NCBI GenBank assembly: GCA_947624785.1
Contig: CANQLV010000006.1
Location: 62,001-126,000 of the forward strand
DNA from: Akkermansia muciniphila
GTDB lineage: Bacteria; Verrucomicrobiota; Verrucomicrobiia; Verrucomicrobiales; Akkermansiaceae
Direction of reading: 5' to 3'
Length of the DNA stretch: 64,000 bases
The position numbers and the translations under genes are program-made. The notes beneath the pieces were generated by a model. The model was not told the origin of the DNA. It saw only the letters and a list, made by a program, of their open reading frames with translations, and did no database searches. Each line of letters begins with the position of its first letter. Position 1 is the stretch's first letter. This document shows positions 1 to 64,000 of the stretch, piece after piece.

Positions 1-2
1 TC

Positions 3-356
3 AACCTCCAAAACGCCAAAAGCCAGGAAGAACTCCAGGCCCTGCTGGAACGCGCCATGAATTCCCGTCTGGCTCCGCCCAAGGAACTCCCGGTCCCTGA
101 AGAAGTGTTCCAGGCGGTTTCCGTCATCAACCCCGGCCAGATGGCCCAGCCCATCAACACGGGGGACGGCATCCTGCTGACCCAGCTCGTCAAACGCGAA
201 CTGGAGGATACGCCGGAATTCCAGATCAAGGCCACCCAGCAGATTGCCCCGGCCCTGACCGCCCAGGCCAAATCCATGATCATGCTGGACTGGCTGAAAG
301 CGTGCATCGCCCAGTACAAGGTGGAAATCGCCCCCATCCTGAACCAGGAACGCTAA
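3..356 (+). CDS. C-terminal part of a SurA/PpiD-like peptidyl-prolyl isomerase or export chaperone (5' end outside window)
   Basis: The reading frame is open from the window edge and stops with TAA at 354-356, so only about 117 C-terminal residues are visible. The segment has the character of the end of a SurA/PpiD-type protein: a stretch like a parvulin-domain end (VSVINPGQMAQPINTGDG, then LLTQLVKRELEDTPEF) followed by a long amphipathic helix. Such proteins assist folding of outer-membrane or secreted proteins in the periplasm. No catalytic signature is visible in the part present, so this is a family-style inference. A strong terminator follows 80 bases later, so the gene ends its transcription unit. 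Confidence 0.5.
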   Translation, partial: NLQNAKSQEELQALLERAMNSRLAPPKELPVPEEVFQAVSVINPGQMAQPINTGDGILLTQLVKRELEDTPEFQIKATQQIAPALTAQAKSMIMLDWLKACIAQYKVEIAPILNQER

Positions 357-435
357 ACACCCTTCTTTCCATGGCAGCCGTCATTACCCCCGTGTCCCGC
401 CGCACAGGGGCGGAATGCCGCCAAAATGCCTTCCT

Positions 436-466
436 ATGATGGCCCCGCACCGGGGCCATCATTTTT
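436..466 (+). terminator. Rho-independent terminator of the PPIase-like gene
   Basis: A perfect 12-bp stem (436-447 with 451-462) closes a 3-base loop and runs into five T residues. It also argues that the following transporter starts downstream at 513, not at the ATG at 426 inside the hairpin region. Confidence 0.9.
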
Positions 467-512
467 ATTGCCCTTGTTCCGCCATTCCTGCCCCCCTCCC
501 CCTTCATCATCC

Positions 513-1871
513 ATGAGCGCCCTCCCCGCCCAGTCCAGGTACATCATCGGAACGGAAGCCTGCGAACGCTTCAGCTTCTACGGCATGAAGTCCATCCTCA
601 TGCTGTACATGACGGGCCACCTGCTGATGAGCGAGAACTGGGCCACCGCCACCCTCCACGTCTTCGCGGGAATGGTTTACCTGCTTCCCCTGGCGGGCGC
701 ATGGCTGGCGGACAAGGTGTGGGGCCGGTACAAGACCATTCTTTACATTTCCCTGCTTTACTGCGTAGGGCACGGCGTCCTGGCGACGGCGGACCTTTTC
801 CATACCATTGAAGCGCGCCGCTACATCCTGCTGACGGGCCTGTTCATCATCGCGCTGGGCGCGGGAGGCATCAAGCCCTGCGTCTCCGCCTTCATGGGGG
901 ACCAGATTCCGAACAAATTCCCGCAGTTGATGACCAAGGCCTTCAATGCCTTCTACTGGGCCATCAACCTGGGTTCCTTCTTTTCCTTCCTGGTCATTCC
1001 GGCCATGGAACAGCATTACGGGTACAGTTGGGCGTTTGCGGTTCCGGGCATTTTCATGGGCGTCGCCACCTTCGTCTTCTGGCTGGGCCGCAAGAAGTAC
1101 CACAGAACGCCGCCTGAACGCACCAGCGGCCGCGCCGGCTTCTGGAAAGTGCTCTTCATCGTCCTGTTTCATGGGGGCTGGAAAAATGCGGAGCAACGCT
1201 GCGGAGCTTCCGCCGCGGAGGACGCCCGGCACATCCTGAAAATCCTCTCCATCTTTGTTTTCATCATTCCCTTCTGGTCCATCTTTGAACAGACGGCCTC
1301 CTCCTGGGTGGCCCAGGGCAGCAGGATGATTCCCCTTTCCATTCCGCTGCCGGGCGGCGGCGCCTGGTCCATCGGGCCGGCGCAAATCCAGGCGGCCAAT
1401 CCCATTTTCGTGATGGTGTTCATCCCCATTATCACCGTATTCGTCTATCCGAAGGTGGTGACGCTGGCGCGGCCCCTGGTGCGTCTCGGAACAGGGCTGG
1501 CCCTGAGCTCCGTCACGTTCCTGATTGTCGCTTTCCTGCAATACAGGCTGGAGGGAGGCGCCTCCCTGTCCATCGCGTGGCAATTGATTCCCTACTGCGT
1601 GCTCACCATTTCCGAGATCCTGCTCAGCACCACCGGCCTCGAATTCGCCTACACGCAGGCTCCGCTGCATTTGAAAAGCGTCATCACCAGCTTCTGGAAC
1701 CTCACCATCTTTGCAGGCAACATGCTGGTGGCCGCCATCACCTTTTTCCTGTCCAACGGAGAATCCGCCAACGCCATCTCCACGGACCGCTTCATCCTGT
1801 ACGCCATACTCGCCGCCGTGGTGGCGGTGGCCTATTCCTTCCGGGCGCGCAGGTACGGAAAGACGGAGTAG
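513..1871 (+). CDS. POT/PTR-family proton-dependent oligopeptide transporter
   Basis: This 452-residue polytopic inner-membrane protein should import di- or tripeptides in symport with protons. Near the N terminus, residues 15-23 (EACERFSFY) match the ExxERFxYY motif on helix 1 of the POT family, which takes part in proton coupling. It is followed by many hydrophobic helices and the family-like IIALGAGGIKPCVSAFMGDQ stretch. The ATG at 513 is chosen because an in-frame ATG at 426 would start inside the upstream terminator. No clear Shine-Dalgarno site precedes it, which is common in this window. It stops with TAG and stands alone. The exact substrate cannot be read from sequence. Confidence 0.9.
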   Translation: MSALPAQSRYIIGTEACERFSFYGMKSILMLYMTGHLLMSENWATATLHVFAGMVYLLPLAGAWLADKVWGRYKTILYISLLYCVGHGVLATADLFHTIEARRYILLTGLFIIALGAGGIKPCVSAFMGDQIPNKFPQLMTKAFNAFYWAINLGSFFSFLVIPAMEQHYGYSWAFAVPGIFMGVATFVFWLGRKKYHRTPPERTSGRAGFWKVLFIVLFHGGWKNAEQRCGASAAEDARHILKILSIFVFIIPFWSIFEQTASSWVAQGSRMIPLSIPLPGGGAWSIGPAQIQAANPIFVMVFIPIITVFVYPKVVTLARPLVRLGTGLALSSVTFLIVAFLQYRLEGGASLSIAWQLIPYCVLTISEILLSTTGLEFAYTQAPLHLKSVITSFWNLTIFAGNMLVAAITFFLSNGESANAISTDRFILYAILAAVVAVAYSFRARRYGKTE

Positions 1872-2361
1872 AGGAAGCATCCCCGACGCGCGGTAAATGA
1901 CGGTTTTTCCCGGCTCCGGAGAACAGAGGACATAATAATGTCTTGAAAAAGATAACCGGACCGTGCGAAATACAGGCACGGCCCGCCCATCCTGTCCGCG
2001 GGCATACTTTCGGAAAAGTATTGGAAATATAAATTACAGAGAAGATATGAGGCGAACGGGGTTTTACCCCTGTTCCCCGCCGCACCGGAAAAGTTGCTTC
2101 TGAAACAATCTTATCGGCAGCATATTTCCTGCCCGGCACAAGACGATATATCTTTGCTTCATGTTTAATACTTCATTTAAATCGGCCTCGGTCTTGTAAA
2201 CAACCGGTACTTTCCGTAGCGGTTGTCCCCTTTTTGTCTGCTCCCGGATTATCCCTTCCGGGAGGAAGTTCCGTATTATTGGAATTTCAACGTTAATCCA
2301 TCTGCCACGATGACGGCGCCGCTGTGCCGTGCCCTCATGGCATGCAACATTTACTAAATTA
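1872..2361. other. 490-base gap with small overlapping hairpins
   Basis: No convincing gene is seen. The left part can fold as CCGTGC (1961-1966) with GCACGG (1976-1981), or alternatively GCCCGC (1981-1986) with GCGGGC (1998-2003). These two hairpins share base 1981 and may compete. The rest is more AT-rich than its neighbours and probably holds the promoter of the methyltransferase/rsgA pair. A minus-strand open stretch (2064-2378) has no recognisable product. Confidence 0.4.
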
Positions 2362-3141
2362 ATGAGCAACAAAAACAAAACAATTCACGAATTCGATTTC
2401 AATTTCATCTGCGATTATTTTTCCCGCCTGGAACGGCAGGGCCCCGGCAGCCCGGAGGCCACCCACAAGGCCCTCGGCTTCATTGACAATCTGACCGGAC
2501 AATCCCGCATCGCCGACATCGGCTGCGGCACGGGCGGACAGACCAGGACGCTTGCCGCGCACGTTCAGGGAAGCGTTACGGGGCTTGACCTGTTCCCGGA
2601 GTTCATCCGCATCTTCAACCGCCAAGCCATGCAGTCAGGCTTGCAGGACAGGGTGGAAGGCATCGTCGGTTCCATGGACAAGCTCCCTTTTGCAGAAGAA
2701 GAACTGGACCTGATCTGGTCGGAAGGGGCCATTTACAACATCGGCTTTGAACGGGGGCTGAACGAATGGCGCAAGTTCCTGAAACCGGGAGGCTGCCTGG
2801 CCGTTTCCGAAAGTTCGTGGTTTACCGCGGAACGGCCAGAAGAGATTCACCGCTTCTGGATGGACATGTATCCGGAGATAGACACGGTACCCAATAAGAT
2901 AGCCCAGATACAGAGGGCCGGGTACGTGCCTGTCGCTTCCTTCATTCTGCCGGAAAGTTGCTGGACGGAACATTATTACGCTCCGCAGGTTCCCGTGCAG
3001 GAGATGTTCCTTCATCAATATCCGGGAAATGAAGCCGCCGCGGAATTCATCGCCTTCCTGCGCCATGAAGAGGAATTATACCGCAGGTATAAGGAATTTT
3101 ACGGCTACGTGTTTTACATCGCAAAAAAGACGGAACAATGA
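2362..3141 (+). CDS. Class I SAM-dependent methyltransferase
   Basis: This 259-residue cytoplasmic protein carries the Rossmann-fold SAM-binding motif I, DIGCGTG at residues 52-58, followed by an acidic motif-II region ([15 protein letters not shown]) and [20 protein letters not shown] in the motif-IV region. That layout is typical of UbiE/COQ5-like small-molecule methyltransferases. The substrate is not predictable. The start at 2362 is preferred over an upstream in-frame ATG at 2329 because family-like sequence begins here. Its stop overlaps the rsgA start (ATGA at 3138-3141), so the two genes are translationally coupled. Confidence 0.85.
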
Positions 3142-4193
3142 TTCATTTAAATGCTTACGGCTGGAATGAGAAGTTAAGCCGGCTCAAACGGGAATCCGCA
3201 TACAGCGCCCTGCCCCATGGCCGCATCGCCATCGTGCACAGGACGTGCTATGAAATCGTTGCTGAGAACGGAGTGTTCCAGTGCGAATTAAGGGGAAACA
3301 TGATGTACGAAAAATCAGCCTTTGAACTGCCCTGCACGGGCGACTGGGTGATTTTCCAGCCCTTCGATGAAACGAAAGGGATCATCGTGGATTTACTGCC
3401 CCATGAACGGACCCTGTACCGCAGGAAAAGCGGAACGGTTTCCGACAGGCAGGCCATCGCCTCTTACGTGGACAAGGCATTCATTGTCCAAAGCCTTGAT
3501 GATAATTTCAATATCCGCAGAGCCGAGCGTTTCATGGTTCAGATATTGGAAGAAGGGATCAAACCCGTACTGGTGCTGAACAAGGCTGATCTAGGGTTTG
3601 ACAGGCAGGTCATTGAAGAACAGATCGAACACCTGGGGCGCCGGATGCCTGTGTTTTTTACAAGTATCCACGACCCCCAGACGATTCTCCGGCTCCGGGA
3701 GTCCATCCCGGAAGGAGAAACGGTGGTGTTTATCGGTTCTTCAGGCGTCGGGAAAAGTTCGCTGGTGAATGCGCTGTGCGGAAAACCGCTCCTGTCCACT
3801 TCCCATATAAGCTCCTCCACGGGCAAGGGACGGCACACGTCCACCCGCCGGGAAATGGTATTGATGGACGGTTCGGGCGTTTTAATAGACACTCCGGGCG
3901 TCCGGGAATTCGGCGTGGCGATCGGCCAGTCCGGTTCTCTTGCAGAAGCGCTGGATATTTCCGACTTCGCGGCGGCATGCCGTTTCAAGGATTGCGGGCA
4001 TATCCATGAACCCGGCTGCGCCGTCCTGGAAGCGGTGAGCACCGGACTGCTGGACCGTGAGGTTTATGAAAGCTACCTGAAGCTCCGGCGGGAAGCGGAA
4101 TACTTTTCCACGTCGGAACATGAAAAGCGGAAAAAGGGTAAATCCCTTTCCAAGCTCGTAGAGGAAGTGAAGAAGCGGAAACCCAAATTCTAG
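3138..4193 (+). CDS. rsgA: Ribosome small-subunit-dependent GTPase A
   Basis: RsgA is a circularly permuted GTPase that checks late maturation of the 30S subunit. The 351-residue product shows the permuted order: an N-terminal OB-like domain (about 1-100), G4 NKAD at 148-151, G1 GSSGVGKSS at 200-208, G3 DTPG at 251-254. The C-terminal zinc site has the C-x4-C-x-H-x5-C spacing (C281, C286, H288, C294). Length and order fit the family. It overlaps the methyltransferase stop by four bases and is followed by a strong terminator, so the two form a short operon. Confidence 0.96.
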
Positions 4194-4207
4194 TTTCCGT
4201 TGAAATG

Positions 4208-4249
4208 GTGCAGGCATTCCTGAAACGGGAATGCCTGCACTCTTGTTTT
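4208..4249 (+). terminator. Rho-independent terminator of rsgA
   Basis: A perfect 13-bp stem pairs 4208-4220 with 4228-4240, with a 7-base loop and a T-rich tail (TCTTGTTTT). Confidence 0.9.
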
Positions 4250-4299
4250 ACCCGCCATAACAGTCAAACCGATATCTCATTTAGCCCGCGCCCGCGGCC

Positions 4300-4857
4300 C
4301 TATCCCCTGATGTCAATGTCCAGGTGGACGAGCAGCCCTTCCAGCCCATGCCGGGAAAAGACCGCCTTTTTCAGCTTGCACATGGCGGGATTGATTGAAA
4401 AGTTGAAAGAGGTTGAAAAATCGGCCTTCTCCAAATTGGTTCCGACAAAAGAAGCCCGTTCCAGGTCACAGCGGTCAAAAACGGATTCCGCCATGTCAGC
4501 GTCATTAAAGTACCCCTCATACATCTTGCAGCCCCGGAAAACGGTTTTCCGCAACCTGGCTTCTACAAAGCTGGCATAATCAAGATGCGAGTTTTCAAAG
4601 ACCAGCCCGTCCGAAAACCTGTCAATGTCCGTAAAGTCTGCGCCAGTCATCTTGCAATCGGCAAAGGCAACATCCCGGAGGGCTTCCTTGAAGCTGGCCA
4701 ACGTGAAGTTGCACGCCCTGAACTCGCACTTCTCAAAATCGGTATTCCGGATCACCAGCTTTGAAAAATCACACGCGACGAATACGCAAGCATAGTATTC
4801 ATCATCCAGTTCCATTTCATGGAAATCCACTTTTTCAAAGGTCTCGTTTTCAGTCAT
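4300..4857 (-). CDS. Pentapeptide-repeat protein
   Basis: The 185-residue product is built from tandem pentapeptides with central F or L, for example CDFSK, TDFEK, CEFRA, CNFTL, ADFTD, ANFxx-like units, which form a right-handed quadrilateral beta-helix. The tail, SFNFSINPAMCKLKKAVFSR, departs from the repeat and ends in a short cap. Size is close to Qnr/MfpA-type topoisomerase-protecting proteins, but many pentapeptide proteins have no known role, so no resistance function is claimed. The ATG at 4857 is chosen over an upstream start at 4953 because the upstream 32 residues are low-complexity and unlike the family. It is read convergently with rsgA. Confidence 0.8.
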   Translation of the reverse strand: MTENETFEKVDFHEMELDDEYYACVFVACDFSKLVIRNTDFEKCEFRACNFTLASFKEALRDVAFADCKMTGADFTDIDRFSDGLVFENSHLDYASFVEARLRKTVFRGCKMYEGYFNDADMAESVFDRCDLERASFVGTNLEKADFSTSFNFSINPAMCKLKKAVFSRHGLEGLLVHLDIDIRG

Positions 4858-5325
4858 ATCATGTTGATGGGAGTTGCCGCTCCGTGTTTGCTTCAATGTT
4901 CCGGAACCACCGTTTCCCGGGAAGCAAAACGCAGGAGAAAAATTTCCTTCCATGCCCGCCGCATTATCCTACTTTCCTTCCCCGCCTTTTATCATGAAAG
5001 CCGGCTGTCTGCAAGCCGTCCCGCCTCCGCGCATGAACGCAACCCCGGCTGACGCCCTGCGGAAAAACGTAAAATCATTCCGGATTCTCCCTGCCGCCGC
5101 CAAAACACGCGTTGCCCCTCTCCGTTCGCTATCCACCTGTTCCCATCCGTATAGTTCCAAACGAACCACCGCTACACCCCGAATCCCGAGTACCACACCC
5201 TTTCCCAACATGGGTTAAGCGCCTCTTAAAAACCGGATGCCTCCTCCCGCCAAGCCAGCCTTTCCGGAATTTTCCTCCAACCGTATATCTTCATTCACCG
5301 GCTCCAATGAACCCCGGTAATCAAG
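4858..5325. other. Divergent intergenic region, nothing recognised
   Basis: This 468-base region lies between the minus-strand pentapeptide gene and the plus-strand peptidase-like gene and must hold both promoters. Short open stretches on both strands have no credible coding character. Confidence 0.5.
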
Positions 5326-6036
5326 ATGACACGGAACCAAAATATACTCGCCTTCTCCTCAGCCCATTACGCAGGTTACGCCATGTGTACCGTTCCCCAT
5401 ACCTATCAGGAGGAGATGGACAGGCAGACGTCCCTACCCTCCTGCGGTTTTTACGCAGCCTCCTACGTCCTCAATTGCTTCAATCCTGATGCCGCATGGA
5501 CGAATATGGAGCTTTTAAAACTGGCCGGTCAATATTCCCTCACCAATCGTGCAGAGGGCAATTTAAGCGAGGTAGGGGAAGTTTTCCATCCTCACGATTT
5601 TGCCCGTTTCATCAATGCGAGAGCCAACGGAAGCTGCTCCGCCGCCTGCCAGTTATTTCATGAACAAACCATCCGGGACACCATTGATCAGGGAGGGTAT
5701 GCCCTCGTTCCTTTTCAAGTTATCAATGACAAGCAAAACGAAAAACACGGTTTCCCCCGGACTGGCGTCCAGAGGACGGACCCTCCGCATGCGCATTGGT
5801 GCGTTATTGCCGGATATGCAACAACGGATAGTTCCAAACTGCTCGCCAAGCACTGGGGAGAAAACCGGTTGTTTGATATAGATGAGCTCGGTAACAGCAA
5901 TCAAGGATGTTATCCCCTCCAGCAAACCAATAACATCACAGCACAGCGCGCCTCCAGAGTGCAGTTGCTGCAGAACCAAATCATCACCATCCTGCCCGCA
6001 CAAGCTTCCCCAGGCCGGAGGGGCTGCCCCTGCTGA
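5326..6036 (+). CDS. Putative C39/papain-like cysteine peptidase
   Basis: The 236-residue protein has the layout of a papain-fold peptidase: Q34-TSLPS-C40-GFYAASYVLN at the start of a helix (candidate oxyanion Gln and nucleophile Cys), H157-WCVIAGY as the catalytic His strand, then HWGENRLFDIDEL with N180 and D184 as possible third residues. This order matches C39-like and related bacterial or actin-processing cysteine peptidases. No signal peptide is obvious (N terminus MTRNQNILAFSSAHY). The protein is cytoplasmic or uses a non-classical route. Target unknown. The last 10-15 residues are low complexity. Start codon choice is uncertain by about 20 residues. Confidence 0.6.
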   Translation: MTRNQNILAFSSAHYAGYAMCTVPHTYQEEMDRQTSLPSCGFYAASYVLNCFNPDAAWTNMELLKLAGQYSLTNRAEGNLSEVGEVFHPHDFARFINARANGSCSAACQLFHEQTIRDTIDQGGYALVPFQVINDKQNEKHGFPRTGVQRTDPPHAHWCVIAGYATTDSSKLLAKHWGENRLFDIDELGNSNQGCYPLQQTNNITAQRASRVQLLQNQIITILPAQASPGRRGCPC

Positions 6037-6150
6037 CCTGGAAGGCATCTTCATCGGTCTCACGCACTAAAAAAGCCAGCCGGCCCATACAGTCTATGGA
6101 GACGGATTTTCCGTCCAGTGAAGCAGCGGCGCAGCGGACCCGGATAGAGG

Positions 6151-6173
6151 GGCTGCTTCATGGGGAAGCAGCC
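6151..6173. terminator. Hairpin between convergent genes, possible terminator
   Basis: A perfect 9-bp stem (6151-6159 with 6165-6173) with a 5-base loop lies between the peptidase-like gene and the convergent prenyl synthase gene. There is no long T tract, so the terminator reading is tentative. Confidence 0.35.
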
Positions 6174-6311
6174 TTGTGAAACGGTCCCGGTTTTAAAAAT
6201 GCCACGGTGCTTGCCCTCATGAACAGCGTTCTGGGCTTCAGACAGGTTGCCGAAGTTCATTTCCGGACACCGCTTCCCCCCTTCCATGGAAGGAAAGGGT
6301 CCGAATAAATG

Positions 6312-7322
6312 TCAGGAGATACGGCAGTCGTTGAGCAGATCATCCATGTAGAAGGTCATCTCCGCCAGGGCCTCACGATATTCCGTCTGGGGAAGGAGCC
6401 ACAGGATTTCACGGGCGGCCTCGTTTTTCTCCAGGGCCACCTGGATCGCCTTGTCCAGGGCCTCCGCAAAAACGGGATTGTCCTGGAAGGCGGAGTAATC
6501 CACCACTTCACGGTTTTCAATGGCGTCCCTCAGGGTGGCTTCCACGTTCCTGTCCCCGCATTCCAGCAGGTTGAAGATGGGGAGGGTCAGCTTGCCCTTG
6601 GTGGCGTCCGTATGGAGCGTCTTGCCCGCATCGTCTTCATCGCCCACCATGTCCAGGCAGTCGTCGTAAATCTGGTAGGCTACCCCCAGCAGGTCCCCCA
6701 GCTGGTAAAGGGATTCCTCCACTTCCGGGGCCACTCCGGAGATCCATCCTGCCCCACCCGTGGCAGCGGAGAAGAGGGAGGCGGTTTTTTTTCGGATGAT
6801 TTCAAAGTATTCCTCACGGGTCATGCTCAGGTCATACAGGCGGCTGGACTGGGCCACTTCCCCCTGGCATACGTCCCTGACGGTGTTCGCCAGCCTGCGG
6901 CAGAATTCCGTGCTGCCGAATTCCGTGCCCAGCACCATGGCATGGGAAAAAAGAACGTCCCCCAGGAGCACGGCCAGGCTGTTGCCCCACAGGGCGTTCG
7001 CGGTAGCTTCATCCCGGCGCTTGTCGGCCTCGTCAATCACGTCATCATGCACGAGGGAGGCCAGATGCACCATTTCCAGCAGGGCTCCCAGCCGGATATG
7101 GGCTTCCTTGACGCCGCCCGTAGCCCCGGCTACCAGCAGAACCAGGGCCGGCCGGAGCATTTTCCCCTTGGACTGGCACACTGTTTCCATGTAGTCGGTA
7201 ACTTCCGGGTCAAAACAGGATGCCTGGGCTTCCACAAACTCAGAAACTTGCTTCAATTCCGGCTTGACCAGTTGAAGATAGTGCTTCTGGGATCGTAATT
7301 TCGAAAAGAACGGGATGGACAT
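6312..7322 (-). CDS. Trans-polyprenyl diphosphate synthase
   Basis: This 336-residue cytoplasmic enzyme condenses isopentenyl diphosphate with allylic diphosphates to make long-chain prenyl diphosphates, probably the quinone side chain. Both aspartate-rich motifs are present: LVHDDVIDEAD (first DDxxD) and YQIYDDCLDMVGD (second DDxxD). KGKMLRPALVLLVAGA (the GKxxRP motif) and KGKLTLP also match the family. Product length (octaprenyl, heptaprenyl or other) cannot be read safely. It is encoded alone on the minus strand, divergent from larC. Confidence 0.93.
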   Translation of the reverse strand: MSIPFFSKLRSQKHYLQLVKPELKQVSEFVEAQASCFDPEVTDYMETVCQSKGKMLRPALVLLVAGATGGVKEAHIRLGALLEMVHLASLVHDDVIDEADKRRDEATANALWGNSLAVLLGDVLFSHAMVLGTEFGSTEFCRRLANTVRDVCQGEVAQSSRLYDLSMTREEYFEIIRKKTASLFSAATGGAGWISGVAPEVEESLYQLGDLLGVAYQIYDDCLDMVGDEDDAGKTLHTDATKGKLTLPIFNLLECGDRNVEATLRDAIENREVVDYSAFQDNPVFAEALDKAIQVALEKNEAAREILWLLPQTEYREALAEMTFYMDDLLNDCRIS

Positions 7323-7523
7323 GATATGGACGAGGGCCGGCGCTGGTCAGCGCCGCAGGAATTGTGGCATATTTGAAGTTCTCTAGCAATGTATTTCACA
7401 GGCCATCTTTGCATGGCAGGGCGGCAATGAGCCAAACCCGCGCTGCCGGACGCCGGGAACCCTCCGGAGATAAGGCTCACTTTGACCTTGAGCCGGGATG
7501 TTTTCCTTCTACACTGGCCTATC

Positions 7524-8744
7524 ATGAGAGCCTTGGTCTATGATTGCAGCGCGGGCATCAGCGGAGACATGAACCTGGCCGCCCTGATTGATTTGGGTGT
7601 GGACAGGGAAAGCCTGGAACGGGAACTATCCAAACTGCACGTGCACGGGGAATGGAAGCTGGAATGCCGCCGCGCGCAGCAGTCCGGCATCCAGGGAACG
7701 CGGATTGACGTGCTGACGGAGGAAGAAGGCCATTCCGGCCACGGCCATGCACACCATCACCGGACCATGGCGGATATCCGCAGGCTTATTGAGGCAAGCG
7801 GCCTTTCAGACGCCGTGAAGCGGACGGCCCTTTCCATTTTCTCCCTGCTGGCGGAGGCGGAGGCCCAGGTGCACGGCACCACGCCGGAGGAAGTCCATTT
7901 CCATGAAGTGGGCGCGGTGGATTCCATCATTGACATCACGGGGGCCGCCATCTGCCTGGAGCTGCTCCGGGCGGACGCCGTCTTCACCGGACCGGTGGAA
8001 CTGGGCTCAGGCACCGTGACCTGCCAGCACGGAACGATGCCCGTTCCGGCCCCGGCCACGGCCCTGCTGGCGAGCCGCTTCCAGTCCACCCTGAACGGAA
8101 CCACCCATGAGGCCACTACCCCCACCGGAGCAGCTTATATTGCCGCCCTGGCGCGGCCTGTCCCTGCCCCGCTGGCGGGCCGCATCACCGGAACGGGCTA
8201 CGGCATCGGCCACCGCCAGGGGCTTCCCCTGCCGAATATCCTCCGGGTCATGATGGTGGAAACGGAGGAACAGGAAACTTCCCCGGAGCTGCTGACGGAG
8301 CTGTGCGCCAACATAGACGACATGACGCCGGAACAGACCGCCTACCTGGCGGAAAAGCTGATGGAGGCCGGCGCGCTGGACGCCTGGCAGGAGTCCATCT
8401 GCATGAAGAAGGGGCGCCTGGCGGTCAAGGTCTGCGCGCTGTGCCTGCCGGAACAGGCGGACCGCGTGCGGGAAGCGTTTTTCCTGCACAGCAGCACGCC
8501 GGGCATCCGCCAGCACGAGACGTGCCGCCACATCCTGCGCCGGGAGAGCGCCTCCGTATGCACTCCCCACGGAACGGTACATGTAAAAACCTCTTTCATG
8601 AACGGACGCCCCCATCACCGGAAGGCGGAATTTGAAGATTGCAGGACCCTGGCGGAAAACACCGGACTGCCGCTGGAACAGTGCCAGTTGATGGGGCTTT
8701 TCCCCACCCCCTCCCATGACGACGCCTCCACAGACTCCGTTTGA
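7524..8744 (+). CDS. larC: Nickel insertion protein LarC, fused full-length form
   Basis: LarC is the CTP-dependent cyclometallase that inserts nickel into the pyridinium-3,5-bisthiocarboxylic acid mononucleotide to make the nickel-pincer cofactor. The 406-residue product begins MRALVYDCSAGISGDM, the family N terminus. It has a His-rich loop (HSGHGHAHHH, about residues 74-83) as expected for nickel handling, then HFHEVGAVDSIIDI and a C-terminal domain with ANIDDMTPEQ. Unlike the lactobacillar gene, where LarC1/LarC2 are joined by a programmed frameshift, this is one uninterrupted frame. The ATG at 7524 matches the conserved N terminus. It overlaps larE by 29 bases. Confidence 0.95.
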   Translation: MRALVYDCSAGISGDMNLAALIDLGVDRESLERELSKLHVHGEWKLECRRAQQSGIQGTRIDVLTEEEGHSGHGHAHHHRTMADIRRLIEASGLSDAVKRTALSIFSLLAEAEAQVHGTTPEEVHFHEVGAVDSIIDITGAAICLELLRADAVFTGPVELGSGTVTCQHGTMPVPAPATALLASRFQSTLNGTTHEATTPTGAAYIAALARPVPAPLAGRITGTGYGIGHRQGLPLPNILRVMMVETEEQETSPELLTELCANIDDMTPEQTAYLAEKLMEAGALDAWQESICMKKGRLAVKVCALCLPEQADRVREAFFLHSSTPGIRQHETCRHILRRESASVCTPHGTVHVKTSFMNGRPHHRKAEFEDCRTLAENTGLPLEQCQLMGLFPTPSHDDASTDSV

Positions 8745-9531
8745 ACGGCTGCGCGCCGTCCTGCTCCCCAGGGAGCGCATCGCCGTCGCCCTGTCCGGCG
8801 GCCTGGACAGCAGCGTGCTGCTGGCTGCCGCCGCCAAGGTTCTGGGGCCGGAACACTGCCTGGCCCTGACGGCGCAAACGCCTTATGTCATGGAGGAGGA
8901 AGTTCGGGACAGCGCGGAGCTGTGCCGCCGCCTGGGCGTCCGGCAGGAGATACTGGCGTTCCCCATCCTGCCCTCCCTTGCGGATAATCCGCCCCTGCGC
9001 TGCTACCTGTGCAAGCATGCCCTGTTTTCCGCCCTGAAAGCCAGAGCCTCGGAAGCGGGCTTCCCCCCGCTGGCGGACGGCTCCAACACGGATGACCTGG
9101 GCGACTACCGCCCCGGCCGCAAAGCCTTGCAGGAACTCGGCATCCTGAGCCCCTTTCTGGAAGCCGCCATGGACAAGGCGGACATCCGCAGCGTAGCCCG
9201 CGGACTTGGCCTGCCGGAGTCCGTCAGCGGCAAGCCGGCCTATGCCTGCCTGCTGACCCGGCTGGAGCACAACCGCCCCGTGACGGAATCCCTGCTGCGG
9301 CGCGTGGATGCGGCGGAGGCCTTCCTGCGTTCCCTGGGGCTGAAAGGCTGCCGCGTCCGGGTCCACGGGGACGACCTGGCCCGCATTGAACTGCCGGAGG
9401 AGGAACGCGGACTGTTCCGGAGCGGGGAGCTTGCCGCTCCCGTAGCGCACCGCCTGCGGGAGCTGGGCTTCCGCTACATCACCCTGGACCTGGAAGGATA
9501 TTCCAGAGGCAGCATGAACGAACCATCATGA
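8716..9531 (+). CDS. larE: Pyridinium-3,5-biscarboxylate sulfur transferase LarE
   Basis: LarE activates a carboxylate of the cofactor precursor with ATP and gives up a cysteine sulfur to it. The 271-residue product has the PP-loop SGGLDSS at 27-33. It has the conserved region KPAYACLLTR with a cysteine at residue 178, which lines up with the sacrificial cysteine (Cys176) of the Lactobacillus enzyme. LRCYLCKHALFS and DGSNTDDLGDYRPG are also family-like. A cysteine here suggests the sacrificial mechanism and not the iron-sulfur variant. Overlap with larC and a 4-base overlap with larB indicate tight coupling. Confidence 0.95.
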   Translation: MTTPPQTPFERLRAVLLPRERIAVALSGGLDSSVLLAAAAKVLGPEHCLALTAQTPYVMEEEVRDSAELCRRLGVRQEILAFPILPSLADNPPLRCYLCKHALFSALKARASEAGFPPLADGSNTDDLGDYRPGRKALQELGILSPFLEAAMDKADIRSVARGLGLPESVSGKPAYACLLTRLEHNRPVTESLLRRVDAAEAFLRSLGLKGCRVRVHGDDLARIELPEEERGLFRSGELAAPVAHRLRELGFRYITLDLEGYSRGSMNEPS

Positions 9532-10283
9532 ATGACATTACCGCCATCCTGCATCAGCTTAAGGAAGGCCGCCTTTCCACAGAGGAAGCGGCGGAAAAAA
9601 TCCGGGCCGCCACCGCGCCCGCATCTTCCCATACGGATATCGATTACGGCCGCCTGGAGCGCACCGGGTGCCCGGAAGTGATTTACGGCGCAGGAAAAAC
9701 CCCGGTCCAGATTGAAGAGATAGCCCGCGGCCTGCTTGCCGCCGGGCAGAACGTGCTGGCCACGCGCCTGAACGTGGAGGCGCTCGACCACCTGAACCGC
9801 GCCTTTCCGGAGGCGGACATGCACCCGGAAGCGCGCCTCATGCGCATCACGGCGAATCCCGTTCCGCAGACGGAGGGCTTCGTCGGCATCGTCAGCGCGG
9901 GCACTTCGGACCAGTCCGTAGCGGAGGAAGCCGCCCTGACGGCGGAATTCCTGGGCAGCCGGGTGCTCCGGTACCGGGATTGCGGCGTGGCGGGCCTGCA
10001 CCGCCTGGTTTCCCATCTGGATTCCATCCGCCGGGCCACCGTGCTGGTGGCCGTGGCAGGCATGGAAGGGGCGCTCCCCAGCGTGCTGGCCGGCCTGGTA
10101 AAGGCCCCCGTGATCGCCGTACCCACCAGCGTGGGCTACGGAGCCAATTTCCGCGGAGTAACCACGCTGCTCGCCATGATGAATTCCTGCGCCAACGGCG
10201 TCTCCGTCGTCAACATAGACAACGGCTTCGGGGCCGGATTCAATGCCCATCTGGTAAACAGCCTGGCGTCCCGACCCCACTGA
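9528..10283 (+). CDS. larB: Pyridinium-3,5-biscarboxylic acid mononucleotide synthase LarB
   Basis: LarB carboxylates and hydrolyses nicotinic acid adenine dinucleotide to the pincer precursor, the first step of the pathway. The 251-residue product shows the AIR-carboxylase (PurE)-like domain in its C-terminal half: GIVSAGTSDQSVAEEAAL, RDCGVAGLHRL, AGMEGALPSVLAGL and PTSVGYGANF. It overlaps larE by ATGA and completes a larC-larE-larB operon. No lactate racemase (larA) or other nickel-pincer racemase is in the window, so the client enzyme must lie elsewhere. Confidence 0.95.
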   Translation: MNDITAILHQLKEGRLSTEEAAEKIRAATAPASSHTDIDYGRLERTGCPEVIYGAGKTPVQIEEIARGLLAAGQNVLATRLNVEALDHLNRAFPEADMHPEARLMRITANPVPQTEGFVGIVSAGTSDQSVAEEAALTAEFLGSRVLRYRDCGVAGLHRLVSHLDSIRRATVLVAVAGMEGALPSVLAGLVKAPVIAVPTSVGYGANFRGVTTLLAMMNSCANGVSVVNIDNGFGAGFNAHLVNSLASRPH

Positions 10284-10382
10284 AAGCCGCCGCCCTTCCA
10301 TGACGGAACCGCCGGCATCCGCCATGGACAGATTCACCGAATGGGCGTTAAATGTTCCGGAAGCATTCCTCACCATCCCATC

Positions 10383-11843
10383 ATGACCAGATTTCCCTTC
10401 TTCCATGCCCTTTCCTGCTCCGTGCTGGCCCTGGCCTCCCAGGCGCTGGGGTGGCAGCCCTCCGGAGAATCCGTCCCCGCCGCCCCGCAGGAATTCCGGG
10501 CGGCGTGGATTTCCACCGTCCATAACATTGACTGGCCCTCCCGTTCCGGCCTTTCCGGCGCTGGCCAGCGTGCGGAGCTGCTGACGATCCTGAATACCTG
10601 CGCGCAGTTGAAACTGAACGCCGTCTTTCTCCAGGTGCGCCCGAACGCGGACGCCCTGTACCAGTCCTCCCTGGAGCCGTGGAGCCAGTGGCTCTCCGGT
10701 CCCGGCGTCAATCCGGGGTATGACCCCCTGGCCTTCGCCATTCAGGAGGCCCACCGCCGCGGCATTGAACTGCATGCCTGGTTCAACCCCTTCCGGGCGA
10801 AGGCGAACATCAAGCACGCCGTAGGCCGCAACCATATTTCACTCACCCGTCCGGACCTGATGAAGCGCAACGGCTCCGTTCTGCTGATGAACCCCAGCGC
10901 CTCCGCCTCCCGCGACCACGCGATGAGGGTCATCCTGGACGTCGTGCGCCGCTACGATATTGACGGCGTGCACCTGGACGACTATTTCTACCCCTACCCA
11001 ACGCCCGGCCGCACCTGGTCCCCCGCCAGCTTCAGCGACGGAAAGTCGCCCTCCCAGCGCCGGGCCTGCATTGATGATTTTGTGCATGACATGTACAAGT
11101 CCGTCAAATCCTCCAAACCCTGGGTGCGAGTGGGCATCAGCCCGTTCGGCATCTGGCGGCCGGGCGTTCCCGGCGGCATTGAAGCGGGCGTGGACGCTTA
11201 CGAGCACCTGGCCTGCGACGCTCGCAAGTGGCTTTCCCGCGGATGGGTGGATTACCTGGCCCCGCAGCTTTACTGGCGCTGCAGCCCGGCCAAGCAGAGC
11301 TTTCCGGTGCTGATGCAGTGGTGGGCCGCCCAGAACACCAGCCGCCCGGTATGGCCCGGCATCGCCACGGCGCGCATCATGAGCAGCGAGGATCCGGGGC
11401 GCCCCGCCTCTGAAATCGCGGCGCAGGTCAATTATTCCCGCAGCCTCGCCAGAACCGCCCCCGGGCAGTGCTTCTGGAGCGTCAAATCCATCATGAGGAA
11501 TGCGGGAGGCATCCAGAAATACCTGAACAGGCTGTACCCTTCCATGGCTGTTCCTCCCGCCATGCCCTGGTGCGGAACCGGCACGCCGGGCCAGCCGCAG
11601 AATTTTTACGTGGCGGACAACGGTTCCACCGTAACCCTTTCCTGGCAGCCGTCCGGCAATCCCTCCCGGAAATGGGCCATCCAGGCGCGCTACGGCAGCC
11701 AGTGGGCCACGCGCATCCTTCTGCCGGGCAGCCAGACCCGCGTAACGCTGCCCAAATCCTTCCTGGGGGATGCCGGGTCCGTCGCCGTCAGGGGTGTCAG
11801 CGCCTACGGAGCCCAGGGCCCCGCCGCGGCGGCCAGAAGGTAG
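10383..11843 (+). CDS. Secreted GHL10/DUF187-type glycoside hydrolase-like protein
   Basis: The 486-residue protein starts with a signal peptide (MTRFPFFHALSCSVLALASQ, cleavage near ALG). It carries a TIM-barrel of the GHL10 (DUF187, YngK-like) family: FRAAWISTVHNIDWPSR, LNAVFLQVRPNADALY, GIELHAWFNPFRAK, GVHLDDYFYPY, VGISPFGIWRPG and DYLAPQLYW. The last about 95 residues look like a fibronectin-III-type beta domain (TVTLSWQPSG). Family members are predicted peptidoglycan or glycan hydrolases, and the substrate here is unknown. The ATG at 10383 gives a clean signal peptide; an in-frame ATG at 10341 would add 14 residues before it. It follows larB by 99 bases and is probably not functionally linked. 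Confidence 0.85.
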   Translation: MTRFPFFHALSCSVLALASQALGWQPSGESVPAAPQEFRAAWISTVHNIDWPSRSGLSGAGQRAELLTILNTCAQLKLNAVFLQVRPNADALYQSSLEPWSQWLSGPGVNPGYDPLAFAIQEAHRRGIELHAWFNPFRAKANIKHAVGRNHISLTRPDLMKRNGSVLLMNPSASASRDHAMRVILDVVRRYDIDGVHLDDYFYPYPTPGRTWSPASFSDGKSPSQRRACIDDFVHDMYKSVKSSKPWVRVGISPFGIWRPGVPGGIEAGVDAYEHLACDARKWLSRGWVDYLAPQLYWRCSPAKQSFPVLMQWWAAQNTSRPVWPGIATARIMSSEDPGRPASEIAAQVNYSRSLARTAPGQCFWSVKSIMRNAGGIQKYLNRLYPSMAVPPAMPWCGTGTPGQPQNFYVADNGSTVTLSWQPSGNPSRKWAIQARYGSQWATRILLPGSQTRVTLPKSFLGDAGSVAVRGVSAYGAQGPAAAARR

Positions 11844-11960
11844 GAAGCTTTTTCCAGCTGCTTCCGGCGGGAAAGGAAAAAAATGCCCGATGCTCCATGT
11901 TTTTTGAACAACTCCAAATCCATCCATGTCCAAACTTCCATGAATTCCCGTGGCGCGGAC

Positions 11961-12704
11961 ATGAACAGAAGGCGTTTCATCACCCTTTCCTCATTGGCGG
12001 CGCTGGGAACAATCAGCCAGGCCCGGGCAACAGGGCCAGTTATACAACCACAGCACAAGATGACTAAAAAGCAAGATCCCTCCACGGTCGGCTATGCCGA
12101 CGGCAAGTACGTGTTACCGCCCCTTCCGTACGCCTACGACGCGCTTGAACCCATGCTGGATGAAAAAACCGTGCGCATCCACCACGACAAGCACCATGCG
12201 GCCTATGTCGCCGGCGCCAACGCCGCGGCTGAAAAGCTCCGCGAAATCGCGGACGGCAAGCTGGACGCCTCCGCCACCACCAACTGGGTGCGCAACCTGT
12301 CCTTCAACGTTTCCGGCCACGTCCTTCACACCATTTACTGGACCAACATGACGCCCGATCCCAAGAAGGAACCGCAGGGTCCGCTGGTGGACGCCATCAA
12401 GGAAAAATTCGGTTCCCTGGAAGCCATGATGAAGGAATTCAAGGCAGCTTCCCAGGGCGTGGAAGGTTCCGGCTGGGGAATTCTGGGCGTGGACCCCATG
12501 AGCAAGACGCTGGTGATCTGCGGCGCGGAAAAGCACCAGAACCTGGAAATCCCGGGCCTCGTGCCCATCCTCGTCTGCGACGTCTGGGAACACGCTTATT
12601 ATCTGAAGCACCAGAACCTCCGGGCGGACTACATTGAAGACTTCTGCCACCTCATCAACTGGGACGACGTGGAACGCCGCTACCAGGAAGCCATGGCGTC
12701 CTGA
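11961..12704 (+). CDS. Fe/Mn superoxide dismutase with a twin-arginine signal
   Basis: The 247-residue product contains a complete Fe/Mn-type dismutase from about residue 45: KTVRIHHDKHHAAYV (first His ligand), FNVSGHVLHTIYW (second), and DVWEHAYYLKH (Asp and His ligands). It is preceded by MNRRRFITLSSLAALGTISQARA, a Tat-like leader with consecutive arginines, a hydrophobic core and an AxA-like site. The enzyme is therefore likely folded with its metal in the cytoplasm and exported. ATG at 11961 is chosen because it begins the leader. Metal preference cannot be decided. A strong terminator follows. Confidence 0.92.
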   Translation: MNRRRFITLSSLAALGTISQARATGPVIQPQHKMTKKQDPSTVGYADGKYVLPPLPYAYDALEPMLDEKTVRIHHDKHHAAYVAGANAAAEKLREIADGKLDASATTNWVRNLSFNVSGHVLHTIYWTNMTPDPKKEPQGPLVDAIKEKFGSLEAMMKEFKAASQGVEGSGWGILGVDPMSKTLVICGAEKHQNLEIPGLVPILVCDVWEHAYYLKHQNLRADYIEDFCHLINWDDVERRYQEAMAS

Positions 12705-12740
12705 CCGGTTCCGGCAGACATTAATTTTCCTTTTTCTTCA

Positions 12741-12775
12741 ACGGCACGGGCCTTCTGCGGTCCGTGCCGTTTTTT
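12741..12775 (+). terminator. Rho-independent terminator of the superoxide dismutase gene
   Basis: A 12-bp stem (12741-12752 with 12759-12770, one G-U) with a 6-base loop is followed by a run of T. Confidence 0.92.
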
Positions 12776-12854
12776 GGCGTATTTCCACCCGGCTCTTGCA
12801 TCCGGAGGAGCAATAGGGCATACTGCCGTGGACTAATTATCTATCTCCACGCGC

Positions 12855-13946
12855 ATGAAAAAAGTTTTCGTCTCAGGCTGCTATGACATCGTTCACGCCG
12901 GTCACATCCAGTTTTTTGAAGAAGCCCGCGCCCTGGGCGACTATCTGATCGTCTCCTTTGCTTCGGAGCCCGTACTGTGGCACCACAAGCAGCGCAAACC
13001 GTCCATTCCGGACGAACACAAGAAAGTGCTGCTGGAAAGCCTGCGCATGGTGGACAAGGTCATTCTGGGTACCGGCATGAAGAAGGGCCTGGACTTTGAA
13101 GAGGAATTTCTTCAGGAAAAGCCCGACGTCCTGGCCGTGACAGAGGACGACCTTTACAGCGGCATCAAGAAGGAGCTGTGCTCCCGCGTGGGAGCGAATT
13201 ACGTGGTGCTTCCCAAGACGCCCCCCAAATTCGCCCCCGTTTCCACTACCATGCTGGTGAACCGGATCAAGGCCCCGTCCTCCGTGCCGCTCCGCGTGGA
13301 CTTTGCCGGAGGATGGCTGGACGTTCCCCGGTACGCCAGAAAAGGCTCCTATGTGGTCAACTGCGCCATCACCCCCATGGTCTCCCTCTGCGAATGGCCG
13401 TATGAAAAGCGTTCCGGACTGGGCGGCAGCGGCGCGTGGGCCATGCTGGAAGGGCGTGACCCGGTCGCTTCCGAACTCGCTCTGGGCGTCGGCTGGCAGG
13501 ACCCCGCCGTCATTGCGGAAACGGGGCTGTGCGTGTGGCGTTCCGGCAGTTCCCCCGTGCTGGACGTCAAGGGCACGGGCGACTTCCTGGAAGGAAGAAT
13601 GGCCATTCTGTACACGGGAGAGGAACATGACACCCCCAGAATGGCGGACGAACAGCGCGATTACGTGCGCATCTCCCAATCCTCCCTCATTGCCCGCACC
13701 GGCGTGCTGGAACGCAACATCAACACCCTGGCCGCAGGCGTGGCCCTGTACTACAGCGTTCAGCTTGACGAAGGTATGCAGCCCCTGCCGGACATCCCGA
13801 ACGCCCTTGCCAAAAAATACCTGGGCGGCGGCTACGGAGGGTACGCCCTGTACCTTTTCCCCTGCCGGGACGACCGCGACCAGGCCGTCAAGGACAACCC
13901 GGCCATGAAGCGCGTGGAGCCGTACTGCCGCCAACTGTTCAAGTAA
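12855..13946 (+). CDS. Two-domain protein: cytidylyl/adenylyltransferase-like plus GHMP-kinase-like
   Basis: Residues 1-130 form a small nucleotidyltransferase: GCYDIVHAGHIQFFEEA contains the HxGH nucleotide motif (H14, H17), and VSTTMLVNRI near 130 resembles the family's C-terminal signature. Residues about 138-363 resemble a sugar kinase of the GHMP superfamily: PLRVDFAGGWLDVP at the start, SGLGGSGAWAML in place of the usual GLGSSAA loop, and GGGYGGYALYLF near the end. Such a pairing could phosphorylate and activate a sugar for glycan or lipopolysaccharide synthesis. The substrate is not known, and the degenerate kinase loop may mean altered or lost ATP binding. murJ follows after 14 bases, so both may be cotranscribed. 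Confidence 0.75.
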   Translation: MKKVFVSGCYDIVHAGHIQFFEEARALGDYLIVSFASEPVLWHHKQRKPSIPDEHKKVLLESLRMVDKVILGTGMKKGLDFEEEFLQEKPDVLAVTEDDLYSGIKKELCSRVGANYVVLPKTPPKFAPVSTTMLVNRIKAPSSVPLRVDFAGGWLDVPRYARKGSYVVNCAITPMVSLCEWPYEKRSGLGGSGAWAMLEGRDPVASELALGVGWQDPAVIAETGLCVWRSGSSPVLDVKGTGDFLEGRMAILYTGEEHDTPRMADEQRDYVRISQSSLIARTGVLERNINTLAAGVALYYSVQLDEGMQPLPDIPNALAKKYLGGGYGGYALYLFPCRDDRDQAVKDNPAMKRVEPYCRQLFK

Positions 13947-13960
13947 GCCCTCTTTTCTCC

Positions 13961-15526
13961 ATGTCCCTGATGCGGAACAGCCTGGTAGCCTCCGGCGCCA
14001 TTTTTGCCTGCCGCCTGACAGGCATGGTCAGGGAAATCGTGTACACTTCCCTGTTCGGCGCTACGGGAGTGCTGGACGCCTTTTATACGGCCTTCCGAAT
14101 CCCCAACCTGCTGAGGGACCTGTTTGCGGAAGGGGCCCTCTCCCAGTCCTACACCAGCGTAGCCTCCAAAACGCGGGAGGCGGAAGGAGACTCGGCCGCC
14201 TGGGAGCTGACCAACAAGGTAGCTACCCAGCTTTCCACGCTGATGGTCGCCATCGTGACGCTGGGAATTCTGTTTGCCGGTCCTGTCATGGAGGCCCTCT
14301 ACAGCGGGGACCATTCCCTGACGGACCAGTTGTTCGCCACGGACCTGAGCCGCATCATGTGGCCCTTCATCGGCTTCGCCTCCCTGTCCGCCCTCGTCAT
14401 GGGGGCGCTGAACATGGTAGGGGTCTTTGGACTGCCCATGCTGGCCTCCGCCGCTTTCAACGTCACCTCCATCCTGTTCGGCCTCCTGATCGGGTACTTC
14501 ATTGACCCCACTTTCGGCCCCAGGGCTTTGTACGGCTTTGCCTGCGGCGTCACGATCGGAGGGGCGGCCCAGATTGCCGTGCAGCTCCCCAAGCTCCGCA
14601 AAACCGGCTTCCGGTGGAAGCCCAATTTCCATTGGGACGATCCCCGCGTGCGCAAAATCTGGGGACTGATGCTCCCCTCCGTACTGGCTTCCGGCGTCAC
14701 GCAGTTCACCATCTTCATCAATACGGGCTTCGCCCTGGACCTTCAGAAAGGCTCCGTCACGGCCCTGACCACGGCGTTCCGCCTCTGGCAGCTTCCCGTG
14801 GGCCTCTTCGGCGTGGCGACGGGCATGGTGGTTCTCCCCGCGGTTTCCCGCATGATGGTGGGGGACGGCAGGAAGGAAGTGGCTGCCCACATCGCCAGGG
14901 GGTTGCGTCTGGTGGCGTTTTTTGCGGTGCCCGCATTCCTGATTCTCTTTATCCTGGGTACGGAGTTCGTCTCCTCCGTGTACCAGTGGGGCCGCTTCAA
15001 CCAGGAGGCGGTGCGCTACACCGGGGAGGTGCTGGGCGCCTATTCCCTGGGCCTGCTGGGCTACGCCGGAACCAAGGTGGTGCAGCCCGTCTTCCTGGCC
15101 CTGGAAAAACGCTGGGTTCCGCTGATCGCCGCCGCTGTGGCGCTGGCCATCAGCATCGGCCTCAACTACTACTTCGTCTATGGCCTGCATAAAAATGCGG
15201 CGTGGCTGGCGCTGACCACCTCCGTGGTCACCACCTTCAACTTCCTTTTCTACTTCCTTTACCTGCGCCGCCAGCTGGGCGGCGCGGACGGACGGACGCT
15301 GTTCTCCGGCCTGGGCAGGATTCTGGCGGCGGGAGTCCTGCTGGGCGCCGTGTGCTGGGCGGGTAAAACGTGGTTCCTCCAAGACTTCCTGAACTGGTCC
15401 TTCCCGGCCAGGATACTGGGCATCTCCCTGGTCTGCGGCTGCGCCGGGATCGTTTACCTAGCGGCCGCCTTCCTGTTCAAGACGCCGGAACTGGACGCGG
15501 TACGGGCCAAATTCACGAAACGCTGA
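13961..15526 (+). CDS. murJ: Lipid II flippase MurJ
   Basis: MurJ moves lipid II across the inner membrane for peptidoglycan assembly. The 521-residue protein has about 14 hydrophobic helices and the family N terminus: SLVASGAIFACRLTGMVREI, then AFYTAFRIPNLLRDLFAEGA. The sequence LSQSYTSV following it and the later FYFLYLRRQLGG are also typical of MOP-superfamily MurJ. Length fits. It begins 14 bases after the nucleotidyltransferase/kinase-like gene, consistent with an envelope-linked operon. Confidence 0.94.
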   Translation: MSLMRNSLVASGAIFACRLTGMVREIVYTSLFGATGVLDAFYTAFRIPNLLRDLFAEGALSQSYTSVASKTREAEGDSAAWELTNKVATQLSTLMVAIVTLGILFAGPVMEALYSGDHSLTDQLFATDLSRIMWPFIGFASLSALVMGALNMVGVFGLPMLASAAFNVTSILFGLLIGYFIDPTFGPRALYGFACGVTIGGAAQIAVQLPKLRKTGFRWKPNFHWDDPRVRKIWGLMLPSVLASGVTQFTIFINTGFALDLQKGSVTALTTAFRLWQLPVGLFGVATGMVVLPAVSRMMVGDGRKEVAAHIARGLRLVAFFAVPAFLILFILGTEFVSSVYQWGRFNQEAVRYTGEVLGAYSLGLLGYAGTKVVQPVFLALEKRWVPLIAAAVALAISIGLNYYFVYGLHKNAAWLALTTSVVTTFNFLFYFLYLRRQLGGADGRTLFSGLGRILAAGVLLGAVCWAGKTWFLQDFLNWSFPARILGISLVCGCAGIVYLAAAFLFKTPELDAVRAKFTKR

Positions 15527-15698
15527 CAGTGAAACTTCCCTTCCGCGAGGGGAGGCGCGCTCTCCGCAAGAAAAAGAATGGCCTTCACAAGCATTCTCCT
15601 TGCCAGGGGTGCGCTCAGTGAGTAAAGTTTTTTCCGCCTGTGCGGGGAATAGCCTGTTTTCCGCCAGGGCATCAAAATTCTACGATCGCACCACAACA

Positions 15699-16865
15699 AT
15701 GGACATGATTTCCCCCAGCATTGCTGCATTGACCCCTTCCCTGACCCTCAAGGTGACCAACCGGGCCAAGGCTATGAAGGCCGCCGGTGAAGAAGTTTAC
15801 GGTTTGGCAGGCGGTGAGCCGGAAATGGACACCCCTGACAACATCAAGCAGGCAGCCATTACGGCCCTGAACAACGGAGCAACCAAATACACCCCTTCCG
15901 CCGGGTTGCCCGTACTCCGCCAGGCTATCGCTGAAAAGCTCAAGAGGGAAAATAACCTGGAATACGATTTCACCCAGATCACCGTGGGCGCCGGCGCCAA
16001 GCACGCCTGCTTCAACGCCATCATGGCGACCGTCTCCGATGGGGACGAAGTCATCATCCCCTCCCCGTACTGGGTCAGCTATCCGGAAATGGTCCGCATG
16101 TGCGGCGGCATCCCCGTCATTGTGGAAACCACGCCGGAAAACGGCTGGAAGCTCACTGCCGAACAGTTTGAGGAAGCCATGACCCCCCGCACCAAGATGG
16201 TCATCCTCACCACGCCGAACAACCCGACCGGAGCCGTTTATTCCGAAGAAGAGCTGCGCGCCCTGGGGGAAGTGGCCCTGAGCGAAGACATCCTCATCCT
16301 GGCCGACGAAATCTACGAACACCTCGTGTACGGAGACACCAGGCACGTCAGCATCGCTTCCCTCAGCCCGGAACTGTACGACCTGACCATCACCATCAAC
16401 GGCTTCTCCAAGGGCTACGCCATGACCGGCTGGCGCATGGGCTACTCCGCCGCTCCCGCCCCCATCGCCAAGGCCATCCAGATGATTCAGGACCACACCA
16501 CCTCCAACGTCTGCACCTTCGCGCAGTACGGCGGCATTGAGGCCCTTACGGGGGACCAGAGCTTCATCAGCGACATGCGCGACGAATACGACATGCGCCG
16601 CCAGTACGTCCTCTCCCGCCTCAACGCCATCCCGAACGTAAGCGTCGTGGAACCGCAGGGAGCCTTCTACTTCTTCGTAGACACCAGCAAGCTGGGGCTC
16701 ACCTCCCTGAACCTGTGCGACAAGCTTCTGGAACGCTACAAGGTGGCGGCCGTCCCCGGCATCGCCTTCGGCAATGACAAGGCCATCCGCATCAGCTACT
16801 GCACCACGCTGGACATTCTGAAGGAAGCGCTGGACCGCTTTGAAGAATTCTGCAAGGCGCACTAA
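15699..16865 (+). CDS. PLP-dependent aspartate-type aminotransferase
   Basis: This 388-residue fold-type I enzyme transfers the amino group between aspartate (or a related donor) and a 2-oxo acid. Visible signatures are YGLAGGEPEMDTP, TTPNNPTGAVY, ILADEIYEHLVYG and NGFSKGYAMTGWRMGY with the PLP-binding lysine. The RISYCTT-like C terminus holds the substrate arginine. It belongs to the subgroup of aspartate/prephenate aminotransferases by style, but the exact substrate is not decided. ATG at 15699 begins the conserved N terminus; upstream in-frame ATG at 15600 would add unrelated sequence. Its 3' part is duplicated as a degenerate copy at 18904-19024. Confidence 0.92.
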   Translation: MDMISPSIAALTPSLTLKVTNRAKAMKAAGEEVYGLAGGEPEMDTPDNIKQAAITALNNGATKYTPSAGLPVLRQAIAEKLKRENNLEYDFTQITVGAGAKHACFNAIMATVSDGDEVIIPSPYWVSYPEMVRMCGGIPVIVETTPENGWKLTAEQFEEAMTPRTKMVILTTPNNPTGAVYSEEELRALGEVALSEDILILADEIYEHLVYGDTRHVSIASLSPELYDLTITINGFSKGYAMTGWRMGYSAAPAPIAKAIQMIQDHTTSNVCTFAQYGGIEALTGDQSFISDMRDEYDMRRQYVLSRLNAIPNVSVVEPQGAFYFFVDTSKLGLTSLNLCDKLLERYKVAAVPGIAFGNDKAIRISYCTTLDILKEALDRFEEFCKAH

Positions 16866-16900
16866 GCGCTAACTCAGTTACAGTTATTTTCCCACTTTTC

Positions 16901-16935
16901 AAGGACCGCCTCATTCATGGGGCGGTTCTTTTTGT
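16901..16935 (+). terminator. Rho-independent terminator of the aminotransferase gene
   Basis: A 10-bp stem (16901-16910 with 16921-16930, one G-U) closes a 10-base loop and leads into T residues. Confidence 0.85.
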
Positions 16936-17003
16936 TGCAAACGGGAAATACTATGCCACTTCTTTGCAATTAAAACACCATATCTAACATATTTTTGGAT
17001 TCA

Positions 17004-17033
17004 TTGACATTTGAATGCATAACAGCCTATCAT
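17004..17033 (+). promoter_or_regulatory. Sigma70-like promoter of secreted cassette 1
   Basis: TTGACA at 17004-17009 is followed after 18 bases by TATCAT at 17028-17033, five of six consensus bases. The cassette's first start codon lies about 30 bases further down. The surrounding DNA is distinctly AT-rich compared with the core genes. Confidence 0.6.
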
Positions 17034-17064
17034 AAATACTCTTTCCGTTAAGTCCTTCATCTGC

Positions 17065-18053
17065 ATGAACTCTACCACCTTCAGCATCTCCTTTTCCGGC
17101 CTCCTTCTGTATGCCCTGATTGTGCTGACTCATGCAGAAGATATTCCAGCCACGGATGACCGCTCCCTGTACATCGAATCGGAAACTAAAGCAGTCTCCC
17201 CTCAATGTCTCATGGACAAAGGAGACCAGGATGAGGACAAGAAACGTACCGAAGTCGGAATCGGCGAAGTGGTTATATTAACCTTGAACGGCAAGCGATT
17301 AAAGGAAATAGATATGGACTCTATTGAATGGTCCCTGGAGCCGGAGAAGATAGCCACCATCGAGGAATCGGACCAAGAAAAAATCAGGCTACGCTGACGA
17401 TCAATAAAGACCTCACTCAGAACACCACGCTGAAGATCCGGGTAAAAACCAATCTTGACGAAGAATTGCCAGCAAGACCTCCCTCCATTTTCACCATTCT
17501 TGTTCCTTCCGACATCACAGCAGAGCATTCCGGGGAACGGGACAAGGAGCATCCCCAAGACAAGGAAAAAGACAGACCGGGGGCTTCCTCCAAGCTTGTT
17601 GTCACCTTTCTGCCCCTGAATGTCAGCTTCAGCAATATTTCCATCATAGAACGGGCGGAAGATCCGGAAGGATTCACTCCCGTTCATATCCCGGGAAAAC
17701 TGCTGATAAGGCCCAATGCCCTCAACATTCACCGTCATGATACCATTGGATGGAGATGGGACAAAGAGCAGGATATTCGTTTGCAGCACTTGCAGAACAT
17801 GAAGCTTCCCAGCTCCTTTTCATGGACCTGCGGATGGTACATACGCGCCGACGGCAAAGACCACTGCAAGATCAGCAATGACACGTACACCCAGGATTTC
17901 AGTTTTAAATATGAAGACGGCATAGAAACTGATGAGAAATCTCCCACCAGGGGATTGAAAAACATCAAGGTCACCATCACCAAATTCGGATGCACCGTCA
18001 CACGCAGCACAGCAGGCGATGCTTTGCATGTCAACTCTACAACTTCTCAATAA
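17065..18053 (+). pseudogene. Cassette 1 gene A: exported Ig-like protein, frame interrupted at an A6 tract
   Basis: Two frames make one gene. The first runs from ATG 17065 and reaches TGA at 17395-17397. The second continues homologous sequence to TAA at 18051-18053. The switch sits at the A6 run 17378-17383 (codons GAA-AAA-ATC): one extra A, or a -1 slip on AAA, gives a 329-residue protein. The N terminus is a signal peptide (hydrophobic core ISFSGLLLYALIVLTHAED). TEVGIGEVVILTLNG opens an Ig-like beta domain. The C-terminal half includes NVSFSNISIIE, SSFSWTCGWYI and NIKVTITKFGCTVTRS. A diverged homologue is at 39891-40765. No function is known to me. It could be a broken gene, a slippage-switched gene or a sequencing error. 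Confidence 0.7.
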
Positions 18054-18070
18054 CCCCTTTTTACAACGCT

Positions 18071-18898
18071 ATGAATCATTCCTGCCGCCACCTCCTGCCG
18101 TACTTTCTTTTCCTGCTATCTTTTACCTGTTCAGCCTCTCCGCCCCAAGAACAGCTCCCCCTCCCCTCTGTCATCAGGAATCCGGACAAACAGAATCCGG
18201 AACTCCTCCGGCTTCAGAAACTGCTGGACAACGGCCAGCTTATCCTGTTTTACCAGGGGGCCGACAAAATGCGGAAAGAAGCCAAACGCTACAGGAAGAA
18301 GGACGTCACGCCCCAGGAACTGACGGACGGACTCTTTCTGTATTACATGATTGCCAAGGCACCGTTCCTTGACCTCAACGACTACAACAATGTCGAATGG
18401 GTTTCCGAGTATAGTGATCTGGATCACACCGTAAAAGAATTCATGTCCAACAGCATCCCGTTCATCGCCCTGACGGACAAAAACAGCAAGCTCCCGAACA
18501 AGGAAGAAGCCCTGCGGTTTTATTTAAGCGCCACCGCGCTGGTGATTAAACAATTCCACAGCCAGGTGGACTACGCTTTTAAAGCTACGGAGATTTGCGC
18601 TGATATGCTCATTGATTACGCCTCCGACATGTCCGGCGAGCAGGAAACCAGGCTGTTCAACACCACAAGCGCCCGCGGAGCGAGAAGCAACAGCGCCCAA
18701 TACATCATCAAAAGCAAGGAACGCGGCTTCATCAGGGAATTGATGACCTGCTTCCCGACCAAGGCACGGGAAGTCAGAAAATACCTCAACCTGGCCGGAT
18801 ATGAAGACAAGGAAATTCCGGCCTTGCTGGACAGAACCGTTGGAAGGGTTCCGGAAGCTGACTATTTATACAAGGGTTTGCCCAAACGAAGTGACTAA
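18071..18898 (+). CDS. Cassette 1 gene B: exported helical protein of unknown function
   Basis: The 275-residue product has a signal peptide (MNHSCRHLLPYFLFLLSFTC, then SAS) with a cysteine that is not in a clear lipobox. The mature part is charged and helix-rich: LRLQKLLDNGQLILFYQGAD, a middle SATALVIKQFHSQVDYAFKA, and a C-terminal FPTKAREVRKYLNLAGYEDK ending in a short helix. The partner in cassette 2 (40780-41688) shares the LKKLLDDGQ start and the FPEKKSEMRKYIKMAGYSDQ end. It starts 17 bases after gene A, so both are probably cotranscribed and coupled. ATG at 18071 is chosen because it begins the signal peptide. I recognise no domain. Confidence 0.75.
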   Translation: MNHSCRHLLPYFLFLLSFTCSASPPQEQLPLPSVIRNPDKQNPELLRLQKLLDNGQLILFYQGADKMRKEAKRYRKKDVTPQELTDGLFLYYMIAKAPFLDLNDYNNVEWVSEYSDLDHTVKEFMSNSIPFIALTDKNSKLPNKEEALRFYLSATALVIKQFHSQVDYAFKATEICADMLIDYASDMSGEQETRLFNTTSARGARSNSAQYIIKSKERGFIRELMTCFPTKAREVRKYLNLAGYEDKEIPALLDRTVGRVPEADYLYKGLPKRSD

Positions 18899-18903
18899 AA
18901 AGA

Positions 18904-19024
18904 CGGCATCCCGAACGTCAGCGTCGTGGAACCTCAGGGCGTCTTCTACTTCTTTGTAAACACCAGCAAGCCGGGGCTTACCTCCCTGAACCTGTGAGAC
19001 AAGATTCTGGAACGCTACAAATAG
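18904..19024 (+). pseudogene. Degenerate duplicate of the aminotransferase 3' region
   Basis: This 121-base stretch aligns without gaps to 16625-16745 of the aminotransferase gene at a constant offset of 2279 bases. I count about 10 mismatches over the 111 bases from 18910. It translates as IPNVSVVEPQGVFYFFVNTS and onward to ILERYK, with an in-frame TGA at 18996-18998. The 5' three quarters and the last part of the parent gene are absent. It lies directly behind cassette 1, so cassette and fragment are bracketed by two copies of the same sequence. Confidence 0.88.
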
Positions 19025-19171
19025 CGCCCCATAAAGGCATTACTGCGGATTAAATCGTACGGCTGATTCTTAACGGATTTGGAATCCGCAGCAGGCCGTA
19101 ACATGAAAAAGCGCATCATGCCTCGCAACCGGGTTGCCCTGTCTTGAAAGTCATGGTTGAATGAACCTCAT

Positions 19172-19687
19172 ATGAATACTCCCGTTCTCAATGACAACCT
19201 GCGCGCCGCCACGGAAGCCCTTTGCAACCTGCTTGCCAAGGAAGACCAGGTTGTGGCCTCCAAGGCAAAAATAGGCCTCTTTTTCCAGAACCCGGAGGCA
19301 ACCAAGCTTTTTGAAGAAGTAAACGCCTACGGAGAAGAACTGCGCAACAAGCACCTGGCCGGGATGCCCCCCACGGAAGAGGAAATCTCCAAGTTCGATA
19401 CCCTGCGTGAAAACGTGGTCAAGAACGATGCCGCCCGCGGCTTCCTGGAAGCGCGCCAGACCATCGATGAACTCCTGAACACCATCAATCATTATCTGGG
19501 CATGTCCATCGACCTTGGCCGCGCGCCCACTCCGGAAGAAATTGAGGAAGCCCGCCAGCGCGCCATGAGCGCCCAGTCCTCCTGTTCCTGCGGCGGCAGC
19601 TGCGACAAGGAAAGCTGCGACTGCGACGGCAATTGCGAGCACGGCCACGATCACAAGGACGGAGGCTGCGGCTGCGGCAACCACTAA
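19172..19687 (+). CDS. YlbF/YmcA-family (DUF964) protein with a cysteine-histidine-rich tail
   Basis: The first about 130 residues are a YlbF-type all-helical domain (ALCNLLAKEDQVVASKAKI, FLEARQTIDELLNTINHYLG). In Firmicutes such proteins form complexes that control RNA processing and development. The last about 35 residues are unlike the family core: clusters CSCGG, CDKESCDCDG, HGHDHKDGGCGCGNH give nine cysteines and several histidines, a likely metal-binding tail. The ATG at 19172 is preferred; an in-frame ATG at 19157 would add five residues. It is a single-gene unit with its own terminator. The role of the tail is unknown. Confidence 0.82.
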   Translation: MNTPVLNDNLRAATEALCNLLAKEDQVVASKAKIGLFFQNPEATKLFEEVNAYGEELRNKHLAGMPPTEEEISKFDTLRENVVKNDAARGFLEARQTIDELLNTINHYLGMSIDLGRAPTPEEIEEARQRAMSAQSSCSCGGSCDKESCDCDGNCEHGHDHKDGGCGCGNH

Positions 19688-19710
19688 AAGCGATCTTTCA
19701 ACCTTTCGTC

Positions 19711-19743
19711 AAACGGCTTCACTCCCAAGGTGAAGCCGTTTTT
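19711..19743 (+). terminator. Rho-independent terminator of the YlbF-family gene
   Basis: A perfect 12-bp stem pairs 19711-19722 with 19730-19741 around a 7-base loop and ends in T residues. Confidence 0.9.
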
Positions 19744-20069
19744 CATTCCCGGCATGGGGCAACGCCGGCCTTCCAGGATATGTCCGTATCCAGCCTGTCA
19801 CACATCCCGCCCTGAAAACCGTCAGGAGCCTCGCAAGCCTTTGCGGCAACCGGAAAGACTGAGTGCCAGCGGACGGATATCAAAAAGTGCGGTCTGTAGC
19901 CGCATATTCTCTCAGATGCCGCAGAGGCCTGCGGCGTTCCATAAAGGCTTTTTGAAAGGAAGGCTGCATTTGCACGCCGCCTGCATTTTCCCAACCCCGC
20001 TTTCTTCATCAGGACGGGCAAGACGCTTGAACGGGAGATGGGCCCATGCTAGCCTCATTCTAAGGAATC

Positions 20070-21080
20070 ATGACTTTTTCCAACCGCCCAGCTTCCGCTT
20101 CCCTGCCGTTCATCAAAACGGATTTCCCGTTGTTCCTGGCTCCGATGGCCGGGGTGACGGACCCCATTTTCCGCACCATCTGCAAGGAACTAGGGGTTGA
20201 CGTCATGGTGACGGAGTTCGTCTCCGCGGAAGGCATTCTCCAGGCATGGGAGAGAAACCGGAGGTACACGAAGATAGAAGACGCGCACCGCCCCATAGGC
20301 ATTCAGCTTTTCGGCGCGGACGGGAACCACATGGGAGAGGCCGCCAGAATCATCCTGGACCACGAAAAGCCGGATTTCATCGACATCAACTTCGGCTGTC
20401 CGGTCCCAAAAGTGGTGGGCAAAAATGGAGGGTCCTCCCTGCTGAAAGACCTGCCCCTGCTGGCCTCCGTGGCCGGAGGCGTGGTGAAAGCCGTGGGCGA
20501 CCGCATCCCCATCACGGCCAAAATACGCATTGGCTGGGATTTCCAGAGCCTGTGCGCCATGGACGCGTGCCGCCTGCTGGAAGATGAGGGGATTTCCATG
20601 ATCACCATTCACGGGCGCACCCGCTCCCAGCAGTATTCCGGCACAGCCAACTGGGACATCATTGACGAATGCGCACGGGCCATGTCCGTGCCGGTCATCG
20701 GGAACGGGGATATTTCCACCCCGCAGGCGGTAGTGTACGTGAAGGAAAACACAGCCGTCAGCGGCGTCATGATCGGCCGGGCGGCCATGGAGAATCCATG
20801 GATTTTCGGAGACGCCAAATATTATCTGCTGCACGGCTCCATGCCTCCGGCCAGGGATCCGCAGGAAAAAACGGACCTGATCCTGCGCCATACCCGGATG
20901 GCCCTGGAGTCCCGCCATTACGGGGATGAGCTCCACACCATGCGCCACATGAGGTCCCGCATTCTGGCTTACACGAAGGGGTTTCCGGGAGCCAAGGAGA
21001 TGCGCTCCCGCCTGGTTCGCGTCTCCAGCATGGCGGAGCTGGAAGACGTGCTTTCCAGCCTTCCCCGCCAGCGGTCCTGA
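20070..21080 (+). CDS. tRNA-dihydrouridine synthase (DusB-like)
   Basis: This flavin enzyme reduces uridines in the tRNA D-loop. The 336-residue TIM-barrel protein shows FLAPMAGVTDPIFRTIC at the FMN site and DINFGCPVPKVVGKNGGSSL with the catalytic cysteine. TIHGRTRSQQYSG and PVIGNGDISTP are phosphate-binding or family loops, followed by GVMIGRAAMENPWIF. The C-terminal helical domain is present. The features fit the DusB subgroup, but the exact target uridine is not fixed by sequence. It is separated from the gsp genes by about 210 bases. Confidence 0.93.
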   Translation: MTFSNRPASASLPFIKTDFPLFLAPMAGVTDPIFRTICKELGVDVMVTEFVSAEGILQAWERNRRYTKIEDAHRPIGIQLFGADGNHMGEAARIILDHEKPDFIDINFGCPVPKVVGKNGGSSLLKDLPLLASVAGGVVKAVGDRIPITAKIRIGWDFQSLCAMDACRLLEDEGISMITIHGRTRSQQYSGTANWDIIDECARAMSVPVIGNGDISTPQAVVYVKENTAVSGVMIGRAAMENPWIFGDAKYYLLHGSMPPARDPQEKTDLILRHTRMALESRHYGDELHTMRHMRSRILAYTKGFPGAKEMRSRLVRVSSMAELEDVLSSLPRQRS

Positions 21081-21291
21081 GAGCGTGAAAAATCCCGCCC
21101 TCCGGGAGATTCCGCAGGCCCGGAAAGCGGCATGGGGGGAAAGCCGTCTCCTCCTCCCCTCTCCGCACCCGAAAAAAAATGCCCTTTTGAGGGAAGCTAA
21201 GTTGACTTTACGCCCCGAACCTGTCAGAAATAGGGGAGTATCCTGCCGTCCCGTTTCGGCAGACTTCCAACCATAGACTCCAGAGATCGAC

Positions 21292-22938
21292 GTGTACTCC
21301 AACGAATCATATCTCATCGAACTTCTTACGCAGGCCGGCTATCTGAATGAAGAGATTCTTCAATACGCGCGCAGTCAAAAATCTCCCACCCAGGACCTGG
21401 TCGATTTCCTGATCCAGGCCAATTATCTTACGGAAGACGTCATCGCGCAGGTGGCGGCATCCACCTCCCTGCTGCCCGTCGTGGACCTGGGCTCCATGCA
21501 CATTCCCCAGGAGGTGTGCGAACTCATCACGCCGGAGCTCGCCAGGCGCTTCCGGGCCATCCCCATTTCCGACGACGGCTTTTCCGTCAACATCGCCATT
21601 GACGACCCGCTGAACCTGGAGACCATGGACAGCCTGCCCCAACTGATGGGGCGCGACGTGATTTTCAGCGTCGCCACCCACAGCGCGGTGGAAAGCCGCC
21701 TGAAAGAATTTTACCGCGACCTGACCGTTCCGGCAGACGCCGCCGGACTGGCTGGGGAAGACGGAGACGCCCCCATCATCCGCCTGGTGCAGCAGATGCT
21801 GACGGACGCCTTCAAGATGCGGGCGTCCGACATTCACATTGAGCCCATGGAAAACCGGCTCCGCATCCGCTACCGCGTGGACGGCAAGCTGGTGGAGGTA
21901 GCCACCCACCCCAAGAAGCTGCTCAGCCCCATCATCGCGCGCCTCAAGGTGATGAGCACCACCATGAGCATCGCGGAAAAGCGCATGCCCCAGGACGGCC
22001 GAATCCAGATGAACATCGGCGGCAAGCAGATTGACCTCCGTGTGTCTTCCGTGCCCAGCAACCACGGGGAAAGCATCGTCATGCGCATTCTGGACAAGTC
22101 AGCCCTGGTGCTGGGCCTCCCCCAGCTCGGCTTCTTCTCGGATGACGAAGCCGTGTTCGACCGCCTCATCACCCTGCCGGACGGCATCATCCTGGTAACG
22201 GGCCCCACCGGGTCCGGTAAGACCACTACTCTTTACGCGTGCTTGAACCACATCAACCGCCCGGACAAAAAGATCATCACGGTGGAAGACCCCGTGGAAT
22301 ACGAACTTTCCGGCATCAACCAGGTAATGGTGAAGGCGGACATCGGCATGACCTTCGCCGCCGCCCTGCGCGCCATGCTCCGCCAGGCTCCCAACATCAT
22401 CATGATCGGGGAAATTCGAGACATGGAGACGGCCAGCATCGCCATCAACGCCTCCCTGACGGGTCACCTGGTATTCTCCACCCTCCACACCAATGACGCC
22501 CCCAGCGCCGTGGCCCGTCTGGCGGACATCGGCATCAAGCGCTTCCTGATCGCCTCTTCCGTCCGGGCCATCATGGCCCAGCGCCTTGTCCGCAAGCTGT
22601 GTGACCGCTGCAAGGTGGACGGCGTGCTGACGGAAAAGCAGGCACATACGCTGAACATTGACATGTCCCGCCTTACCCAGGGCCAGATCAAGGCCCCCCA
22701 CGGCTGCGACTTCTGCCGCGGCGGCGGGTTCAAGGGCCGGATGGGCCTGTTTGAAATTTTCGAGATCGACGACGAAGTGCGCCGCATGATCAACGAGAAC
22801 CTGACCTCCCCCCAGCTGCGCCAGCGCGCCCGGGAACTGGGCATGAGAACCCTGAGAGAAGACGGCGTGCGCAAGGTGCTGGCCGGCCTCACCTCTCCGG
22901 AAGAAGTGCTGAACGTCACCATGGGAGACGCCAACTGA
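21292..22938 (+). CDS. GspE/PilB-type secretion or pilus assembly ATPase, first copy
   Basis: This 548-residue cytoplasmic hexameric ATPase powers pseudopilus or pilus assembly. It has an N-terminal MshEN-like domain (about 1-140), a linker and the ATPase core with ASDIHIEPMENRLRIRYRVD and Walker A GPTGSGKT at 304-311. An Asp box (VEDPVEYELSGINQ), Walker B-like PNIIMIGEIRD and His box TGHLVFSTLHTND follow. A CxxC pair, CDRC and CDFC, forms the expected zinc site. The frame starts with GTG at 21292. It is the first gene of a compact four-gene gsp/pil cluster and is followed after 28 bases by a second ATPase of the same family. Confidence 0.92.
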   Translation: MYSNESYLIELLTQAGYLNEEILQYARSQKSPTQDLVDFLIQANYLTEDVIAQVAASTSLLPVVDLGSMHIPQEVCELITPELARRFRAIPISDDGFSVNIAIDDPLNLETMDSLPQLMGRDVIFSVATHSAVESRLKEFYRDLTVPADAAGLAGEDGDAPIIRLVQQMLTDAFKMRASDIHIEPMENRLRIRYRVDGKLVEVATHPKKLLSPIIARLKVMSTTMSIAEKRMPQDGRIQMNIGGKQIDLRVSSVPSNHGESIVMRILDKSALVLGLPQLGFFSDDEAVFDRLITLPDGIILVTGPTGSGKTTTLYACLNHINRPDKKIITVEDPVEYELSGINQVMVKADIGMTFAAALRAMLRQAPNIIMIGEIRDMETASIAINASLTGHLVFSTLHTNDAPSAVARLADIGIKRFLIASSVRAIMAQRLVRKLCDRCKVDGVLTEKQAHTLNIDMSRLTQGQIKAPHGCDFCRGGGFKGRMGLFEIFEIDDEVRRMINENLTSPQLRQRARELGMRTLREDGVRKVLAGLTSPEEVLNVTMGDAN

Positions 22939-22966
22939 TTTTTCCCCGCAATTCATTCTGATTATT

Positions 22967-24625
22967 ATGGACACCAATCTTACACTGGAACTTTTCATCG
23001 GCCGGGGAATGATCGACAAATCCCTGGCGAAGGACATCAAGGAGGAAATGACCGTCTCCGGCAAGGAGCTGCCGGAAGTGCTTGCGGACTTCGGCATCAT
23101 CGGCAGCAAGGACGATATCTGGCAAATGATCGCCAGCGACCTGGGCACGGAATTCATTACGCTGGACAACTTCCAGCCGGACCCGAACGTGCAGAACATG
23201 ATGCCGGCCACGCTCGTGCGCCTGCACGGCGCCCTGCCCGTGCGGCACGGCCCGGAAGGCCTGTACGTCTGCCTGGTGGACCCCCTGAACCCCCAGACGG
23301 TGGAGGACCTGCGCTTCGCCCTCGGCCAGGACATCCACGTCCTGATCGCTCCGGATTACCAGATTTCCGAACGCATTAACGAACTGTACGGCGGGGAATC
23401 CGCCGCCATGACGGACCTGATGCAGGAGCTCAACAACATGCAGGTCAACAATGAAACGGAAGACTCCGCCGCCGCGCCCGTCATCCGCTTTGTGGACCTG
23501 GTCATCACGCAGGCCATTAAGGAAAAGGCCTCCGACATTCACTTTGAGCCCTTTGAAAAGGAATTCAAAATCCGCTACCGCGTGGACGGCTCCCTTTATG
23601 AAATGCAGCCGCCTCCCGTTCACCTGTCCGTCCCCGTTATTTCCCGCGTCAAGGTCATGGCGAACATGAACATCGCGGAACGCCGCGTTCCGCAGGACGG
23701 ACGAATCGTCAAGCAAATAGGCAACCGGGCGGTGGACATGCGTGTTTCCTCCCTGCCTACCCAGTACGGTGAATCCGTGGTGCTCCGCGTACTGGACCGC
23801 TCTTCCGTCAACCTGAACCTGGACAACCTGGGGCTTCCCCCGCATATTCATGAATATATTCTGGATACGGTCCACAAGCCCAACGGCATTTTCATCGTCA
23901 CCGGCCCCACTGGCGCCGGCAAGACCACTACGCTGTACGCCGCCCTGCGGGAAATCAATACCATTGATTCCAAGGTACTGACGGCGGAGGACCCCGTGGA
24001 ATATGACATCGACGGCATTATCCAGATTCCTATCAATGAAGCCATCGGACTGGATTTCCCGATGGTGCTCCGCGCCTTCCTGCGACAGGACCCGGACCGC
24101 ATCCTGGTGGGGGAAATGCGAGACATGGCGACCGCCCAGATCGCCATCCAGGCATCCCTGACGGGCCACCTGGTGCTCTCCACCCTGCACACGAACGACT
24201 CCGCTGGCGCCATCACGCGACTGGTGGACATGGGCTGCGAACCTTTCCTGGTGGCAGCCTCCCTGGAAGGGGTGCTGGCCCAGCGCCTGGTGCGCACCAT
24301 CTGCCCGGACTGCCGCACGCCGTATGAACCCTCCTCCACCATCCTCTCCCAGCTTGGCGTGTCTCCCTATGAACTGGGGGACAAGCATTTCTTCACGGGC
24401 CGCGGCTGCGACAAATGCTCCAACTCCGGCTACAAGGGCCGCAAGGGAATTTACGAGCTTCTGGATATCAACGATACCCTGCGGGACATGATTACGGACC
24501 GCGCCCCCTCCGTGGTGCTGAAGCAGAAGGCCATTGAAATGGGCATGTCCACCCTGCGTGAAGACGGTCTGAGAAACATTTACGACGGCAATACCACCAT
24601 TGAAGAAGTGCTGAAGTATACTTAA
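22967..24625 (+). CDS. GspE/PilB-type ATPase, second tandem copy
   Basis: The 552-residue product is a paralogue of the preceding gene with the same order: an N-terminal MshEN-like domain, ASDIHFEPFEKEFKIRYRVD, Walker A GPTGAGKT at 313-320, AEDPVEYDIDG, and TGHLVLSTLHTND. CPDC and CDKC make a zinc site. The cores are clearly alike while the N-terminal domains differ. The two may form separate or mixed hexamers, or serve different machines. Both keep all catalytic motifs, so neither looks dead. It precedes the GspF gene by 66 bases. Confidence 0.92.
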   Translation: MDTNLTLELFIGRGMIDKSLAKDIKEEMTVSGKELPEVLADFGIIGSKDDIWQMIASDLGTEFITLDNFQPDPNVQNMMPATLVRLHGALPVRHGPEGLYVCLVDPLNPQTVEDLRFALGQDIHVLIAPDYQISERINELYGGESAAMTDLMQELNNMQVNNETEDSAAAPVIRFVDLVITQAIKEKASDIHFEPFEKEFKIRYRVDGSLYEMQPPPVHLSVPVISRVKVMANMNIAERRVPQDGRIVKQIGNRAVDMRVSSLPTQYGESVVLRVLDRSSVNLNLDNLGLPPHIHEYILDTVHKPNGIFIVTGPTGAGKTTTLYAALREINTIDSKVLTAEDPVEYDIDGIIQIPINEAIGLDFPMVLRAFLRQDPDRILVGEMRDMATAQIAIQASLTGHLVLSTLHTNDSAGAITRLVDMGCEPFLVAASLEGVLAQRLVRTICPDCRTPYEPSSTILSQLGVSPYELGDKHFFTGRGCDKCSNSGYKGRKGIYELLDINDTLRDMITDRAPSVVLKQKAIEMGMSTLREDGLRNIYDGNTTIEEVLKYT

Positions 24626-24691
24626 TGGACAGCCGGATACCGCACCCACCATTTCAACCACCAAGAAGAAAACACTTAAAACACCATATAT

Positions 24692-25960
24692 ATGCCTAAA
24701 TATCAATATACAGCACTTGACCATAAAGGCGACCAGAAAACGGGTACCCTGGAGGCCAATTCCGAAGCGGAGGCCATGGAATCCATCCGGGCGCATGGCC
24801 TGTACCCCACCCAGATCGTAGAAGCGGGCAAAGGCAAGATTCAGCAAACACCCGCCGCCAAGAAAAAGGCCAAGGGAGGCAAAAAGCAAAAAGGCAGGCT
24901 GGGCGGCAGAATCAAGGCCAAGGCCCTGATGATTTTCACCCGCCAGCTCGCCACCCTGATTGACGCAGGGCTTCCCCTGCTCCAGAGCTTGAACGTGCTG
25001 GCCAAGCAGGAGGCGAACCCCAACCTGCGCGTGACCATTGAAGCCCTGGGCGATTCCGTGCAGGGCGGCTCCACCTTCTCCGAAGCGCTGGCCCAGCATC
25101 CCAAAATCTTTGACCGCCTGTTCGTGAACATGGTGAAGGCCGGTGAACTCGGCGGTGTGCTGGAAGTCGTGCTGAACCGCCTGGCGGAATACCAGGAAAA
25201 GGCGCAGAAACTGAAGAGCAAGGTGATCTCCGCCATGGTGTATCCCTCCATCGTGCTGTTCATTGCGGTGGGCATCGTGATCTTCCTGATGCTGGTCATC
25301 GTTCCCAAGTTCAAGGCGATGTTCGCGGAACAGAACCAGGAGCTTCCCGCCATTTCCGAATTCGTGTTCGGCATCAGTGACTGGTTCATGGCCGCGCCCT
25401 TATTCGTGCCCAACGCCGTCATTCTGGCCGCCATCGTCGCCATCCTGTACGCTATCTTCACGGCCATGAGCAAGACGCCCAACGGCCGCCGCAAAATTGA
25501 CTCCGCCCTGCTGACCATGCCGGTCATCGGCAACGTGCAGAGCAAGAGCGCCATCGCCCGCTTCGCCCGTACCTTCGGCACGCTGGTGACATCCGGCGTT
25601 CCCATTCTCCAGGCGCTTACCATCACCAAGGACACCGCCGGCAACATGATCGTGGGAGACGCCATCGGCCTCATCCATGATTCCGTGAAGGAAGGTGAAT
25701 CCGTAGTGACGCCCATGTCTTCTTCCAAGCTCTTCCCGCCCATGGTGATCTCCATGGTGGACGTGGGTGAGGAAACCGGACAGCTCCCGGACATGCTCCT
25801 CAAGATCGCGGACGTGTACGATGATGAAGTGGACAACGCCGTGGGGGCCATGACCTCCATGCTGGAACCCATCATGATCGTATTCCTCGCCGTGGTCGTG
25901 GGCGGCATCGTGTTCGCCATGTTCCTGCCCCTCCTGCAGGTCATTGAAAAAATGGGTTAA
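24692..25960 (+). CDS. GspF/PilC-type inner-membrane platform protein
   Basis: The 422-residue protein is the inner-membrane platform of a type II secretion or type IV pilus system. After an N-terminal domain and a Lys-rich linker (about 55-70), it has two repeats of the GspF domain, starting FTRQLATLIDAGLPLLQSLN and FARTFGTLVTSGVPILQALT. Hydrophobic segments include VYPSIVLFIAVGIVIFLMLV and MIVFLAVVVGGIVFAMFLPL. Length and order fit the family. GspG follows after 19 bases. Confidence 0.94.
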   Translation: MPKYQYTALDHKGDQKTGTLEANSEAEAMESIRAHGLYPTQIVEAGKGKIQQTPAAKKKAKGGKKQKGRLGGRIKAKALMIFTRQLATLIDAGLPLLQSLNVLAKQEANPNLRVTIEALGDSVQGGSTFSEALAQHPKIFDRLFVNMVKAGELGGVLEVVLNRLAEYQEKAQKLKSKVISAMVYPSIVLFIAVGIVIFLMLVIVPKFKAMFAEQNQELPAISEFVFGISDWFMAAPLFVPNAVILAAIVAILYAIFTAMSKTPNGRRKIDSALLTMPVIGNVQSKSAIARFARTFGTLVTSGVPILQALTITKDTAGNMIVGDAIGLIHDSVKEGESVVTPMSSSKLFPPMVISMVDVGEETGQLPDMLLKIADVYDDEVDNAVGAMTSMLEPIMIVFLAVVVGGIVFAMFLPLLQVIEKMG

Positions 25961-25979
25961 CCTCCCCACGCAGAACCAG

Positions 25980-26648
25980 ATGAAGATTCACTCCGCATAC
26001 AGCCGCCTCCGGGCGGCAAAGGGCTTCACCCTCATGGAAATCCTGGTGGTGATGGTCATCATCGTGGTACTGGCCACGCTGACCATCTCCATCTACACCT
26101 GGCTTGAAACCAGAAAGAACGAGCAGGCCACGGAATCCATCGTCCGCAAGATTGAAATGGGGCTGGAAAGCTACCACAGCGACCATGACCGTTACCCCTA
26201 CGGTACGGAAGCCCCCTTCAACAATCACGGCGTGGCCGTGGCAAACGGTGAGGAATACAGCTCCAACGTCGTATACATGGCCCTGTTCGGGGACCACAAG
26301 AATGAAGGCGTGCCCGGCAGGGATACCACCATTTACAATGATGAGCTGAACCCCGCCACCCAGCCCAAGAGCAACCCGACCGTCCGGGAAGTCCACGTGA
26401 AAAGCAAGGACGGAAGGCCGGTCACCCTCTACATTCTGGCGGACCCGTGGGGATCCCCCTACCGCTACCGCCTGGGCAGCGGGCAGGCCATCCCCACCAA
26501 ATCCGCCAATGCCAAGAACCTGAAAATGGGCAACGGCCTGAATCCGGATTATGATTTCTGGTCCTTTGGCAAGGACGGGGACAGTGACCTCAAAGACCCG
26601 CATGCCCCGGAAAACGAGGACGACATCGGCAACCTGCCGAAGTTCTGA
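25980..26648 (+). CDS. GspG-type major pseudopilin
   Basis: The 222-residue prepilin has a class III leader: cleavage is expected between G15 and F16 in AAKGFTLMEILVVMVIIVVL, with the conserved Glu at +5. The hydrophobic helix is followed by a globular domain with YHSDHDRYPYG and ADPWGSPYRYR, the latter typical of GspG, where the loop binds calcium. ATG at 25980 is chosen because it gives a short leader. No GspC, D, K, L or M gene is visible here, so the rest of the machine and its prepilin peptidase lie elsewhere. Confidence 0.92.
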   Translation: MKIHSAYSRLRAAKGFTLMEILVVMVIIVVLATLTISIYTWLETRKNEQATESIVRKIEMGLESYHSDHDRYPYGTEAPFNNHGVAVANGEEYSSNVVYMALFGDHKNEGVPGRDTTIYNDELNPATQPKSNPTVREVHVKSKDGRPVTLYILADPWGSPYRYRLGSGQAIPTKSANAKNLKMGNGLNPDYDFWSFGKDGDSDLKDPHAPENEDDIGNLPKF

Positions 26649-26685
26649 TCCTTCCGTTTTCTCCGCGATCGCCTCTTTCTTCCGG

Positions 26686-26716
26686 CAGCCTTCCTCCCCC
26701 CGGCGGAGGAAGGCTG
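26686..26716 (+). terminator. Strong hairpin after the pseudopilin gene, no T tract
   Basis: A perfect 12-bp stem pairs 26686-26697 with 26705-26716 with a 7-base loop. No T run follows, so it may terminate poorly, or protect the 3' end of the upstream mRNA. Confidence 0.45.
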
Positions 26717-26781
26717 CTCTGCGTACAGGGCACTATTTTCTGGCATCCGGACCGGTCCTGGCGTATGATCCGGGCATTGCC

Positions 26782-27726
26782 ATGAAACGCATTTCCCTGA
26801 TTGTTCCCTGCCTGAATGAAGAACAGGCCATTCCGGCGTTTAAGCAAGAAGTGAACCGGGTTTTCAAGGAATACCTGGCGCCCTATGCCCTGGAACTCAT
26901 CTTCGTGGATGACGGTTCCACGGACCGTACCCTGGAAATGATCAAGAAACTGGCGGAGCGTTCTCCGGAGGTAAAATTCATCTCCTTCTCCCGCAACTTC
27001 GGGAAGGAAGCCGCCATTTATGCGGGGTTGGAAGCCGCTACGGGAGATTACGCTGCCGTCATGGACGTGGACCTTCAGGATCCTCCTTCCCTGCTTCCGG
27101 AGATGGTGAAAGCCATTGAGGAGGAAGGATACGACTGCGCAGGCACGCGCCGCGTCACCCGGCAGGGGGAACCGCCGCTGCGGTCCTTCTTCGCGCGCGC
27201 CTTTTACAAGACAATTCACCGGATATCGGACACGCACATCGTGGACGGGGCGCGGGATTACAAGCTGATGACGCGCCCCGTGCTGGAAGCCCTGCTTTCC
27301 CTGAAGGAATACAACCGCTTTTCCAAGGGGCTGTACGAATGGGTGGGCTTCCGCACCAAATGGTTTGAATACGAGAACGTGGAACGGGTAGCCGGAGAAA
27401 CCAAGTGGTCTTTCTTCAAACTGTTCCTGTATTCCATTGAAGGCATCGTGGCCTTTTCCACCGCCCCGCTGGCGCTGGCTTCCATCATGGGGGTGCTGCT
27501 CTCCTTCATTTCCTTCCTTTCCATTATTGTACTGACGATTCGTGAATTGATCTGGCCCCATTCCGCCTATGGCTGGACTTCCATGGTGTGCGTCTTCTGC
27601 CTGATGGGCGGCATCGTGCTGCTGTGCCTGGGCATCCTGGGCCAGTACCTGGCCAAGACCTATACGGAAGTTAAAAAGCGCCCCATTTACATTGCCAGGG
27701 AACGCTCCATTGATCCTTCCAACTAG
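26782..27726 (+). CDS. DPM1/GtrB-like family 2 glycosyltransferase
   Basis: The 314-residue protein has a GT-A domain with ISLIVPCLNEEQAIP, LIFVDDGSTDRTLE, and DVDLQDPP (metal-binding Asp residues). Two C-terminal transmembrane helices follow (LASIMGVLLSFISFLSIIV and VFCLMGGIVLLCLGIL). This matches polyprenyl-phosphate sugar transferases such as GtrB and Yfdh-like enzymes, which load a sugar on undecaprenyl phosphate for envelope modification. ATG at 26782 is preferred; earlier in-frame starts would run through the upstream hairpin. The sugar is not known. A second glycosyltransferase begins 8 bases later. Confidence 0.9.
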   Translation: MKRISLIVPCLNEEQAIPAFKQEVNRVFKEYLAPYALELIFVDDGSTDRTLEMIKKLAERSPEVKFISFSRNFGKEAAIYAGLEAATGDYAAVMDVDLQDPPSLLPEMVKAIEEEGYDCAGTRRVTRQGEPPLRSFFARAFYKTIHRISDTHIVDGARDYKLMTRPVLEALLSLKEYNRFSKGLYEWVGFRTKWFEYENVERVAGETKWSFFKLFLYSIEGIVAFSTAPLALASIMGVLLSFISFLSIIVLTIRELIWPHSAYGWTSMVCVFCLMGGIVLLCLGILGQYLAKTYTEVKKRPIYIARERSIDPSN

Positions 27727-27734
27727 CCCGCTCC

Positions 27735-28556
27735 ATGGATACCGAACCGGATTTCAGCATCGTTACGCCCAGCTATAACTACGCCAGGTACGTGCGGGAG
27801 TGCATTGAAAGCGTCAAGAACCAGGAAGGCGCCACGTTTGAACACATCATCCAGGATGCGGGCTCCACGGACGGAACGCTGGATATCCTGAATTCCTATC
27901 CCCACCTGAAACTCCATGTGGAAAAGGATTCCGGCATGTCGGAAGGCATCAACCGCGGCTTCCGCAAGGCACGCGGCAAGTGGGTCATGTGGCTGAATAC
28001 GGACGACCGGCTGCTGCCGGGCGCTCTGGCTGCGGTCAAGGCTTTCGCGGATTCCCGTCCGGAGGCGGACATCGTGCACGGGGCCTGGAACTTCATCGGC
28101 CCGGACGGAGCCGTCCAGCGGCCCATGAAAGCCCTTCCCTACAGCCTGAACATGCATATCTGGTACGGAACCTACCTGGCCTCCACCGCGCTGTTCCTGC
28201 GCCGGAGCACCACGATTGAAGAAGGGTTTCTGCTGGATGAGCGGTTCCACTACGATATGGACGGGGAATATTACGCGCGCCTGGGCCGGGCCGGAAAGAA
28301 GTTTGTCCATTACAACAGGCTGCTGGCGGATTTCCGCTGGCATGGCGAGAACCTGAGCGCCCCCAATGTGGAACGCCGGGACATGGACGCCGAATTAAAA
28401 CGCCAGAAGCAGCACAGCGAAGACGCCGCCATCAAGCGCGTTTACGGCTATTCCTTTTCCAAGCAGAGCTGGAACAATATCCTGGACGGCTTCATGCGGG
28501 AGGCCTACCGCATGAAAAAGGGCTTCCTTTACCTGACCACTCCCTGGGAAAAGTAA
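27735..28556 (+). CDS. Family 2 glycosyltransferase, soluble type
   Basis: The 273-residue protein starts FSIVTPSYNYARYVRECI and has HIIQDAGSTDGTLDIL and WLNTDDRLLPGALAA, with the DxD-like TDD that binds the metal and nucleotide sugar. There is no transmembrane segment. It sits 8 bases behind the membrane-bound glycosyltransferase, so both probably act in one surface-glycan pathway. Donor and acceptor are unknown. Confidence 0.88.
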   Translation: MDTEPDFSIVTPSYNYARYVRECIESVKNQEGATFEHIIQDAGSTDGTLDILNSYPHLKLHVEKDSGMSEGINRGFRKARGKWVMWLNTDDRLLPGALAAVKAFADSRPEADIVHGAWNFIGPDGAVQRPMKALPYSLNMHIWYGTYLASTALFLRRSTTIEEGFLLDERFHYDMDGEYYARLGRAGKKFVHYNRLLADFRWHGENLSAPNVERRDMDAELKRQKQHSEDAAIKRVYGYSFSKQSWNNILDGFMREAYRMKKGFLYLTTPWEK

Positions 28557-28655
28557 TCCGCTTTTTCCTGTTTTTCCCTCTTCCCCGGAGCATCCGCCCC
28601 GTCGTTCCAATCTCCGGCTTCCCTCTTCCTTTCCATAAAGGAGCTTCCCGGCACG

Positions 28656-28687
28656 AAAAAGGCCGCAGCCGTTTTACAGCCGCGGCC
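28656..28687 (-). terminator. Rho-independent terminator of ndk
   Basis: Read on the minus strand, GGCCGCGGCTG pairs with CGGCTGCGGCC (11 bp with two G-U) around TAAAA and is followed by five T residues at 28656-28660. Confidence 0.82.
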
Positions 28688-28718
28688 CGTAACAAACCGG
28701 ATGGAAAAAGACAAAGCC

Positions 28719-29174
28719 TTAGTTAAGGCTGTCAAACAGTTCTTCTTCCCGGAAGAACCTCACCAGCTCCACGGCGGCGGATTCCCGGCTGTCGGAAGCA
28801 TGGCAGATGTTCATCATGCTATCCGTTCCGTAATCGCCGCGGATGGTGCCTTTCTGCGCCTTCTGGGAGTTGGTGGGCCCCAGCAGTTCGCGCACGCGCA
28901 CAATGACGCCGGGCCCCTTCAGGGCGATGGCGATGACCGGGGAGCTGGTCATAAAATCAAGCAGTTTCGGGAAAAGCGGTTCCCCGTTGACGACAAGGTC
29001 CAGAATATGGGCGTAATGTTCCCGGAGCACCGGCTCGTCAAGCTGAATCATCTTTATACCGCGCAGGCGAAACCCTTCGGACAAAAAACGTTTTAAAATG
29101 GTGCCGGAAAGGTTTTTCCGCACGCAATCGGGTTTCAGCAAAATCAGCGTTGTTTCTTCTTGAGTGTTTGGCAT
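28719..29174 (-). CDS. ndk: Nucleoside diphosphate kinase
   Basis: The 151-residue enzyme transfers the terminal phosphate between nucleoside triphosphates and diphosphates through a phosphohistidine. It shows TTLILLKPDCVRKNLSG at the N terminus, GTIRGDYG for nucleotide binding, and the active-site signature NICHASDS with the phosphorylated His. Length fits the family with a short C-terminal extension. Single-gene unit with its own terminator. Confidence 0.95.
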   Translation of the reverse strand: MPNTQEETTLILLKPDCVRKNLSGTILKRFLSEGFRLRGIKMIQLDEPVLREHYAHILDLVVNGEPLFPKLLDFMTSSPVIAIALKGPGVIVRVRELLGPTNSQKAQKGTIRGDYGTDSMMNICHASDSRESAAVELVRFFREEELFDSLN

Positions 29175-29277
29175 AAAATTAGCGAAGTTTCAGGATGAAG
29201 TGAGGGAATTACACCCTAATCCCCGGCAGGTCAAGGATAATTGCGCAACTGGTCTTTTCCAACGGGAAAGGAATTCG

Positions 29278-30066
29278 TCACAGGCTTCTCTTATAGGAAT
29301 CACACCGGTTCCTCCACCCGGCAAGCCAGCGCGCCTCTCCGCGGCCCGGAGGGCTGTTGTCCACGCGCCGCTGGAGCACCCTTTTGGCCGCCTCCGCAAA
29401 CTCAACCGCCGCAGGCTGTCCGGGGGAGGCCGGGCGCATCTCCTCCAGCACCTGCCTGAGTCCCCAGCCCTGCCCCCGGTATTGTTCCGCAGGGTTGGTT
29501 CCCTCCCCCTTGAAATTCACATAATCAATCAGGGCATACATGCCGTTGGGCGCCGTCGCCACGGCATTGTAGCGGGCCGCCATCTCCGCCGGACGGCGGG
29601 ACTGGCTCTTGATGCGCCCCAGAGCAGCCACGGACCTGGCAATAATGAAATCCGCCTGCATTTGCAGGGCCGCCGGGCTGGACAGCCACTGGCGCATCCG
29701 TTCAGGAAGGCCGCCCCGTACGTCCGCCGCTTCAAATTCCGCCCTGGTGCGCCACGGGGCTGGTCCGGAAAAACATTCCGGGACGCGTACCCCCCTCTTG
29801 CGGCAAAACTGGACGAAGGATGGAAAGCTTTCCTCAAACCTTTCCGTAACCCCGGCGGGGAACCAGATGAAATGCCCGATGCCCAGGGAGGGGAACGCCT
29901 CCCCACGGTTCCAGGAAACCAGTCCCTTTACCGTTCCGGCGCATTCGTTCTGCCAGATTTTCCGCGCGATCTTCGCCTTCACTTCTCCTGCATCCGGATC
30001 CGCCTGAACCCAGCCGGGAGCGCAGCACGCCAGCATCAGGATAAAACCTGCCATTTTTCCATGCAT
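29278..30066 (-). CDS. Exported conserved protein, possibly lysozyme-like
   Basis: The 262-residue product begins with a signal peptide (MHGKMAGFILMLACCAPGWV, then QA), chosen at 30066 because it gives a clean leader; the frame is open 53 residues further. The mature N-terminal part, IARKIWQNECAGTVKGLVSW and SLGIGHFIWFPAG, resembles a conserved bacterial periplasmic family in which a Glu in the NEC region suggests a muramidase-like fold. That is an inference from memory of the family. Later conserved pieces are ARYNAVATAPNGMYALIDYV and NFKGEGTNPAEQYRGQGWGL. It is divergent from the pseudouridine synthase gene. Confidence 0.65.
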   Translation of the reverse strand: MHGKMAGFILMLACCAPGWVQADPDAGEVKAKIARKIWQNECAGTVKGLVSWNRGEAFPSLGIGHFIWFPAGVTERFEESFPSFVQFCRKRGVRVPECFSGPAPWRTRAEFEAADVRGGLPERMRQWLSSPAALQMQADFIIARSVAALGRIKSQSRRPAEMAARYNAVATAPNGMYALIDYVNFKGEGTNPAEQYRGQGWGLRQVLEEMRPASPGQPAAVEFAEAAKRVLQRRVDNSPPGRGEARWLAGWRNRCDSYKRSL

Positions 30067-30159
30067 GAGGTTACTTTCCTTCCCCGGCGCGGGCAAGTCA
30101 AGCCGCTTCAATTTCTCGTGCCAAAGACGGCTCCCCATGCTACGCTTGCCGCGCACGGC

Positions 30160-30726
30160 ATGATTCTGGCGTTTAACAAACCTTACGGGGTCCTTTCCCA
30201 ATTCACGCAAGAAGCGCCCCACCACAGGACACTGGCTGAATTCGGCTTCCCTGCCGGCGTGTATCCCGTCGGCAGGCTGGATGCTGATTCGGAAGGCCTG
30301 CTGCTTTTATCCGATGAGAAAGCCCTGGTGGACCGCCTCCTGAACCCCGCCAACCGGCATCCCCGAACCTACTGGAGCCAGGTGGAGGGCGTTCCTTCCG
30401 CCACGGACCTGCTTCCTCTGGAACGCGGCGGCCTCTCCATCCAGGGATACCGCGCGCTTCCCTGCCGGGTGCGCCCCATGCACGGAGAGCCGGACGTACC
30501 GCCCCGAACTCCCCCCGTCCGCTACCGCGCAGCCATTCCCACCTCATGGCTGGAATTGACGCTCGTGGAAGGAAAAAACCGCCAGGTGCGGCGCATGACC
30601 GCCGCCATCGGCTTTCCCACGCTCCGGCTCCTGCGCGTCCGGATCGGGAGGTTCACCCTGTCCGGCCTGGAACCCGGCGCGTGGAAGAAGCTGAACACCC
30701 GTGAACGAAGGAAGCTCATGCCGTAA
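30160..30726 (+). CDS. RsuA/RluE-family rRNA pseudouridine synthase
   Basis: The 188-residue protein lacks an S4 domain and begins directly with the catalytic domain: LAFNKPYGVLSQFT, then YPVGRLDADSEGLLLLSDE with the catalytic Asp in GRLDADSEG. LTLVEGKNRQVRRMTAAIGF is the family C-terminal motif. The short form without S4 is typical of RluE, which modifies 23S rRNA. ATG at 30160 fits the conserved start. The target site is inferred only from the subgroup. Confidence 0.9.
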   Translation: MILAFNKPYGVLSQFTQEAPHHRTLAEFGFPAGVYPVGRLDADSEGLLLLSDEKALVDRLLNPANRHPRTYWSQVEGVPSATDLLPLERGGLSIQGYRALPCRVRPMHGEPDVPPRTPPVRYRAAIPTSWLELTLVEGKNRQVRRMTAAIGFPTLRLLRVRIGRFTLSGLEPGAWKKLNTRERRKLMP

Positions 30727-30801
30727 TATAGGCTTGATTATGGAGAGGCGCAGCCTTTATATGTCTTTCCGCATCAGGATATCCTACCTAGACCTTTTTA
30801 C

Positions 30802-31023
30802 ATGAAAGCCGAACTCGTCGAACAAGCCGCCAAAATCATTCCCGAGCCCCAGATGCTGATCAACGTGGTTTCCCGCCGCGTTGCCCAGCTCAACAATGGC
30901 CGCGCTCCCTTGGTCCCCACCACCCCCCACATGGGCAACGCGAACATTGCCCTGACGGAGATCGTTGAAGGCAAGCTTGTCTATCATGCGGAATCCGACA
31001 GCCTCCAGGAAGACAACCAGTAA
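30802..31023 (+). CDS. rpoZ: DNA-directed RNA polymerase omega subunit
   Basis: The 73-residue protein shows LINVVSRRVAQLNNGRAPLV and NIALTEIVEGKLVY, the two conserved parts of omega, which helps assemble the core polymerase around beta-prime. Length is close to the usual 70-90 residues. A terminator-like hairpin separates it from smpB. Confidence 0.88.
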   Translation: MKAELVEQAAKIIPEPQMLINVVSRRVAQLNNGRAPLVPTTPHMGNANIALTEIVEGKLVYHAESDSLQEDNQ

Positions 31024-31089
31024 AAAGCTCGTCCCCCCTTATTGCCGTTCCGGCCCGGATTTCCGCACGGAACATCCCCTCTTCAACCA

Positions 31090-31120
31090 GGCCCCCGGCT
31101 CTTCCAGCCCGGGGCCTTTT
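31090..31120 (+). terminator. Terminator between rpoZ and smpB
   Basis: An 11-bp stem with one mismatch (31090-31100 with 31106-31116) closes a 5-base loop and is followed by TTTT. Confidence 0.72.
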
Positions 31121-31138
31121 CATCCCTCCCCTCCAGCC

Positions 31139-31597
31139 ATGAGCTCCGACATCTCCACCAACAAGAAAGCCCGCCGGGATTACGAAATCCTGGACACCTA
31201 TGAATGCGGCATGGAACTCAAGGGAACGGAGGTCAAATCCATCCGCGCCGGCAAGGTGAACATCGCCGATTCCTTCGCCAGAGTGGAAAACGGCCAGATG
31301 CTCCTGTACGGCTGCGACATCCAGCCGTGGGAAACTGCGGGAGAGTTCTTTCAGCACCAGTCGCGCCGCCCGCGCCGACTGCTGCTCCACAAACGGGAAA
31401 TTTTCAAACTGGAACAGCAGACCTCCCAAAAAGGCTGTTCCCTGGTCGCCCTCAAGCTGTACTGGAAAAACGGCAAGGTGAAACTGGCGCTGGGCCTTGG
31501 CAAAGGCAAGACCCACCGCGACCAGCGCTATGACCTGAAGGCCCGCGTGGAAATGCGGGAAGCCCAGCGGGAAGTGGCCCGCATCAACCGCCGTTAA
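31139..31597 (+). CDS. smpB: SsrA-binding protein SmpB
   Basis: SmpB carries tmRNA to stalled ribosomes for trans-translation. The 152-residue product has NKKARRDYEILDTYECGMEL, GTEVKSIRAGKVNIADSFA, LALGLGKGKTHRDQR and a basic C-terminal tail, all in family order. ATG at 31139 starts the conserved N terminus just after the rpoZ terminator. Confidence 0.95.
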   Translation: MSSDISTNKKARRDYEILDTYECGMELKGTEVKSIRAGKVNIADSFARVENGQMLLYGCDIQPWETAGEFFQHQSRRPRRLLLHKREIFKLEQQTSQKGCSLVALKLYWKNGKVKLALGLGKGKTHRDQRYDLKARVEMREAQREVARINRR

Positions 31598-31724
31598 TCA
31601 ATGCCGTACCTCCACGGCGTCCGCTTCTACCTTTCCGGAGGCCGTTCTCATTCCCTGCTCTCCGCTCTGTATTCTGCCGGAGTGAGCGGGAGCTCCCTAT
31701 AGAAAAGCCGCCGCGGGAAAAAGA

Positions 31725-32288
31725 CTATAATTTCCAATCCACGGGCAATTCCACCTGGCCGCCCTTCTTGTCATCATAACGGATGAAACCGTGCTCCGCC
31801 CCGTACCAGTGGACATCCCGCGTCACTTTTACGTCAAAACAGCAATAGCGGGCAATATCCATCAGCAGGCCCGTATTTCCCGTCTGCACGTATTCCGCCC
31901 ACCACTTGAGGGCCTGGGTGCCCACGGCCGTTTTTGAAGAGCCGATGGAAGCCGCGGCCACGGAATCCAGTTTGACGCGCACGCCGCCGCGCTGTTCGAT
32001 GTCCTTGCACAGATCGAGGTTGTTCGTAATGTCGATCATGTTCCACATCGTATAGCGCTGGAGCACGCCGTAGTCGAAATGCTCGTGATTGTACCCCACC
32101 ACCAGGTCGGCCTGGCGAAGCTGCAGGATGAGGTCATCCACCATCTCCTCGGAATAAATCGTGTACTTGCCGGAAGCCGTGGAATAAGTCACGCCCACGG
32201 AAACGCGCATGTCGGCCGTATTGTGCCAGCCGCCCACCTCCGCCGCGGAATGACGGGTTTCCAAGTCAAAATACACGATGTCTCTCAT
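31725..32288 (-). CDS. Ribonuclease H-like 3'-5' exonuclease domain protein
   Basis: The 187-residue protein has the DEDD exonuclease layout: IVYFDLETRHSAAE with the first D-x-E pair, LVVGYNHEHFDYGVL with the second Asp, and a late CCFDVKVTRDVHWYG with the third acidic region. This matches the YprB-like RNase H superfamily (predicted exonucleases). Whether DNA or RNA is the substrate is not clear. It is divergent from trmL with 80 bases between. Confidence 0.75.
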   Translation of the reverse strand: MRDIVYFDLETRHSAAEVGGWHNTADMRVSVGVTYSTASGKYTIYSEEMVDDLILQLRQADLVVGYNHEHFDYGVLQRYTMWNMIDITNNLDLCKDIEQRGGVRVKLDSVAAASIGSSKTAVGTQALKWWAEYVQTGNTGLLMDIARYCCFDVKVTRDVHWYGAEHGFIRYDDKKGGQVELPVDWKL

Positions 32289-32367
32289 CGGAGGAAACGT
32301 ACATTATTTGCCACTTTTGGACAAGTCCCACTTGAACGGAAGGCGCGTTTGTGGTGAAAATAGGTTC

Positions 32368-32832
32368 ATGCAGCCCCGTTTCCACATCGTCATGTTCCAT
32401 CCGGAAATTCCGCATAACACGGGAGCTGCCGGGCGGCTGGCGCTGGCAACGGGATCCAGGCTCCATCTGATCCGGCCACTGGGATTCAGCCTGGATGAAA
32501 AGCACGTGCGCCGCACGGGCCTGGACTACTGGGCCAAAGTGGACCTGCATGTCTGGGACAGCCTGGAGGAGCTAAAACAGGCGGCAGATCCCGCCGCGCG
32601 GTTCTGGTACCTGAGCACCAAGGCGCGCCGCTCCCACTGGGAGGCGGATTTCCAGGAGGGGGATTACCTGGTCTTCGGTCCGGAATCCCGCGGACTGCCG
32701 GAAAGCATGCTGAAGGAACACGCAGGCACCGCCCTGACCATTCCGATGCCCGGAGAAGGCTCCCGCAGCCTGAACCTCTCTACCGCCGTGGCTATTGTCC
32801 TCTATGAAGGATTGCGCCAGCTCGGTATCTGA
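32368..32832 (+). CDS. trmL: tRNA (cytidine/uridine-34 2'-O)-methyltransferase TrmL
   Basis: This SPOUT-fold enzyme methylates the wobble nucleotide of certain leucine tRNAs. The 154-residue product shows HIVMFHPEIPHNTGAAGRLA, HLIRPLGFSLDEKHVRRTGL, YLVFGPESRGLPE and SRSLNLSTAVAIVLYE, the trefoil-knot motifs in order. ATG at 32368 begins the conserved sequence; an in-frame ATG at 32278 would add 30 unlike residues. Confidence 0.94.
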   Translation: MQPRFHIVMFHPEIPHNTGAAGRLALATGSRLHLIRPLGFSLDEKHVRRTGLDYWAKVDLHVWDSLEELKQAADPAARFWYLSTKARRSHWEADFQEGDYLVFGPESRGLPESMLKEHAGTALTIPMPGEGSRSLNLSTAVAIVLYEGLRQLGI

Positions 32833-32938
32833 TACGGAGACCGGAGCAATCCTTTTTGCCGCCCGGTTACGACAGCCCACGGACATGAATGGACTTCCCG
32901 GCAGCAGCGGCGGTTCAACCGGAAAGGGAAGGAGATGC

Positions 32939-33553
32939 CTAGCCAGGGGAAGAAGAGGTCTCCGCGCCCTTCCGCTGCCAGGGGCGCACCAGGTAAAAAA
33001 GAATCAGGGAGGCGACGGCGCCGCAGGTATCGCAGAACATGTCTTTCTGGGCGTCCCATATATCGCCCTGGGAGCCGAGAAAATCATTCGCGTCATTCCC
33101 GCCCACGATGACCGCATACTGCCATTCAATAATTTCATAGGCCGCGGCTACGGCCATCACGAAAAAGAGGCCGAAAATCCCCGCCAGCACTTTCCCCGCA
33201 TATTGCTTGCGCACCAGATACTCCGCTACGGGAAAGGCATAAAACCCCACCGTAAAATGGGCCACCCGGTCAAACGGGTTCCGGTGGGCCCCCACCAGCT
33301 CCCGGAACCATTCGAAGGGCACTTCCGCAAAAGTGTAATGCGCCCCCACCGTATGGCAGGCCAGCCAGAAAAACATCAGCGTGTAGGACCAGTTGCTGAA
33401 ACGGAATCTCCGGAACCCAGCCGCCAGGAGGATGACCGCCAGCGCCACGGGAATCACCTCCGCCACCCAGACGGAACGGGAAGCAGGGGAAATGCCAAGG
33501 GCAATGAACAGCACGGCGAATGCCGCCAGCAGATAAAAGGGATAGTTTTTCAT
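32939..33553 (-). CDS. DUF2238 (YjdF-like) inner-membrane protein
   Basis: The 204-residue protein has about six transmembrane helices. It has the family's conserved acidic and aromatic stretches: HRNPFDRVAHFTVGFYAFPV, AAYEIIEWQYAVI and DFLGSQGDIWDAQKDMFCDT. These match the YjdF/DUF2238 family, whose function is unknown. It lies downstream of gltA on the same strand but behind a strong hairpin. Confidence 0.85.
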   Translation of the reverse strand: MKNYPFYLLAAFAVLFIALGISPASRSVWVAEVIPVALAVILLAAGFRRFRFSNWSYTLMFFWLACHTVGAHYTFAEVPFEWFRELVGAHRNPFDRVAHFTVGFYAFPVAEYLVRKQYAGKVLAGIFGLFFVMAVAAAYEIIEWQYAVIVGGNDANDFLGSQGDIWDAQKDMFCDTCGAVASLILFYLVRPWQRKGAETSSSPG

Positions 33554-33593
33554 GAGGGAGAGAGGAGAAGCAGCGGAGCGCGGGAGCCGACAC

Positions 33594-33630
33594 CGGAAAG
33601 GCGCCGGAGATTACCCCCGGCGCCTTTCCG
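33594..33630 (-). terminator. Strong hairpin just downstream of citrate synthase
   Basis: A perfect 14-bp stem pairs 33594-33607 with 33617-33630 around a 9-base loop, 13 bases beyond the gltA stop. No T run follows on the minus strand, so termination is likely but not certain. Confidence 0.6.
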
Positions 33631-33642
33631 TTAAAAAACTTT

Positions 33643-34785
33643 TTACCGCATGTCAATGGTAGGCACCGGAATGCGGTCCTTGGGGCCCGTATAAAGGGTC
33701 AGGGGCCTGTACAGCGTATTGTCCTCCATCTGTTCCAGCACCTGGGCCACCCACCCGCAGCAGCGGGCAATGGAGAAAATGGCGGTGAACAGCCTGGTGG
33801 GAATGCCGATGCTGTAATAAACCGTGGCGGAATAAAAATCCACGTTGGCATTCAGCCCCTTGCGTTCCCGGACAAGCTTGGCGATGCGTTCCGACATGCG
33901 AATCCACTTGGGCTCCCCGATCCGGGAGGAAAGACGGATGGCCATGCGGCGCAGATGCGGAGCGCGGGGGTCCAGCACACGGTACACGCGGTGGCCCATG
34001 CCCATGATCTTTTCCTTCCGCCCCAGTTTGTCCTCAATGTAGGAATCAACCTTGTCCTCCGTGCCTATTTCCTTGAGCATTTCAATCACGCCTTCATTGG
34101 CGCCGCCGTGAAGCGGCCCTTTCAGCGTCCCGATGGCCGCCGTGATGGCGGAATACATGTCTGAAAGAGTGGCGATGCACACACGCGCCGCAAAGGTGGA
34201 GGCATTCATGCCGTGGTCAGCATGCAGGATGTAGGCCACGTCCAGAATGTGGGCTTCATCCTGGTTCGGCTCCTCCCCTTTCAGCAGCCACAGGAAATGT
34301 TCCGCCTCATTCAGATCCTCCCGCACGGGGGGAAGGTCCAGCCCCTGGCACAGACGGTAGTAGTACGCCACCATCACGGGCACCTTGGCGATGAGGCTGA
34401 GGCCTATCTCCTTCAACTGGCCGGAATCCTTCGTCCGGTCGTCATACATGCCGAGCATGGAAACCGCCGTCCGGAGGGCGGACATGGGCCGGGCGGACTT
34501 GGTGGCCGTTTTAAAGAAATCCAGAATAGGCTGGGGAAGGTCGCGGTCGGAACGGAGGCGCTTCTTGATGCCCTCCAGTTCCTCCCGGTTGGGCAGCCGC
34601 TTATTGAGAAGCAGGTAAATCACTTCTTCAAAACAGCACATCTCCACCAGGTCATCAATATCGTAACCCAGATACAGCAAACGGCCTTCCTCACCGCGCA
34701 CATCACTCAAGGCAGATTCATTAGCTATGATTCCTTTTAAGCCTTTGGGATATGTGTGTCGTGCGGAAAAAGTGTCATTGCTCAT
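33643..34785 (-). CDS. gltA: Citrate synthase
   Basis: The 380-residue enzyme condenses acetyl-CoA and oxaloacetate. It shows HADHGMNASTFAARV, GPLHGGANEGVIEML, IMGMGHRVYRVLDPRAPHL and ANVDFYSATVYYSIGIP, with the catalytic His and Asp residues at their usual places. Length fits the shorter citrate/2-methylcitrate synthase type, so activity with propionyl-CoA cannot be excluded. It stands alone on the minus strand. Confidence 0.94.
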   Translation of the reverse strand: MSNDTFSARHTYPKGLKGIIANESALSDVRGEEGRLLYLGYDIDDLVEMCCFEEVIYLLLNKRLPNREELEGIKKRLRSDRDLPQPILDFFKTATKSARPMSALRTAVSMLGMYDDRTKDSGQLKEIGLSLIAKVPVMVAYYYRLCQGLDLPPVREDLNEAEHFLWLLKGEEPNQDEAHILDVAYILHADHGMNASTFAARVCIATLSDMYSAITAAIGTLKGPLHGGANEGVIEMLKEIGTEDKVDSYIEDKLGRKEKIMGMGHRVYRVLDPRAPHLRRMAIRLSSRIGEPKWIRMSERIAKLVRERKGLNANVDFYSATVYYSIGIPTRLFTAIFSIARCCGWVAQVLEQMEDNTLYRPLTLYTGPKDRIPVPTIDMR

Positions 34786-34859
34786 GTTTTAAAAAATGCT
34801 ACTAGTGATGAAGATTACCGATTAAAAGTCTAACAATCTTCCAGAAAGTCAAACCTTAA

Positions 34860-35528
34860 TTACGCCTTCACGGCCCACGCGGGGCGTTTGGCGCAGGTGA
34901 TGTGGGGCGCCCTTACATACAGCGGTTCCGCCGGACCTTCCAGAAGTTCCTCCCTGCGGCCCTCGGACAGGGACTGCCATGCGGCTCCCAGAGCCTCCGC
35001 ATGCGGGTACACGGGAACAACTCCCGTCATTTCCCGGGCTGCCAGGGTTTCCCCCGTTTCCGTGGAATAAACGGGCACGCCGTTTTCCAGGCATTCCGCC
35101 ACGCGGGCGCGGGCCTGATCTGCGGGCAGCACTTCCGGAGCGGCCGCCAGAATGCCGTTTTCCAGCCTCCCCCAGGTCCAGCCGCCGCGCCGGGCGTCGG
35201 ACATCACGCAGGCCTTCCCGTCGTGAATGTCCAGGCCGTTCCAGGAAGAAAACGCCGCCACGCGGGACCCGTGCACCAGGGAAAGTCCGTCCGCCACGGC
35301 AAGCGCCACGCGGATTCCGCCGTAGGCGCCGGGACCGGAACCGACCGCAATTTCCTTTAAACACCATCCTTCCAAAGCCTCCAGCGCCTGGCGCACCGCC
35401 TCAAAAATGGCGGAGGAATGGTTGCGTTCAGCTCTCCATTCCACCCGGCACAGCAGTTCCTTTCCGCCCCATGCCGCGGCGGAAGACTGCGCGCAGGAAG
35501 TTTCCAGAACCAGCAGAGCATCTTGCAT
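34860..35528 (-). CDS. tsaB: tRNA threonylcarbamoyladenosine biosynthesis protein TsaB
   Basis: TsaB is the scaffold partner of TsaD in forming t6A37 in tRNA. The 222-residue product begins ALLVLETSCAQSSAAAW and has NHSSAIFEAVRQALEAL, then IAVGSGPGAYGGIRVALAVA, the TsaB signatures of the ASKHA fold. ATG at 35528 begins the conserved N terminus; the open frame extends 27 residues further. The N-terminal lobe is conserved and the C-terminal lobe is divergent, as is usual. Confidence 0.92.
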   Translation of the reverse strand: MQDALLVLETSCAQSSAAAWGGKELLCRVEWRAERNHSSAIFEAVRQALEALEGWCLKEIAVGSGPGAYGGIRVALAVADGLSLVHGSRVAAFSSWNGLDIHDGKACVMSDARRGGWTWGRLENGILAAAPEVLPADQARARVAECLENGVPVYSTETGETLAAREMTGVVPVYPHAEALGAAWQSLSEGRREELLEGPAEPLYVRAPHITCAKRPAWAVKA

Positions 35529-35653
35529 GCGGCGGATTATACAGGAAGTTCCGGCGCGCATAAAACATTTTTTCCCCCGCGTTCCGGAAGCAGCAAATTT
35601 GGTTCGCATTTATGCGGAAGTCCCCTTATGCTGGCCTTGCAACTCACCACCGC

Positions 35654-36562
35654 ATGCCCAAGGCACCCAGACACACACCGCCGCGCCAGGACTGGCGCCG
35701 GTATGCAGAAACCGCCCGGAAGCCGCGCTCCACGGCAAGCCTTGGCGACATGATGAGGCAATGCAACCGTGACGCCTGGGACAAGACCTACCGCGCCCAG
35801 GTTACTTCCGAATGCTGGGAAGACGAATGCCAGGAATTCACCTTCATGGACCTTCCGCGCAAAACCCGGTTCGTCAGGCACGCCGTAGCCACTCTTCTTC
35901 TGCTCCCTCTGGCCCTGATTACGGCCATGTCCCTGTGCGACCAGCTCGCCCATGCCTCCGGCAGCCTCAGCATCCTCTTCTCCATCCCCGTGTGGTACGC
36001 CCTGATGGGGGCGGCCGTGTGGGTGGTGCTGGGCAGCAGCAGGCTGTTCACCTCATCCCTGCTGTACCTGTACGTGCTGGGCCATGAACTGACGCACGTG
36101 CTGGCGGTCTTTTGCAGCCGCGGCTCCATTCATGCCTTCAAGGCGGATCTGGACGGCGGATACATCCAGACGGACAAAAACAACCTCTTCATCTCCCTTT
36201 CCCCCTATTTCCTGCCCCTATGGGCGATGCTGTGGGGGCTGGTATGGGGGATGGCGTACCTCTTCTGGCCCACGGTCACCTGCCAGGCCCTTCTTTACTC
36301 CGGGCTGGGCTTCTGGTGGTGCTTCCACCTGTTCTGGACGGCATGGATCATCCCCAAGGACCAGCCGGACCTGGCGGATAACGGAACCTTCTTCTCCCTC
36401 ATCCTCGTTTACTTTGCCAACCTGCTTCTCTTCCTGGTGCTGCTGCGCCTGTTCAACGCCGTAAGCCTGCACCGCTTTCTGACGGACTGCGTCCACAATG
36501 CGGAAAGGCTGTGGGACGCACTCAGGGACCTCGTCATGCTGGCGGCCGGCCTGTTCCTGTGA
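35654..36562 (+). CDS. Polytopic membrane protein with an HELTH zinc motif (possible M50-like protease)
   Basis: The 302-residue product has a charged N-terminal segment of about 65 residues, then about six hydrophobic helices. Within a helix lies VLGHELTHVLAVF, an HExxH motif with H144, E145 and H148, as in intramembrane metalloproteases. The following sequence DLDGGYIQTDKNNLFISLSP is not the classical M50 LDG motif, although it contains DGG. I do not recognise the family. The ATG at 35612 would add 14 residues. It ends about 80 bases before a lipoprotein gene. Confidence 0.55.
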   Translation: MPKAPRHTPPRQDWRRYAETARKPRSTASLGDMMRQCNRDAWDKTYRAQVTSECWEDECQEFTFMDLPRKTRFVRHAVATLLLLPLALITAMSLCDQLAHASGSLSILFSIPVWYALMGAAVWVVLGSSRLFTSSLLYLYVLGHELTHVLAVFCSRGSIHAFKADLDGGYIQTDKNNLFISLSPYFLPLWAMLWGLVWGMAYLFWPTVTCQALLYSGLGFWWCFHLFWTAWIIPKDQPDLADNGTFFSLILVYFANLLLFLVLLRLFNAVSLHRFLTDCVHNAERLWDALRDLVMLAAGLFL

Positions 36563-36642
36563 AAAATATTCTTTTCCTTACCGGTAAGGATGAACGGCAG
36601 AAGGTGAAAAGGAATCCAACCTTTCAGCAAAAAGGAGATTCC

Positions 36643-37164
36643 ATGCAAGCCACACACTTCATTATCCTGACCATGGCCGCAGTTTCCCTGATGGGCTGCA
36701 ACCCCAAGGAAACCGTGAACGCCCTTACCTCCGATCAAAACGTCACCCAGCAGATGGCCGTGAGATTCGCGGAAAACATGGTAGGCCTGCCTCGGGCGCT
36801 CGTCGTCTCGGATGCCAGAAAAGCGGCCCCGGGCGATAAAGTCACCGTCAAGGGAGCCGTGCTGGGGGATGAACCCGTTTTCTCAAAAAACATTGCCTCC
36901 TTTACCATCGGGGACCCGGCCCAGCTCCTGGCCAACATGAAGGAGCGGGGAGTGTGGTCCACCGGTACGGTGCCGGTGGAAATACGGAAAAATAACACGA
37001 TGACCGTTCAATTTGTGGATGACCAGGGCCAGCCCATCAAACACTCCGCCAAAGGCGTGAACGGGCTGAAGGAACGTGACGCCGTCATCATTACCGGAAC
37101 CATTGATCCTCATTCCACTCCGGAAAATCCGGTGCTGAACATTGAAAGCATCGTGATTGAATAG
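36643..37164 (+). CDS. Predicted lipoprotein of unknown function
   Basis: The 173-residue product begins with a lipoprotein signal (MQATHFIILTMAAVSLMGC), with Cys in an LMGC lipobox. It has a good Shine-Dalgarno site (AAAGGAG) about ten bases upstream, which is rare in this window. The mature region looks like an OB-fold or NigD-like small beta domain: ARKAAPGDKVTVKGAVLGDE, AVIITGTIDPHSTPENPVLN. No catalytic motif is seen. A strong terminator follows. Confidence 0.75.
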   Translation: MQATHFIILTMAAVSLMGCNPKETVNALTSDQNVTQQMAVRFAENMVGLPRALVVSDARKAAPGDKVTVKGAVLGDEPVFSKNIASFTIGDPAQLLANMKERGVWSTGTVPVEIRKNNTMTVQFVDDQGQPIKHSAKGVNGLKERDAVIITGTIDPHSTPENPVLNIESIVIE

Positions 37165-37196
37165 CAACCCTTCTGTGCCAAACCCTGATTCATGTC

Positions 37197-37232
37197 AAAC
37201 GGTTCGGGCGTCTTGCGCCTGAACCGTTTTTC
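37197..37232 (+). terminator. Rho-independent terminator of the lipoprotein gene
   Basis: A 14-bp stem (37197-37210 with 37216-37229, one G-U) with a 5-base loop is followed by T residues. Confidence 0.9.
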
Positions 37233-37248
37233 ATATCAGGATGCGCGC

Positions 37249-37728
37249 ATGGGATTTGATCCGGCATCTTTGGGAATGATAACGCTGGCCGCCACTTCGG
37301 CGGCAGCGGGCGCGGCCTCCGCGTCCGCCCAGAAAAAAAGCGCGGACGCCGCCAGGAAGGCGGCGGATGCAAACGCCGCCACCCTCAGGAACGAGGCGGA
37401 CCTCCAGAAACAGACGGGCGTGGAAAACGCCAAACGCATGCAGCAGGACGCCACACGGCAAATGGGTGACGCCCGCCTGGACGCCGCCCAGTCTTCCCTG
37501 CTCCGGGATGGTTCCGTACCGGTCAGGGAACAGGCCCTGGCGACGCGCCTGCAAACCAGGATTCAGGATGAAGCCGCGGAAGCCATGAGGAATGCCCAGT
37601 CCCTGTACAACCGGGCGAACATGGAACAGTACCTGGGCCGCGCCAATGCAAGAGCCCAGAAAACCGCCGCGGCAGGCACCCTTCTCTCCGGATTCGCCCA
37701 GGGAGGCAACGCCCTCCTCAAATGGTGA
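37249..37728 (+). CDS. Small Ala-rich protein resembling a phage internal virion protein
   Basis: The 159-residue product starts with a hydrophobic, Ala-rich segment (LGMITLAATSAAAGAASASA) followed by a long Gln/Ala/Lys coiled-coil-like region (AQKKSADAARKAADANAATL through RQMGDARLDAAQSSLLRDGS). The C terminus is small and glycine-rich. Composition and layout resemble T7 gp14-type or similar DNA-ejection proteins of tailed phages, but no other phage gene is nearby. ATG at 37249 is chosen because the upstream in-frame ATG (37192) precedes a terminator. It could be a remnant or domesticated phage gene. The family assignment is by layout only. Confidence 0.45.
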   Translation: MGFDPASLGMITLAATSAAAGAASASAQKKSADAARKAADANAATLRNEADLQKQTGVENAKRMQQDATRQMGDARLDAAQSSLLRDGSVPVREQALATRLQTRIQDEAAEAMRNAQSLYNRANMEQYLGRANARAQKTAAAGTLLSGFAQGGNALLKW

Positions 37729-37754
37729 GGCAACCGGCGATAGCCGGCGACTAA

Positions 37755-38681
37755 TCAGCGGGAACCGGAACCTGTCTGCGGAACCTCCGCAGGCGCCGGA
37801 AGAACTTCCGGCACCACGCCGCCTATGCCTATTTTGATATTCACGGGAACCGGCCTGATGCGGGAGGGCCCCTGGTACAGAGCAGCCACTTCTACAAACC
37901 GGGGCGAATTCCTGAACAGGAAGGATTTTCCCCTGTCTTCATTGTAAGAATGGTCGCAGGTAGGAACAGGCTTCAATCTCGCGCCTTTCACATCGTGAAA
38001 CACAAAATCCTCCGCCCGGAACATCTTCTCCGAATACACCTCGGAATACACCATGAACTTCCATTCCTCCCCCGGTTCGTTCGCCGGCGCATGACGGCTG
38101 CGCCCCGTCTGCCTGGTCACTTTCAGCGTCACCGTCTCCAGCTTGGACATGTCGGCTACTTCCACCCGGTTATTCTCCAGGGCTCTCCGCACGGCAACAG
38201 GGTCCGGCACCGGAATGGAAACGCCGCTCTCCTTCAATTCCACCACCCCGAAATCAAGAGACTCCAGCCCCTGGCACAAAGGGAGAAAAAGAGTGCCGCT
38301 CACCTGAATCCAGCGGGCTCCCGGAGAAGGCACATCCTTTAAATCAAGGCTCACGTTTACCCGCCTCAAGCCCTTGTCCTCAATAATCCCTTCCCATAGA
38401 CGGATGGAGCGCACTCTCAGACGCACGCCATTGGAATCGACAGCCGTCAATTCCTGTTCCGGCTGTTCCGGAGCCAGCATTTCAGAACCTGGAAACACGC
38501 AATACAGCACGATGCCCGTCTTGGTGAAATTAAAAGGCTCCCCCCTCACCAGTCCCATGGAAGACAGCCCGATGACGGGCCCCTTCAAGCTGGTGCCGGA
38601 ATAGGAAGCGCTCTTAACGGGAATATCCGCCGCCATCAGCGTTCCCGCACACCAGCAGGCGATTGTGACAAACCATTTCAT
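37755..38681 (-). CDS. Exported beta-rich protein of unknown function, tandem paralogue 1
   Basis: The 308-residue product has a signal peptide (MKWFVTIACWCAGTLMAADI). The body is beta-rich: PGARWIQVSGTLFLPLCQGL and DFGVVELKESGVSIPVP in the middle, VTLKVTRQTGRSRHAP near the centre, and VPVNIKIGIGGVVPE near the end. The neighbour at 38695-39486 shares the pattern PGAxWxxxxGxL, a Pro-rich linker and the VPVxxKIGxGG end. No domain is recognised. The stop is close to the phage-like gene. Both paralogues may be transcribed together from upstream. Confidence 0.7.
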   Translation of the reverse strand: MKWFVTIACWCAGTLMAADIPVKSASYSGTSLKGPVIGLSSMGLVRGEPFNFTKTGIVLYCVFPGSEMLAPEQPEQELTAVDSNGVRLRVRSIRLWEGIIEDKGLRRVNVSLDLKDVPSPGARWIQVSGTLFLPLCQGLESLDFGVVELKESGVSIPVPDPVAVRRALENNRVEVADMSKLETVTLKVTRQTGRSRHAPANEPGEEWKFMVYSEVYSEKMFRAEDFVFHDVKGARLKPVPTCDHSYNEDRGKSFLFRNSPRFVEVAALYQGPSRIRPVPVNIKIGIGGVVPEVLPAPAEVPQTGSGSR

Positions 38682-38694
38682 CTGCTTATGCGGA

Positions 38695-39486
38695 TTAACA
38701 GCCGGGAACGGCAGCCCCTCCCAGGCCTATTTTCATATCTACGGGAACCTTGCGGAACATGCGCTTATTCCAATAGGAAACCACCACGCGCAAGGAGCGG
38801 CAGCGGGCGGAAACACGGTAATCCTTCCCCCACATGCGCATCTTCCTGCCCCGGCTGTTCAAATCGCCCCGGCCTTTCAGGGGAAGTCCGTTTTCCTCTC
38901 TGACACTCATGGAATTAAAATAAAAATCACTCCTTCCCTCCACCTTCAGTTTCCAGCGGTTAAAGCTCTTTTCCAGCGTAAGGGCCACCTTGTCCTTCCG
39001 CGGCTTTTCAAGAGGCAATTCCACCCTGGTTCCTTCTTCCAGCAGAGGCAGAACTACGGCGGGCAGCTCCACCAGGTCATCAGCAAAAGCGCACAAAAGA
39101 AATCCCCGGAGGCGCACCCACTCCGCACCGGGGTCAGGACGCTGGATAGCGGCGGCAAACCAGACGGGGTCACCGTGACCCACGCCAAACGCCTTGGTCG
39201 CATCGGCGGAAATCCTGTAAATCTTCAGGTTCCTTCCCGTTGAATCCGTGCAGACAAGCTCATCCGGAACCTCTTCATAAAAAACGGGCCCCCCAAGCTG
39301 ATCTTCATAAACGCATGACATCCCCAGCAGCAACTGCGGAATAATCCTGGTCACAGGATCTTCCACCAGAATTCTAAGGAAGGACAAATGCAGCGCCGCA
39401 TCCCGGAGCAACGGAACATTCGTTGAAGCAACAGCGGGATGGATAGCTGAACACACGAGAAAGAGACACGCGGAAAAACACTTCAT
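38695..39486 (-). CDS. Exported beta-rich protein of unknown function, tandem paralogue 2
   Basis: The 263-residue product has a signal peptide (MKCFSACLFLVCSAIHPAVA). It shares with the next gene on the strand PGAEWVRLRGFLLCAFADDL, a following LPLLEEGTRVELPLEKPR, and the end VPVDMKIGLGGAAVPGC. Similarity is clear only in these parts, so the pair diverged long ago. It begins at the edge of AT-rich DNA that leads into cassette 2. No known domain. Confidence 0.7.
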   Translation of the reverse strand: MKCFSACLFLVCSAIHPAVASTNVPLLRDAALHLSFLRILVEDPVTRIIPQLLLGMSCVYEDQLGGPVFYEEVPDELVCTDSTGRNLKIYRISADATKAFGVGHGDPVWFAAAIQRPDPGAEWVRLRGFLLCAFADDLVELPAVVLPLLEEGTRVELPLEKPRKDKVALTLEKSFNRWKLKVEGRSDFYFNSMSVREENGLPLKGRGDLNSRGRKMRMWGKDYRVSARCRSLRVVVSYWNKRMFRKVPVDMKIGLGGAAVPGC

Positions 39487-39890
39487 GGAGGTAGCGACGG
39501 GGGCAATCTAACAAACGCCGGCTCCCGCACAAGCAAAAAGGAACACCTTGAAGACAAGCCGCACATCGCTATTATTCAGCGCCCCCCTGCTTTCTTCCGG
39601 ATATCCGTGGTTTTCCTTTCCGCCATACAGAGTTCAGGAAAGAACATTCTAAAATTGCCATCAGCTCTAATCATAGAAAAATAAATAAATTTTACAAAAA
39701 TCTTTAAAAATCCAGAACTGCTATATACATTTTCATATAGCCTGAGCGCTAGAAGCGTCCGTCCATTCCTAGTGGACGCAAATCAAGGATAGAGACTAAC
39801 CTTTGTCAAGTTGACCTCACGGGATCCAGTCCTATAAGCCATTTTTAGTGCTCCGACTCTCAGAATTTTTTAAACCAAACGCCAAACCCC
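39487..39890. other. AT-rich intergenic region upstream of cassette 2
   Basis: This 404-base region is visibly AT-rich, unlike the GC-rich core. It contains two small hairpins: CTATAT (39721-39726) with ATATAG (39735-39740), and GCGTCC (39755-39760) with GGACGC (39774-39779). It also has the promoter listed next. No gene is seen. Confidence 0.6.
39811..39838 (+). promoter_or_regulatory. Sigma70-like promoter of secreted cassette 2
   Basis: TTGACC at 39811-39816 and TATAAG at 39833-39838 are 16 bases apart, each one base from consensus. The first cassette start codon is at 39891, about 50 bases downstream. Cassette 1 has a comparable promoter 30 bases before its start. Confidence 0.55.
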
Positions 39891-40765
39891 ATGGGAATAG
39901 GAAAATATTTTATAATTGCCTTCGCCTGTGCCATCATGAGCGGCATAGACGTTCACGCGGAGAACAGGATGCTGGAGATCACATCCCAAACTGAAAAACC
40001 ATCAGCTGACTGCGTCATTAAAAAATTGAATGAAAAAAGGATAAAGCGCGAAAAGAAATCGGAATAGGAGAAATCGTAACACTAACACTAACCCGCAAAG
40101 GAGGAAAGCCATTAAATAAAAATACGAAGGTTACCTGGACTAAGAAAGGCAATGGAGCAACGTTAAGGGGCCGAGGAACCACTGCAACCTTGACGGCTGA
40201 CTTGATCATGGAAAATAATAATGTTACTGTCAAAGCGGAAGCTGATGATTTTCCTCCAGCAGAAATCACTTTTAACATTAAAAAACCGACTCGCTTAACA
40301 GGAAAAAAGGGAGAAGAATACGGCAAGCAATCAGATATTGGCTTCGGCATCACTGGAAAAATTATTGTTACTGTGCATCCAACGTCCGTCAGTTTTGCCA
40401 GGTGTGGCGTCATCGAAAAAGATGGCGGTACCGTTATTGACCCGAAAGCACCCCCGCCATTTAAAGTTAACGATCATGATCCCGGCAATAACGGGGATCC
40501 TCCCGATGCGCGTAACGAAATCTTTGATAATGTAACTTTGGTTATGTTATTTAATACTATTTCTAAGTTAAACGGAACGTGCAGATGGACATGGTTATGC
40601 AATTATGAAGTAACTCAAATTAAGAAGCGTATAGAACAAATTCAGCAGACATTTACCGTCACACGAACAAATGATCCTAAATTTCCAAAACAAAAAAACT
40701 GTTCCGGCACCATTATAAAATTCAAAGTTTCTTTTTCGGTAAAAGCTATAGAACAAACATTATAA
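39891..40765 (+). pseudogene. Cassette 2 gene A: Ig-like exported protein, frame interrupted at an A6 tract
   Basis: The frame opens at ATG 39891 with a signal peptide (FIIAFACAIMSGIDVHAE) and stops after about 58 codons at TAG 40065-40067. Homology resumes in another frame and runs to TAA at 40763-40765. The shift lies at the A6 run 40033-40038 (codons GAA-AAA-AGG): one extra A or a -1 slip restores a 291-residue protein. Shared with cassette 1 are KEIGIGEIVTLTL, the following Ig-like strands, VSFARCGVIEKDGG and CRWTWLCNYEV. The slip point is upstream of the EIGIGE block here but downstream of it in cassette 1, so the events are independent. Function unknown. Confidence 0.7.
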
Positions 40766-40779
40766 ATTTTTATCATAAA

Positions 40780-41688
40780 ATGATGAAGCTATTAATATCG
40801 GTTGGAATCCTCATTTTTTCCATCTATCCCGCCATGGCAAAAATACAATTATTTGACTCCAGCCTCGTCAAACCGGATTCTCCTGATGTTCTTAAAAACA
40901 TTCAGACACCTCCGTCAAAATTGAAAAAACTTCTTGATGACGGTCAATCAGAAGAATTTTTCAAGGAAGCAGCCATGGAACTTGAACGCATCAGGGAGCT
41001 TGCGGCAGAGAATGAATTCCCAAGTGAAGAAACTCGTAATAATACCCCCTAGATTTTTTATTTCATCGCCAATACACCTCTTGTTGCCATAGATTCAGCC
41101 GAGCAGGCAAGGTGCGCCATAAACAACCGTGACGCAGACCTTTATCTTAAGGAGGAAGCCCTGGAAATGCTCGCCATTTCCACTTATCGTGATCTTTTTC
41201 CCAATGGCAAGGCATCAAGAGAATTGATGGCATCCTATGGGGCAGCCATCATGCGCGGCTTCCTCAACGGCACCAAATCAAAATCCTACTCGGACAAGCC
41301 GGTATTCGTTTCTGATGAAGAAGCAAAAGCCATGCTGAAAAGAAACAGTGAGATCATGGAAAACGCATTTTCTGAAATTGCCCAAATCCAGAAAAAAGGG
41401 ACGGGGCTGGAAACAGATAAAAAGATAAATGACGTTTCTGAAGACATGAACAAACGGATTCATGACAACGGCCAGCAATTCCAAGATCACACCGTTGTGG
41501 TCAACACGCAAACCTCCCGAAACCTCCTGCTCAAGAATATTATTGAACGCTCGGAGAAGAACTTCATGATCCTTCTTACTGATTTATTTCCTGAAAAAAA
41601 ATCAGAGATGCGCAAATATATCAAGATGGCAGGATATTCGGACCAAGAGATTCGTAAATTTATCGATCGCGCCTTGGAAAAAGATTGA
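40780..41688 (+). pseudogene. Cassette 2 gene B: exported helical protein with an in-frame TAG
   Basis: A single frame runs from ATG 40780 to TGA 41686-41688 and is interrupted by one TAG at 41050-41052. Codons beyond the TAG continue IFYFIANTPLVAIDSAEQAR and align with LFLYYMIAKAPF of cassette 1, so this is one gene with a nonsense codon. The start is a signal peptide (MMKLLISVGILIFSIYPAMA). PSKLKKLLDDGQSEEFFKEA and the final FPEKKSEMRKYIKMAGYSDQ match gene B of cassette 1. It follows gene A after 14 bases. Translation could restart at ATG 41167, but that product would lack a signal peptide. Confidence 0.75.
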
Positions 41689-42025
41689 AAAGCTAAATTT
41701 CTTTATAGCGGACCTAACACTCGAAACTAAAATCAATCCGGAATTAATGTAAAATCACGCACCTTCATAGCTTCATCAAAAAATCCAATACAAGTAGACC
41801 GTACTGATGAAGGGATAAATAAAGCCTGCAAACTTATCGTTTCCAGTTTTTTGAGGCAGTGGTCCACTGAACTTGGATGGCATGTGTTTACCACATGCGG
41901 CACAGAGGTCCATGGCAACGGATTAGAGAGTTTGGGAATATTACAGGCCTGCGCCTCTCGTGAGAATTCATTCACACTTCTAATGCAAAAACAATACAGG
42001 TGAATAACCTATAGAGCTTTATAGG
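41689..42025. other. AT-rich gap with an unassigned open stretch
   Basis: Between cassette 2 and the tRNA gene no certain gene is seen. On the plus strand 41731-42003 is free of stops for 90 codons and includes KNPIQVDRTDEGINKACKLI, but it has no ATG. It looks like the tail of a lost gene that I cannot identify. A minus-strand open stretch (41733-41975) overlaps it. Confidence 0.4.
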
Positions 42026-42100
42026 TGGCGTCCCCGGTAGGAATCGAACCTACATCTAGTCTTTAGGAGAGACCCGTTCTATCCATTGAACTACGGGGAC
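42026..42100 (-). tRNA. tRNA-Arg (anticodon CCU)
   Basis: On the minus strand the sequence folds as a full cloverleaf: 7-bp acceptor GTCCCCG/CGGGGAC, D arm GTTC/GAAC, anticodon stem GGTCT/AGACT with loop CTCCTAA (anticodon CCU, reads AGG), T arm GTAGG/CCTAC with TTCGATT, discriminator G and an encoded CCA. Its 3' end faces the AT-rich stretch to the left. It is 75 bases long with CCA. Confidence 0.96.
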
Positions 42101-42493
42101 CGGACATTGTCCGTGCAGGACAATAAACGGGAAGGTTCCGGGGCTCAAGCAAAAAGCGGTGCGATTGCGCCATGAACCTTGATTTTGAAGAGTTACGTTC
42201 CACGATGAATTAACGATGCCTTCCTTCCCTTTCCTGCCTTCTATAGCCACTTTATTTCATCCATTCCGCCAACGGCATGAACCACGGCATTCTACCGGAT
42301 GGCTGTCCATACCTACCATCCACCCCATCCCCAGCCGGGCAAAGTGGAGAAGAAAACGGAAGGCAACCATGATCCCCGGGAAGGGTCCTGCCGATGAATA
42401 CCTCTCCGTCAACATCAAAAAGAGGCGCACAAAAGCCTTGAGCCGGGAATGGAAGAGCCGTAGCGTTAAAGGTACCGTCACCGCATACCCGCC
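42101..42493. other. Gap between tRNA-Arg and the alcohol dehydrogenase gene
   Basis: This 393-base region contains the upstream side of the tRNA gene (minus strand) and the upstream side of the dehydrogenase gene (plus strand). I see no further gene or strong hairpin. Confidence 0.5.
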
Positions 42494-43681
42494 ATGCTCA
42501 ATTTCGTTTACGACAACAAGACCACGCTCATTTTCGGAAAAGGAACCCAGCATGAAGCGGGCGCCCTTCTCAAGCCGTTCGGCAAAAAAGTCCTGCTCCA
42601 CTACGGAGGCGGCAGCATCAAGCGTTCCGGCCTTTACGGCGCCGTCACGGCTTCCCTGAAAGCCGCCGGCGTGGAGTATGAGGAATTGGGCGGGGTTCAG
42701 CCGAACCCCACGCTGCCCCTGGTGTATGAGGGCATCCGCCTCTGCCGGGAGCATAGCCTGGGCCTCGTGCTGGCCGTGGGGGGCGGCAGCGTGATTGATT
42801 CCGCCAAGGCGATTGCGCTGGGCGTTCCCCATGAGGGAGACGTATGGAACCTGTATCTTTCCAAGCAACAGCCCCAGGCGGACCCGCTTCCCGTCGCCAC
42901 CGTGCTGACCATTCCCGCCGCAGGCAGCGAGAGCAGCCCGAACACGGTCATCACCAATGAAGAGACCAGGCGGAAGCTGGGGTACGGTTCTCCCAAATTG
43001 CGCCCCGTGTTCAGCATTATCAATCCGGAATTGTTTTTCACGCTCCCCCACCACCAGATGGCCAACGGCGTCAGCGACATGATGAGCCACATTTTTGAGC
43101 GCTATTTCACCAGAACCCTGCATACGGACCTTTCCGACGGCCTTTGCGAAGCCACCCTGCGCACTATCATGAGAAACGCCCGCATCCTGAACGGAAACCC
43201 GCACGATTACGACGCCTGGGCGGAGATCGCGTTTTCCGGCAACATCGCCCATAACAACCTGCTGGGGGTGGGCCGTGAACAGGACTGGGGCTGCCACGCC
43301 ATGGAGCATGAGCTGAGCGCCCTGTACAACGTGGACCACGGCGCGGGCCTGGCCGTCGTCACCCCGGCGTGGATGAAGTACGTTTCCCCCAAACACCAAG
43401 AAATGTTCGCGCAATTCGCCGTGAATGTGATGGGCGTGGAAGGTTCCTTCCGGGAACCGGAAGCCCTCATCCGGGAAGGCATCTCCCGTCTGGAACGTTT
43501 TTACCGGGAACTGGGGCTTCCGACGAGCATGGAAGAATTGAACATCCGGTCCGGGGATTTTCCCCTGATGGCGGAACAGGCCATCAGCGTGCGCGGCCCC
43601 ATCGGGGGGCTGGAAAAACTGGATGCCCGGGACGTCCAGGCCATTTACCGCCTGGCATGCGAAGGCCCGCTGCCCGATTGA
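42494..43681 (+). CDS. Iron-containing alcohol dehydrogenase (YqhD/butanol-dehydrogenase type)
   Basis: The 395-residue enzyme reduces aldehydes to alcohols with NAD(P)H. It has LVLAVGGGSVIDSAKAIALG for the dinucleotide phosphates, and metal ligands in GVSDMMSHIFERYF and GCHAMEHELSALYNVDHGAG (Asp and three His). The overall character, starting NFVYDNKTTLIFGKGTQHEA, matches YqhD/BdhA-like NADPH-dependent enzymes, often used against reactive aldehydes. Substrate is not defined. A hairpin after the stop probably ends transcription. Confidence 0.94.
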   Translation: MLNFVYDNKTTLIFGKGTQHEAGALLKPFGKKVLLHYGGGSIKRSGLYGAVTASLKAAGVEYEELGGVQPNPTLPLVYEGIRLCREHSLGLVLAVGGGSVIDSAKAIALGVPHEGDVWNLYLSKQQPQADPLPVATVLTIPAAGSESSPNTVITNEETRRKLGYGSPKLRPVFSIINPELFFTLPHHQMANGVSDMMSHIFERYFTRTLHTDLSDGLCEATLRTIMRNARILNGNPHDYDAWAEIAFSGNIAHNNLLGVGREQDWGCHAMEHELSALYNVDHGAGLAVVTPAWMKYVSPKHQEMFAQFAVNVMGVEGSFREPEALIREGISRLERFYRELGLPTSMEELNIRSGDFPLMAEQAISVRGPIGGLEKLDARDVQAIYRLACEGPLPD

Positions 43682-43684
43682 CGG

Positions 43685-43712
43685 CAACAGGGGGGCAATC
43701 CCCCGTTGTTCT
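43685..43712 (+). terminator. Probable terminator of the alcohol dehydrogenase gene
   Basis: CAAC plus a G run (43685-43695) pairs with a C run plus GTTG (43700-43708), with one bulged A and a short loop. A weak T-rich tail follows (TTCT). Confidence 0.5.
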
Positions 43713-44144
43713 CCCTCCCTTCCGGCATTCCGGAGCTCCAAGTCATGCAGGGCGGCTTTCCTCCCGTTCCTTCAGCCTTCCCTCCCGCAGAGGCTTGAAC
43801 ATGCATGCGGCACAACGCCCTTATGCGCCAGCCCCGATTCCTGAACGAGGGAACGGGAATGGAACATAAACGTACCCTCACGGCTCCTTCTCCTGGGAAG
43901 AAGAGAAGGCGGCGTTGCATATCGCCGCAGGGAAACCTGCGGAAACCGCCCTGAAGCTTGAAAAGGGCGCCGCGGCAGGCAGTCCGCACCGGAATACAGG
44001 CCGGAACGTAAAAGAATCCGTCTTGCTCGTTGACTGCCAATCCTTCCAGTGCTTCCGGCCATTGGACGGCATTAAGACAATCTCCCGCATATTGTAACCT
44101 ACTTGTAACTTGCCAAATATTTTACATGGAAGTAGTCTGGCGTA
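43713..44144. other. Gap upstream of the alpha-2-macroglobulin gene
   Basis: Nothing gene-like is seen over 432 bases. The last 60 bases become AT-rich and probably contain the promoter of the large gene, but no pair of promoter boxes stands out. Confidence 0.45.
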
Positions 44145-47100
44145 ATGAACAGAATCTTTTCCCTGTTTTTTCTGGCGGGAGGCTTGCTGGCTTCCGGAAT
44201 GCCGTACCCGGCGGCGGCTTCCACCCCACCGCAGCGACAGGATGAGTCAGCCGCCCATGCCGGTAATAAGGGTGCCCTTCCGGAAGATTCCTCTTCTTCA
44301 TCCCGGAAAGGCGCCAAGGATGCGGACAAGGCATCTTCCGTTTCCCAGCAGAGGAAGCAGTCCGTTGAGGCTATTGAAAAGCTTTTGGAAAAGAGGCTGT
44401 TCAAGAATGCGGCCGAACAGGCTTTAAAACAGCTTGATGCACACGACGACCAGTACAGCGGAGCAGACCTTCTTCTTTATTACCAGGCTCTGACCCGTCT
44501 CCATGCCCTGGACGATTCCACGAATCTGGATACCATCCTGCAAAAACAGATGAAACGCCACGGCGGCAATCCCTATTTCCTGATGGATGCCGCCCATCTG
44601 TATCAAAGCGCCAGCCATACGTTCAAACTGGTGGACGGCGCCTATATCCGCGGTACCGAGCCATGGGACGGGGAATACTCCGGGGAAGCGAGGGACCGGG
44701 TGGAAGCCCTGCGGTGCCTTTCCAAGGCCATGCAGCTGGCGGAGAAGGAAAAGAACATGAAACTTCTGGGGCAACTGCGCTTCATGACGGCTCAGGCGTT
44801 GCTGGTGCAGGGCAGCCGCTACAGTTCCCTTTCCCCCTTCCAGGCTTACGCCGCCCTGGGGAACCTCACCAGCCTGAAGGAACTGCCGGGGTACGCAGCC
44901 AGGGAGGAGGCCCCCCCGTTCCGGAACGTCGCCACCGTGCCCGTCACGCTCAATGCCAAAACAGGGAAGCCGGAAGTTGTCTTTTACCATGCCTCTTCCT
45001 CCTGGGAGACGGCTAAAAACGACGGGGAACGCATGCGCTGGCTGCTGGATGCCGCCATTCAGGCGAACCCGGAACTAGCCAACCGGGTCAACTATTTCAC
45101 CGCGTCCTGGTGCCACCGGCTGTTCTCCTATTCCAACACGGCTCCGGACCAGGAATTCGTGTACGGCCCCGGCAACGCGGGCATGGTGGCGGGCATCAAC
45201 CCGGCGGAATTGAAAACGAACCAGACCGTCGTTAAAACCGACCGGACGGGCAAGGGGAAATTCCTGCTTACTACCCTCCCCCCGGATTACGACTTCATCC
45301 GGATTGCCGCCGCGGTCCGAATAACTCCGGAGCCGGATTATTACGTTAACGCCGGCAATCTGGCAGCCAACGAGTTCCTGGCCCGCAACCAGCGTCCCGC
45401 TGCCGCGGATCTTTTAGGCAACATCCTTCAAACCTGGAACGCGCAGTCCTGGGATCAACCGGACAAGGAGGAATTCCTGGACGTCGCGGACCACCTGAAG
45501 AAACGCATTGCCTCCATCACGGAACCCAACGGAACGTTTGATACGGATAAAAGAACGCTGCTGGCGGGGGAACCGGTAACGGTCGCCTTCTCCTACCGCA
45601 ACGCCGCCCACGCCCGCGTGACGGCGCGCTCCGTGGACATGAAGCGGTGGCAGGAGGAACGCATGGACAAGGTGCAGACTTCCAGCACGCTGGGCAACGC
45701 GTACAGAAAAAAGTATTCCAGCCTGGGGGCCCTCCTTTTCAATCTGCTGCATGAGCCGTCCTACGCCCGCTATCTGGGTGAAGAAATCAAAGGGGAAAAG
45801 GTAGTCCTGGCTCCCGGAGACCGGCATCTGAACCGCATCGCCCAGATTCCCGTGCCCACCCGCAATCCCGGCTGGTACCTGCTTACCGTCACGCTGGATA
45901 ACGGCTACCGGTTCCACCGCTTCCTCACTCTGTCAGACATGGTATTGGTGCGCCGTTCCGTGCCGGAAGGCAACCTCTGGTTCCTGGCGGATGCCGGAAC
46001 GGGAAGGCCCGTGGAAGGGGGCAACCTGCGCCTCCTTCGCTACCAGCAGGATAAAACGCTCCAAAAACACCAGGTGAAGGGAACCACGGACAAGGACGGA
46101 GCCATGGTAGAAACCATCCCGCCCCGCAGCTCCCGCACTCCTTCCTACAACATGTTCCTGGGCCTCGCTTCCAAGGGAGACAGCTATGTGCTGGCGGGAG
46201 TATCGGATTACGGCTGGGAATCCGGCAATTATCTCATGGATACGGCAAACAAGGCCTCCGATCCCTATTCCTGCTTCTTCCTGGAAAGCCAGCCCGTGTA
46301 CCGCCCCGGACAGACGGCCCGGTTCAAGGGAGTCCTCTTCCGCCCGGACATCGCGAATCCCGGAACGAAGGACTGCGCCGGTAAAAAGCTGACGCTGACC
46401 ATTACAGCCCCAACCGGGGATGAAAGCGTTTTTCCGCCCAAAACCGTCACGACGGATTCCACAGGCTGCTTTGAACTGGAACTGCTCATTCCCGCGGAAG
46501 CTCCGCTGGGCCAGTACGGAGCCAAGCTGAAGCTGCATGATTCCGCGGATCCGGATTTCCGGCTGTATGCCCCCCTCTTCCGGATGGAAGAGTATAAAAA
46601 GCCGGAATTCTCCGTCAGGATGGACGCCCCCTCCAAACCCATCCGGCTGGGCCAGCCCATTCCCGTCTCCATTCAGGCGGACTACTACGCGGGCGGTCCC
46701 GTAAACGAAGGGAAGGCCACCATCACGATCACCCGGACACTGGGGGCTGACGTCTGGACGCCCTACTGGAAATGGAGCTGGCTGTACGACAGGTCTTTCA
46801 GCCCGTACTATATCCCCTTCTCTCCGGATGCACCCCTGACCGTCCTGGAAAAGACGGTGCCGCTGGACAAGGACGGAAAAGCGTCCGTGGAGCTTTCCAC
46901 AGCGCAGGACGCCCGGGATTTCGCCTCCCGGAACATCACCTACCGCGTCTCCGCCAGTGTGACGGACGCCTCTCTGCGGGAAGTTTCCGCCTCCGGGAAC
47001 GTGATTGCCACCTTCCGCCCGTTCAACATCTTCACCGCCCTGAACCGCGGCTACGCCCCCACCGGAACTCCGGTGCAGGCGTCCATCACCGCGGCCACGG

Positions 47101-50100
47101 CGGACGGCGTCAAAATCAGCCACGCCAAGGGAACCACGAGATTGCAGCATATCCTCCCGGACGGCAGCCGCCAGGATATGGAAACCTGGAATATCGCCAC
47201 CGGGAAGGAAGGGGAAGCCGCCCTGTCCTTCCAGACCACGGAATCCGGCCTGTACGCCCTTTCCACCACCCTGGAGGACGAACACGGAAACAAGGTGGAA
47301 GATTCCTTCCAGTTTCTTTCCTATGGCGCAGGAAAACAAACCCCCTTTAAAATCAATCCTCTTGCCATCACTCCAGACAAAAAGGAATACGCCCCCGGGG
47401 AGACGGCCAGGCTGCTCGTCACGTCAGATTATCCGGACGCCCGCGTCTGGACCTTCCTGCGCAATTCCTGGAAAAACGAATCCCGCCTCCTGGTTGCCCT
47501 GGACCGGCAAACCGCTTTGGTGGAATGCCCCCTGACCCGGGAAGACATGCCGAATATGGGCGTAAATGCCTTCACCGTCAGAAATGGGGAACTTCATCAG
47601 GCTTCCGCCGAACTGCTGATTCCGCCGGCCAGCCAGATCCTGTCTCCTTCCGTAACGTCCGGTAAACCCCAATACCAGCCCGGTGAAAAAGGACAGGTAA
47701 CGGTTCAGGTCAAGGGGCCGGACGGAAAGCCCGTCAGCAACGGCATCGTCACCCTGGCCGTCTATGACAAGGCCCTGGAATATATCGCCCGCCCCAATAT
47801 CACGGACATAGCCAAAACCGTGTGGGGCAGCCTGAACGGAACCGGCTTCCTCAGCCTGAAAAAAATGACGGCTGCCGGAACGCAGCAGGACCGCGGTACG
47901 GACCAGCCCTATTTCCAATCCCTGCTCTACAGTAACTACGGCTATATGTTGCGGAGGGATAAAGGAGCCGTCAACGGGTTCGCTGCAGCAGGAGTCAGAT
48001 CCGGTAATTATGCCTTCAGCGGAAAAGCCGCAAGCCGCGTATTGGCATTGGCTGAAGTAGCGGCAGTTCCCGCCGCCGCCCCGGTTCCGGTCATGCAGCA
48101 GATGGCCGCGGACGAAGAAAATGCGGAAAGTGATTCCTTTGCAGCCGGACAGGGAGACGCGGACATGCAGGAGAACGCCTCCCCACCCATTCAGCTACGC
48201 ACCAATTTTGCGGACTGCATCAAGTGGTGCGGCACGCTCAGGACGGATGAGGAAGGGAACGTTACCGTCCCTGTGGAGATGCCGGACAACCTGACCACCT
48301 GGAAGGCCGCCGCCTGGGCCATTACCCCCGGATTGCAGGTAGGGCAGGCTTCCGCGGAATTCCTGACCACGAAGGACTTCATGGTCAGCATGCAGGCCCC
48401 GCGCTTTTTTGTGGAAAAAGACGTGGTGATGCTCAGCGCCCTGATCCGCAACCGGACGGACAAGGCCGTCCGCGCCCGCGTTTCCATTTCCCTGAAAGAC
48501 GGTTGCCTGGAACTTCTCCCGGCAGACGCTCCGGCCGTGAAGGGGCTCGCCGCGGATACGGACAATTCCGCCGTGCGGGAAGTGGACGTTCCCGCCCAGG
48601 GGCAGGCGGTCGTTAACTGGTGGACCGCCGCCATCAGGGAGGGAACCGCCACCGTCGCCATGGAGGCGGCGTCCGGCTCCACCGGAGACGCCATGCAGAT
48701 GAACTTCCCCGTGCTGGTGCACGGCATGAAGCAGCTCCATGCGGGGAGCGCCGTGGTGCTCCCCGGAGAACAGGAGCAGAAACTCTCCATTTCCCTGCCG
48801 CGGCAGCGGCGCAGGGAGGAAAGCGAGCTGGTCGTCAAGGTCTCCCCCAGCATCGCCCTGAGCATGGTGGAAGCCCTGCCCTACCTGGCGGAATATCCCT
48901 ATGGCTGCGTGGAACAGACGCTCAACCGCTTCCTGCCCGCTCTCGTCGTGACGGACGCTCTCAAGCAGCTCGGCCTGAATCCCGGAGCGGCGCTGCAAAG
49001 CCACCGCAATCTGAATCCCCAGGCCATCAAGGACAAGGCCTTCCATGACAGCGTCATGAAGAAGCTGGAACGCAACCCCGTTTATGATGAAGCCGCGCTG
49101 AAGAAGATGGCCGCCAAGGGAATCTCCTCCCTCCGGGAGAAGCAGCTCCCCAACGGTTCCTGGGGATGGTTCGGAGGAGCGGGCGAGGGAGACCCCGTCA
49201 TGACGGCCCATGTGGCGCACGGCCTGAAGATCGCTTCAAACACGGTCAATGTACCGGATGGGATGCTTTCCGGAGCAGTCCGCTGGCTGAAAAATTATCA
49301 GGAAAGCCAGGCAGCTCTTCTTGAGAAGGGAGACGAATACCGGAAACTGGAAAAACTGCCGGACGGCCCGAAGAAGAAGGAAGCCATCCGCAAGCTGGGG
49401 GATTACCGCCTGACGGCTTCCGCGACGGACGCCCTGGTCTATTCCGTCCTGGCGGAATGCGGCGTCAAAAACCTGCCCATGGAACGCTTCCTGTTCCGCG
49501 ACAGGCTGGAACTTCCCGTCATCAGCCAGATTCAACTGGCGGAAATCCTGCTGGACGCCCACCGCATGAACGACTTCAAGAAGGTGATGCCCATCATCTC
49601 CCAGTTCCTCCAGCAGGACGACTCCCTGCAAACCGCCTGGCTCCGCCTTCCCAATGAAGGGTACTGGTGGCGCTGGTACGGCAGCGGCGTAGCCACGCAG
49701 GCGGCCTACCTGAAACTGATGGCCAAGAGCGACCCCGGCAATCCCGTCACGGCGCGCCTGGCCAAATGGCTGCTCAACAACCGCGCCAACGGTTCCTACT
49801 GGGACTCCACCAAGGATACGGCTGACTGTCTGGAAGCCCTGTCCGCCTACCTCCTCCAGACCAGAGAGGGCATGGAGGACATGGAGGCGGAAATCCTTTA
49901 CGACGGAGTACCCGTCAAAACGATCGCCAGCACGAAGGAGACCCTGTTCACCTTTGACAACGCCTTCCGCATGAGCGGCAAAGACCTGACGGACGGCAGC
50001 CACGTCATCACCATCCGCAGGAAGAAGGGCAGCGGGAACATCTATGCCAATTCCACCCTCAGCTACTTCTCCCTGGAAGACCCCATTCCCGCCGCGGGGA

Positions 50101-50597
50101 ATGCCGTCACCGTGGAACGCTCCTACTACCGCATCCGGAAGGAAACGGTGAAGGACGACTCCGTGAAGGACACCCAGACGGATGCCGGAGAGCTCGTCTC
50201 CCGGGGCAAGGACCTGACCCGGCGCACGCTGCTGAAAGATGGGGACGTCATCGCCAGCGGCGACATCATTGAAGTGGTGATGACCGTGAAAACGAAGAAC
50301 GATGTGGAATACCTCATGCTCCTGGACCCCAGGCCCGCAGGCTGCGAATCCCGGGAAACCGCCAGCGGCTACGCCTGGATGGGGACCGTATCCGGCTACA
50401 AGGAAATAGGGGATGAAGAAATACGCATCTTCCTTTCCTCCCTGCCCATGGGCCAATACCAGATCAGCCACCGCCTGCGCGCGGAACGTCCGGGACGCTT
50501 CAGCGCCCTGCCGGCCGTCATTGAGGCCATGTACGCACCGGAACTCCGCGGCAACAGCAAGGAACACAAAATCGGCATCTCCATGCCTGCCGAATAG
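44145..50597 (+). CDS. Bacterial alpha-2-macroglobulin with a thioester motif
   Basis: The 2150-residue exported protein is a bacterial A2M, which traps attacking proteases through a bait region and a reactive thioester. It has a signal peptide (MNRIFSLFFLAGGLLASGMP, then Ala-rich) and no lipobox Cys. A long N-terminal helical and Lys-rich part follows. Macroglobulin domains from about 500 include CFFLESQPVYRPGQTARFKG (MG2-like), KPQYQPGEKGQVTVQVKGPD and GIVTLAVYDKALEY. The thioester motif is CVEQ at C1588-Q1591 in YPYGCVEQTLNRFLPAL, inside the helical TED domain, with a receptor-like beta domain at the end. The gene is much larger than the common 1500-1700 residue forms. No pbpC neighbour is present. 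Confidence 0.92.
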   Translation: MNRIFSLFFLAGGLLASGMPYPAAASTPPQRQDESAAHAGNKGALPEDSSSSSRKGAKDADKASSVSQQRKQSVEAIEKLLEKRLFKNAAEQALKQLDAHDDQYSGADLLLYYQALTRLHALDDSTNLDTILQKQMKRHGGNPYFLMDAAHLYQSASHTFKLVDGAYIRGTEPWDGEYSGEARDRVEALRCLSKAMQLAEKEKNMKLLGQLRFMTAQALLVQGSRYSSLSPFQAYAALGNLTSLKELPGYAAREEAPPFRNVATVPVTLNAKTGKPEVVFYHASSSWETAKNDGERMRWLLDAAIQANPELANRVNYFTASWCHRLFSYSNTAPDQEFVYGPGNAGMVAGINPAELKTNQTVVKTDRTGKGKFLLTTLPPDYDFIRIAAAVRITPEPDYYVNAGNLAANEFLARNQRPAAADLLGNILQTWNAQSWDQPDKEEFLDVADHLKKRIASITEPNGTFDTDKRTLLAGEPVTVAFSYRNAAHARVTARSVDMKRWQEERMDKVQTSSTLGNAYRKKYSSLGALLFNLLHEPSYARYLGEEIKGEKVVLAPGDRHLNRIAQIPVPTRNPGWYLLTVTLDNGYRFHRFLTLSDMVLVRRSVPEGNLWFLADAGTGRPVEGGNLRLLRYQQDKTLQKHQVKGTTDKDGAMVETIPPRSSRTPSYNMFLGLASKGDSYVLAGVSDYGWESGNYLMDTANKASDPYSCFFLESQPVYRPGQTARFKGVLFRPDIANPGTKDCAGKKLTLTITAPTGDESVFPPKTVTTDSTGCFELELLIPAEAPLGQYGAKLKLHDSADPDFRLYAPLFRMEEYKKPEFSVRMDAPSKPIRLGQPIPVSIQADYYAGGPVNEGKATITITRTLGADVWTPYWKWSWLYDRSFSPYYIPFSPDAPLTVLEKTVPLDKDGKASVELSTAQDARDFASRNITYRVSASVTDASLREVSASGNVIATFRPFNIFTALNRGYAPTGTPVQASITAATADGVKISHAKGTTRLQHILPDGSRQDMETWNIATGKEGEAALSFQTTESGLYALSTTLEDEHGNKVEDSFQFLSYGAGKQTPFKINPLAITPDKKEYAPGETARLLVTSDYPDARVWTFLRNSWKNESRLLVALDRQTALVECPLTREDMPNMGVNAFTVRNGELHQASAELLIPPASQILSPSVTSGKPQYQPGEKGQVTVQVKGPDGKPVSNGIVTLAVYDKALEYIARPNITDIAKTVWGSLNGTGFLSLKKMTAAGTQQDRGTDQPYFQSLLYSNYGYMLRRDKGAVNGFAAAGVRSGNYAFSGKAASRVLALAEVAAVPAAAPVPVMQQMAADEENAESDSFAAGQGDADMQENASPPIQLRTNFADCIKWCGTLRTDEEGNVTVPVEMPDNLTTWKAAAWAITPGLQVGQASAEFLTTKDFMVSMQAPRFFVEKDVVMLSALIRNRTDKAVRARVSISLKDGCLELLPADAPAVKGLAADTDNSAVREVDVPAQGQAVVNWWTAAIREGTATVAMEAASGSTGDAMQMNFPVLVHGMKQLHAGSAVVLPGEQEQKLSISLPRQRRREESELVVKVSPSIALSMVEALPYLAEYPYGCVEQTLNRFLPALVVTDALKQLGLNPGAALQSHRNLNPQAIKDKAFHDSVMKKLERNPVYDEAALKKMAAKGISSLREKQLPNGSWGWFGGAGEGDPVMTAHVAHGLKIASNTVNVPDGMLSGAVRWLKNYQESQAALLEKGDEYRKLEKLPDGPKKKEAIRKLGDYRLTASATDALVYSVLAECGVKNLPMERFLFRDRLELPVISQIQLAEILLDAHRMNDFKKVMPIISQFLQQDDSLQTAWLRLPNEGYWWRWYGSGVATQAAYLKLMAKSDPGNPVTARLAKWLLNNRANGSYWDSTKDTADCLEALSAYLLQTREGMEDMEAEILYDGVPVKTIASTKETLFTFDNAFRMSGKDLTDGSHVITIRRKKGSGNIYANSTLSYFSLEDPIPAAGNAVTVERSYYRIRKETVKDDSVKDTQTDAGELVSRGKDLTRRTLLKDGDVIASGDIIEVVMTVKTKNDVEYLMLLDPRPAGCESRETASGYAWMGTVSGYKEIGDEEIRIFLSSLPMGQYQISHRLRAERPGRFSALPAVIEAMYAPELRGNSKEHKIGISMPAE

Positions 50598-51015
50598 GAG
50601 CAAGAAGCCCGACTAAAAATGCCTGCATCAACGCCCACGTAAAGGAACAGGAATTCAGCCAGCGCCTTCTTATCCTGTTCCGCCTCAAATCCTGCCGCAT
50701 GGATTTGAGGCGGAAAACGGGCAATGCCGCCACTCCCGTCCCATGGAAGCGATGCGGTTTTGGACGAACGGCAGGTCAATCATTTGCCCGTCAACATCAA
50801 ATGAAGGCGGAAACCGGTCCTGCCCGGCATCAGGAAAAAAGCCGGAAGCGCGGGAGCAAAAAACCGGAGGGCCGCATCTTCCCCACTCCCCGGACTGACC
50901 ATGCCCCTCTTTCCGCCTGGACGTTCTCTCCGGGGCTTTGGTTCCGCGCTAAAAACTCTTGCAATCCGTCCGCGGAAGCGGAGAATGCGTTGCCCGCTGC
51001 GCAGCGGGCCGTACC
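50598..51015. other. Gap with a strong hairpin behind the alpha-2-macroglobulin gene
   Basis: The region has a perfect 15-bp stem (50678-50692 with 50701-50715) with an 8-base loop, 80 bases after the stop. No T run follows, so it is a possible but unproven terminator. The rest shows nothing recognisable. Confidence 0.5.
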
Positions 51016-51933
51016 ATGGAATCCGGAACCCTGAAGGGACACATCGCGATGGGAGCGGCGGCCGTCATCTGGGGCCTCATGTCTCCGGTCAGCAAACTGG
51101 TCATGCAGCCGGGGGAAGTCAGCTCCGCTTCCCTGGCCACCTTCCGCCTGCTGGGCGCGGCCATCCTGTTCTGGCTGGCATCCGCCTTCGTGCCCGGAGA
51201 AACTATTGAACGGAAGGATCGTCTGACCCTGTTTTACGCCTCCCTGTTCGGCATCATTTTCAACCAGATGGCCTTCACGGTGGGCGTGGGATTCACCTCT
51301 CCGGCGGATGCGGCCATCATCACCACCATTACGCCGGTACTGACCATGATCCTGGCGGCCTTCGTCCTCCGGGAAATGATCACGGGGAAAAAAATCATCG
51401 GGGTTTGCGCCAGCGCCATCGGAGCCATTCTGCTGGTTTCCGGCAGCGGAGCGCGTGCGGCGCCCCTGCCGGGAGACAACAACCTGCTGGGGGACATCCT
51501 TTGCCTGGCCTCCCAGTGCAGCGTGGCCGTTTACTTCGTCTTCTTTAAAAACCTGATCGGCAGATACTCGCCCGTCACCCTGATGAAATGGATGTTCACC
51601 TACGCCGCCATCGTCTGCCTGCCCTTCACCTTCCGGGACGTGGTTTCCATCCGCTATTCAGCACTTCCCCTGCAGACGTGGCTGGGCATTGCCTACGTGG
51701 TGGCATTCGCTACCTTTGTAAGCTACATCTGCCTGTCCCTCGCCCAGCAACGGCTGCAACCCACCGCGGTCAGCATGTACAACTACTGCCAGCCGGTGAT
51801 TGCCTCTTCCGTAGCGGTGCTGTGGGGCATGGACCACTTCGGCTGGATGAAAACCCTCTCCGTCCTGCTGGTCTTCACGGGCGTTCTTCTGGTCACCGGA
51901 ACCGGAAAAAAAACCGCCGTCCAGGAACCGTAA
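51016..51933 (+). CDS. EamA-family (DMT superfamily) transporter
   Basis: The 305-residue membrane protein has ten hydrophobic helices in two EamA repeats: GAAAVIWGLMSPVSKLVM opens the first, ILCLASQCSVAVYFVFFKNL the second. PVLTMILAAFVLRE and QPVIASSVAVLWGMDH are typical family ends of each repeat. Such proteins are often metabolite exporters, but the substrate is unknown. ATG at 51016 is preferred; the frame stays open 19 residues upstream in unlike sequence. Confidence 0.88.
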   Translation: MESGTLKGHIAMGAAAVIWGLMSPVSKLVMQPGEVSSASLATFRLLGAAILFWLASAFVPGETIERKDRLTLFYASLFGIIFNQMAFTVGVGFTSPADAAIITTITPVLTMILAAFVLREMITGKKIIGVCASAIGAILLVSGSGARAAPLPGDNNLLGDILCLASQCSVAVYFVFFKNLIGRYSPVTLMKWMFTYAAIVCLPFTFRDVVSIRYSALPLQTWLGIAYVVAFATFVSYICLSLAQQRLQPTAVSMYNYCQPVIASSVAVLWGMDHFGWMKTLSVLLVFTGVLLVTGTGKKTAVQEP

Positions 51934-52374
51934 ATGACCGGGAACGCTGGAAAACGGCCTTCCGCAACCGCCCCACCAGTCATACAGGAATGAACGCCCT
52001 TGTTTTGGGAGGCGCGGGATTCCCGGGAACCCGCCCGGTGAACTCCCGGCCGGGAATATGGGCCTCCCGGCCCTTATAGATTCAGGCGGCCACACAGCAG
52101 GAGGAAAATTCCCATCCAAGAGGGGCAAAAAGTTCCTGCCAAAAAACTGGAAGCTTCCCTTCCCAGGCGAAAATCCGCGGATACAACAAAGGCATCCCTT
52201 CCTTCGCCTCCCTCCCTTAAAGCTAAAACGCCATTAAAATCTCTGACACTCCGTGATCTCCCATCCCCCTCCCGGCAGGCCTGAAAAAATAGATGGGAAA
52301 ATACGCCCCGGTAAGGTAGAATACGCCCGTAGTCTCCGCTTTTTCCCCTTTCCGGGGAGTCCTGCTTCCCTGCC
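51934..52374. other. Gap upstream of the nuclease gene
   Basis: Over 441 bases no gene is seen. A near-perfect palindrome, GCGGG-A-TTCCCGGGAA-CCCGC, lies at 52015-52035. Its role is unknown; no T run follows. Confidence 0.4.
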
Positions 52375-55248
52375 ATGAACCGACTCTTTCTATCCTGGGA
52401 CAAACCGGCCTGCCGGGCTGTAGCGGAGCGGCTGCTTTCCCTGGGAAACGACTTCCACCGGAATCTGGTGCTGGTTCCCACACGGGAATCCGGCAGGCAG
52501 TTGAGGGAATACCTTGCCTCCATTTCCAGCGCACAGGCCATCTTCGCCCCCCATGTTATTCCGGCGGACCAGTTCCCCCGGCTGGAGGAAAAGGAGGAAA
52601 CGGCTTCCATTCTGGAAGAGCTGGCCGGCTGGCTCCAGGCGCTGGGAACTTCTCCCCACCGTCTTTATCCGCGCCTGTTCCCCCGGCACATGCCGGAGGA
52701 TTTTTCCAGCATGCTGGAAATGGCGGCCAGCCTGCAAAGCCTGAAACACGCCATGGCGAACCAGGGCATTTCCTGCGGCATGGCCCAGGATTCCTGCGCG
52801 GGCCGTGACGAACGCTGGACGGACATGGACAGGGTGTCGGAGTACTGCACGCAACAGTTGAAAGGCTGGCAGCTTGCGGACAGAACCGCCATGGAGGCGG
52901 CAGCACCGCCGCATCTGCTCCATTCCCTGCGGGAAACAGGAGGACACGTCATCCTTGCCTGCGTAGCGGACGTTCCGCGTCCCCTGCGCCAGGCCCTCCA
53001 GCATGCGGAACGCAGCGGCGTGCCCGTCCAGATATGGATACACGCGCCGGAAGAGGAAGCCGGTTCCTTTGACTCCTGGGGATGCCCCCTTCCGGAAATC
53101 TGGTCCCAGTGCCCCATCCATATCAAAGACACCCAGATCAGGATCACGGCCAACCCTGCCCGGCTGGCCGGGGAAACGTGCCGCATGATCGCCCGAACAG
53201 CGGAGGGAAAAACGCCGGACGTCGCCCTGGGCGTTTGCGACCCGGACATGAACGTGGCCCTGGATGCCGCCCTGCGGGAATACGGCTGGGGCCTCCACAA
53301 TCCGGAAGGGAAGCCTTTTGCCGGAACCGGCGTCATGGATCTGCTCCGCCATCTGCGGCAGGCGCTGGAAGAAAAGGGCGCGGCGCGGCCCGTCTTCTGC
53401 CTGGCGCGTTCCTCCCTGCTCTGCGCCTCCCTGGGAATAGGCGACCAGCAGTACTGCTGCGCCGCGCTGGATAAAATCCAGCAGAAGTTCCTTCCGGAAT
53501 CGGAAGATTACCTGCTTTCCAGGCTGAAGGAATTTTATCCCGGCGCCCTCCCTTCCATCCAGGCCATTATGGCGTGGCGGAACCGGATGGCGGAACCCGG
53601 CATGCTGGGAGAAAGGCTGATGGAATGGTTCCCGGCCCTGGCGAACGCCTACGGTCCGGAAACGGAAGCCATGGAAATGCTCCATTCCTGCCTTTCCGGC
53701 CTCGTACGCCTTCAGCAACGCTCCTCCGCCTTCTCCAGACCGGAGGCAGCCCTCCAGCTCCTGATGAAATGCCTTCAGCCGCTGCGCGTCAAAAACAGAA
53801 GGAAGGCCCACGCGGTGCTGGATTCCCTGGGCTGGATGGAAGTCCACTTCCGCCCGGAAAAACACCTCATCCTGACGGGATTGAACGAGGGGACCGTACC
53901 GGAAGGCGGGGTTTCCGACCAATTCATGCCGGAGGAATTGAGGGAGGCCCTGGGCATCGATTCCTTCAACAGGAAAAAAGCCCGGGACAGCTTCCTGCTG
54001 ACCGCCCTGCTCCATTCCCGGGAACGGGAGGGCAGCCTCACCATCATTCTCTCCCGGACCAGCAGCAAAAACGATCCGCTGACGCCTTCCTCCCTGCTCA
54101 TGCGTTGCCCGGACGCGGAACTGCCGCACCGCGTGGAACAGCTTTTCCAGGAAATCAGTGATCCGCCCGCACCCCTCCCCTACCAGCGCGGAAGCTGGTA
54201 CCTTCAGCCCGCAGAAGGCTGGAAGGCCGCCACGGACATAGGCGCGATGGCGCCCGGCTACAAAAACCCGTGGAAGGAAAAGGGGCTGGCCTTCTCCCCC
54301 TCCGTCCTCAAAAGGTTCCTGGCGTGCCCCATGCGCTTCTGGATGCGGGAAGCCCTGCACATGAATGAAGAGGAGTTCCTGCCGGACAAGGAGGACATGG
54401 CCGTCAACGAACTGGGAACCATGCTGCACGACGTGCTGGAATGCTTCTGCCGGGAACACGCCGCCCTGAAAGAAGGCATGGAAGCCGCCGCCCTTCAGGA
54501 CGCCATCACGGAAATACTGGAACAAACTTTCCGGAAACAGTACGGCCCCACGCCCCTCATGCCCCTGCTGCTGCAAAAGCGCTCCATGGAGCAGAGGCTT
54601 TCCGTTTACGCCGTCCAGCATTTGCAGGACCTTCAGGAAGGCTGGTCCTGCATCGCCTTTGAACACCAGGTGGAAAACTGGTCCCTGGGCGGCTTCCCCA
54701 TGAAATTCCGCATTGACCGCATTGACCGCCACGCGGACGGACGCATACGGGTCATTGACTACAAAACGGGAGCAGCCTCCTCCTGTGAGAGAAAGCATCT
54801 GGAGACGATCGTGCGCCCGGACGCCCTGTCCCTGCTCTCCCCGGCCCTGCGGCCCTACACCAAACGCCAGAAAAACGGAAGGCTGGCGCACGCGCGCTGG
54901 AAAGACCTGCAACTGCCCGTTTACGTGCTGTGGGCCGCGGAAACCTATGGCGGCCACCCTTCGGCGGCGTATTACGCCCTTCCCGCCAATCCTCTGGACA
55001 TCGGCATCTCCGCCTGGGACACGCTTCACGACCCCATGCCCGGCTATGAGGAATGCGCGCTGGACAGCGCGCGCGCCTGGACGGTGGAGCTGATGAAGCT
55101 CCTTCATGAAGGCCGCGGGCTCATCACTGCGGAGGAACTGGGCTGGAACCCTCCCTCCTATGACGTGTTCAAGGACCTGATGGCCTCCCGGAGGGAAAGC
55201 CTGCAGGACCTGCTGGGCCTCAACCTCACCCCCCACCTGCCTTTCTGA
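52375..55248 (+). CDS. AddB/RexB-like PD-(D/E)XK nuclease subunit
   Basis: The 957-residue protein is probably the second subunit of a helicase-nuclease that resects double-strand breaks. The N-terminal half is helicase-like but has lost a clear Walker A (FLSWDKPACRAVAERL). The middle holds HLILTGLNEGTVPEGG, a typical AddB/UvrD-related motif. The C-terminal nuclease shows FSPSVLKRFLACPMRFWMRE and FRIDRIDRHADGRIRVIDYK with D795 and K797 as PD-(D/E)XK catalytic residues. The four-cysteine cluster of Bacillus AddB is not visible. It is one base apart from the helicase gene, so they are coupled. Naming it addB is an inference from context. Confidence 0.82.
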   Translation: MNRLFLSWDKPACRAVAERLLSLGNDFHRNLVLVPTRESGRQLREYLASISSAQAIFAPHVIPADQFPRLEEKEETASILEELAGWLQALGTSPHRLYPRLFPRHMPEDFSSMLEMAASLQSLKHAMANQGISCGMAQDSCAGRDERWTDMDRVSEYCTQQLKGWQLADRTAMEAAAPPHLLHSLRETGGHVILACVADVPRPLRQALQHAERSGVPVQIWIHAPEEEAGSFDSWGCPLPEIWSQCPIHIKDTQIRITANPARLAGETCRMIARTAEGKTPDVALGVCDPDMNVALDAALREYGWGLHNPEGKPFAGTGVMDLLRHLRQALEEKGAARPVFCLARSSLLCASLGIGDQQYCCAALDKIQQKFLPESEDYLLSRLKEFYPGALPSIQAIMAWRNRMAEPGMLGERLMEWFPALANAYGPETEAMEMLHSCLSGLVRLQQRSSAFSRPEAALQLLMKCLQPLRVKNRRKAHAVLDSLGWMEVHFRPEKHLILTGLNEGTVPEGGVSDQFMPEELREALGIDSFNRKKARDSFLLTALLHSREREGSLTIILSRTSSKNDPLTPSSLLMRCPDAELPHRVEQLFQEISDPPAPLPYQRGSWYLQPAEGWKAATDIGAMAPGYKNPWKEKGLAFSPSVLKRFLACPMRFWMREALHMNEEEFLPDKEDMAVNELGTMLHDVLECFCREHAALKEGMEAAALQDAITEILEQTFRKQYGPTPLMPLLLQKRSMEQRLSVYAVQHLQDLQEGWSCIAFEHQVENWSLGGFPMKFRIDRIDRHADGRIRVIDYKTGAASSCERKHLETIVRPDALSLLSPALRPYTKRQKNGRLAHARWKDLQLPVYVLWAAETYGGHPSAAYYALPANPLDIGISAWDTLHDPMPGYEECALDSARAWTVELMKLLHEGRGLITAEELGWNPPSYDVFKDLMASRRESLQDLLGLNLTPHLPF

Positions 55249-55249
55249 G

Positions 55250-58200
55250 ATGCTCTCCCTGACCAACATGCTGATCTCCGCATCCGCCGGAACCGGAAAA
55301 ACCTACCAGCTTTCCCTGCGCTTCCTGGGGCTGCTGGCCCTGAACCGCGGCAGCCACCCCGAACGGCTCATCGCCATCACCTTTACCCGGAAGGCGGCAG
55401 GGGAATTCAAGGACCGCATCCTGACGGACCTGGCCGCGGGGGCAACGGATGAGGCGGGGGCGGAACGCCTGAAAGAACAGCTCTGGGCGGTCATCAAGGG
55501 AACGCCGGGGGAACCCGGCATCTGGCCCGGAGCAACGGAGGCATGGAAGGCGGAAAACCTGCACCGGGAGCGTTTCCGGCATCTGCTGCACATTCTGGTG
55601 CAGAACCTGGCGCGCCTCAACCTCTGCACCATTGACAGCCTGTTCGCCCAGATTGCCTCCACCAGCACCTTTGAACTTGGCGTCAGCGGCTTCAGCATGA
55701 TTGACACCACGGCGGAGAAGCTGGCGCGCCGCGAAGCCCTGCATTCCCTGTACCGGGAATGCTCCGTGAACAGGGAGCGGAGGCGGAATTTTGAAGACGC
55801 CTTCCTTTCCGGAGCGGATTCCGATGCGGAAGCCGCGGATGCGGAGGATTCCATGATGCGGCGCCTCAACGCCTACCACGAACTTTTCCTGGACGAACCG
55901 GACGCCGGAACATGGGGAAACCCCGTCGCGCTGGGCTTCACGCCGGAAGAACTGGCCCCCCCCCTTCCTCTGGAACAATTTGACGCCGTCCTGCATTCCG
56001 TGGCTTTCCAGGCACAGCAGGCGCCCGCGCCGGAAGGGAAAAACGGCGCCAAAAGCAAAGAACTGTTCCTGCGCTTCCTGAACGGTTTCTCCCAATACGC
56101 CAGGCTGGGCCGCGTGCGCTTCCGCACGGACGGAGGTTCTTCCTGGAATATCACCGTGGAAGAGGCGCGGGAGAAATTCAAGGACTTCTGGTCCCCCCCG
56201 CTGGAAGAACTTATCCAGAGCTGGCTGCGCATGGAGGTGCTGCAGGCGCTGCGCCGCACCCGCGCCACGCACGGACTGATGCTTCTTTTTGAAGGCAAGT
56301 ATTCCTCCCTGGTCCGCAACAAGGGAAGGTTCCTGTTTCATGACGTCACGCGCATGCTGGGCGGCGGAGCCGTTACGCCGGAGCTCAAGCGGGACCTGCA
56401 ATACCGCATGTACTGCCGCTATGACCACTGGATGCTGGATGAATTCCAGGACACGTCCCAGTCCCAGTGGCGCGTCATCAAGCCTTTTCTGGACGATCTG
56501 ACTGAATCCAAGGCCGGGAGCGAAGGCAGCATCTTCGTGGTGGGGGACATCAAGCAAAGCGTGTACCAGTGGCGCGGCGGGGACCCGGAGCTTTTCCGTT
56601 CCGTTTCCACCCAGCTTCAACTGGAAGAACGCGGCATGTCCACCTCCTACCGTTCCGTCCAGCCCGTGCTGGACCTGGTGAACGACATCTGCGACTACGC
56701 CCGGACGGCCCCGGACTGCGAGCCCGCCGCCCTGGAACAATGGGGGGAATATCCGGAGCACCGGTGCGCCCCCCATCTGGAAGGCCGGTCCGGCGTCTCC
56801 CAAATCTGGCAGACGCCCAAGGCGGAAGCCTCCGCCGCCAACGACCTGGTGTGCCAGGCGGCGGCCGACATCCTGGAACGCACCGGAGCCCTGCGCCGCG
56901 GCCTGGAAACCGCCATTCTGGTCAGCACGAAAAACCAGGCTCTTGCCATCAAGACCTGGCTGACGGACCACGGCGTTCCCGCGGAGGTATGCGACGACGT
57001 TCCGGTGGGCGTGGATTCCCCCCTGGGAAAAAACCTGCTCTACTTCTTCCGCTGGCTGCTGATGCCGGGGGATCCCTTTGCCGCGGGGCTGCTCACCCAT
57101 TCCCCCCTCCGGCTCCTCGTCACGCCGGAACGGCCTGAAGGCATGGACTGGAAGAGCTGGCGCCTTCTGCTGGAACGGGACGGCTACGCCGCCGTCATGG
57201 AGGAACTGGAACGGAGGCTGGCCCGGACGGGAACGGAACTGACGGAATTCCACCGGGACCGCCTGGCCGTCTGGAAGAACGAGGCGGAACAGGTGGACGA
57301 AAAGGGCATTTCCTTGGATGAATGGATCAGGCACATGGAAGACGTGACCCGCCGGGAGGATCCCGCCGGGGGCATCGTCCGAATCATGACCATCCATAAA
57401 TCCAAGGGCCTGGGATTCGACATCGTCATCCTGCCCCAGATCGGCAGGGACGCCCCCTTTGCGGACGGAAGGCACCTGACCCACTTTGTCAAAAAGAACC
57501 GGGAGGGCAGCATGGAAGGAATCGTGCTGGCCCCTTCCAGGCACGTTTACACGAACGTTCCGCAGCTCCAGGAGCTTTACCGGGAATGGCGCGCCCAGCA
57601 GCAGTTTGACGGTTTCTGCAAGCTGTACGTGGCGCTCACCCGCGCCAAGCGTGCCACGTACGTCATTCTCCCCTACCGGGAGGAAAAGGGGGAAATGGCC
57701 GCGGATTCCATGTGGAAGGTCGTCCGTTCCGCGGCCCGGTCCTGCGCAAAAGGCACGGGGGACACGCTTCCGGAATCCGGAGCGGAATGCCTGTATTCCT
57801 GCGGCCATGGCGGGTGGTACGGAGAATTCACGGAATTCGTACGGGAGCGGCCGGAGGAAGACACGCCGGCATGGCCCATGCAACGACCGACGGTCAGGGA
57901 ACGGCTTTCCCCCTCCGGCCTGCTGGCGGCGGAAGACGCGGCCCGTGACGGAAGATATGCCGACGGCGCGGAATCCGCCGCATTCGGCTCTGCCGTCCAC
58001 GCCGTCTTTGAACGGATTACCCGCTGGGATGAATCGGACAAGCCGGAATGGGCTCTTCATCCCGCCACGGAGGCGGAGCGCACCGTGGCCGCCTGCATGG
58101 AGATTCCCTCCATCCGCGAACTCTTCAACCCCCCCGGAACGGCACGCATCATGAAGGAACAGCGCATGGAAGCCATTGAGGGGAACAGCTGGATTTCCGG

Positions 58201-58411
58201 CGTGATTGACAGGCTGGTCCTTCATGACGGAAGCGCCTGCATCGTGGACTTCAAGACGGACCATGCGGACTCTCCGGAGCAATTGCGGGAACGCCACGCC
58301 AACCAGTTGAACGCCTACGCCCGCATTGTATCCAGAATCACCGGAATACCGCCGGAACGCATCACGAGCATTATCGTTTCCACCCACTTGAAGGAAACCA
58401 TCCGCGTTTAA
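55250..58411 (+). CDS. AddA-like UvrD/REP helicase with a C-terminal nuclease
   Basis: The 1053-residue protein is a superfamily 1A helicase: Walker A SASAGTGKT at 10-18, AITFTRKAAGEFKDRI (motif Ia), WMLDEFQDTSQSQW with D397 (Walker B), VGDIKQSVYQWRGG (motif III), and IMTIHKSKGLGFDIVILPQI, then YVALTRAKRATYVI (motif VI). The C-terminal nuclease has FGSAVHAVFERIT, SGVIDRLVL and CIVDFKTDHA with D1000 and K1002. This is AddA architecture. With the gene before it, it should act in recombination repair. It starts one base after the upstream stop. Confidence 0.9.
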   Translation: MLSLTNMLISASAGTGKTYQLSLRFLGLLALNRGSHPERLIAITFTRKAAGEFKDRILTDLAAGATDEAGAERLKEQLWAVIKGTPGEPGIWPGATEAWKAENLHRERFRHLLHILVQNLARLNLCTIDSLFAQIASTSTFELGVSGFSMIDTTAEKLARREALHSLYRECSVNRERRRNFEDAFLSGADSDAEAADAEDSMMRRLNAYHELFLDEPDAGTWGNPVALGFTPEELAPPLPLEQFDAVLHSVAFQAQQAPAPEGKNGAKSKELFLRFLNGFSQYARLGRVRFRTDGGSSWNITVEEAREKFKDFWSPPLEELIQSWLRMEVLQALRRTRATHGLMLLFEGKYSSLVRNKGRFLFHDVTRMLGGGAVTPELKRDLQYRMYCRYDHWMLDEFQDTSQSQWRVIKPFLDDLTESKAGSEGSIFVVGDIKQSVYQWRGGDPELFRSVSTQLQLEERGMSTSYRSVQPVLDLVNDICDYARTAPDCEPAALEQWGEYPEHRCAPHLEGRSGVSQIWQTPKAEASAANDLVCQAAADILERTGALRRGLETAILVSTKNQALAIKTWLTDHGVPAEVCDDVPVGVDSPLGKNLLYFFRWLLMPGDPFAAGLLTHSPLRLLVTPERPEGMDWKSWRLLLERDGYAAVMEELERRLARTGTELTEFHRDRLAVWKNEAEQVDEKGISLDEWIRHMEDVTRREDPAGGIVRIMTIHKSKGLGFDIVILPQIGRDAPFADGRHLTHFVKKNREGSMEGIVLAPSRHVYTNVPQLQELYREWRAQQQFDGFCKLYVALTRAKRATYVILPYREEKGEMAADSMWKVVRSAARSCAKGTGDTLPESGAECLYSCGHGGWYGEFTEFVRERPEEDTPAWPMQRPTVRERLSPSGLLAAEDAARDGRYADGAESAAFGSAVHAVFERITRWDESDKPEWALHPATEAERTVAACMEIPSIRELFNPPGTARIMKEQRMEAIEGNSWISGVIDRLVLHDGSACIVDFKTDHADSPEQLRERHANQLNAYARIVSRITGIPPERITSIIVSTHLKETIRV

Positions 58412-58568
58412 GGAAACCTTCTTCCTGAAGGGACGGCAGTTGTCCTTCCCCGCATTTTCCTTGTCGTTCCCCCTGCGTTCCTGTGCTAATGCCGGAGAAT
58501 GTCCCCATGAAAAAACCGGATGAAAAAGATGCCGCCCCAAAGGCGCGGAAAAGAGAAAGCCGTTAAAT

Positions 58569-58600
58569 AAAAAAGCCGTCCCGCGCGGACGCGGAACAGC
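58569..58600 (-). terminator. Rho-independent terminator of the PEP-CTERM gene
   Basis: Read on the minus strand, GCTGTTCCGC pairs with GCGGGACGGC (10 bp with two wobble pairs) and is followed by a T-rich tail. Confidence 0.75.
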
Positions 58601-58630
58601 TTTGAATAAAAACGGTTGCAACCTTCCCGG

Positions 58631-59422
58631 TCAGGCGCGGCGGCGGCGCAGGCACAGAGCGGCCATGCCCAGCAGGCTTAAAGTAGCCGTAGCAGGTTCC
58701 GGAACCTGGGTCAGGGAAAGGTAATTGAGGGCCGTACGGCCAAAATTGCTGGAATCGTCCCCCTGAATCGTGAGCGTAAGCGTCCCGTCTTCCCCCACCA
58801 CGATGTGCTCCACCGTGGAATAAAGGCCCTTGTTGGCGGAAGGATTGGAGCCGTCTGCGGCATTCCCCGGAGCCAGGACGCCGGAATTGTCGCCCGTCGT
58901 CGTGGAAAGCTCGTTCCAATCACCGCTGGCGTTCGTGCCAAAGTTTGTCCAGGTCGCGTTGGAAGCGTCGGCGCCTCCGATCGTCCACGTCTGTCCGGCA
59001 AAGACGTCCTTACCCGTGAAACCGCCGAAAAGGGACAAGGTATATTCCCCGGCGGCAAGCCCGCTGAAAGTCACGGTAAAAGAACCGGAACCGGTCGCCG
59101 TCTGCGTTACAAGACCGTCCCGGAAGCTGTCTCCCAGGGAGAAAGGCATGCTGCCGCCAAAAGCGTTCTTCCACCCGTTTTCTTCGCCGGGCGTCTTGGT
59201 CGTGGTATGACCGTCATCCCCCACTGGGAAACCGGCCGTGCTCCATCCCAAAGTGACGTCGCCCGGCATCGTGCCCAGGGCTGCGGAGGAATGATCGTAA
59301 TTCATATTGAGGGCTCCGTCTGTCGCGGCGTCATCGCGCCCGAAGTCGATTTGTACGGTCGCCGCCTGCACTGCCAGCAGGGAACTTGAAATCAGAGCCA
59401 GAGAAAACAAGGACTTCTTCAT
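58631..59422 (-). CDS. PEP-CTERM exported protein
   Basis: The 263-residue product has a signal peptide (MKKSLFSLALISSSLLAVQA) and a PEP-CTERM tail: VPEPATATLSLLGMAALCLR followed by arginines. This tail is cut and processed by an exosortase in many Gram-negative bacteria that make extracellular matrix. The body is a Gly/Ser/Thr-rich beta domain (TVQIDFGRDDAATDG, SFTVTFSGLAAGEYTLSLFG) with no catalytic motif. The exosortase is not in the window. A striking 18-bp inverted repeat lies directly upstream (59440-59610). A terminator follows on the minus strand. Confidence 0.88.
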   Translation of the reverse strand: MKKSLFSLALISSSLLAVQAATVQIDFGRDDAATDGALNMNYDHSSAALGTMPGDVTLGWSTAGFPVGDDGHTTTKTPGEENGWKNAFGGSMPFSLGDSFRDGLVTQTATGSGSFTVTFSGLAAGEYTLSLFGGFTGKDVFAGQTWTIGGADASNATWTNFGTNASGDWNELSTTTGDNSGVLAPGNAADGSNPSANKGLYSTVEHIVVGEDGTLTLTIQGDDSSNFGRTALNYLSLTQVPEPATATLSLLGMAALCLRRRRA

Positions 59423-59439
59423 GGTGACACAAAGTAAAC

Positions 59440-59610
59440 CGGATCAATAATCCGATGATCGAATAAATTCTCTAATAAACATTTAATTTATTTATATTAA
59501 ATACATTATATATATTTATATCTTAATATAACTCCCTCAATACATGGAAAACAAAAAAGATATATTATTTAATTTTTAGTGTTTTCCATTGACATCGGAT
59601 TATTGATCCG
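59440..59610. repeat. 18-bp inverted repeats flanking an AT-rich segment, candidate invertible promoter
   Basis: CGGATCAATAATCCGATG at 59440-59457 is exactly reverse-complementary to CATCGGATTATTGATCCG at 59593-59610. The 135 bases between are almost only A and T and are the natural place for the promoter of the PEP-CTERM gene, whose start codon is 17 bases left of the left repeat. Each repeat has its own small dyad (CGGAT-N5-ATCCG). This is what a site-specific recombinase target or a pair of regulator operators would look like. No recombinase gene is in the window. Confidence 0.8.
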
Positions 59611-59652
59611 CAAGAGCGTTCCTGTTCACCGGCATTCGAGTAAAGAAAAGAT

Positions 59653-59689
59653 GTCCGGAGGGCGGTTTATAAAAACGACCGGACTTTTT
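59653..59689 (+). terminator. Terminator-like hairpin facing right of the inverted repeat
   Basis: GTCCGG (59653-59658) pairs with CCGGAC (59679-59684) and is followed by TTTTT at 59685-59689. The 20-base loop is long. No plus-strand gene is directly upstream, so it would only matter if a promoter in the AT-rich segment fired rightward. It could also end the minus-strand gene that stops at 59755. Confidence 0.4.
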
Positions 59690-59754
59690 CCGCGCCGCCG
59701 TTTCCACCGGAATACGACCGCGCCGGGAAAACAGCTATTCACCAAAAAAGACGG

Positions 59755-61140
59755 TCAATGCTCCGGCACGGCCACCCGGATGCTTTCAATTCCCAGATAA
59801 CGGGCAATGGAACGGTTGATGAATTCATCCGGGTCTCCGCTGCTCATGCGCCACATCACAGAAACATAGGGAGCCAGAGGCACGGGCTCATAAGGAGGAA
59901 CGGCAATGTTTCTCTCTCCCTTTTCCAGTTCATGGCGAATGAACATTTTCCGTTCCTCGCACTGGCGGTGGATGCGCGGGAAGGCATCCAGATACCCGGA
60001 GCATACCCACAGGGCAAGCCCGGCCGCCGCAAGCAGCACGCAGGAAGGAATCCAACGCCTCTGCGCGGCGTCCATCCATACCCCGTACAGCCCCAGGATG
60101 CCCGTCATCATCAGCACCGTGGCGGAAAACATGGCATGCCAAGCGGGAATCACGCGCACAAAAAAGCTGATTGCCATGGCATGGGCCACCAGAATGAACA
60201 GAAGGGAAACGCACATACGGCGGAAGGAAGCCCCCTTCCAAGTCCTCCAACCTCTTCTCCACGTCAGCAGGATCAGGGCCACGGCTGCGGCTGCCAGCAG
60301 GATTTTAGGAAGAGGCATGAACTCATAAAAAGCATTCATCAGTTCCGGAATGGCGCCGAAACGCTCCGCCCAGGAGTGAAGGACGGCGGCGCCACCCGCC
60401 GTCTCCGAATGAAGACGCACGCCATTGCCCGGAGCCAGCAGAAGGCAGGCGCCACCCAGGGCATGAAAACCCCAGCCGACGAAGAACCAGCGGGGAAGAG
60501 CCAGGCTCTTCCAGCGCGCATACAGCCAGTACAGGAACAGGATGCCCAGGGAAGCGGGAATCTGGTTCTCATTGGTCATTCCGGCGGCAAAAGCCGCCAC
60601 GCCTATCCAGAGCCAGGAAAAGGGCCTGTCCTTCATCCGGGAGGTCCCGGCCCATAAGCCGCGGTACAGGCACAGGAAGCCCAGCCAGACGGCGGCCGAC
60701 CACGCATAGTTTGTCCCTCCGGACAGCCAGAACATCGTGATGCCCGGCCTGGATGAAGACGTGAGCAGAAGAAGGGCGCCCGCGGAAAACAGCAGAACAT
60801 CCCGCCAGTCCGCGGAATTCACCCTCCTTCCCCGCGCCAGGTAAAACATCATCAGGGCCAGGGAAAGAATCACGAAGGGATTGACGGCCAGGAAAAGCCA
60901 CTTCCCCGCCGTGGCCGTAAAGACAGCCAGGAATTCCCCCAGGCGGGGATTCCAGTTCATGTACGACCACCAGCACCGTTCCAGCACGGGCTGGAAGGCA
61001 AGACGGTGGTCAGCCCCGAATACGGAATGCATGAAGCTGTCCCCGGTGAAAGGGGTCCACCAGGTGAGCAGCATGGCGTACACGAGAATCGCCAGCACCA
61101 CCGCCCGGAACAGGAAACGCGCCGCCAGTGACTGCTTCAT
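59755..61140 (-). CDS. Polytopic membrane protein, DUF6056-like
   Basis: The 461-residue protein has about ten to eleven hydrophobic helices, with a first periplasmic loop TPFTGDSFMHSVFGAD and TNYAWSAAVWLGFLCLYRGL, TNENQIPASLGILFLYWLYA and LLLAPGNGVRLH. These features are like the DUF6056/GtrC-style glycosyltransferase-related membrane family, which may add sugars to surface glycans. Function is inferred weakly. ATG at 61140 is used; a TTG at 61158 would add six residues. It follows rseP by 33 bases on the same strand and may be cotranscribed. Confidence 0.65.
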   Translation of the reverse strand: MKQSLAARFLFRAVVLAILVYAMLLTWWTPFTGDSFMHSVFGADHRLAFQPVLERCWWSYMNWNPRLGEFLAVFTATAGKWLFLAVNPFVILSLALMMFYLARGRRVNSADWRDVLLFSAGALLLLTSSSRPGITMFWLSGGTNYAWSAAVWLGFLCLYRGLWAGTSRMKDRPFSWLWIGVAAFAAGMTNENQIPASLGILFLYWLYARWKSLALPRWFFVGWGFHALGGACLLLAPGNGVRLHSETAGGAAVLHSWAERFGAIPELMNAFYEFMPLPKILLAAAAVALILLTWRRGWRTWKGASFRRMCVSLLFILVAHAMAISFFVRVIPAWHAMFSATVLMMTGILGLYGVWMDAAQRRWIPSCVLLAAAGLALWVCSGYLDAFPRIHRQCEERKMFIRHELEKGERNIAVPPYEPVPLAPYVSVMWRMSSGDPDEFINRSIARYLGIESIRVAVPEH

Positions 61141-61173
61141 GGAATCAGGCCGTATCAAGGGCGTCCTCCGTAT

Positions 61174-62619
61174 TTAATCCGTCACGGCCTTGAATACCGG
61201 GGTGGGGAGCTTGTCCGGCTTCTTGCCAAAGAAATCCCCCACGTCCTTGAATGTCACGAACAGGAAGAAGCCCATCAGCAGGAAGACGAAGCCGAACTGC
61301 ACGAATTCCAGCACTTTCACGTTCAGGGGGCGGCGGAAAACCAGCTCAATGGTGTTCATCACCACGTGGCCGCCGTCCACCACAGGAAGAGGCAGGATGT
61401 TCAGGATAGCCAGGTTCACGTTCAGCACCACGGAAAACCACAGGGCCAGCTTCCAGCCTTCCTCCAGGGAGAACATCTTGTAAAACTGGTTGGCAATTCC
61501 CACAGGGCCGGAGAGGTGCTCCACACCTACGCTGCTGCCGGGGGCCGCCACCTTCGCCAGGGTATCCCCCATCCATTTCAAACTCTGCTTGATCTGCGCC
61601 CACGGAGTGGGATGCACGGTCACGTCACGGCCCACGGAGCTCAGGTCCCAGGTTACGCCAAGAATGGGCTGGGCGCCCTTGAGCAGGGAGCCGTTCGCGC
61701 CGTTGTGCCAGTTCTCCGGAAGCCTGCCCTGGATGTTCACCTGCCTCGCGGCGCCATCCTTGCCCGTCACGTCCAGCAGAAGCGGTTCATTCTTCTTCAA
61801 CAGTCCATCCAGCGCCGCAGGGCTCCAGAGGCGCTCCCCGTTGGCAGCCGTCACCACGTCGCCCGGCTTCAATCCAGCCTGGGCGGCAGGAGAATTGGGA
61901 AGCACTTCCCCGATGACGCAGGGCATCGCCTGCATCAGCCCTACCTGGCGCATGCCGGAGCGCTGCCACCAGGACGTTTCCGGAATCCGGAAGCCGCAGG
62001 AAATTTCCATCTCTCCTTCACGCCCAGGTCTCTGCACCGTAAAAATTACCTGGTCATGCTCACCCAGCATAATCAGTTCCCGTACGCCTTCCATATTGCC
62101 CGCCCACTTGTCCACCGGGCGGCCGTCCACCTTCACAATCCTGTCTCCGGGCAGAATGCCGGACTGGGCCGCAGGACTGTCCGGGGCAACAAAGCCCACC
62201 GTAGTCACCCCCATCTCCACATCAGGCTTGCCCACCATCCAGACGGCCACGGCAAAAAACACGGCCAGCAGGAAAGAGGCGATGGGACCGGCGGCGGCCA
62301 CGATGATCTTGTCCAGGGGGGTAACGGGCTTCAAATCCTTGGGAAGCTCCGCGCTCCCTTCAATGGCCTCCATCGGAGCCATCTGCGGCAGGGAAACGAA
62401 GCCGCCGGCCGGAATCCAGCCCAGCCCCCATTGCACGCCGTTGATGGTCTTTTTCCAAATGGGACGGCCAAACCAGATTTGGAACCTGTCCACGTACAGG
62501 CCGCGCCAGCGGGCGGCGAAAAAGTGACCCAGTTCATGAATAAAAATCATGAAGTTAAACAACATCACCACGCCGAAGATAATGGCAATGGTGGTAAGAA
62601 CGGAAAGAATGCTATCCAT
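61174..62619 (-). CDS. rseP: RseP-type intramembrane site-2 protease
   Basis: RseP cuts transmembrane segments of anti-sigma factors and leftover signal peptides. The 481-residue protein has MIFIHELGHFFAARW (zinc motif HExxH in helix 1), two central PDZ domains (one with GDRIVKVDGRPVDKW, the other with PNSPAAQAGLKPGDVVTAAN), and LNILPLPVVDGGHVVMN (third zinc ligand Asp in the last helices). Length and order fit the family. ATG at 62619 is the natural start. Confidence 0.94.
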   Translation of the reverse strand: MDSILSVLTTIAIIFGVVMLFNFMIFIHELGHFFAARWRGLYVDRFQIWFGRPIWKKTINGVQWGLGWIPAGGFVSLPQMAPMEAIEGSAELPKDLKPVTPLDKIIVAAAGPIASFLLAVFFAVAVWMVGKPDVEMGVTTVGFVAPDSPAAQSGILPGDRIVKVDGRPVDKWAGNMEGVRELIMLGEHDQVIFTVQRPGREGEMEISCGFRIPETSWWQRSGMRQVGLMQAMPCVIGEVLPNSPAAQAGLKPGDVVTAANGERLWSPAALDGLLKKNEPLLLDVTGKDGAARQVNIQGRLPENWHNGANGSLLKGAQPILGVTWDLSSVGRDVTVHPTPWAQIKQSLKWMGDTLAKVAAPGSSVGVEHLSGPVGIANQFYKMFSLEEGWKLALWFSVVLNVNLAILNILPLPVVDGGHVVMNTIELVFRRPLNVKVLEFVQFGFVFLLMGFFLFVTFKDVGDFFGKKPDKLPTPVFKAVTD

Positions 62620-62742
62620 GGTAGTACTTTGCGGGTCAGGCTATCATGACGCTTTTCGGCGCACAAGCCTCAAGGATGTCCTAATGACAAAGGGATCATT
62701 TAAGTTCTGGACATGCGGCAGAAAACGCCATAACAACAGAAG

Positions 62743-63540
62743 ATGACTGTCTCCAAGTTTCTCATGACGGGCATTCCGGCAGCCGCATTGATGGCCTGTA
62801 CATCCTTTCTTCACGCCGCGCCGCAGGAAGAAGCGGACATCCCCTTCATGACCCGGACCTGGACGAACAAGGAGACGGGCGCCACCTTCCAGGCCAGGCT
62901 GGCCGACTTGAACAGCGTCAACGCGATCATGCAGAACGTCTTCACCAAAAAGAAAATTCCCTTTCCCTTCAAAAAACTTTCCAGGGAGGACCTGGACTGG
63001 ATTGACTTTCACAAGGAGCTGGTCGGCAAGACGGATGCGGAGCTGGCTAAAATGGTCATCCCGAAAGGAATCCTGGGCAAACAGCTGAAAGGGCTGACCT
63101 ACCGGGAAAAGGACGGCAGGTTCGTCAAAATGGACGGCAAATGGAGAGCCAAGCACTTTATCCTGTATTATTCCGCGGGCTGGTGCGGCCCGTGCAGAGC
63201 CTCCCTTCCGCGCGACCTGGAGGTGTAGCGGGATAAAATCGCCTCCCGCAAGGATTTGGAAGTAGTCCTGTGCAGCATGGACCATGCTCTGGAAGGCGCC
63301 CAGAAATGGGCCGTTTCCAACAAGATGCCGTGTCCGGTCTTCCTGTTCGGCTATCTGGACAACCTTTCCAAGGAAAGCTCCCTGATCCGCAAGAATTACC
63401 CCGGTCCCATCCCCTCCCTGGTGCTGGTGGACGCCAACGGGAACAAAATCGCTTCCGGCAGCATGGATGGACTGGTGCGGAAGGTGGAGGAGCTGGCCAG
63501 CGCGGAAAAGGAAAAGGAGGCAACGACCGGATCCAAATAA
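62743..63540 (+). pseudogene. Exported thioredoxin-like protein interrupted by an in-frame TAG
   Basis: One frame runs from ATG 62743 to TAA 63538-63540 with a single TAG at 63226-63228. Before it is a signal peptide (GIPAAALMACTSFLHAA), a divergent middle region and the thioredoxin active site YSAGWCGPCRASLPR (C148 and C151). Beyond it the fold continues in frame: RDKIASRKDLEVVLCSMDHA, PCPVFLFGYLDNLSK and PSLVLVDANGNKIASG, as expected for a TlpA/nucleoredoxin-like protein. Read through, it would have 265 residues. Changing TAG to CAG would give Gln. It is likely a recent nonsense mutation, since the rest is intact. Confidence 0.8.
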
Positions 63541-63597
63541 ACGAATCCTCCCCTAGCGGGGCTTCACGGTTTTTTCCGCACCCGGACATGAAGACGC

Positions 63598-63634
63598 AAA
63601 ACAGCCCCGGAAGGCAAACCTCCGGGGCTGTTTG
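63598..63634. terminator. Bidirectional terminator between the thioredoxin-like gene and rplT
   Basis: AACAGCCCCGG (63600-63610) pairs with CCGGGGCTGTT (63622-63632), with AGG/CCT extending inward past one bulged A. T tracts lie on both strands, so it can serve both convergent genes. Confidence 0.85.
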
Positions 63635-63669
63635 TTAATGTTTACTGAACAGATGGACTCTGCTGCGTC

Positions 63670-64000
63670 TTAGGCGCGGAGAGCGGCACCATCCTTGGCT
63701 TCAATGGCTTTCTTCGCTTGGGCGAAGATGGCATCAAAAGCCTTTTCGTCGGAGACGGCCAGGTCGGCAAGAACCTTGCGGTCCAGATCGACGTTGGCGG
63801 CTTTCAGGCCTTCCATAAAGCGGGAATAGGTCAGACCGCGGTCGCGGACGGCAGCGGAAATACGGGCGATCCAGAGACGGCGGAACTGTCCCTTGCGTCT
63901 CTTGCGGTCGCGGTATTCATACTGCCAAGCCTTGTAAACGGCATCCTTGGCGTAGCGGAAGAGTTTGCTGCGGAAACCGCGGAAACCCTTGGCACGCAAG
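63670..64000 (-). CDS. rplT: 50S ribosomal protein L20, partial (start outside window)
   Basis: L20 binds 23S rRNA early in 50S assembly. The visible 110 residues cover all but the N-terminal tail: [60 protein letters not shown] and [20 protein letters not shown] are close to the bacterial consensus. The frame is open at the window end. It is likely preceded by rpmI and infC beyond the edge, as in other bacteria. Its terminator is shared with the gene on the other strand. Confidence 0.95.

Follow-up and report, generated by a model that had tools for sequence, protein, structure and literature searches.

A multicopy two-gene cassette of Akkermansia whose predicted exported proteins may work like an effector and its immunity protein

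Immunity genes in tandem have been described for bacterial polymorphic toxins (Zhang et al. 2012, PMC3482391), and orphan immunity genes have been described in gut Bacteroidales, where a study of acquired interbacterial defence also reports elevated non-synonymous change (PMC12247911). The Akkermansia cassette described below shares several features with the polymorphic toxin systems of PMC3482391. A putative effector-type gene (A) is followed on the same strand by a smaller, putative immunity-type gene (B), the A-B pair is variable between relatives, and the immunity-type B genes occur in tandem. It differs from the systems covered there in that A is without a recognised toxin or trafficking domain and in that both partners carry signal-like N-termini. 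Furthermore, in polymorphic toxins it is the C-terminal toxin tip that varies, whereas the C-terminal module of A is conserved across the phylum; the N-terminal parts of distant A relatives differ in both length and sequence. Assignment of A to the polymorphic toxin family was considered and rejected, since its conserved part lies at the C-terminus and a toxin domain was not recognised, which places A outside the definition of that family. As with the orphan immunity genes of Bacteroidales (PMC12247911), intact B is found without its own A (20 loci versus 1 for the reverse, among 65), a likeness which presumes an immunity role for B. Unlike the recombinase-linked array of that study, however, B orphans arise in place through loss of A, and in contrast to the Bacteroidales genes the whole-gene dN/dS of B is low.

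The window, by which we mean the whole 64,000-nt stretch of DNA that was analysed, contains two copies of the cassette. Copy 1 occupies positions 17065-18898 of the plus strand, where an A-type gene is followed by B with a gap of 17 nt, the arrangement given in an earlier note on this DNA. The promoter proposed in that note was also recovered, as a sigma-70-like match (TTGACA-18-TATCAT, 11 of 12 positions, 17004..17033, plus strand) which was the best of three sites in the region, with 2.0 expected. The aminotransferase gene upstream ends in a terminator-like hairpin, and the promoter match follows it (16901..16930, plus strand, for the hairpin; 13 pairs, 7 of them GC, with a T-rich tail, called by consensus match only). 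The A of copy 1, presented earlier as one gene, is not a single open frame. The start frame (17065..17397, plus strand) encodes the signal-like N-terminus and the start of the Ig-like domain (EVGIGEVVILTL) and stops at 17397 after 110 codons, while the rest of the Ig-like domain and the VSF...E...H...N...D domain, including VSFSNISIIE, are found in another frame (17376..18053, plus strand; profile positions 108-318) which ends at 18053. Gene B (18071..18898, plus strand) is intact and encodes 275 aa with a signal-like N-terminus, all-helical in the structure model. Directly behind the cassette is a partial duplicate of the upstream aminotransferase gene (118 nt, 90.7%, 18903..19020, plus strand), which is also present behind the cassette in genome G112 (L241) and is absent in G004, G182, and G214.

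A diverged A-B pair is located at 39891-41688. Gene order and orientation are those of copy 1, as had been claimed, although the spacing is 14 nt and not 17. Neither gene of copy 2 is intact. The start frame of A (39891..40067, plus strand) stops after 58 codons and the remainder (EIGIGEIVTLTL, VSFARCGVIE) lies in another frame (40034..40765, plus strand); the 5' part of B (40780..41052, plus strand) closes at an in-frame stop after 90 codons, which severs the 3' part (41053..41688, plus strand; FPEKKSEMRKYIKMAGYSDQEI). The conserved motifs quoted in the earlier note for A and B are present in the sequence, but the damage to both copies had been missed, the B of copy 1 being the sole intact gene among the four A/B genes in the window. 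Because A is broken in both copies, neither can be a working A-B pair as it stands. Unbroken near relatives of both window A's were found in the protein database (P0075, P0116). The G+C content of copy 1 was 0.50 and that of copy 2 was 0.41, compared with 0.58 window-wide, which agrees with the AT-rich DNA noted previously; pooling the intact A and B genes of every locus that was read gave 0.46, with 0.56 in their flanks.

Two further observations were made in the neighborhood of copy 2. A 178 aa ORF at 37192-37725 resembles phage internal virion proteins (phrog_418, E 7e-5); the cassette follows after about 2.2 kb and a tRNA-Arg (42026-42100) after 4.3 kb, and this region is perhaps a prophage remnant. 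On the minus strand, at 37755-38681 and 38695-39486, two adjoining exported-looking proteins without a Pfam match are encoded, and from their similar ends (VPVNIKIGIGGVVPE / VPVDMKIGLGGAAVPG) they are apparently tandem paralogues.

With respect to the proteins themselves, a crude rule gave signal-like N-termini for 39 of 40 A's and 63 of 64 B's, so that the export of both, claimed earlier, holds as a prediction. The N-terminal domain of A was modeled with a putative Ig-like fold, of the kind known from intimin, FdeC, and bacterial S-layer proteins, and is followed by a second domain, predicted to be beta, in which E, H, N, and D were each kept in 39/39 aligned Akkermansia A's. B was predicted to be all-helical and solenoid-like. 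Neither A (searched as the window pieces) nor B had a match above the cut-offs in Pfam or NCBIfam, PADLOC gave no match for A or B, nor for P0069 and P0116, and none of 75 A relatives carried a precomputed Pfam domain. A literature search found no description of the A-B pair which, together with the lack of a curated family match in Pfam, NCBIfam, or PADLOC, is in keeping with the earlier statement that no such system was known. No known toxin domain was found in A in these three collections; an unfamiliar toxin fold is possible.

The window genome (G000; 3.08 Mb, 24 contigs) contains 12 A/B loci, seven of which have both genes intact. A search of this genome with B returned 17 matches at E values up to 10, the best non-self match having an E value of 1.1e-134, which indicates that the A-B pair is more than a chance arrangement. 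In a single profile search, 4 of the 25 same-genus genomes searched, and none of 14 genomes from other families of the order, contained B, and a profile search for A was positive in at least 10 of the 21 same-genus genomes listed. With all searches pooled, A or B was detected in at least 11 of 42 distinct same-genus genomes, a pool which includes many draft assemblies, some genomes scored with one profile only, and one search aimed mainly at genomes already known to be A-positive; the profile match numbers for A, in genus and phylum alike, are lower bounds. Positive genomes carried from 1 to 12 copies. Among 72 hit clusters in 11 Akkermansia genomes, 58 had A followed by B on one strand, 14 had B only, and none had A only. 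The adjacency of A and B expected from the earlier note was seen in further genomes, and the pattern which would have spoken against it, A and B mostly apart from each other, was not. Six of the 14 B-only clusters were inspected by eye; two retained a residual A, which was broken in one case and fused to B in the other, and four had none. The single B of genome G015 was accompanied by no A match in a profile search of that genome, and G129 (2,664,102 bases) had three A+B loci and two with B only. At five loci (L234, L243, L247, L249, L254) a second intact B was located behind an intact A-B. A promoter match of 10/12 within 200 nt upstream was found at 11 of 39 intact-A loci, with 2.1 expected from shuffles. 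The A-B pair is a genuine unit and a multicopy family.

The integrity of the two genes was compared in 65 of the 72 clusters, the seven left out each spanning 246 nt or less. A gene was scored as intact when one stop-to-stop frame covered at least 85% of a profile built from intact members. This threshold and the 200-nt requirement for flank matches were our own choices, and the A of copy 2 is intact under an 80% rule and broken under the 85% rule. Both genes were intact at 39 loci, B only at 20, A only at one (L223), and neither at five, such that 26 of the 65, both window copies included, had at least one gene broken or missing. Recognizable pieces of A were retained at 13 of the 20 B-only loci, and none were found at the other seven. 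When loci were assigned to 23 site groups by shared flanks (blastn matches of at least 200 nt on the same side), B-only loci were present in 15 groups and an A-only locus in one, and 13 groups combined an intact pair in one genome with a B-only locus in another. Among the 23, group 3 joins at least two places, since it includes two G182 loci and depends in part on a weak downstream match; it is without a B-only locus. The median lengths of A and B were 332 and 294.5 codons, giving a length-corrected chance of 0.54, and length does not account for the excess of A losses. The excess of B-only over A-only (binomial, chance 0.54) had a p value of 7e-5 by locus and of 0.0015 by group; the loci at one site are related and not fully independent, and the group value is the safer of the two because orthologous loci may share one loss. 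The genomes were one per species and some were drafts; a few of the frame breaks may thus stem from errors in sequencing, which would be expected to strike A and B alike.

Two side observations concern these loci. At L248/L205 in G129, a fusion remnant was observed, the signal and first part of A being continued in frame by B. In G004 and G182, a conserved ORF of 73-74 aa is located directly upstream of the orphan B, at the place of A (L048 2371-2595, L199 2390-2611).

Selection was estimated from pairwise Nei-Gojobori dN/dS values calculated with our own script, using within-group pairs with dS of 0.02-2 and with tandem copies left out; these pairs are not independent of one another. The median dN/dS of A was 0.187 (27 pairs). 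For B, the median was 0.217 when both members were paired with an intact A (35 pairs), 0.239 when one was an orphan (23 pairs), and 0.247 when two were orphans (6 pairs). At site 7, three B loci without any A gave values of 0.22-0.31 at dS of 0.14-0.20, and this site weighs most, since recent losses of A would not yet show as relaxed selection on B. B without A remains under purifying selection. No sign of an arms race was seen in the whole-gene dN/dS.

Different cassettes were found at the same chromosomal site. At site 3 (L020/L225) the flanks were 95.0/88.1% identical, with A at 40% and B at 42%; at site 9 (L222/L240) the flanks were 85.7/88.3% identical, with both A and B at 34%; and at site 6 (L218/L236) the flanks were 89.4/93.2% identical, with A at 60% and B at 61%. 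Also at site 6, L232/L236 had flanks of 98.1/97.7% and B of 62%, the A of L232 being broken, and at site 7 (L216/L220) the upstream flank was 94.5% and B 54% identical. Since A and B are equally diverged in those of these cases where both can be compared, they were exchanged, or separately gained, as a unit. From these comparisons the cassettes appear to be swapped as units, although separate gains would also give differing cassettes at one site. Across 39 intact pairs, the distances of A and B were correlated with a Mantel r of 0.943 (999 permutations, maximum 0.251), and r was still 0.78 across the 709 comparisons with A less than 60% identical; linkage alone predicts co-divergence of A and B too. 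Comparison of L258 with L255 gave 65% for A and about 40% for B, thus strict one-to-one matching of A and B is not universal. At site 5, the neighboring genes adjoin without a cassette in G074, G065, and G013. Downstream of a miaA-like gene, four genomes have an A-B cassette at an intergenic site which in G182, G004, and G214 (L269, L272, L273) is occupied by other DNA with two ORFs on the minus strand. The gene names miaA, mnmA, RHS, and RCC1 are presumptive, some of them being assigned by eye.

A gene B that is rarely lost first, is selected without A, is tandem-duplicated, and changes type together with A argues for a pair that works like an effector and its immunity protein. The reading we favor, to which we give tentative credence slightly short of even, is that A would act against related bacteria as an antagonistic protein, either secreted or held at the surface, and that B would be an exported antidote that shields the maker and its kin. 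Lines which lose A would save its cost, and B would be kept because neighbors still make a matching A. The pair would spread and change type by homologous exchange via the flanking genes, a route proposed because nothing besides A and B is contained in the cassette, and one for which flanks were read by eye only. Copy 1 of the window, with A broken and B intact, would then be an orphan antidote locus and copy 2 a dead one. Several findings run counter to the antagonist reading. A is without a known toxin domain in the collections searched, and the conservation of its C-terminal module is the reverse of what polymorphic toxins show. A is itself under purifying selection (0.187), L223 has an intact A with a broken B, and most positive genomes hold other intact A's, for one of which an orphan B might act in trans. 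With respect to the earlier suggestion that the two proteins work together, perhaps as an antagonism or adhesion pair, the notion of a unit stands, given the fixed order, joint replacement, and co-divergence of the genes, but B is intact and selected without A. Adhesion by two mutually dependent proteins fits less well than an antagonist and its antidote, as B outlives A.

The main rival explanation, which we consider unlikely, is that A serves at the surface as an adhesin or coat protein which is costly when recognized by phage or host immunity and so is often lost, with B a leftover exported helper such as a chaperone, anchor, or assembly factor. A dedicated helper should decay after A is gone, yet the dN/dS of orphan B is about unchanged, and this selection is left unexplained; moreover, B is tandem-duplicated, and the conserved E, H, N, and D would seem to resemble a working site more than variable binding loops. 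Quite improbable, in our judgment, is a B with an envelope function of its own, for which A would be a dispensable modulator or ligand. The persistence of B under purifying selection without A, including in G015 where no A was found, is what such a role would predict, but A or B was found in just 11 or more of the 42 same-genus genomes, which argues against a general envelope function, A is never seen without B or remains of B among the 72 clusters, and at sites in common the two genes differ jointly. A view of the cassettes as selfish or decaying repeats which are spread by recombination and now serve no role is very unlikely given purifying selection (dN/dS near 0.2 for both genes), 39 of 65 loci fully intact, and E, H, N, and D kept in 39/39 Akkermansia A's, even with 26 of 65 loci damaged, both window copies among them, and copy numbers of 1 to 12 per positive genome.

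The A module was also found outside Akkermansia. With a profile that included distant members, it was detected in at least 22 of 387 genomes of the phylum, at least 12 of which were not Akkermansia, and database relatives of A were labeled Kiritimatiellia, Omnitrophota, Verrucomicrobiia, Akkermansia and, in one case, a Syntrophales MAG. These uncharacterised proteins, from other Verrucomicrobiota and from MAGs labeled Kiritimatiellia or Omnitrophota, have the same two-domain module as Akkermansia A. Unlike in Akkermansia A, the module often forms the C-terminal end of longer proteins of up to 978 aa. In a residue alignment of 71 "distant" rows (database proteins and distant loci, at least one labeled Akkermansia) with 39 Akkermansia rows, E was kept in 68/68 distant and 39/39 Akkermansia sequences, H in 59/64 and 39/39, N in 48/63 and 39/39, and D in 58/63 and 39/39. 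A late K was kept in 33/36 distant and 32/32 Akkermansia sequences, and G.GE of the first strand was also kept. Overall, the residues R, G, G, E, W, P, V, F, E, H, N, D, and K of Akkermansia A are mostly retained in the distant proteins.

As in Akkermansia, a closely trailing gene for an exported-looking protein is usual behind the distant A module. Neighborhoods were read at 24 loci (25 were fetched, L100 was dropped as a chance match, and one further match was not fetched); near-duplicates among them (L099/L146, L135/L147, L140/L148, L136/L137) make the effective number less than 24. At 20 of the 24, the next gene on the same strand begins between -26 and +30 nt and has a signal-like N-terminus, compared with 48 of 155 other ORFs of at least 150 aa at the same loci, a list which includes spurious frames. 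The exceptions were L098, with a gene in place and no signal by the rule, L149, at a contig end, and L144 and L145, where the next gene was 93 and 244 nt away. Three of the 20 neighbors were of other types, one RCC1-like (L097) and two beta-rich-looking of 192-193 aa (L136, L137); a crude propensity score placed the rest on the helical side, in some cases barely. The distant partner genes had no significant sequence similarity to Akkermansia B, and seven of them were interlinked by phmmer (E-values for a set of 23).

A broader reading, which we regard as doubtful though worth stating, is that A-B is the Akkermansia branch of an undescribed class of secreted effector-immunity systems spread across the Verrucomicrobiota, and a main strain-versus-strain weapon of a major human gut commensal. 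As part of the same doubtful claim, the class would have one C-terminal module with near-invariant E-H-N-D and a partner that undergoes turnover and persists as an orphan antidote. The gut commensal Akkermansia has been studied intensively, and the basis on which a strain holds its place in the mucus niche is what is at stake. Should the pair consist of an attack protein and its antidote, its patchy, exchangeable, and orphan-rich distribution would predict which strains can coexist; should it consist of a surface protein with a partner, the pair marks a hypervariable surface system. The phylum-wide A module with its fixed neighbor also provides a handle on a family which the searched domain libraries have missed.

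Some of the distant loci had other genes beside the A module. At L096, a gene judged RHS-like by eye, for which no Pfam match was obtained, is located directly upstream of A. At L134 (4178-6529), the A-module gene is followed by three genes for exported-looking proteins, the first two lipoprotein-like by eye, and at L097 the A-module gene is flanked on both sides by exported RCC1-repeat-like genes, with a 4-nt overlap with the first and a 3-nt gap to the second.
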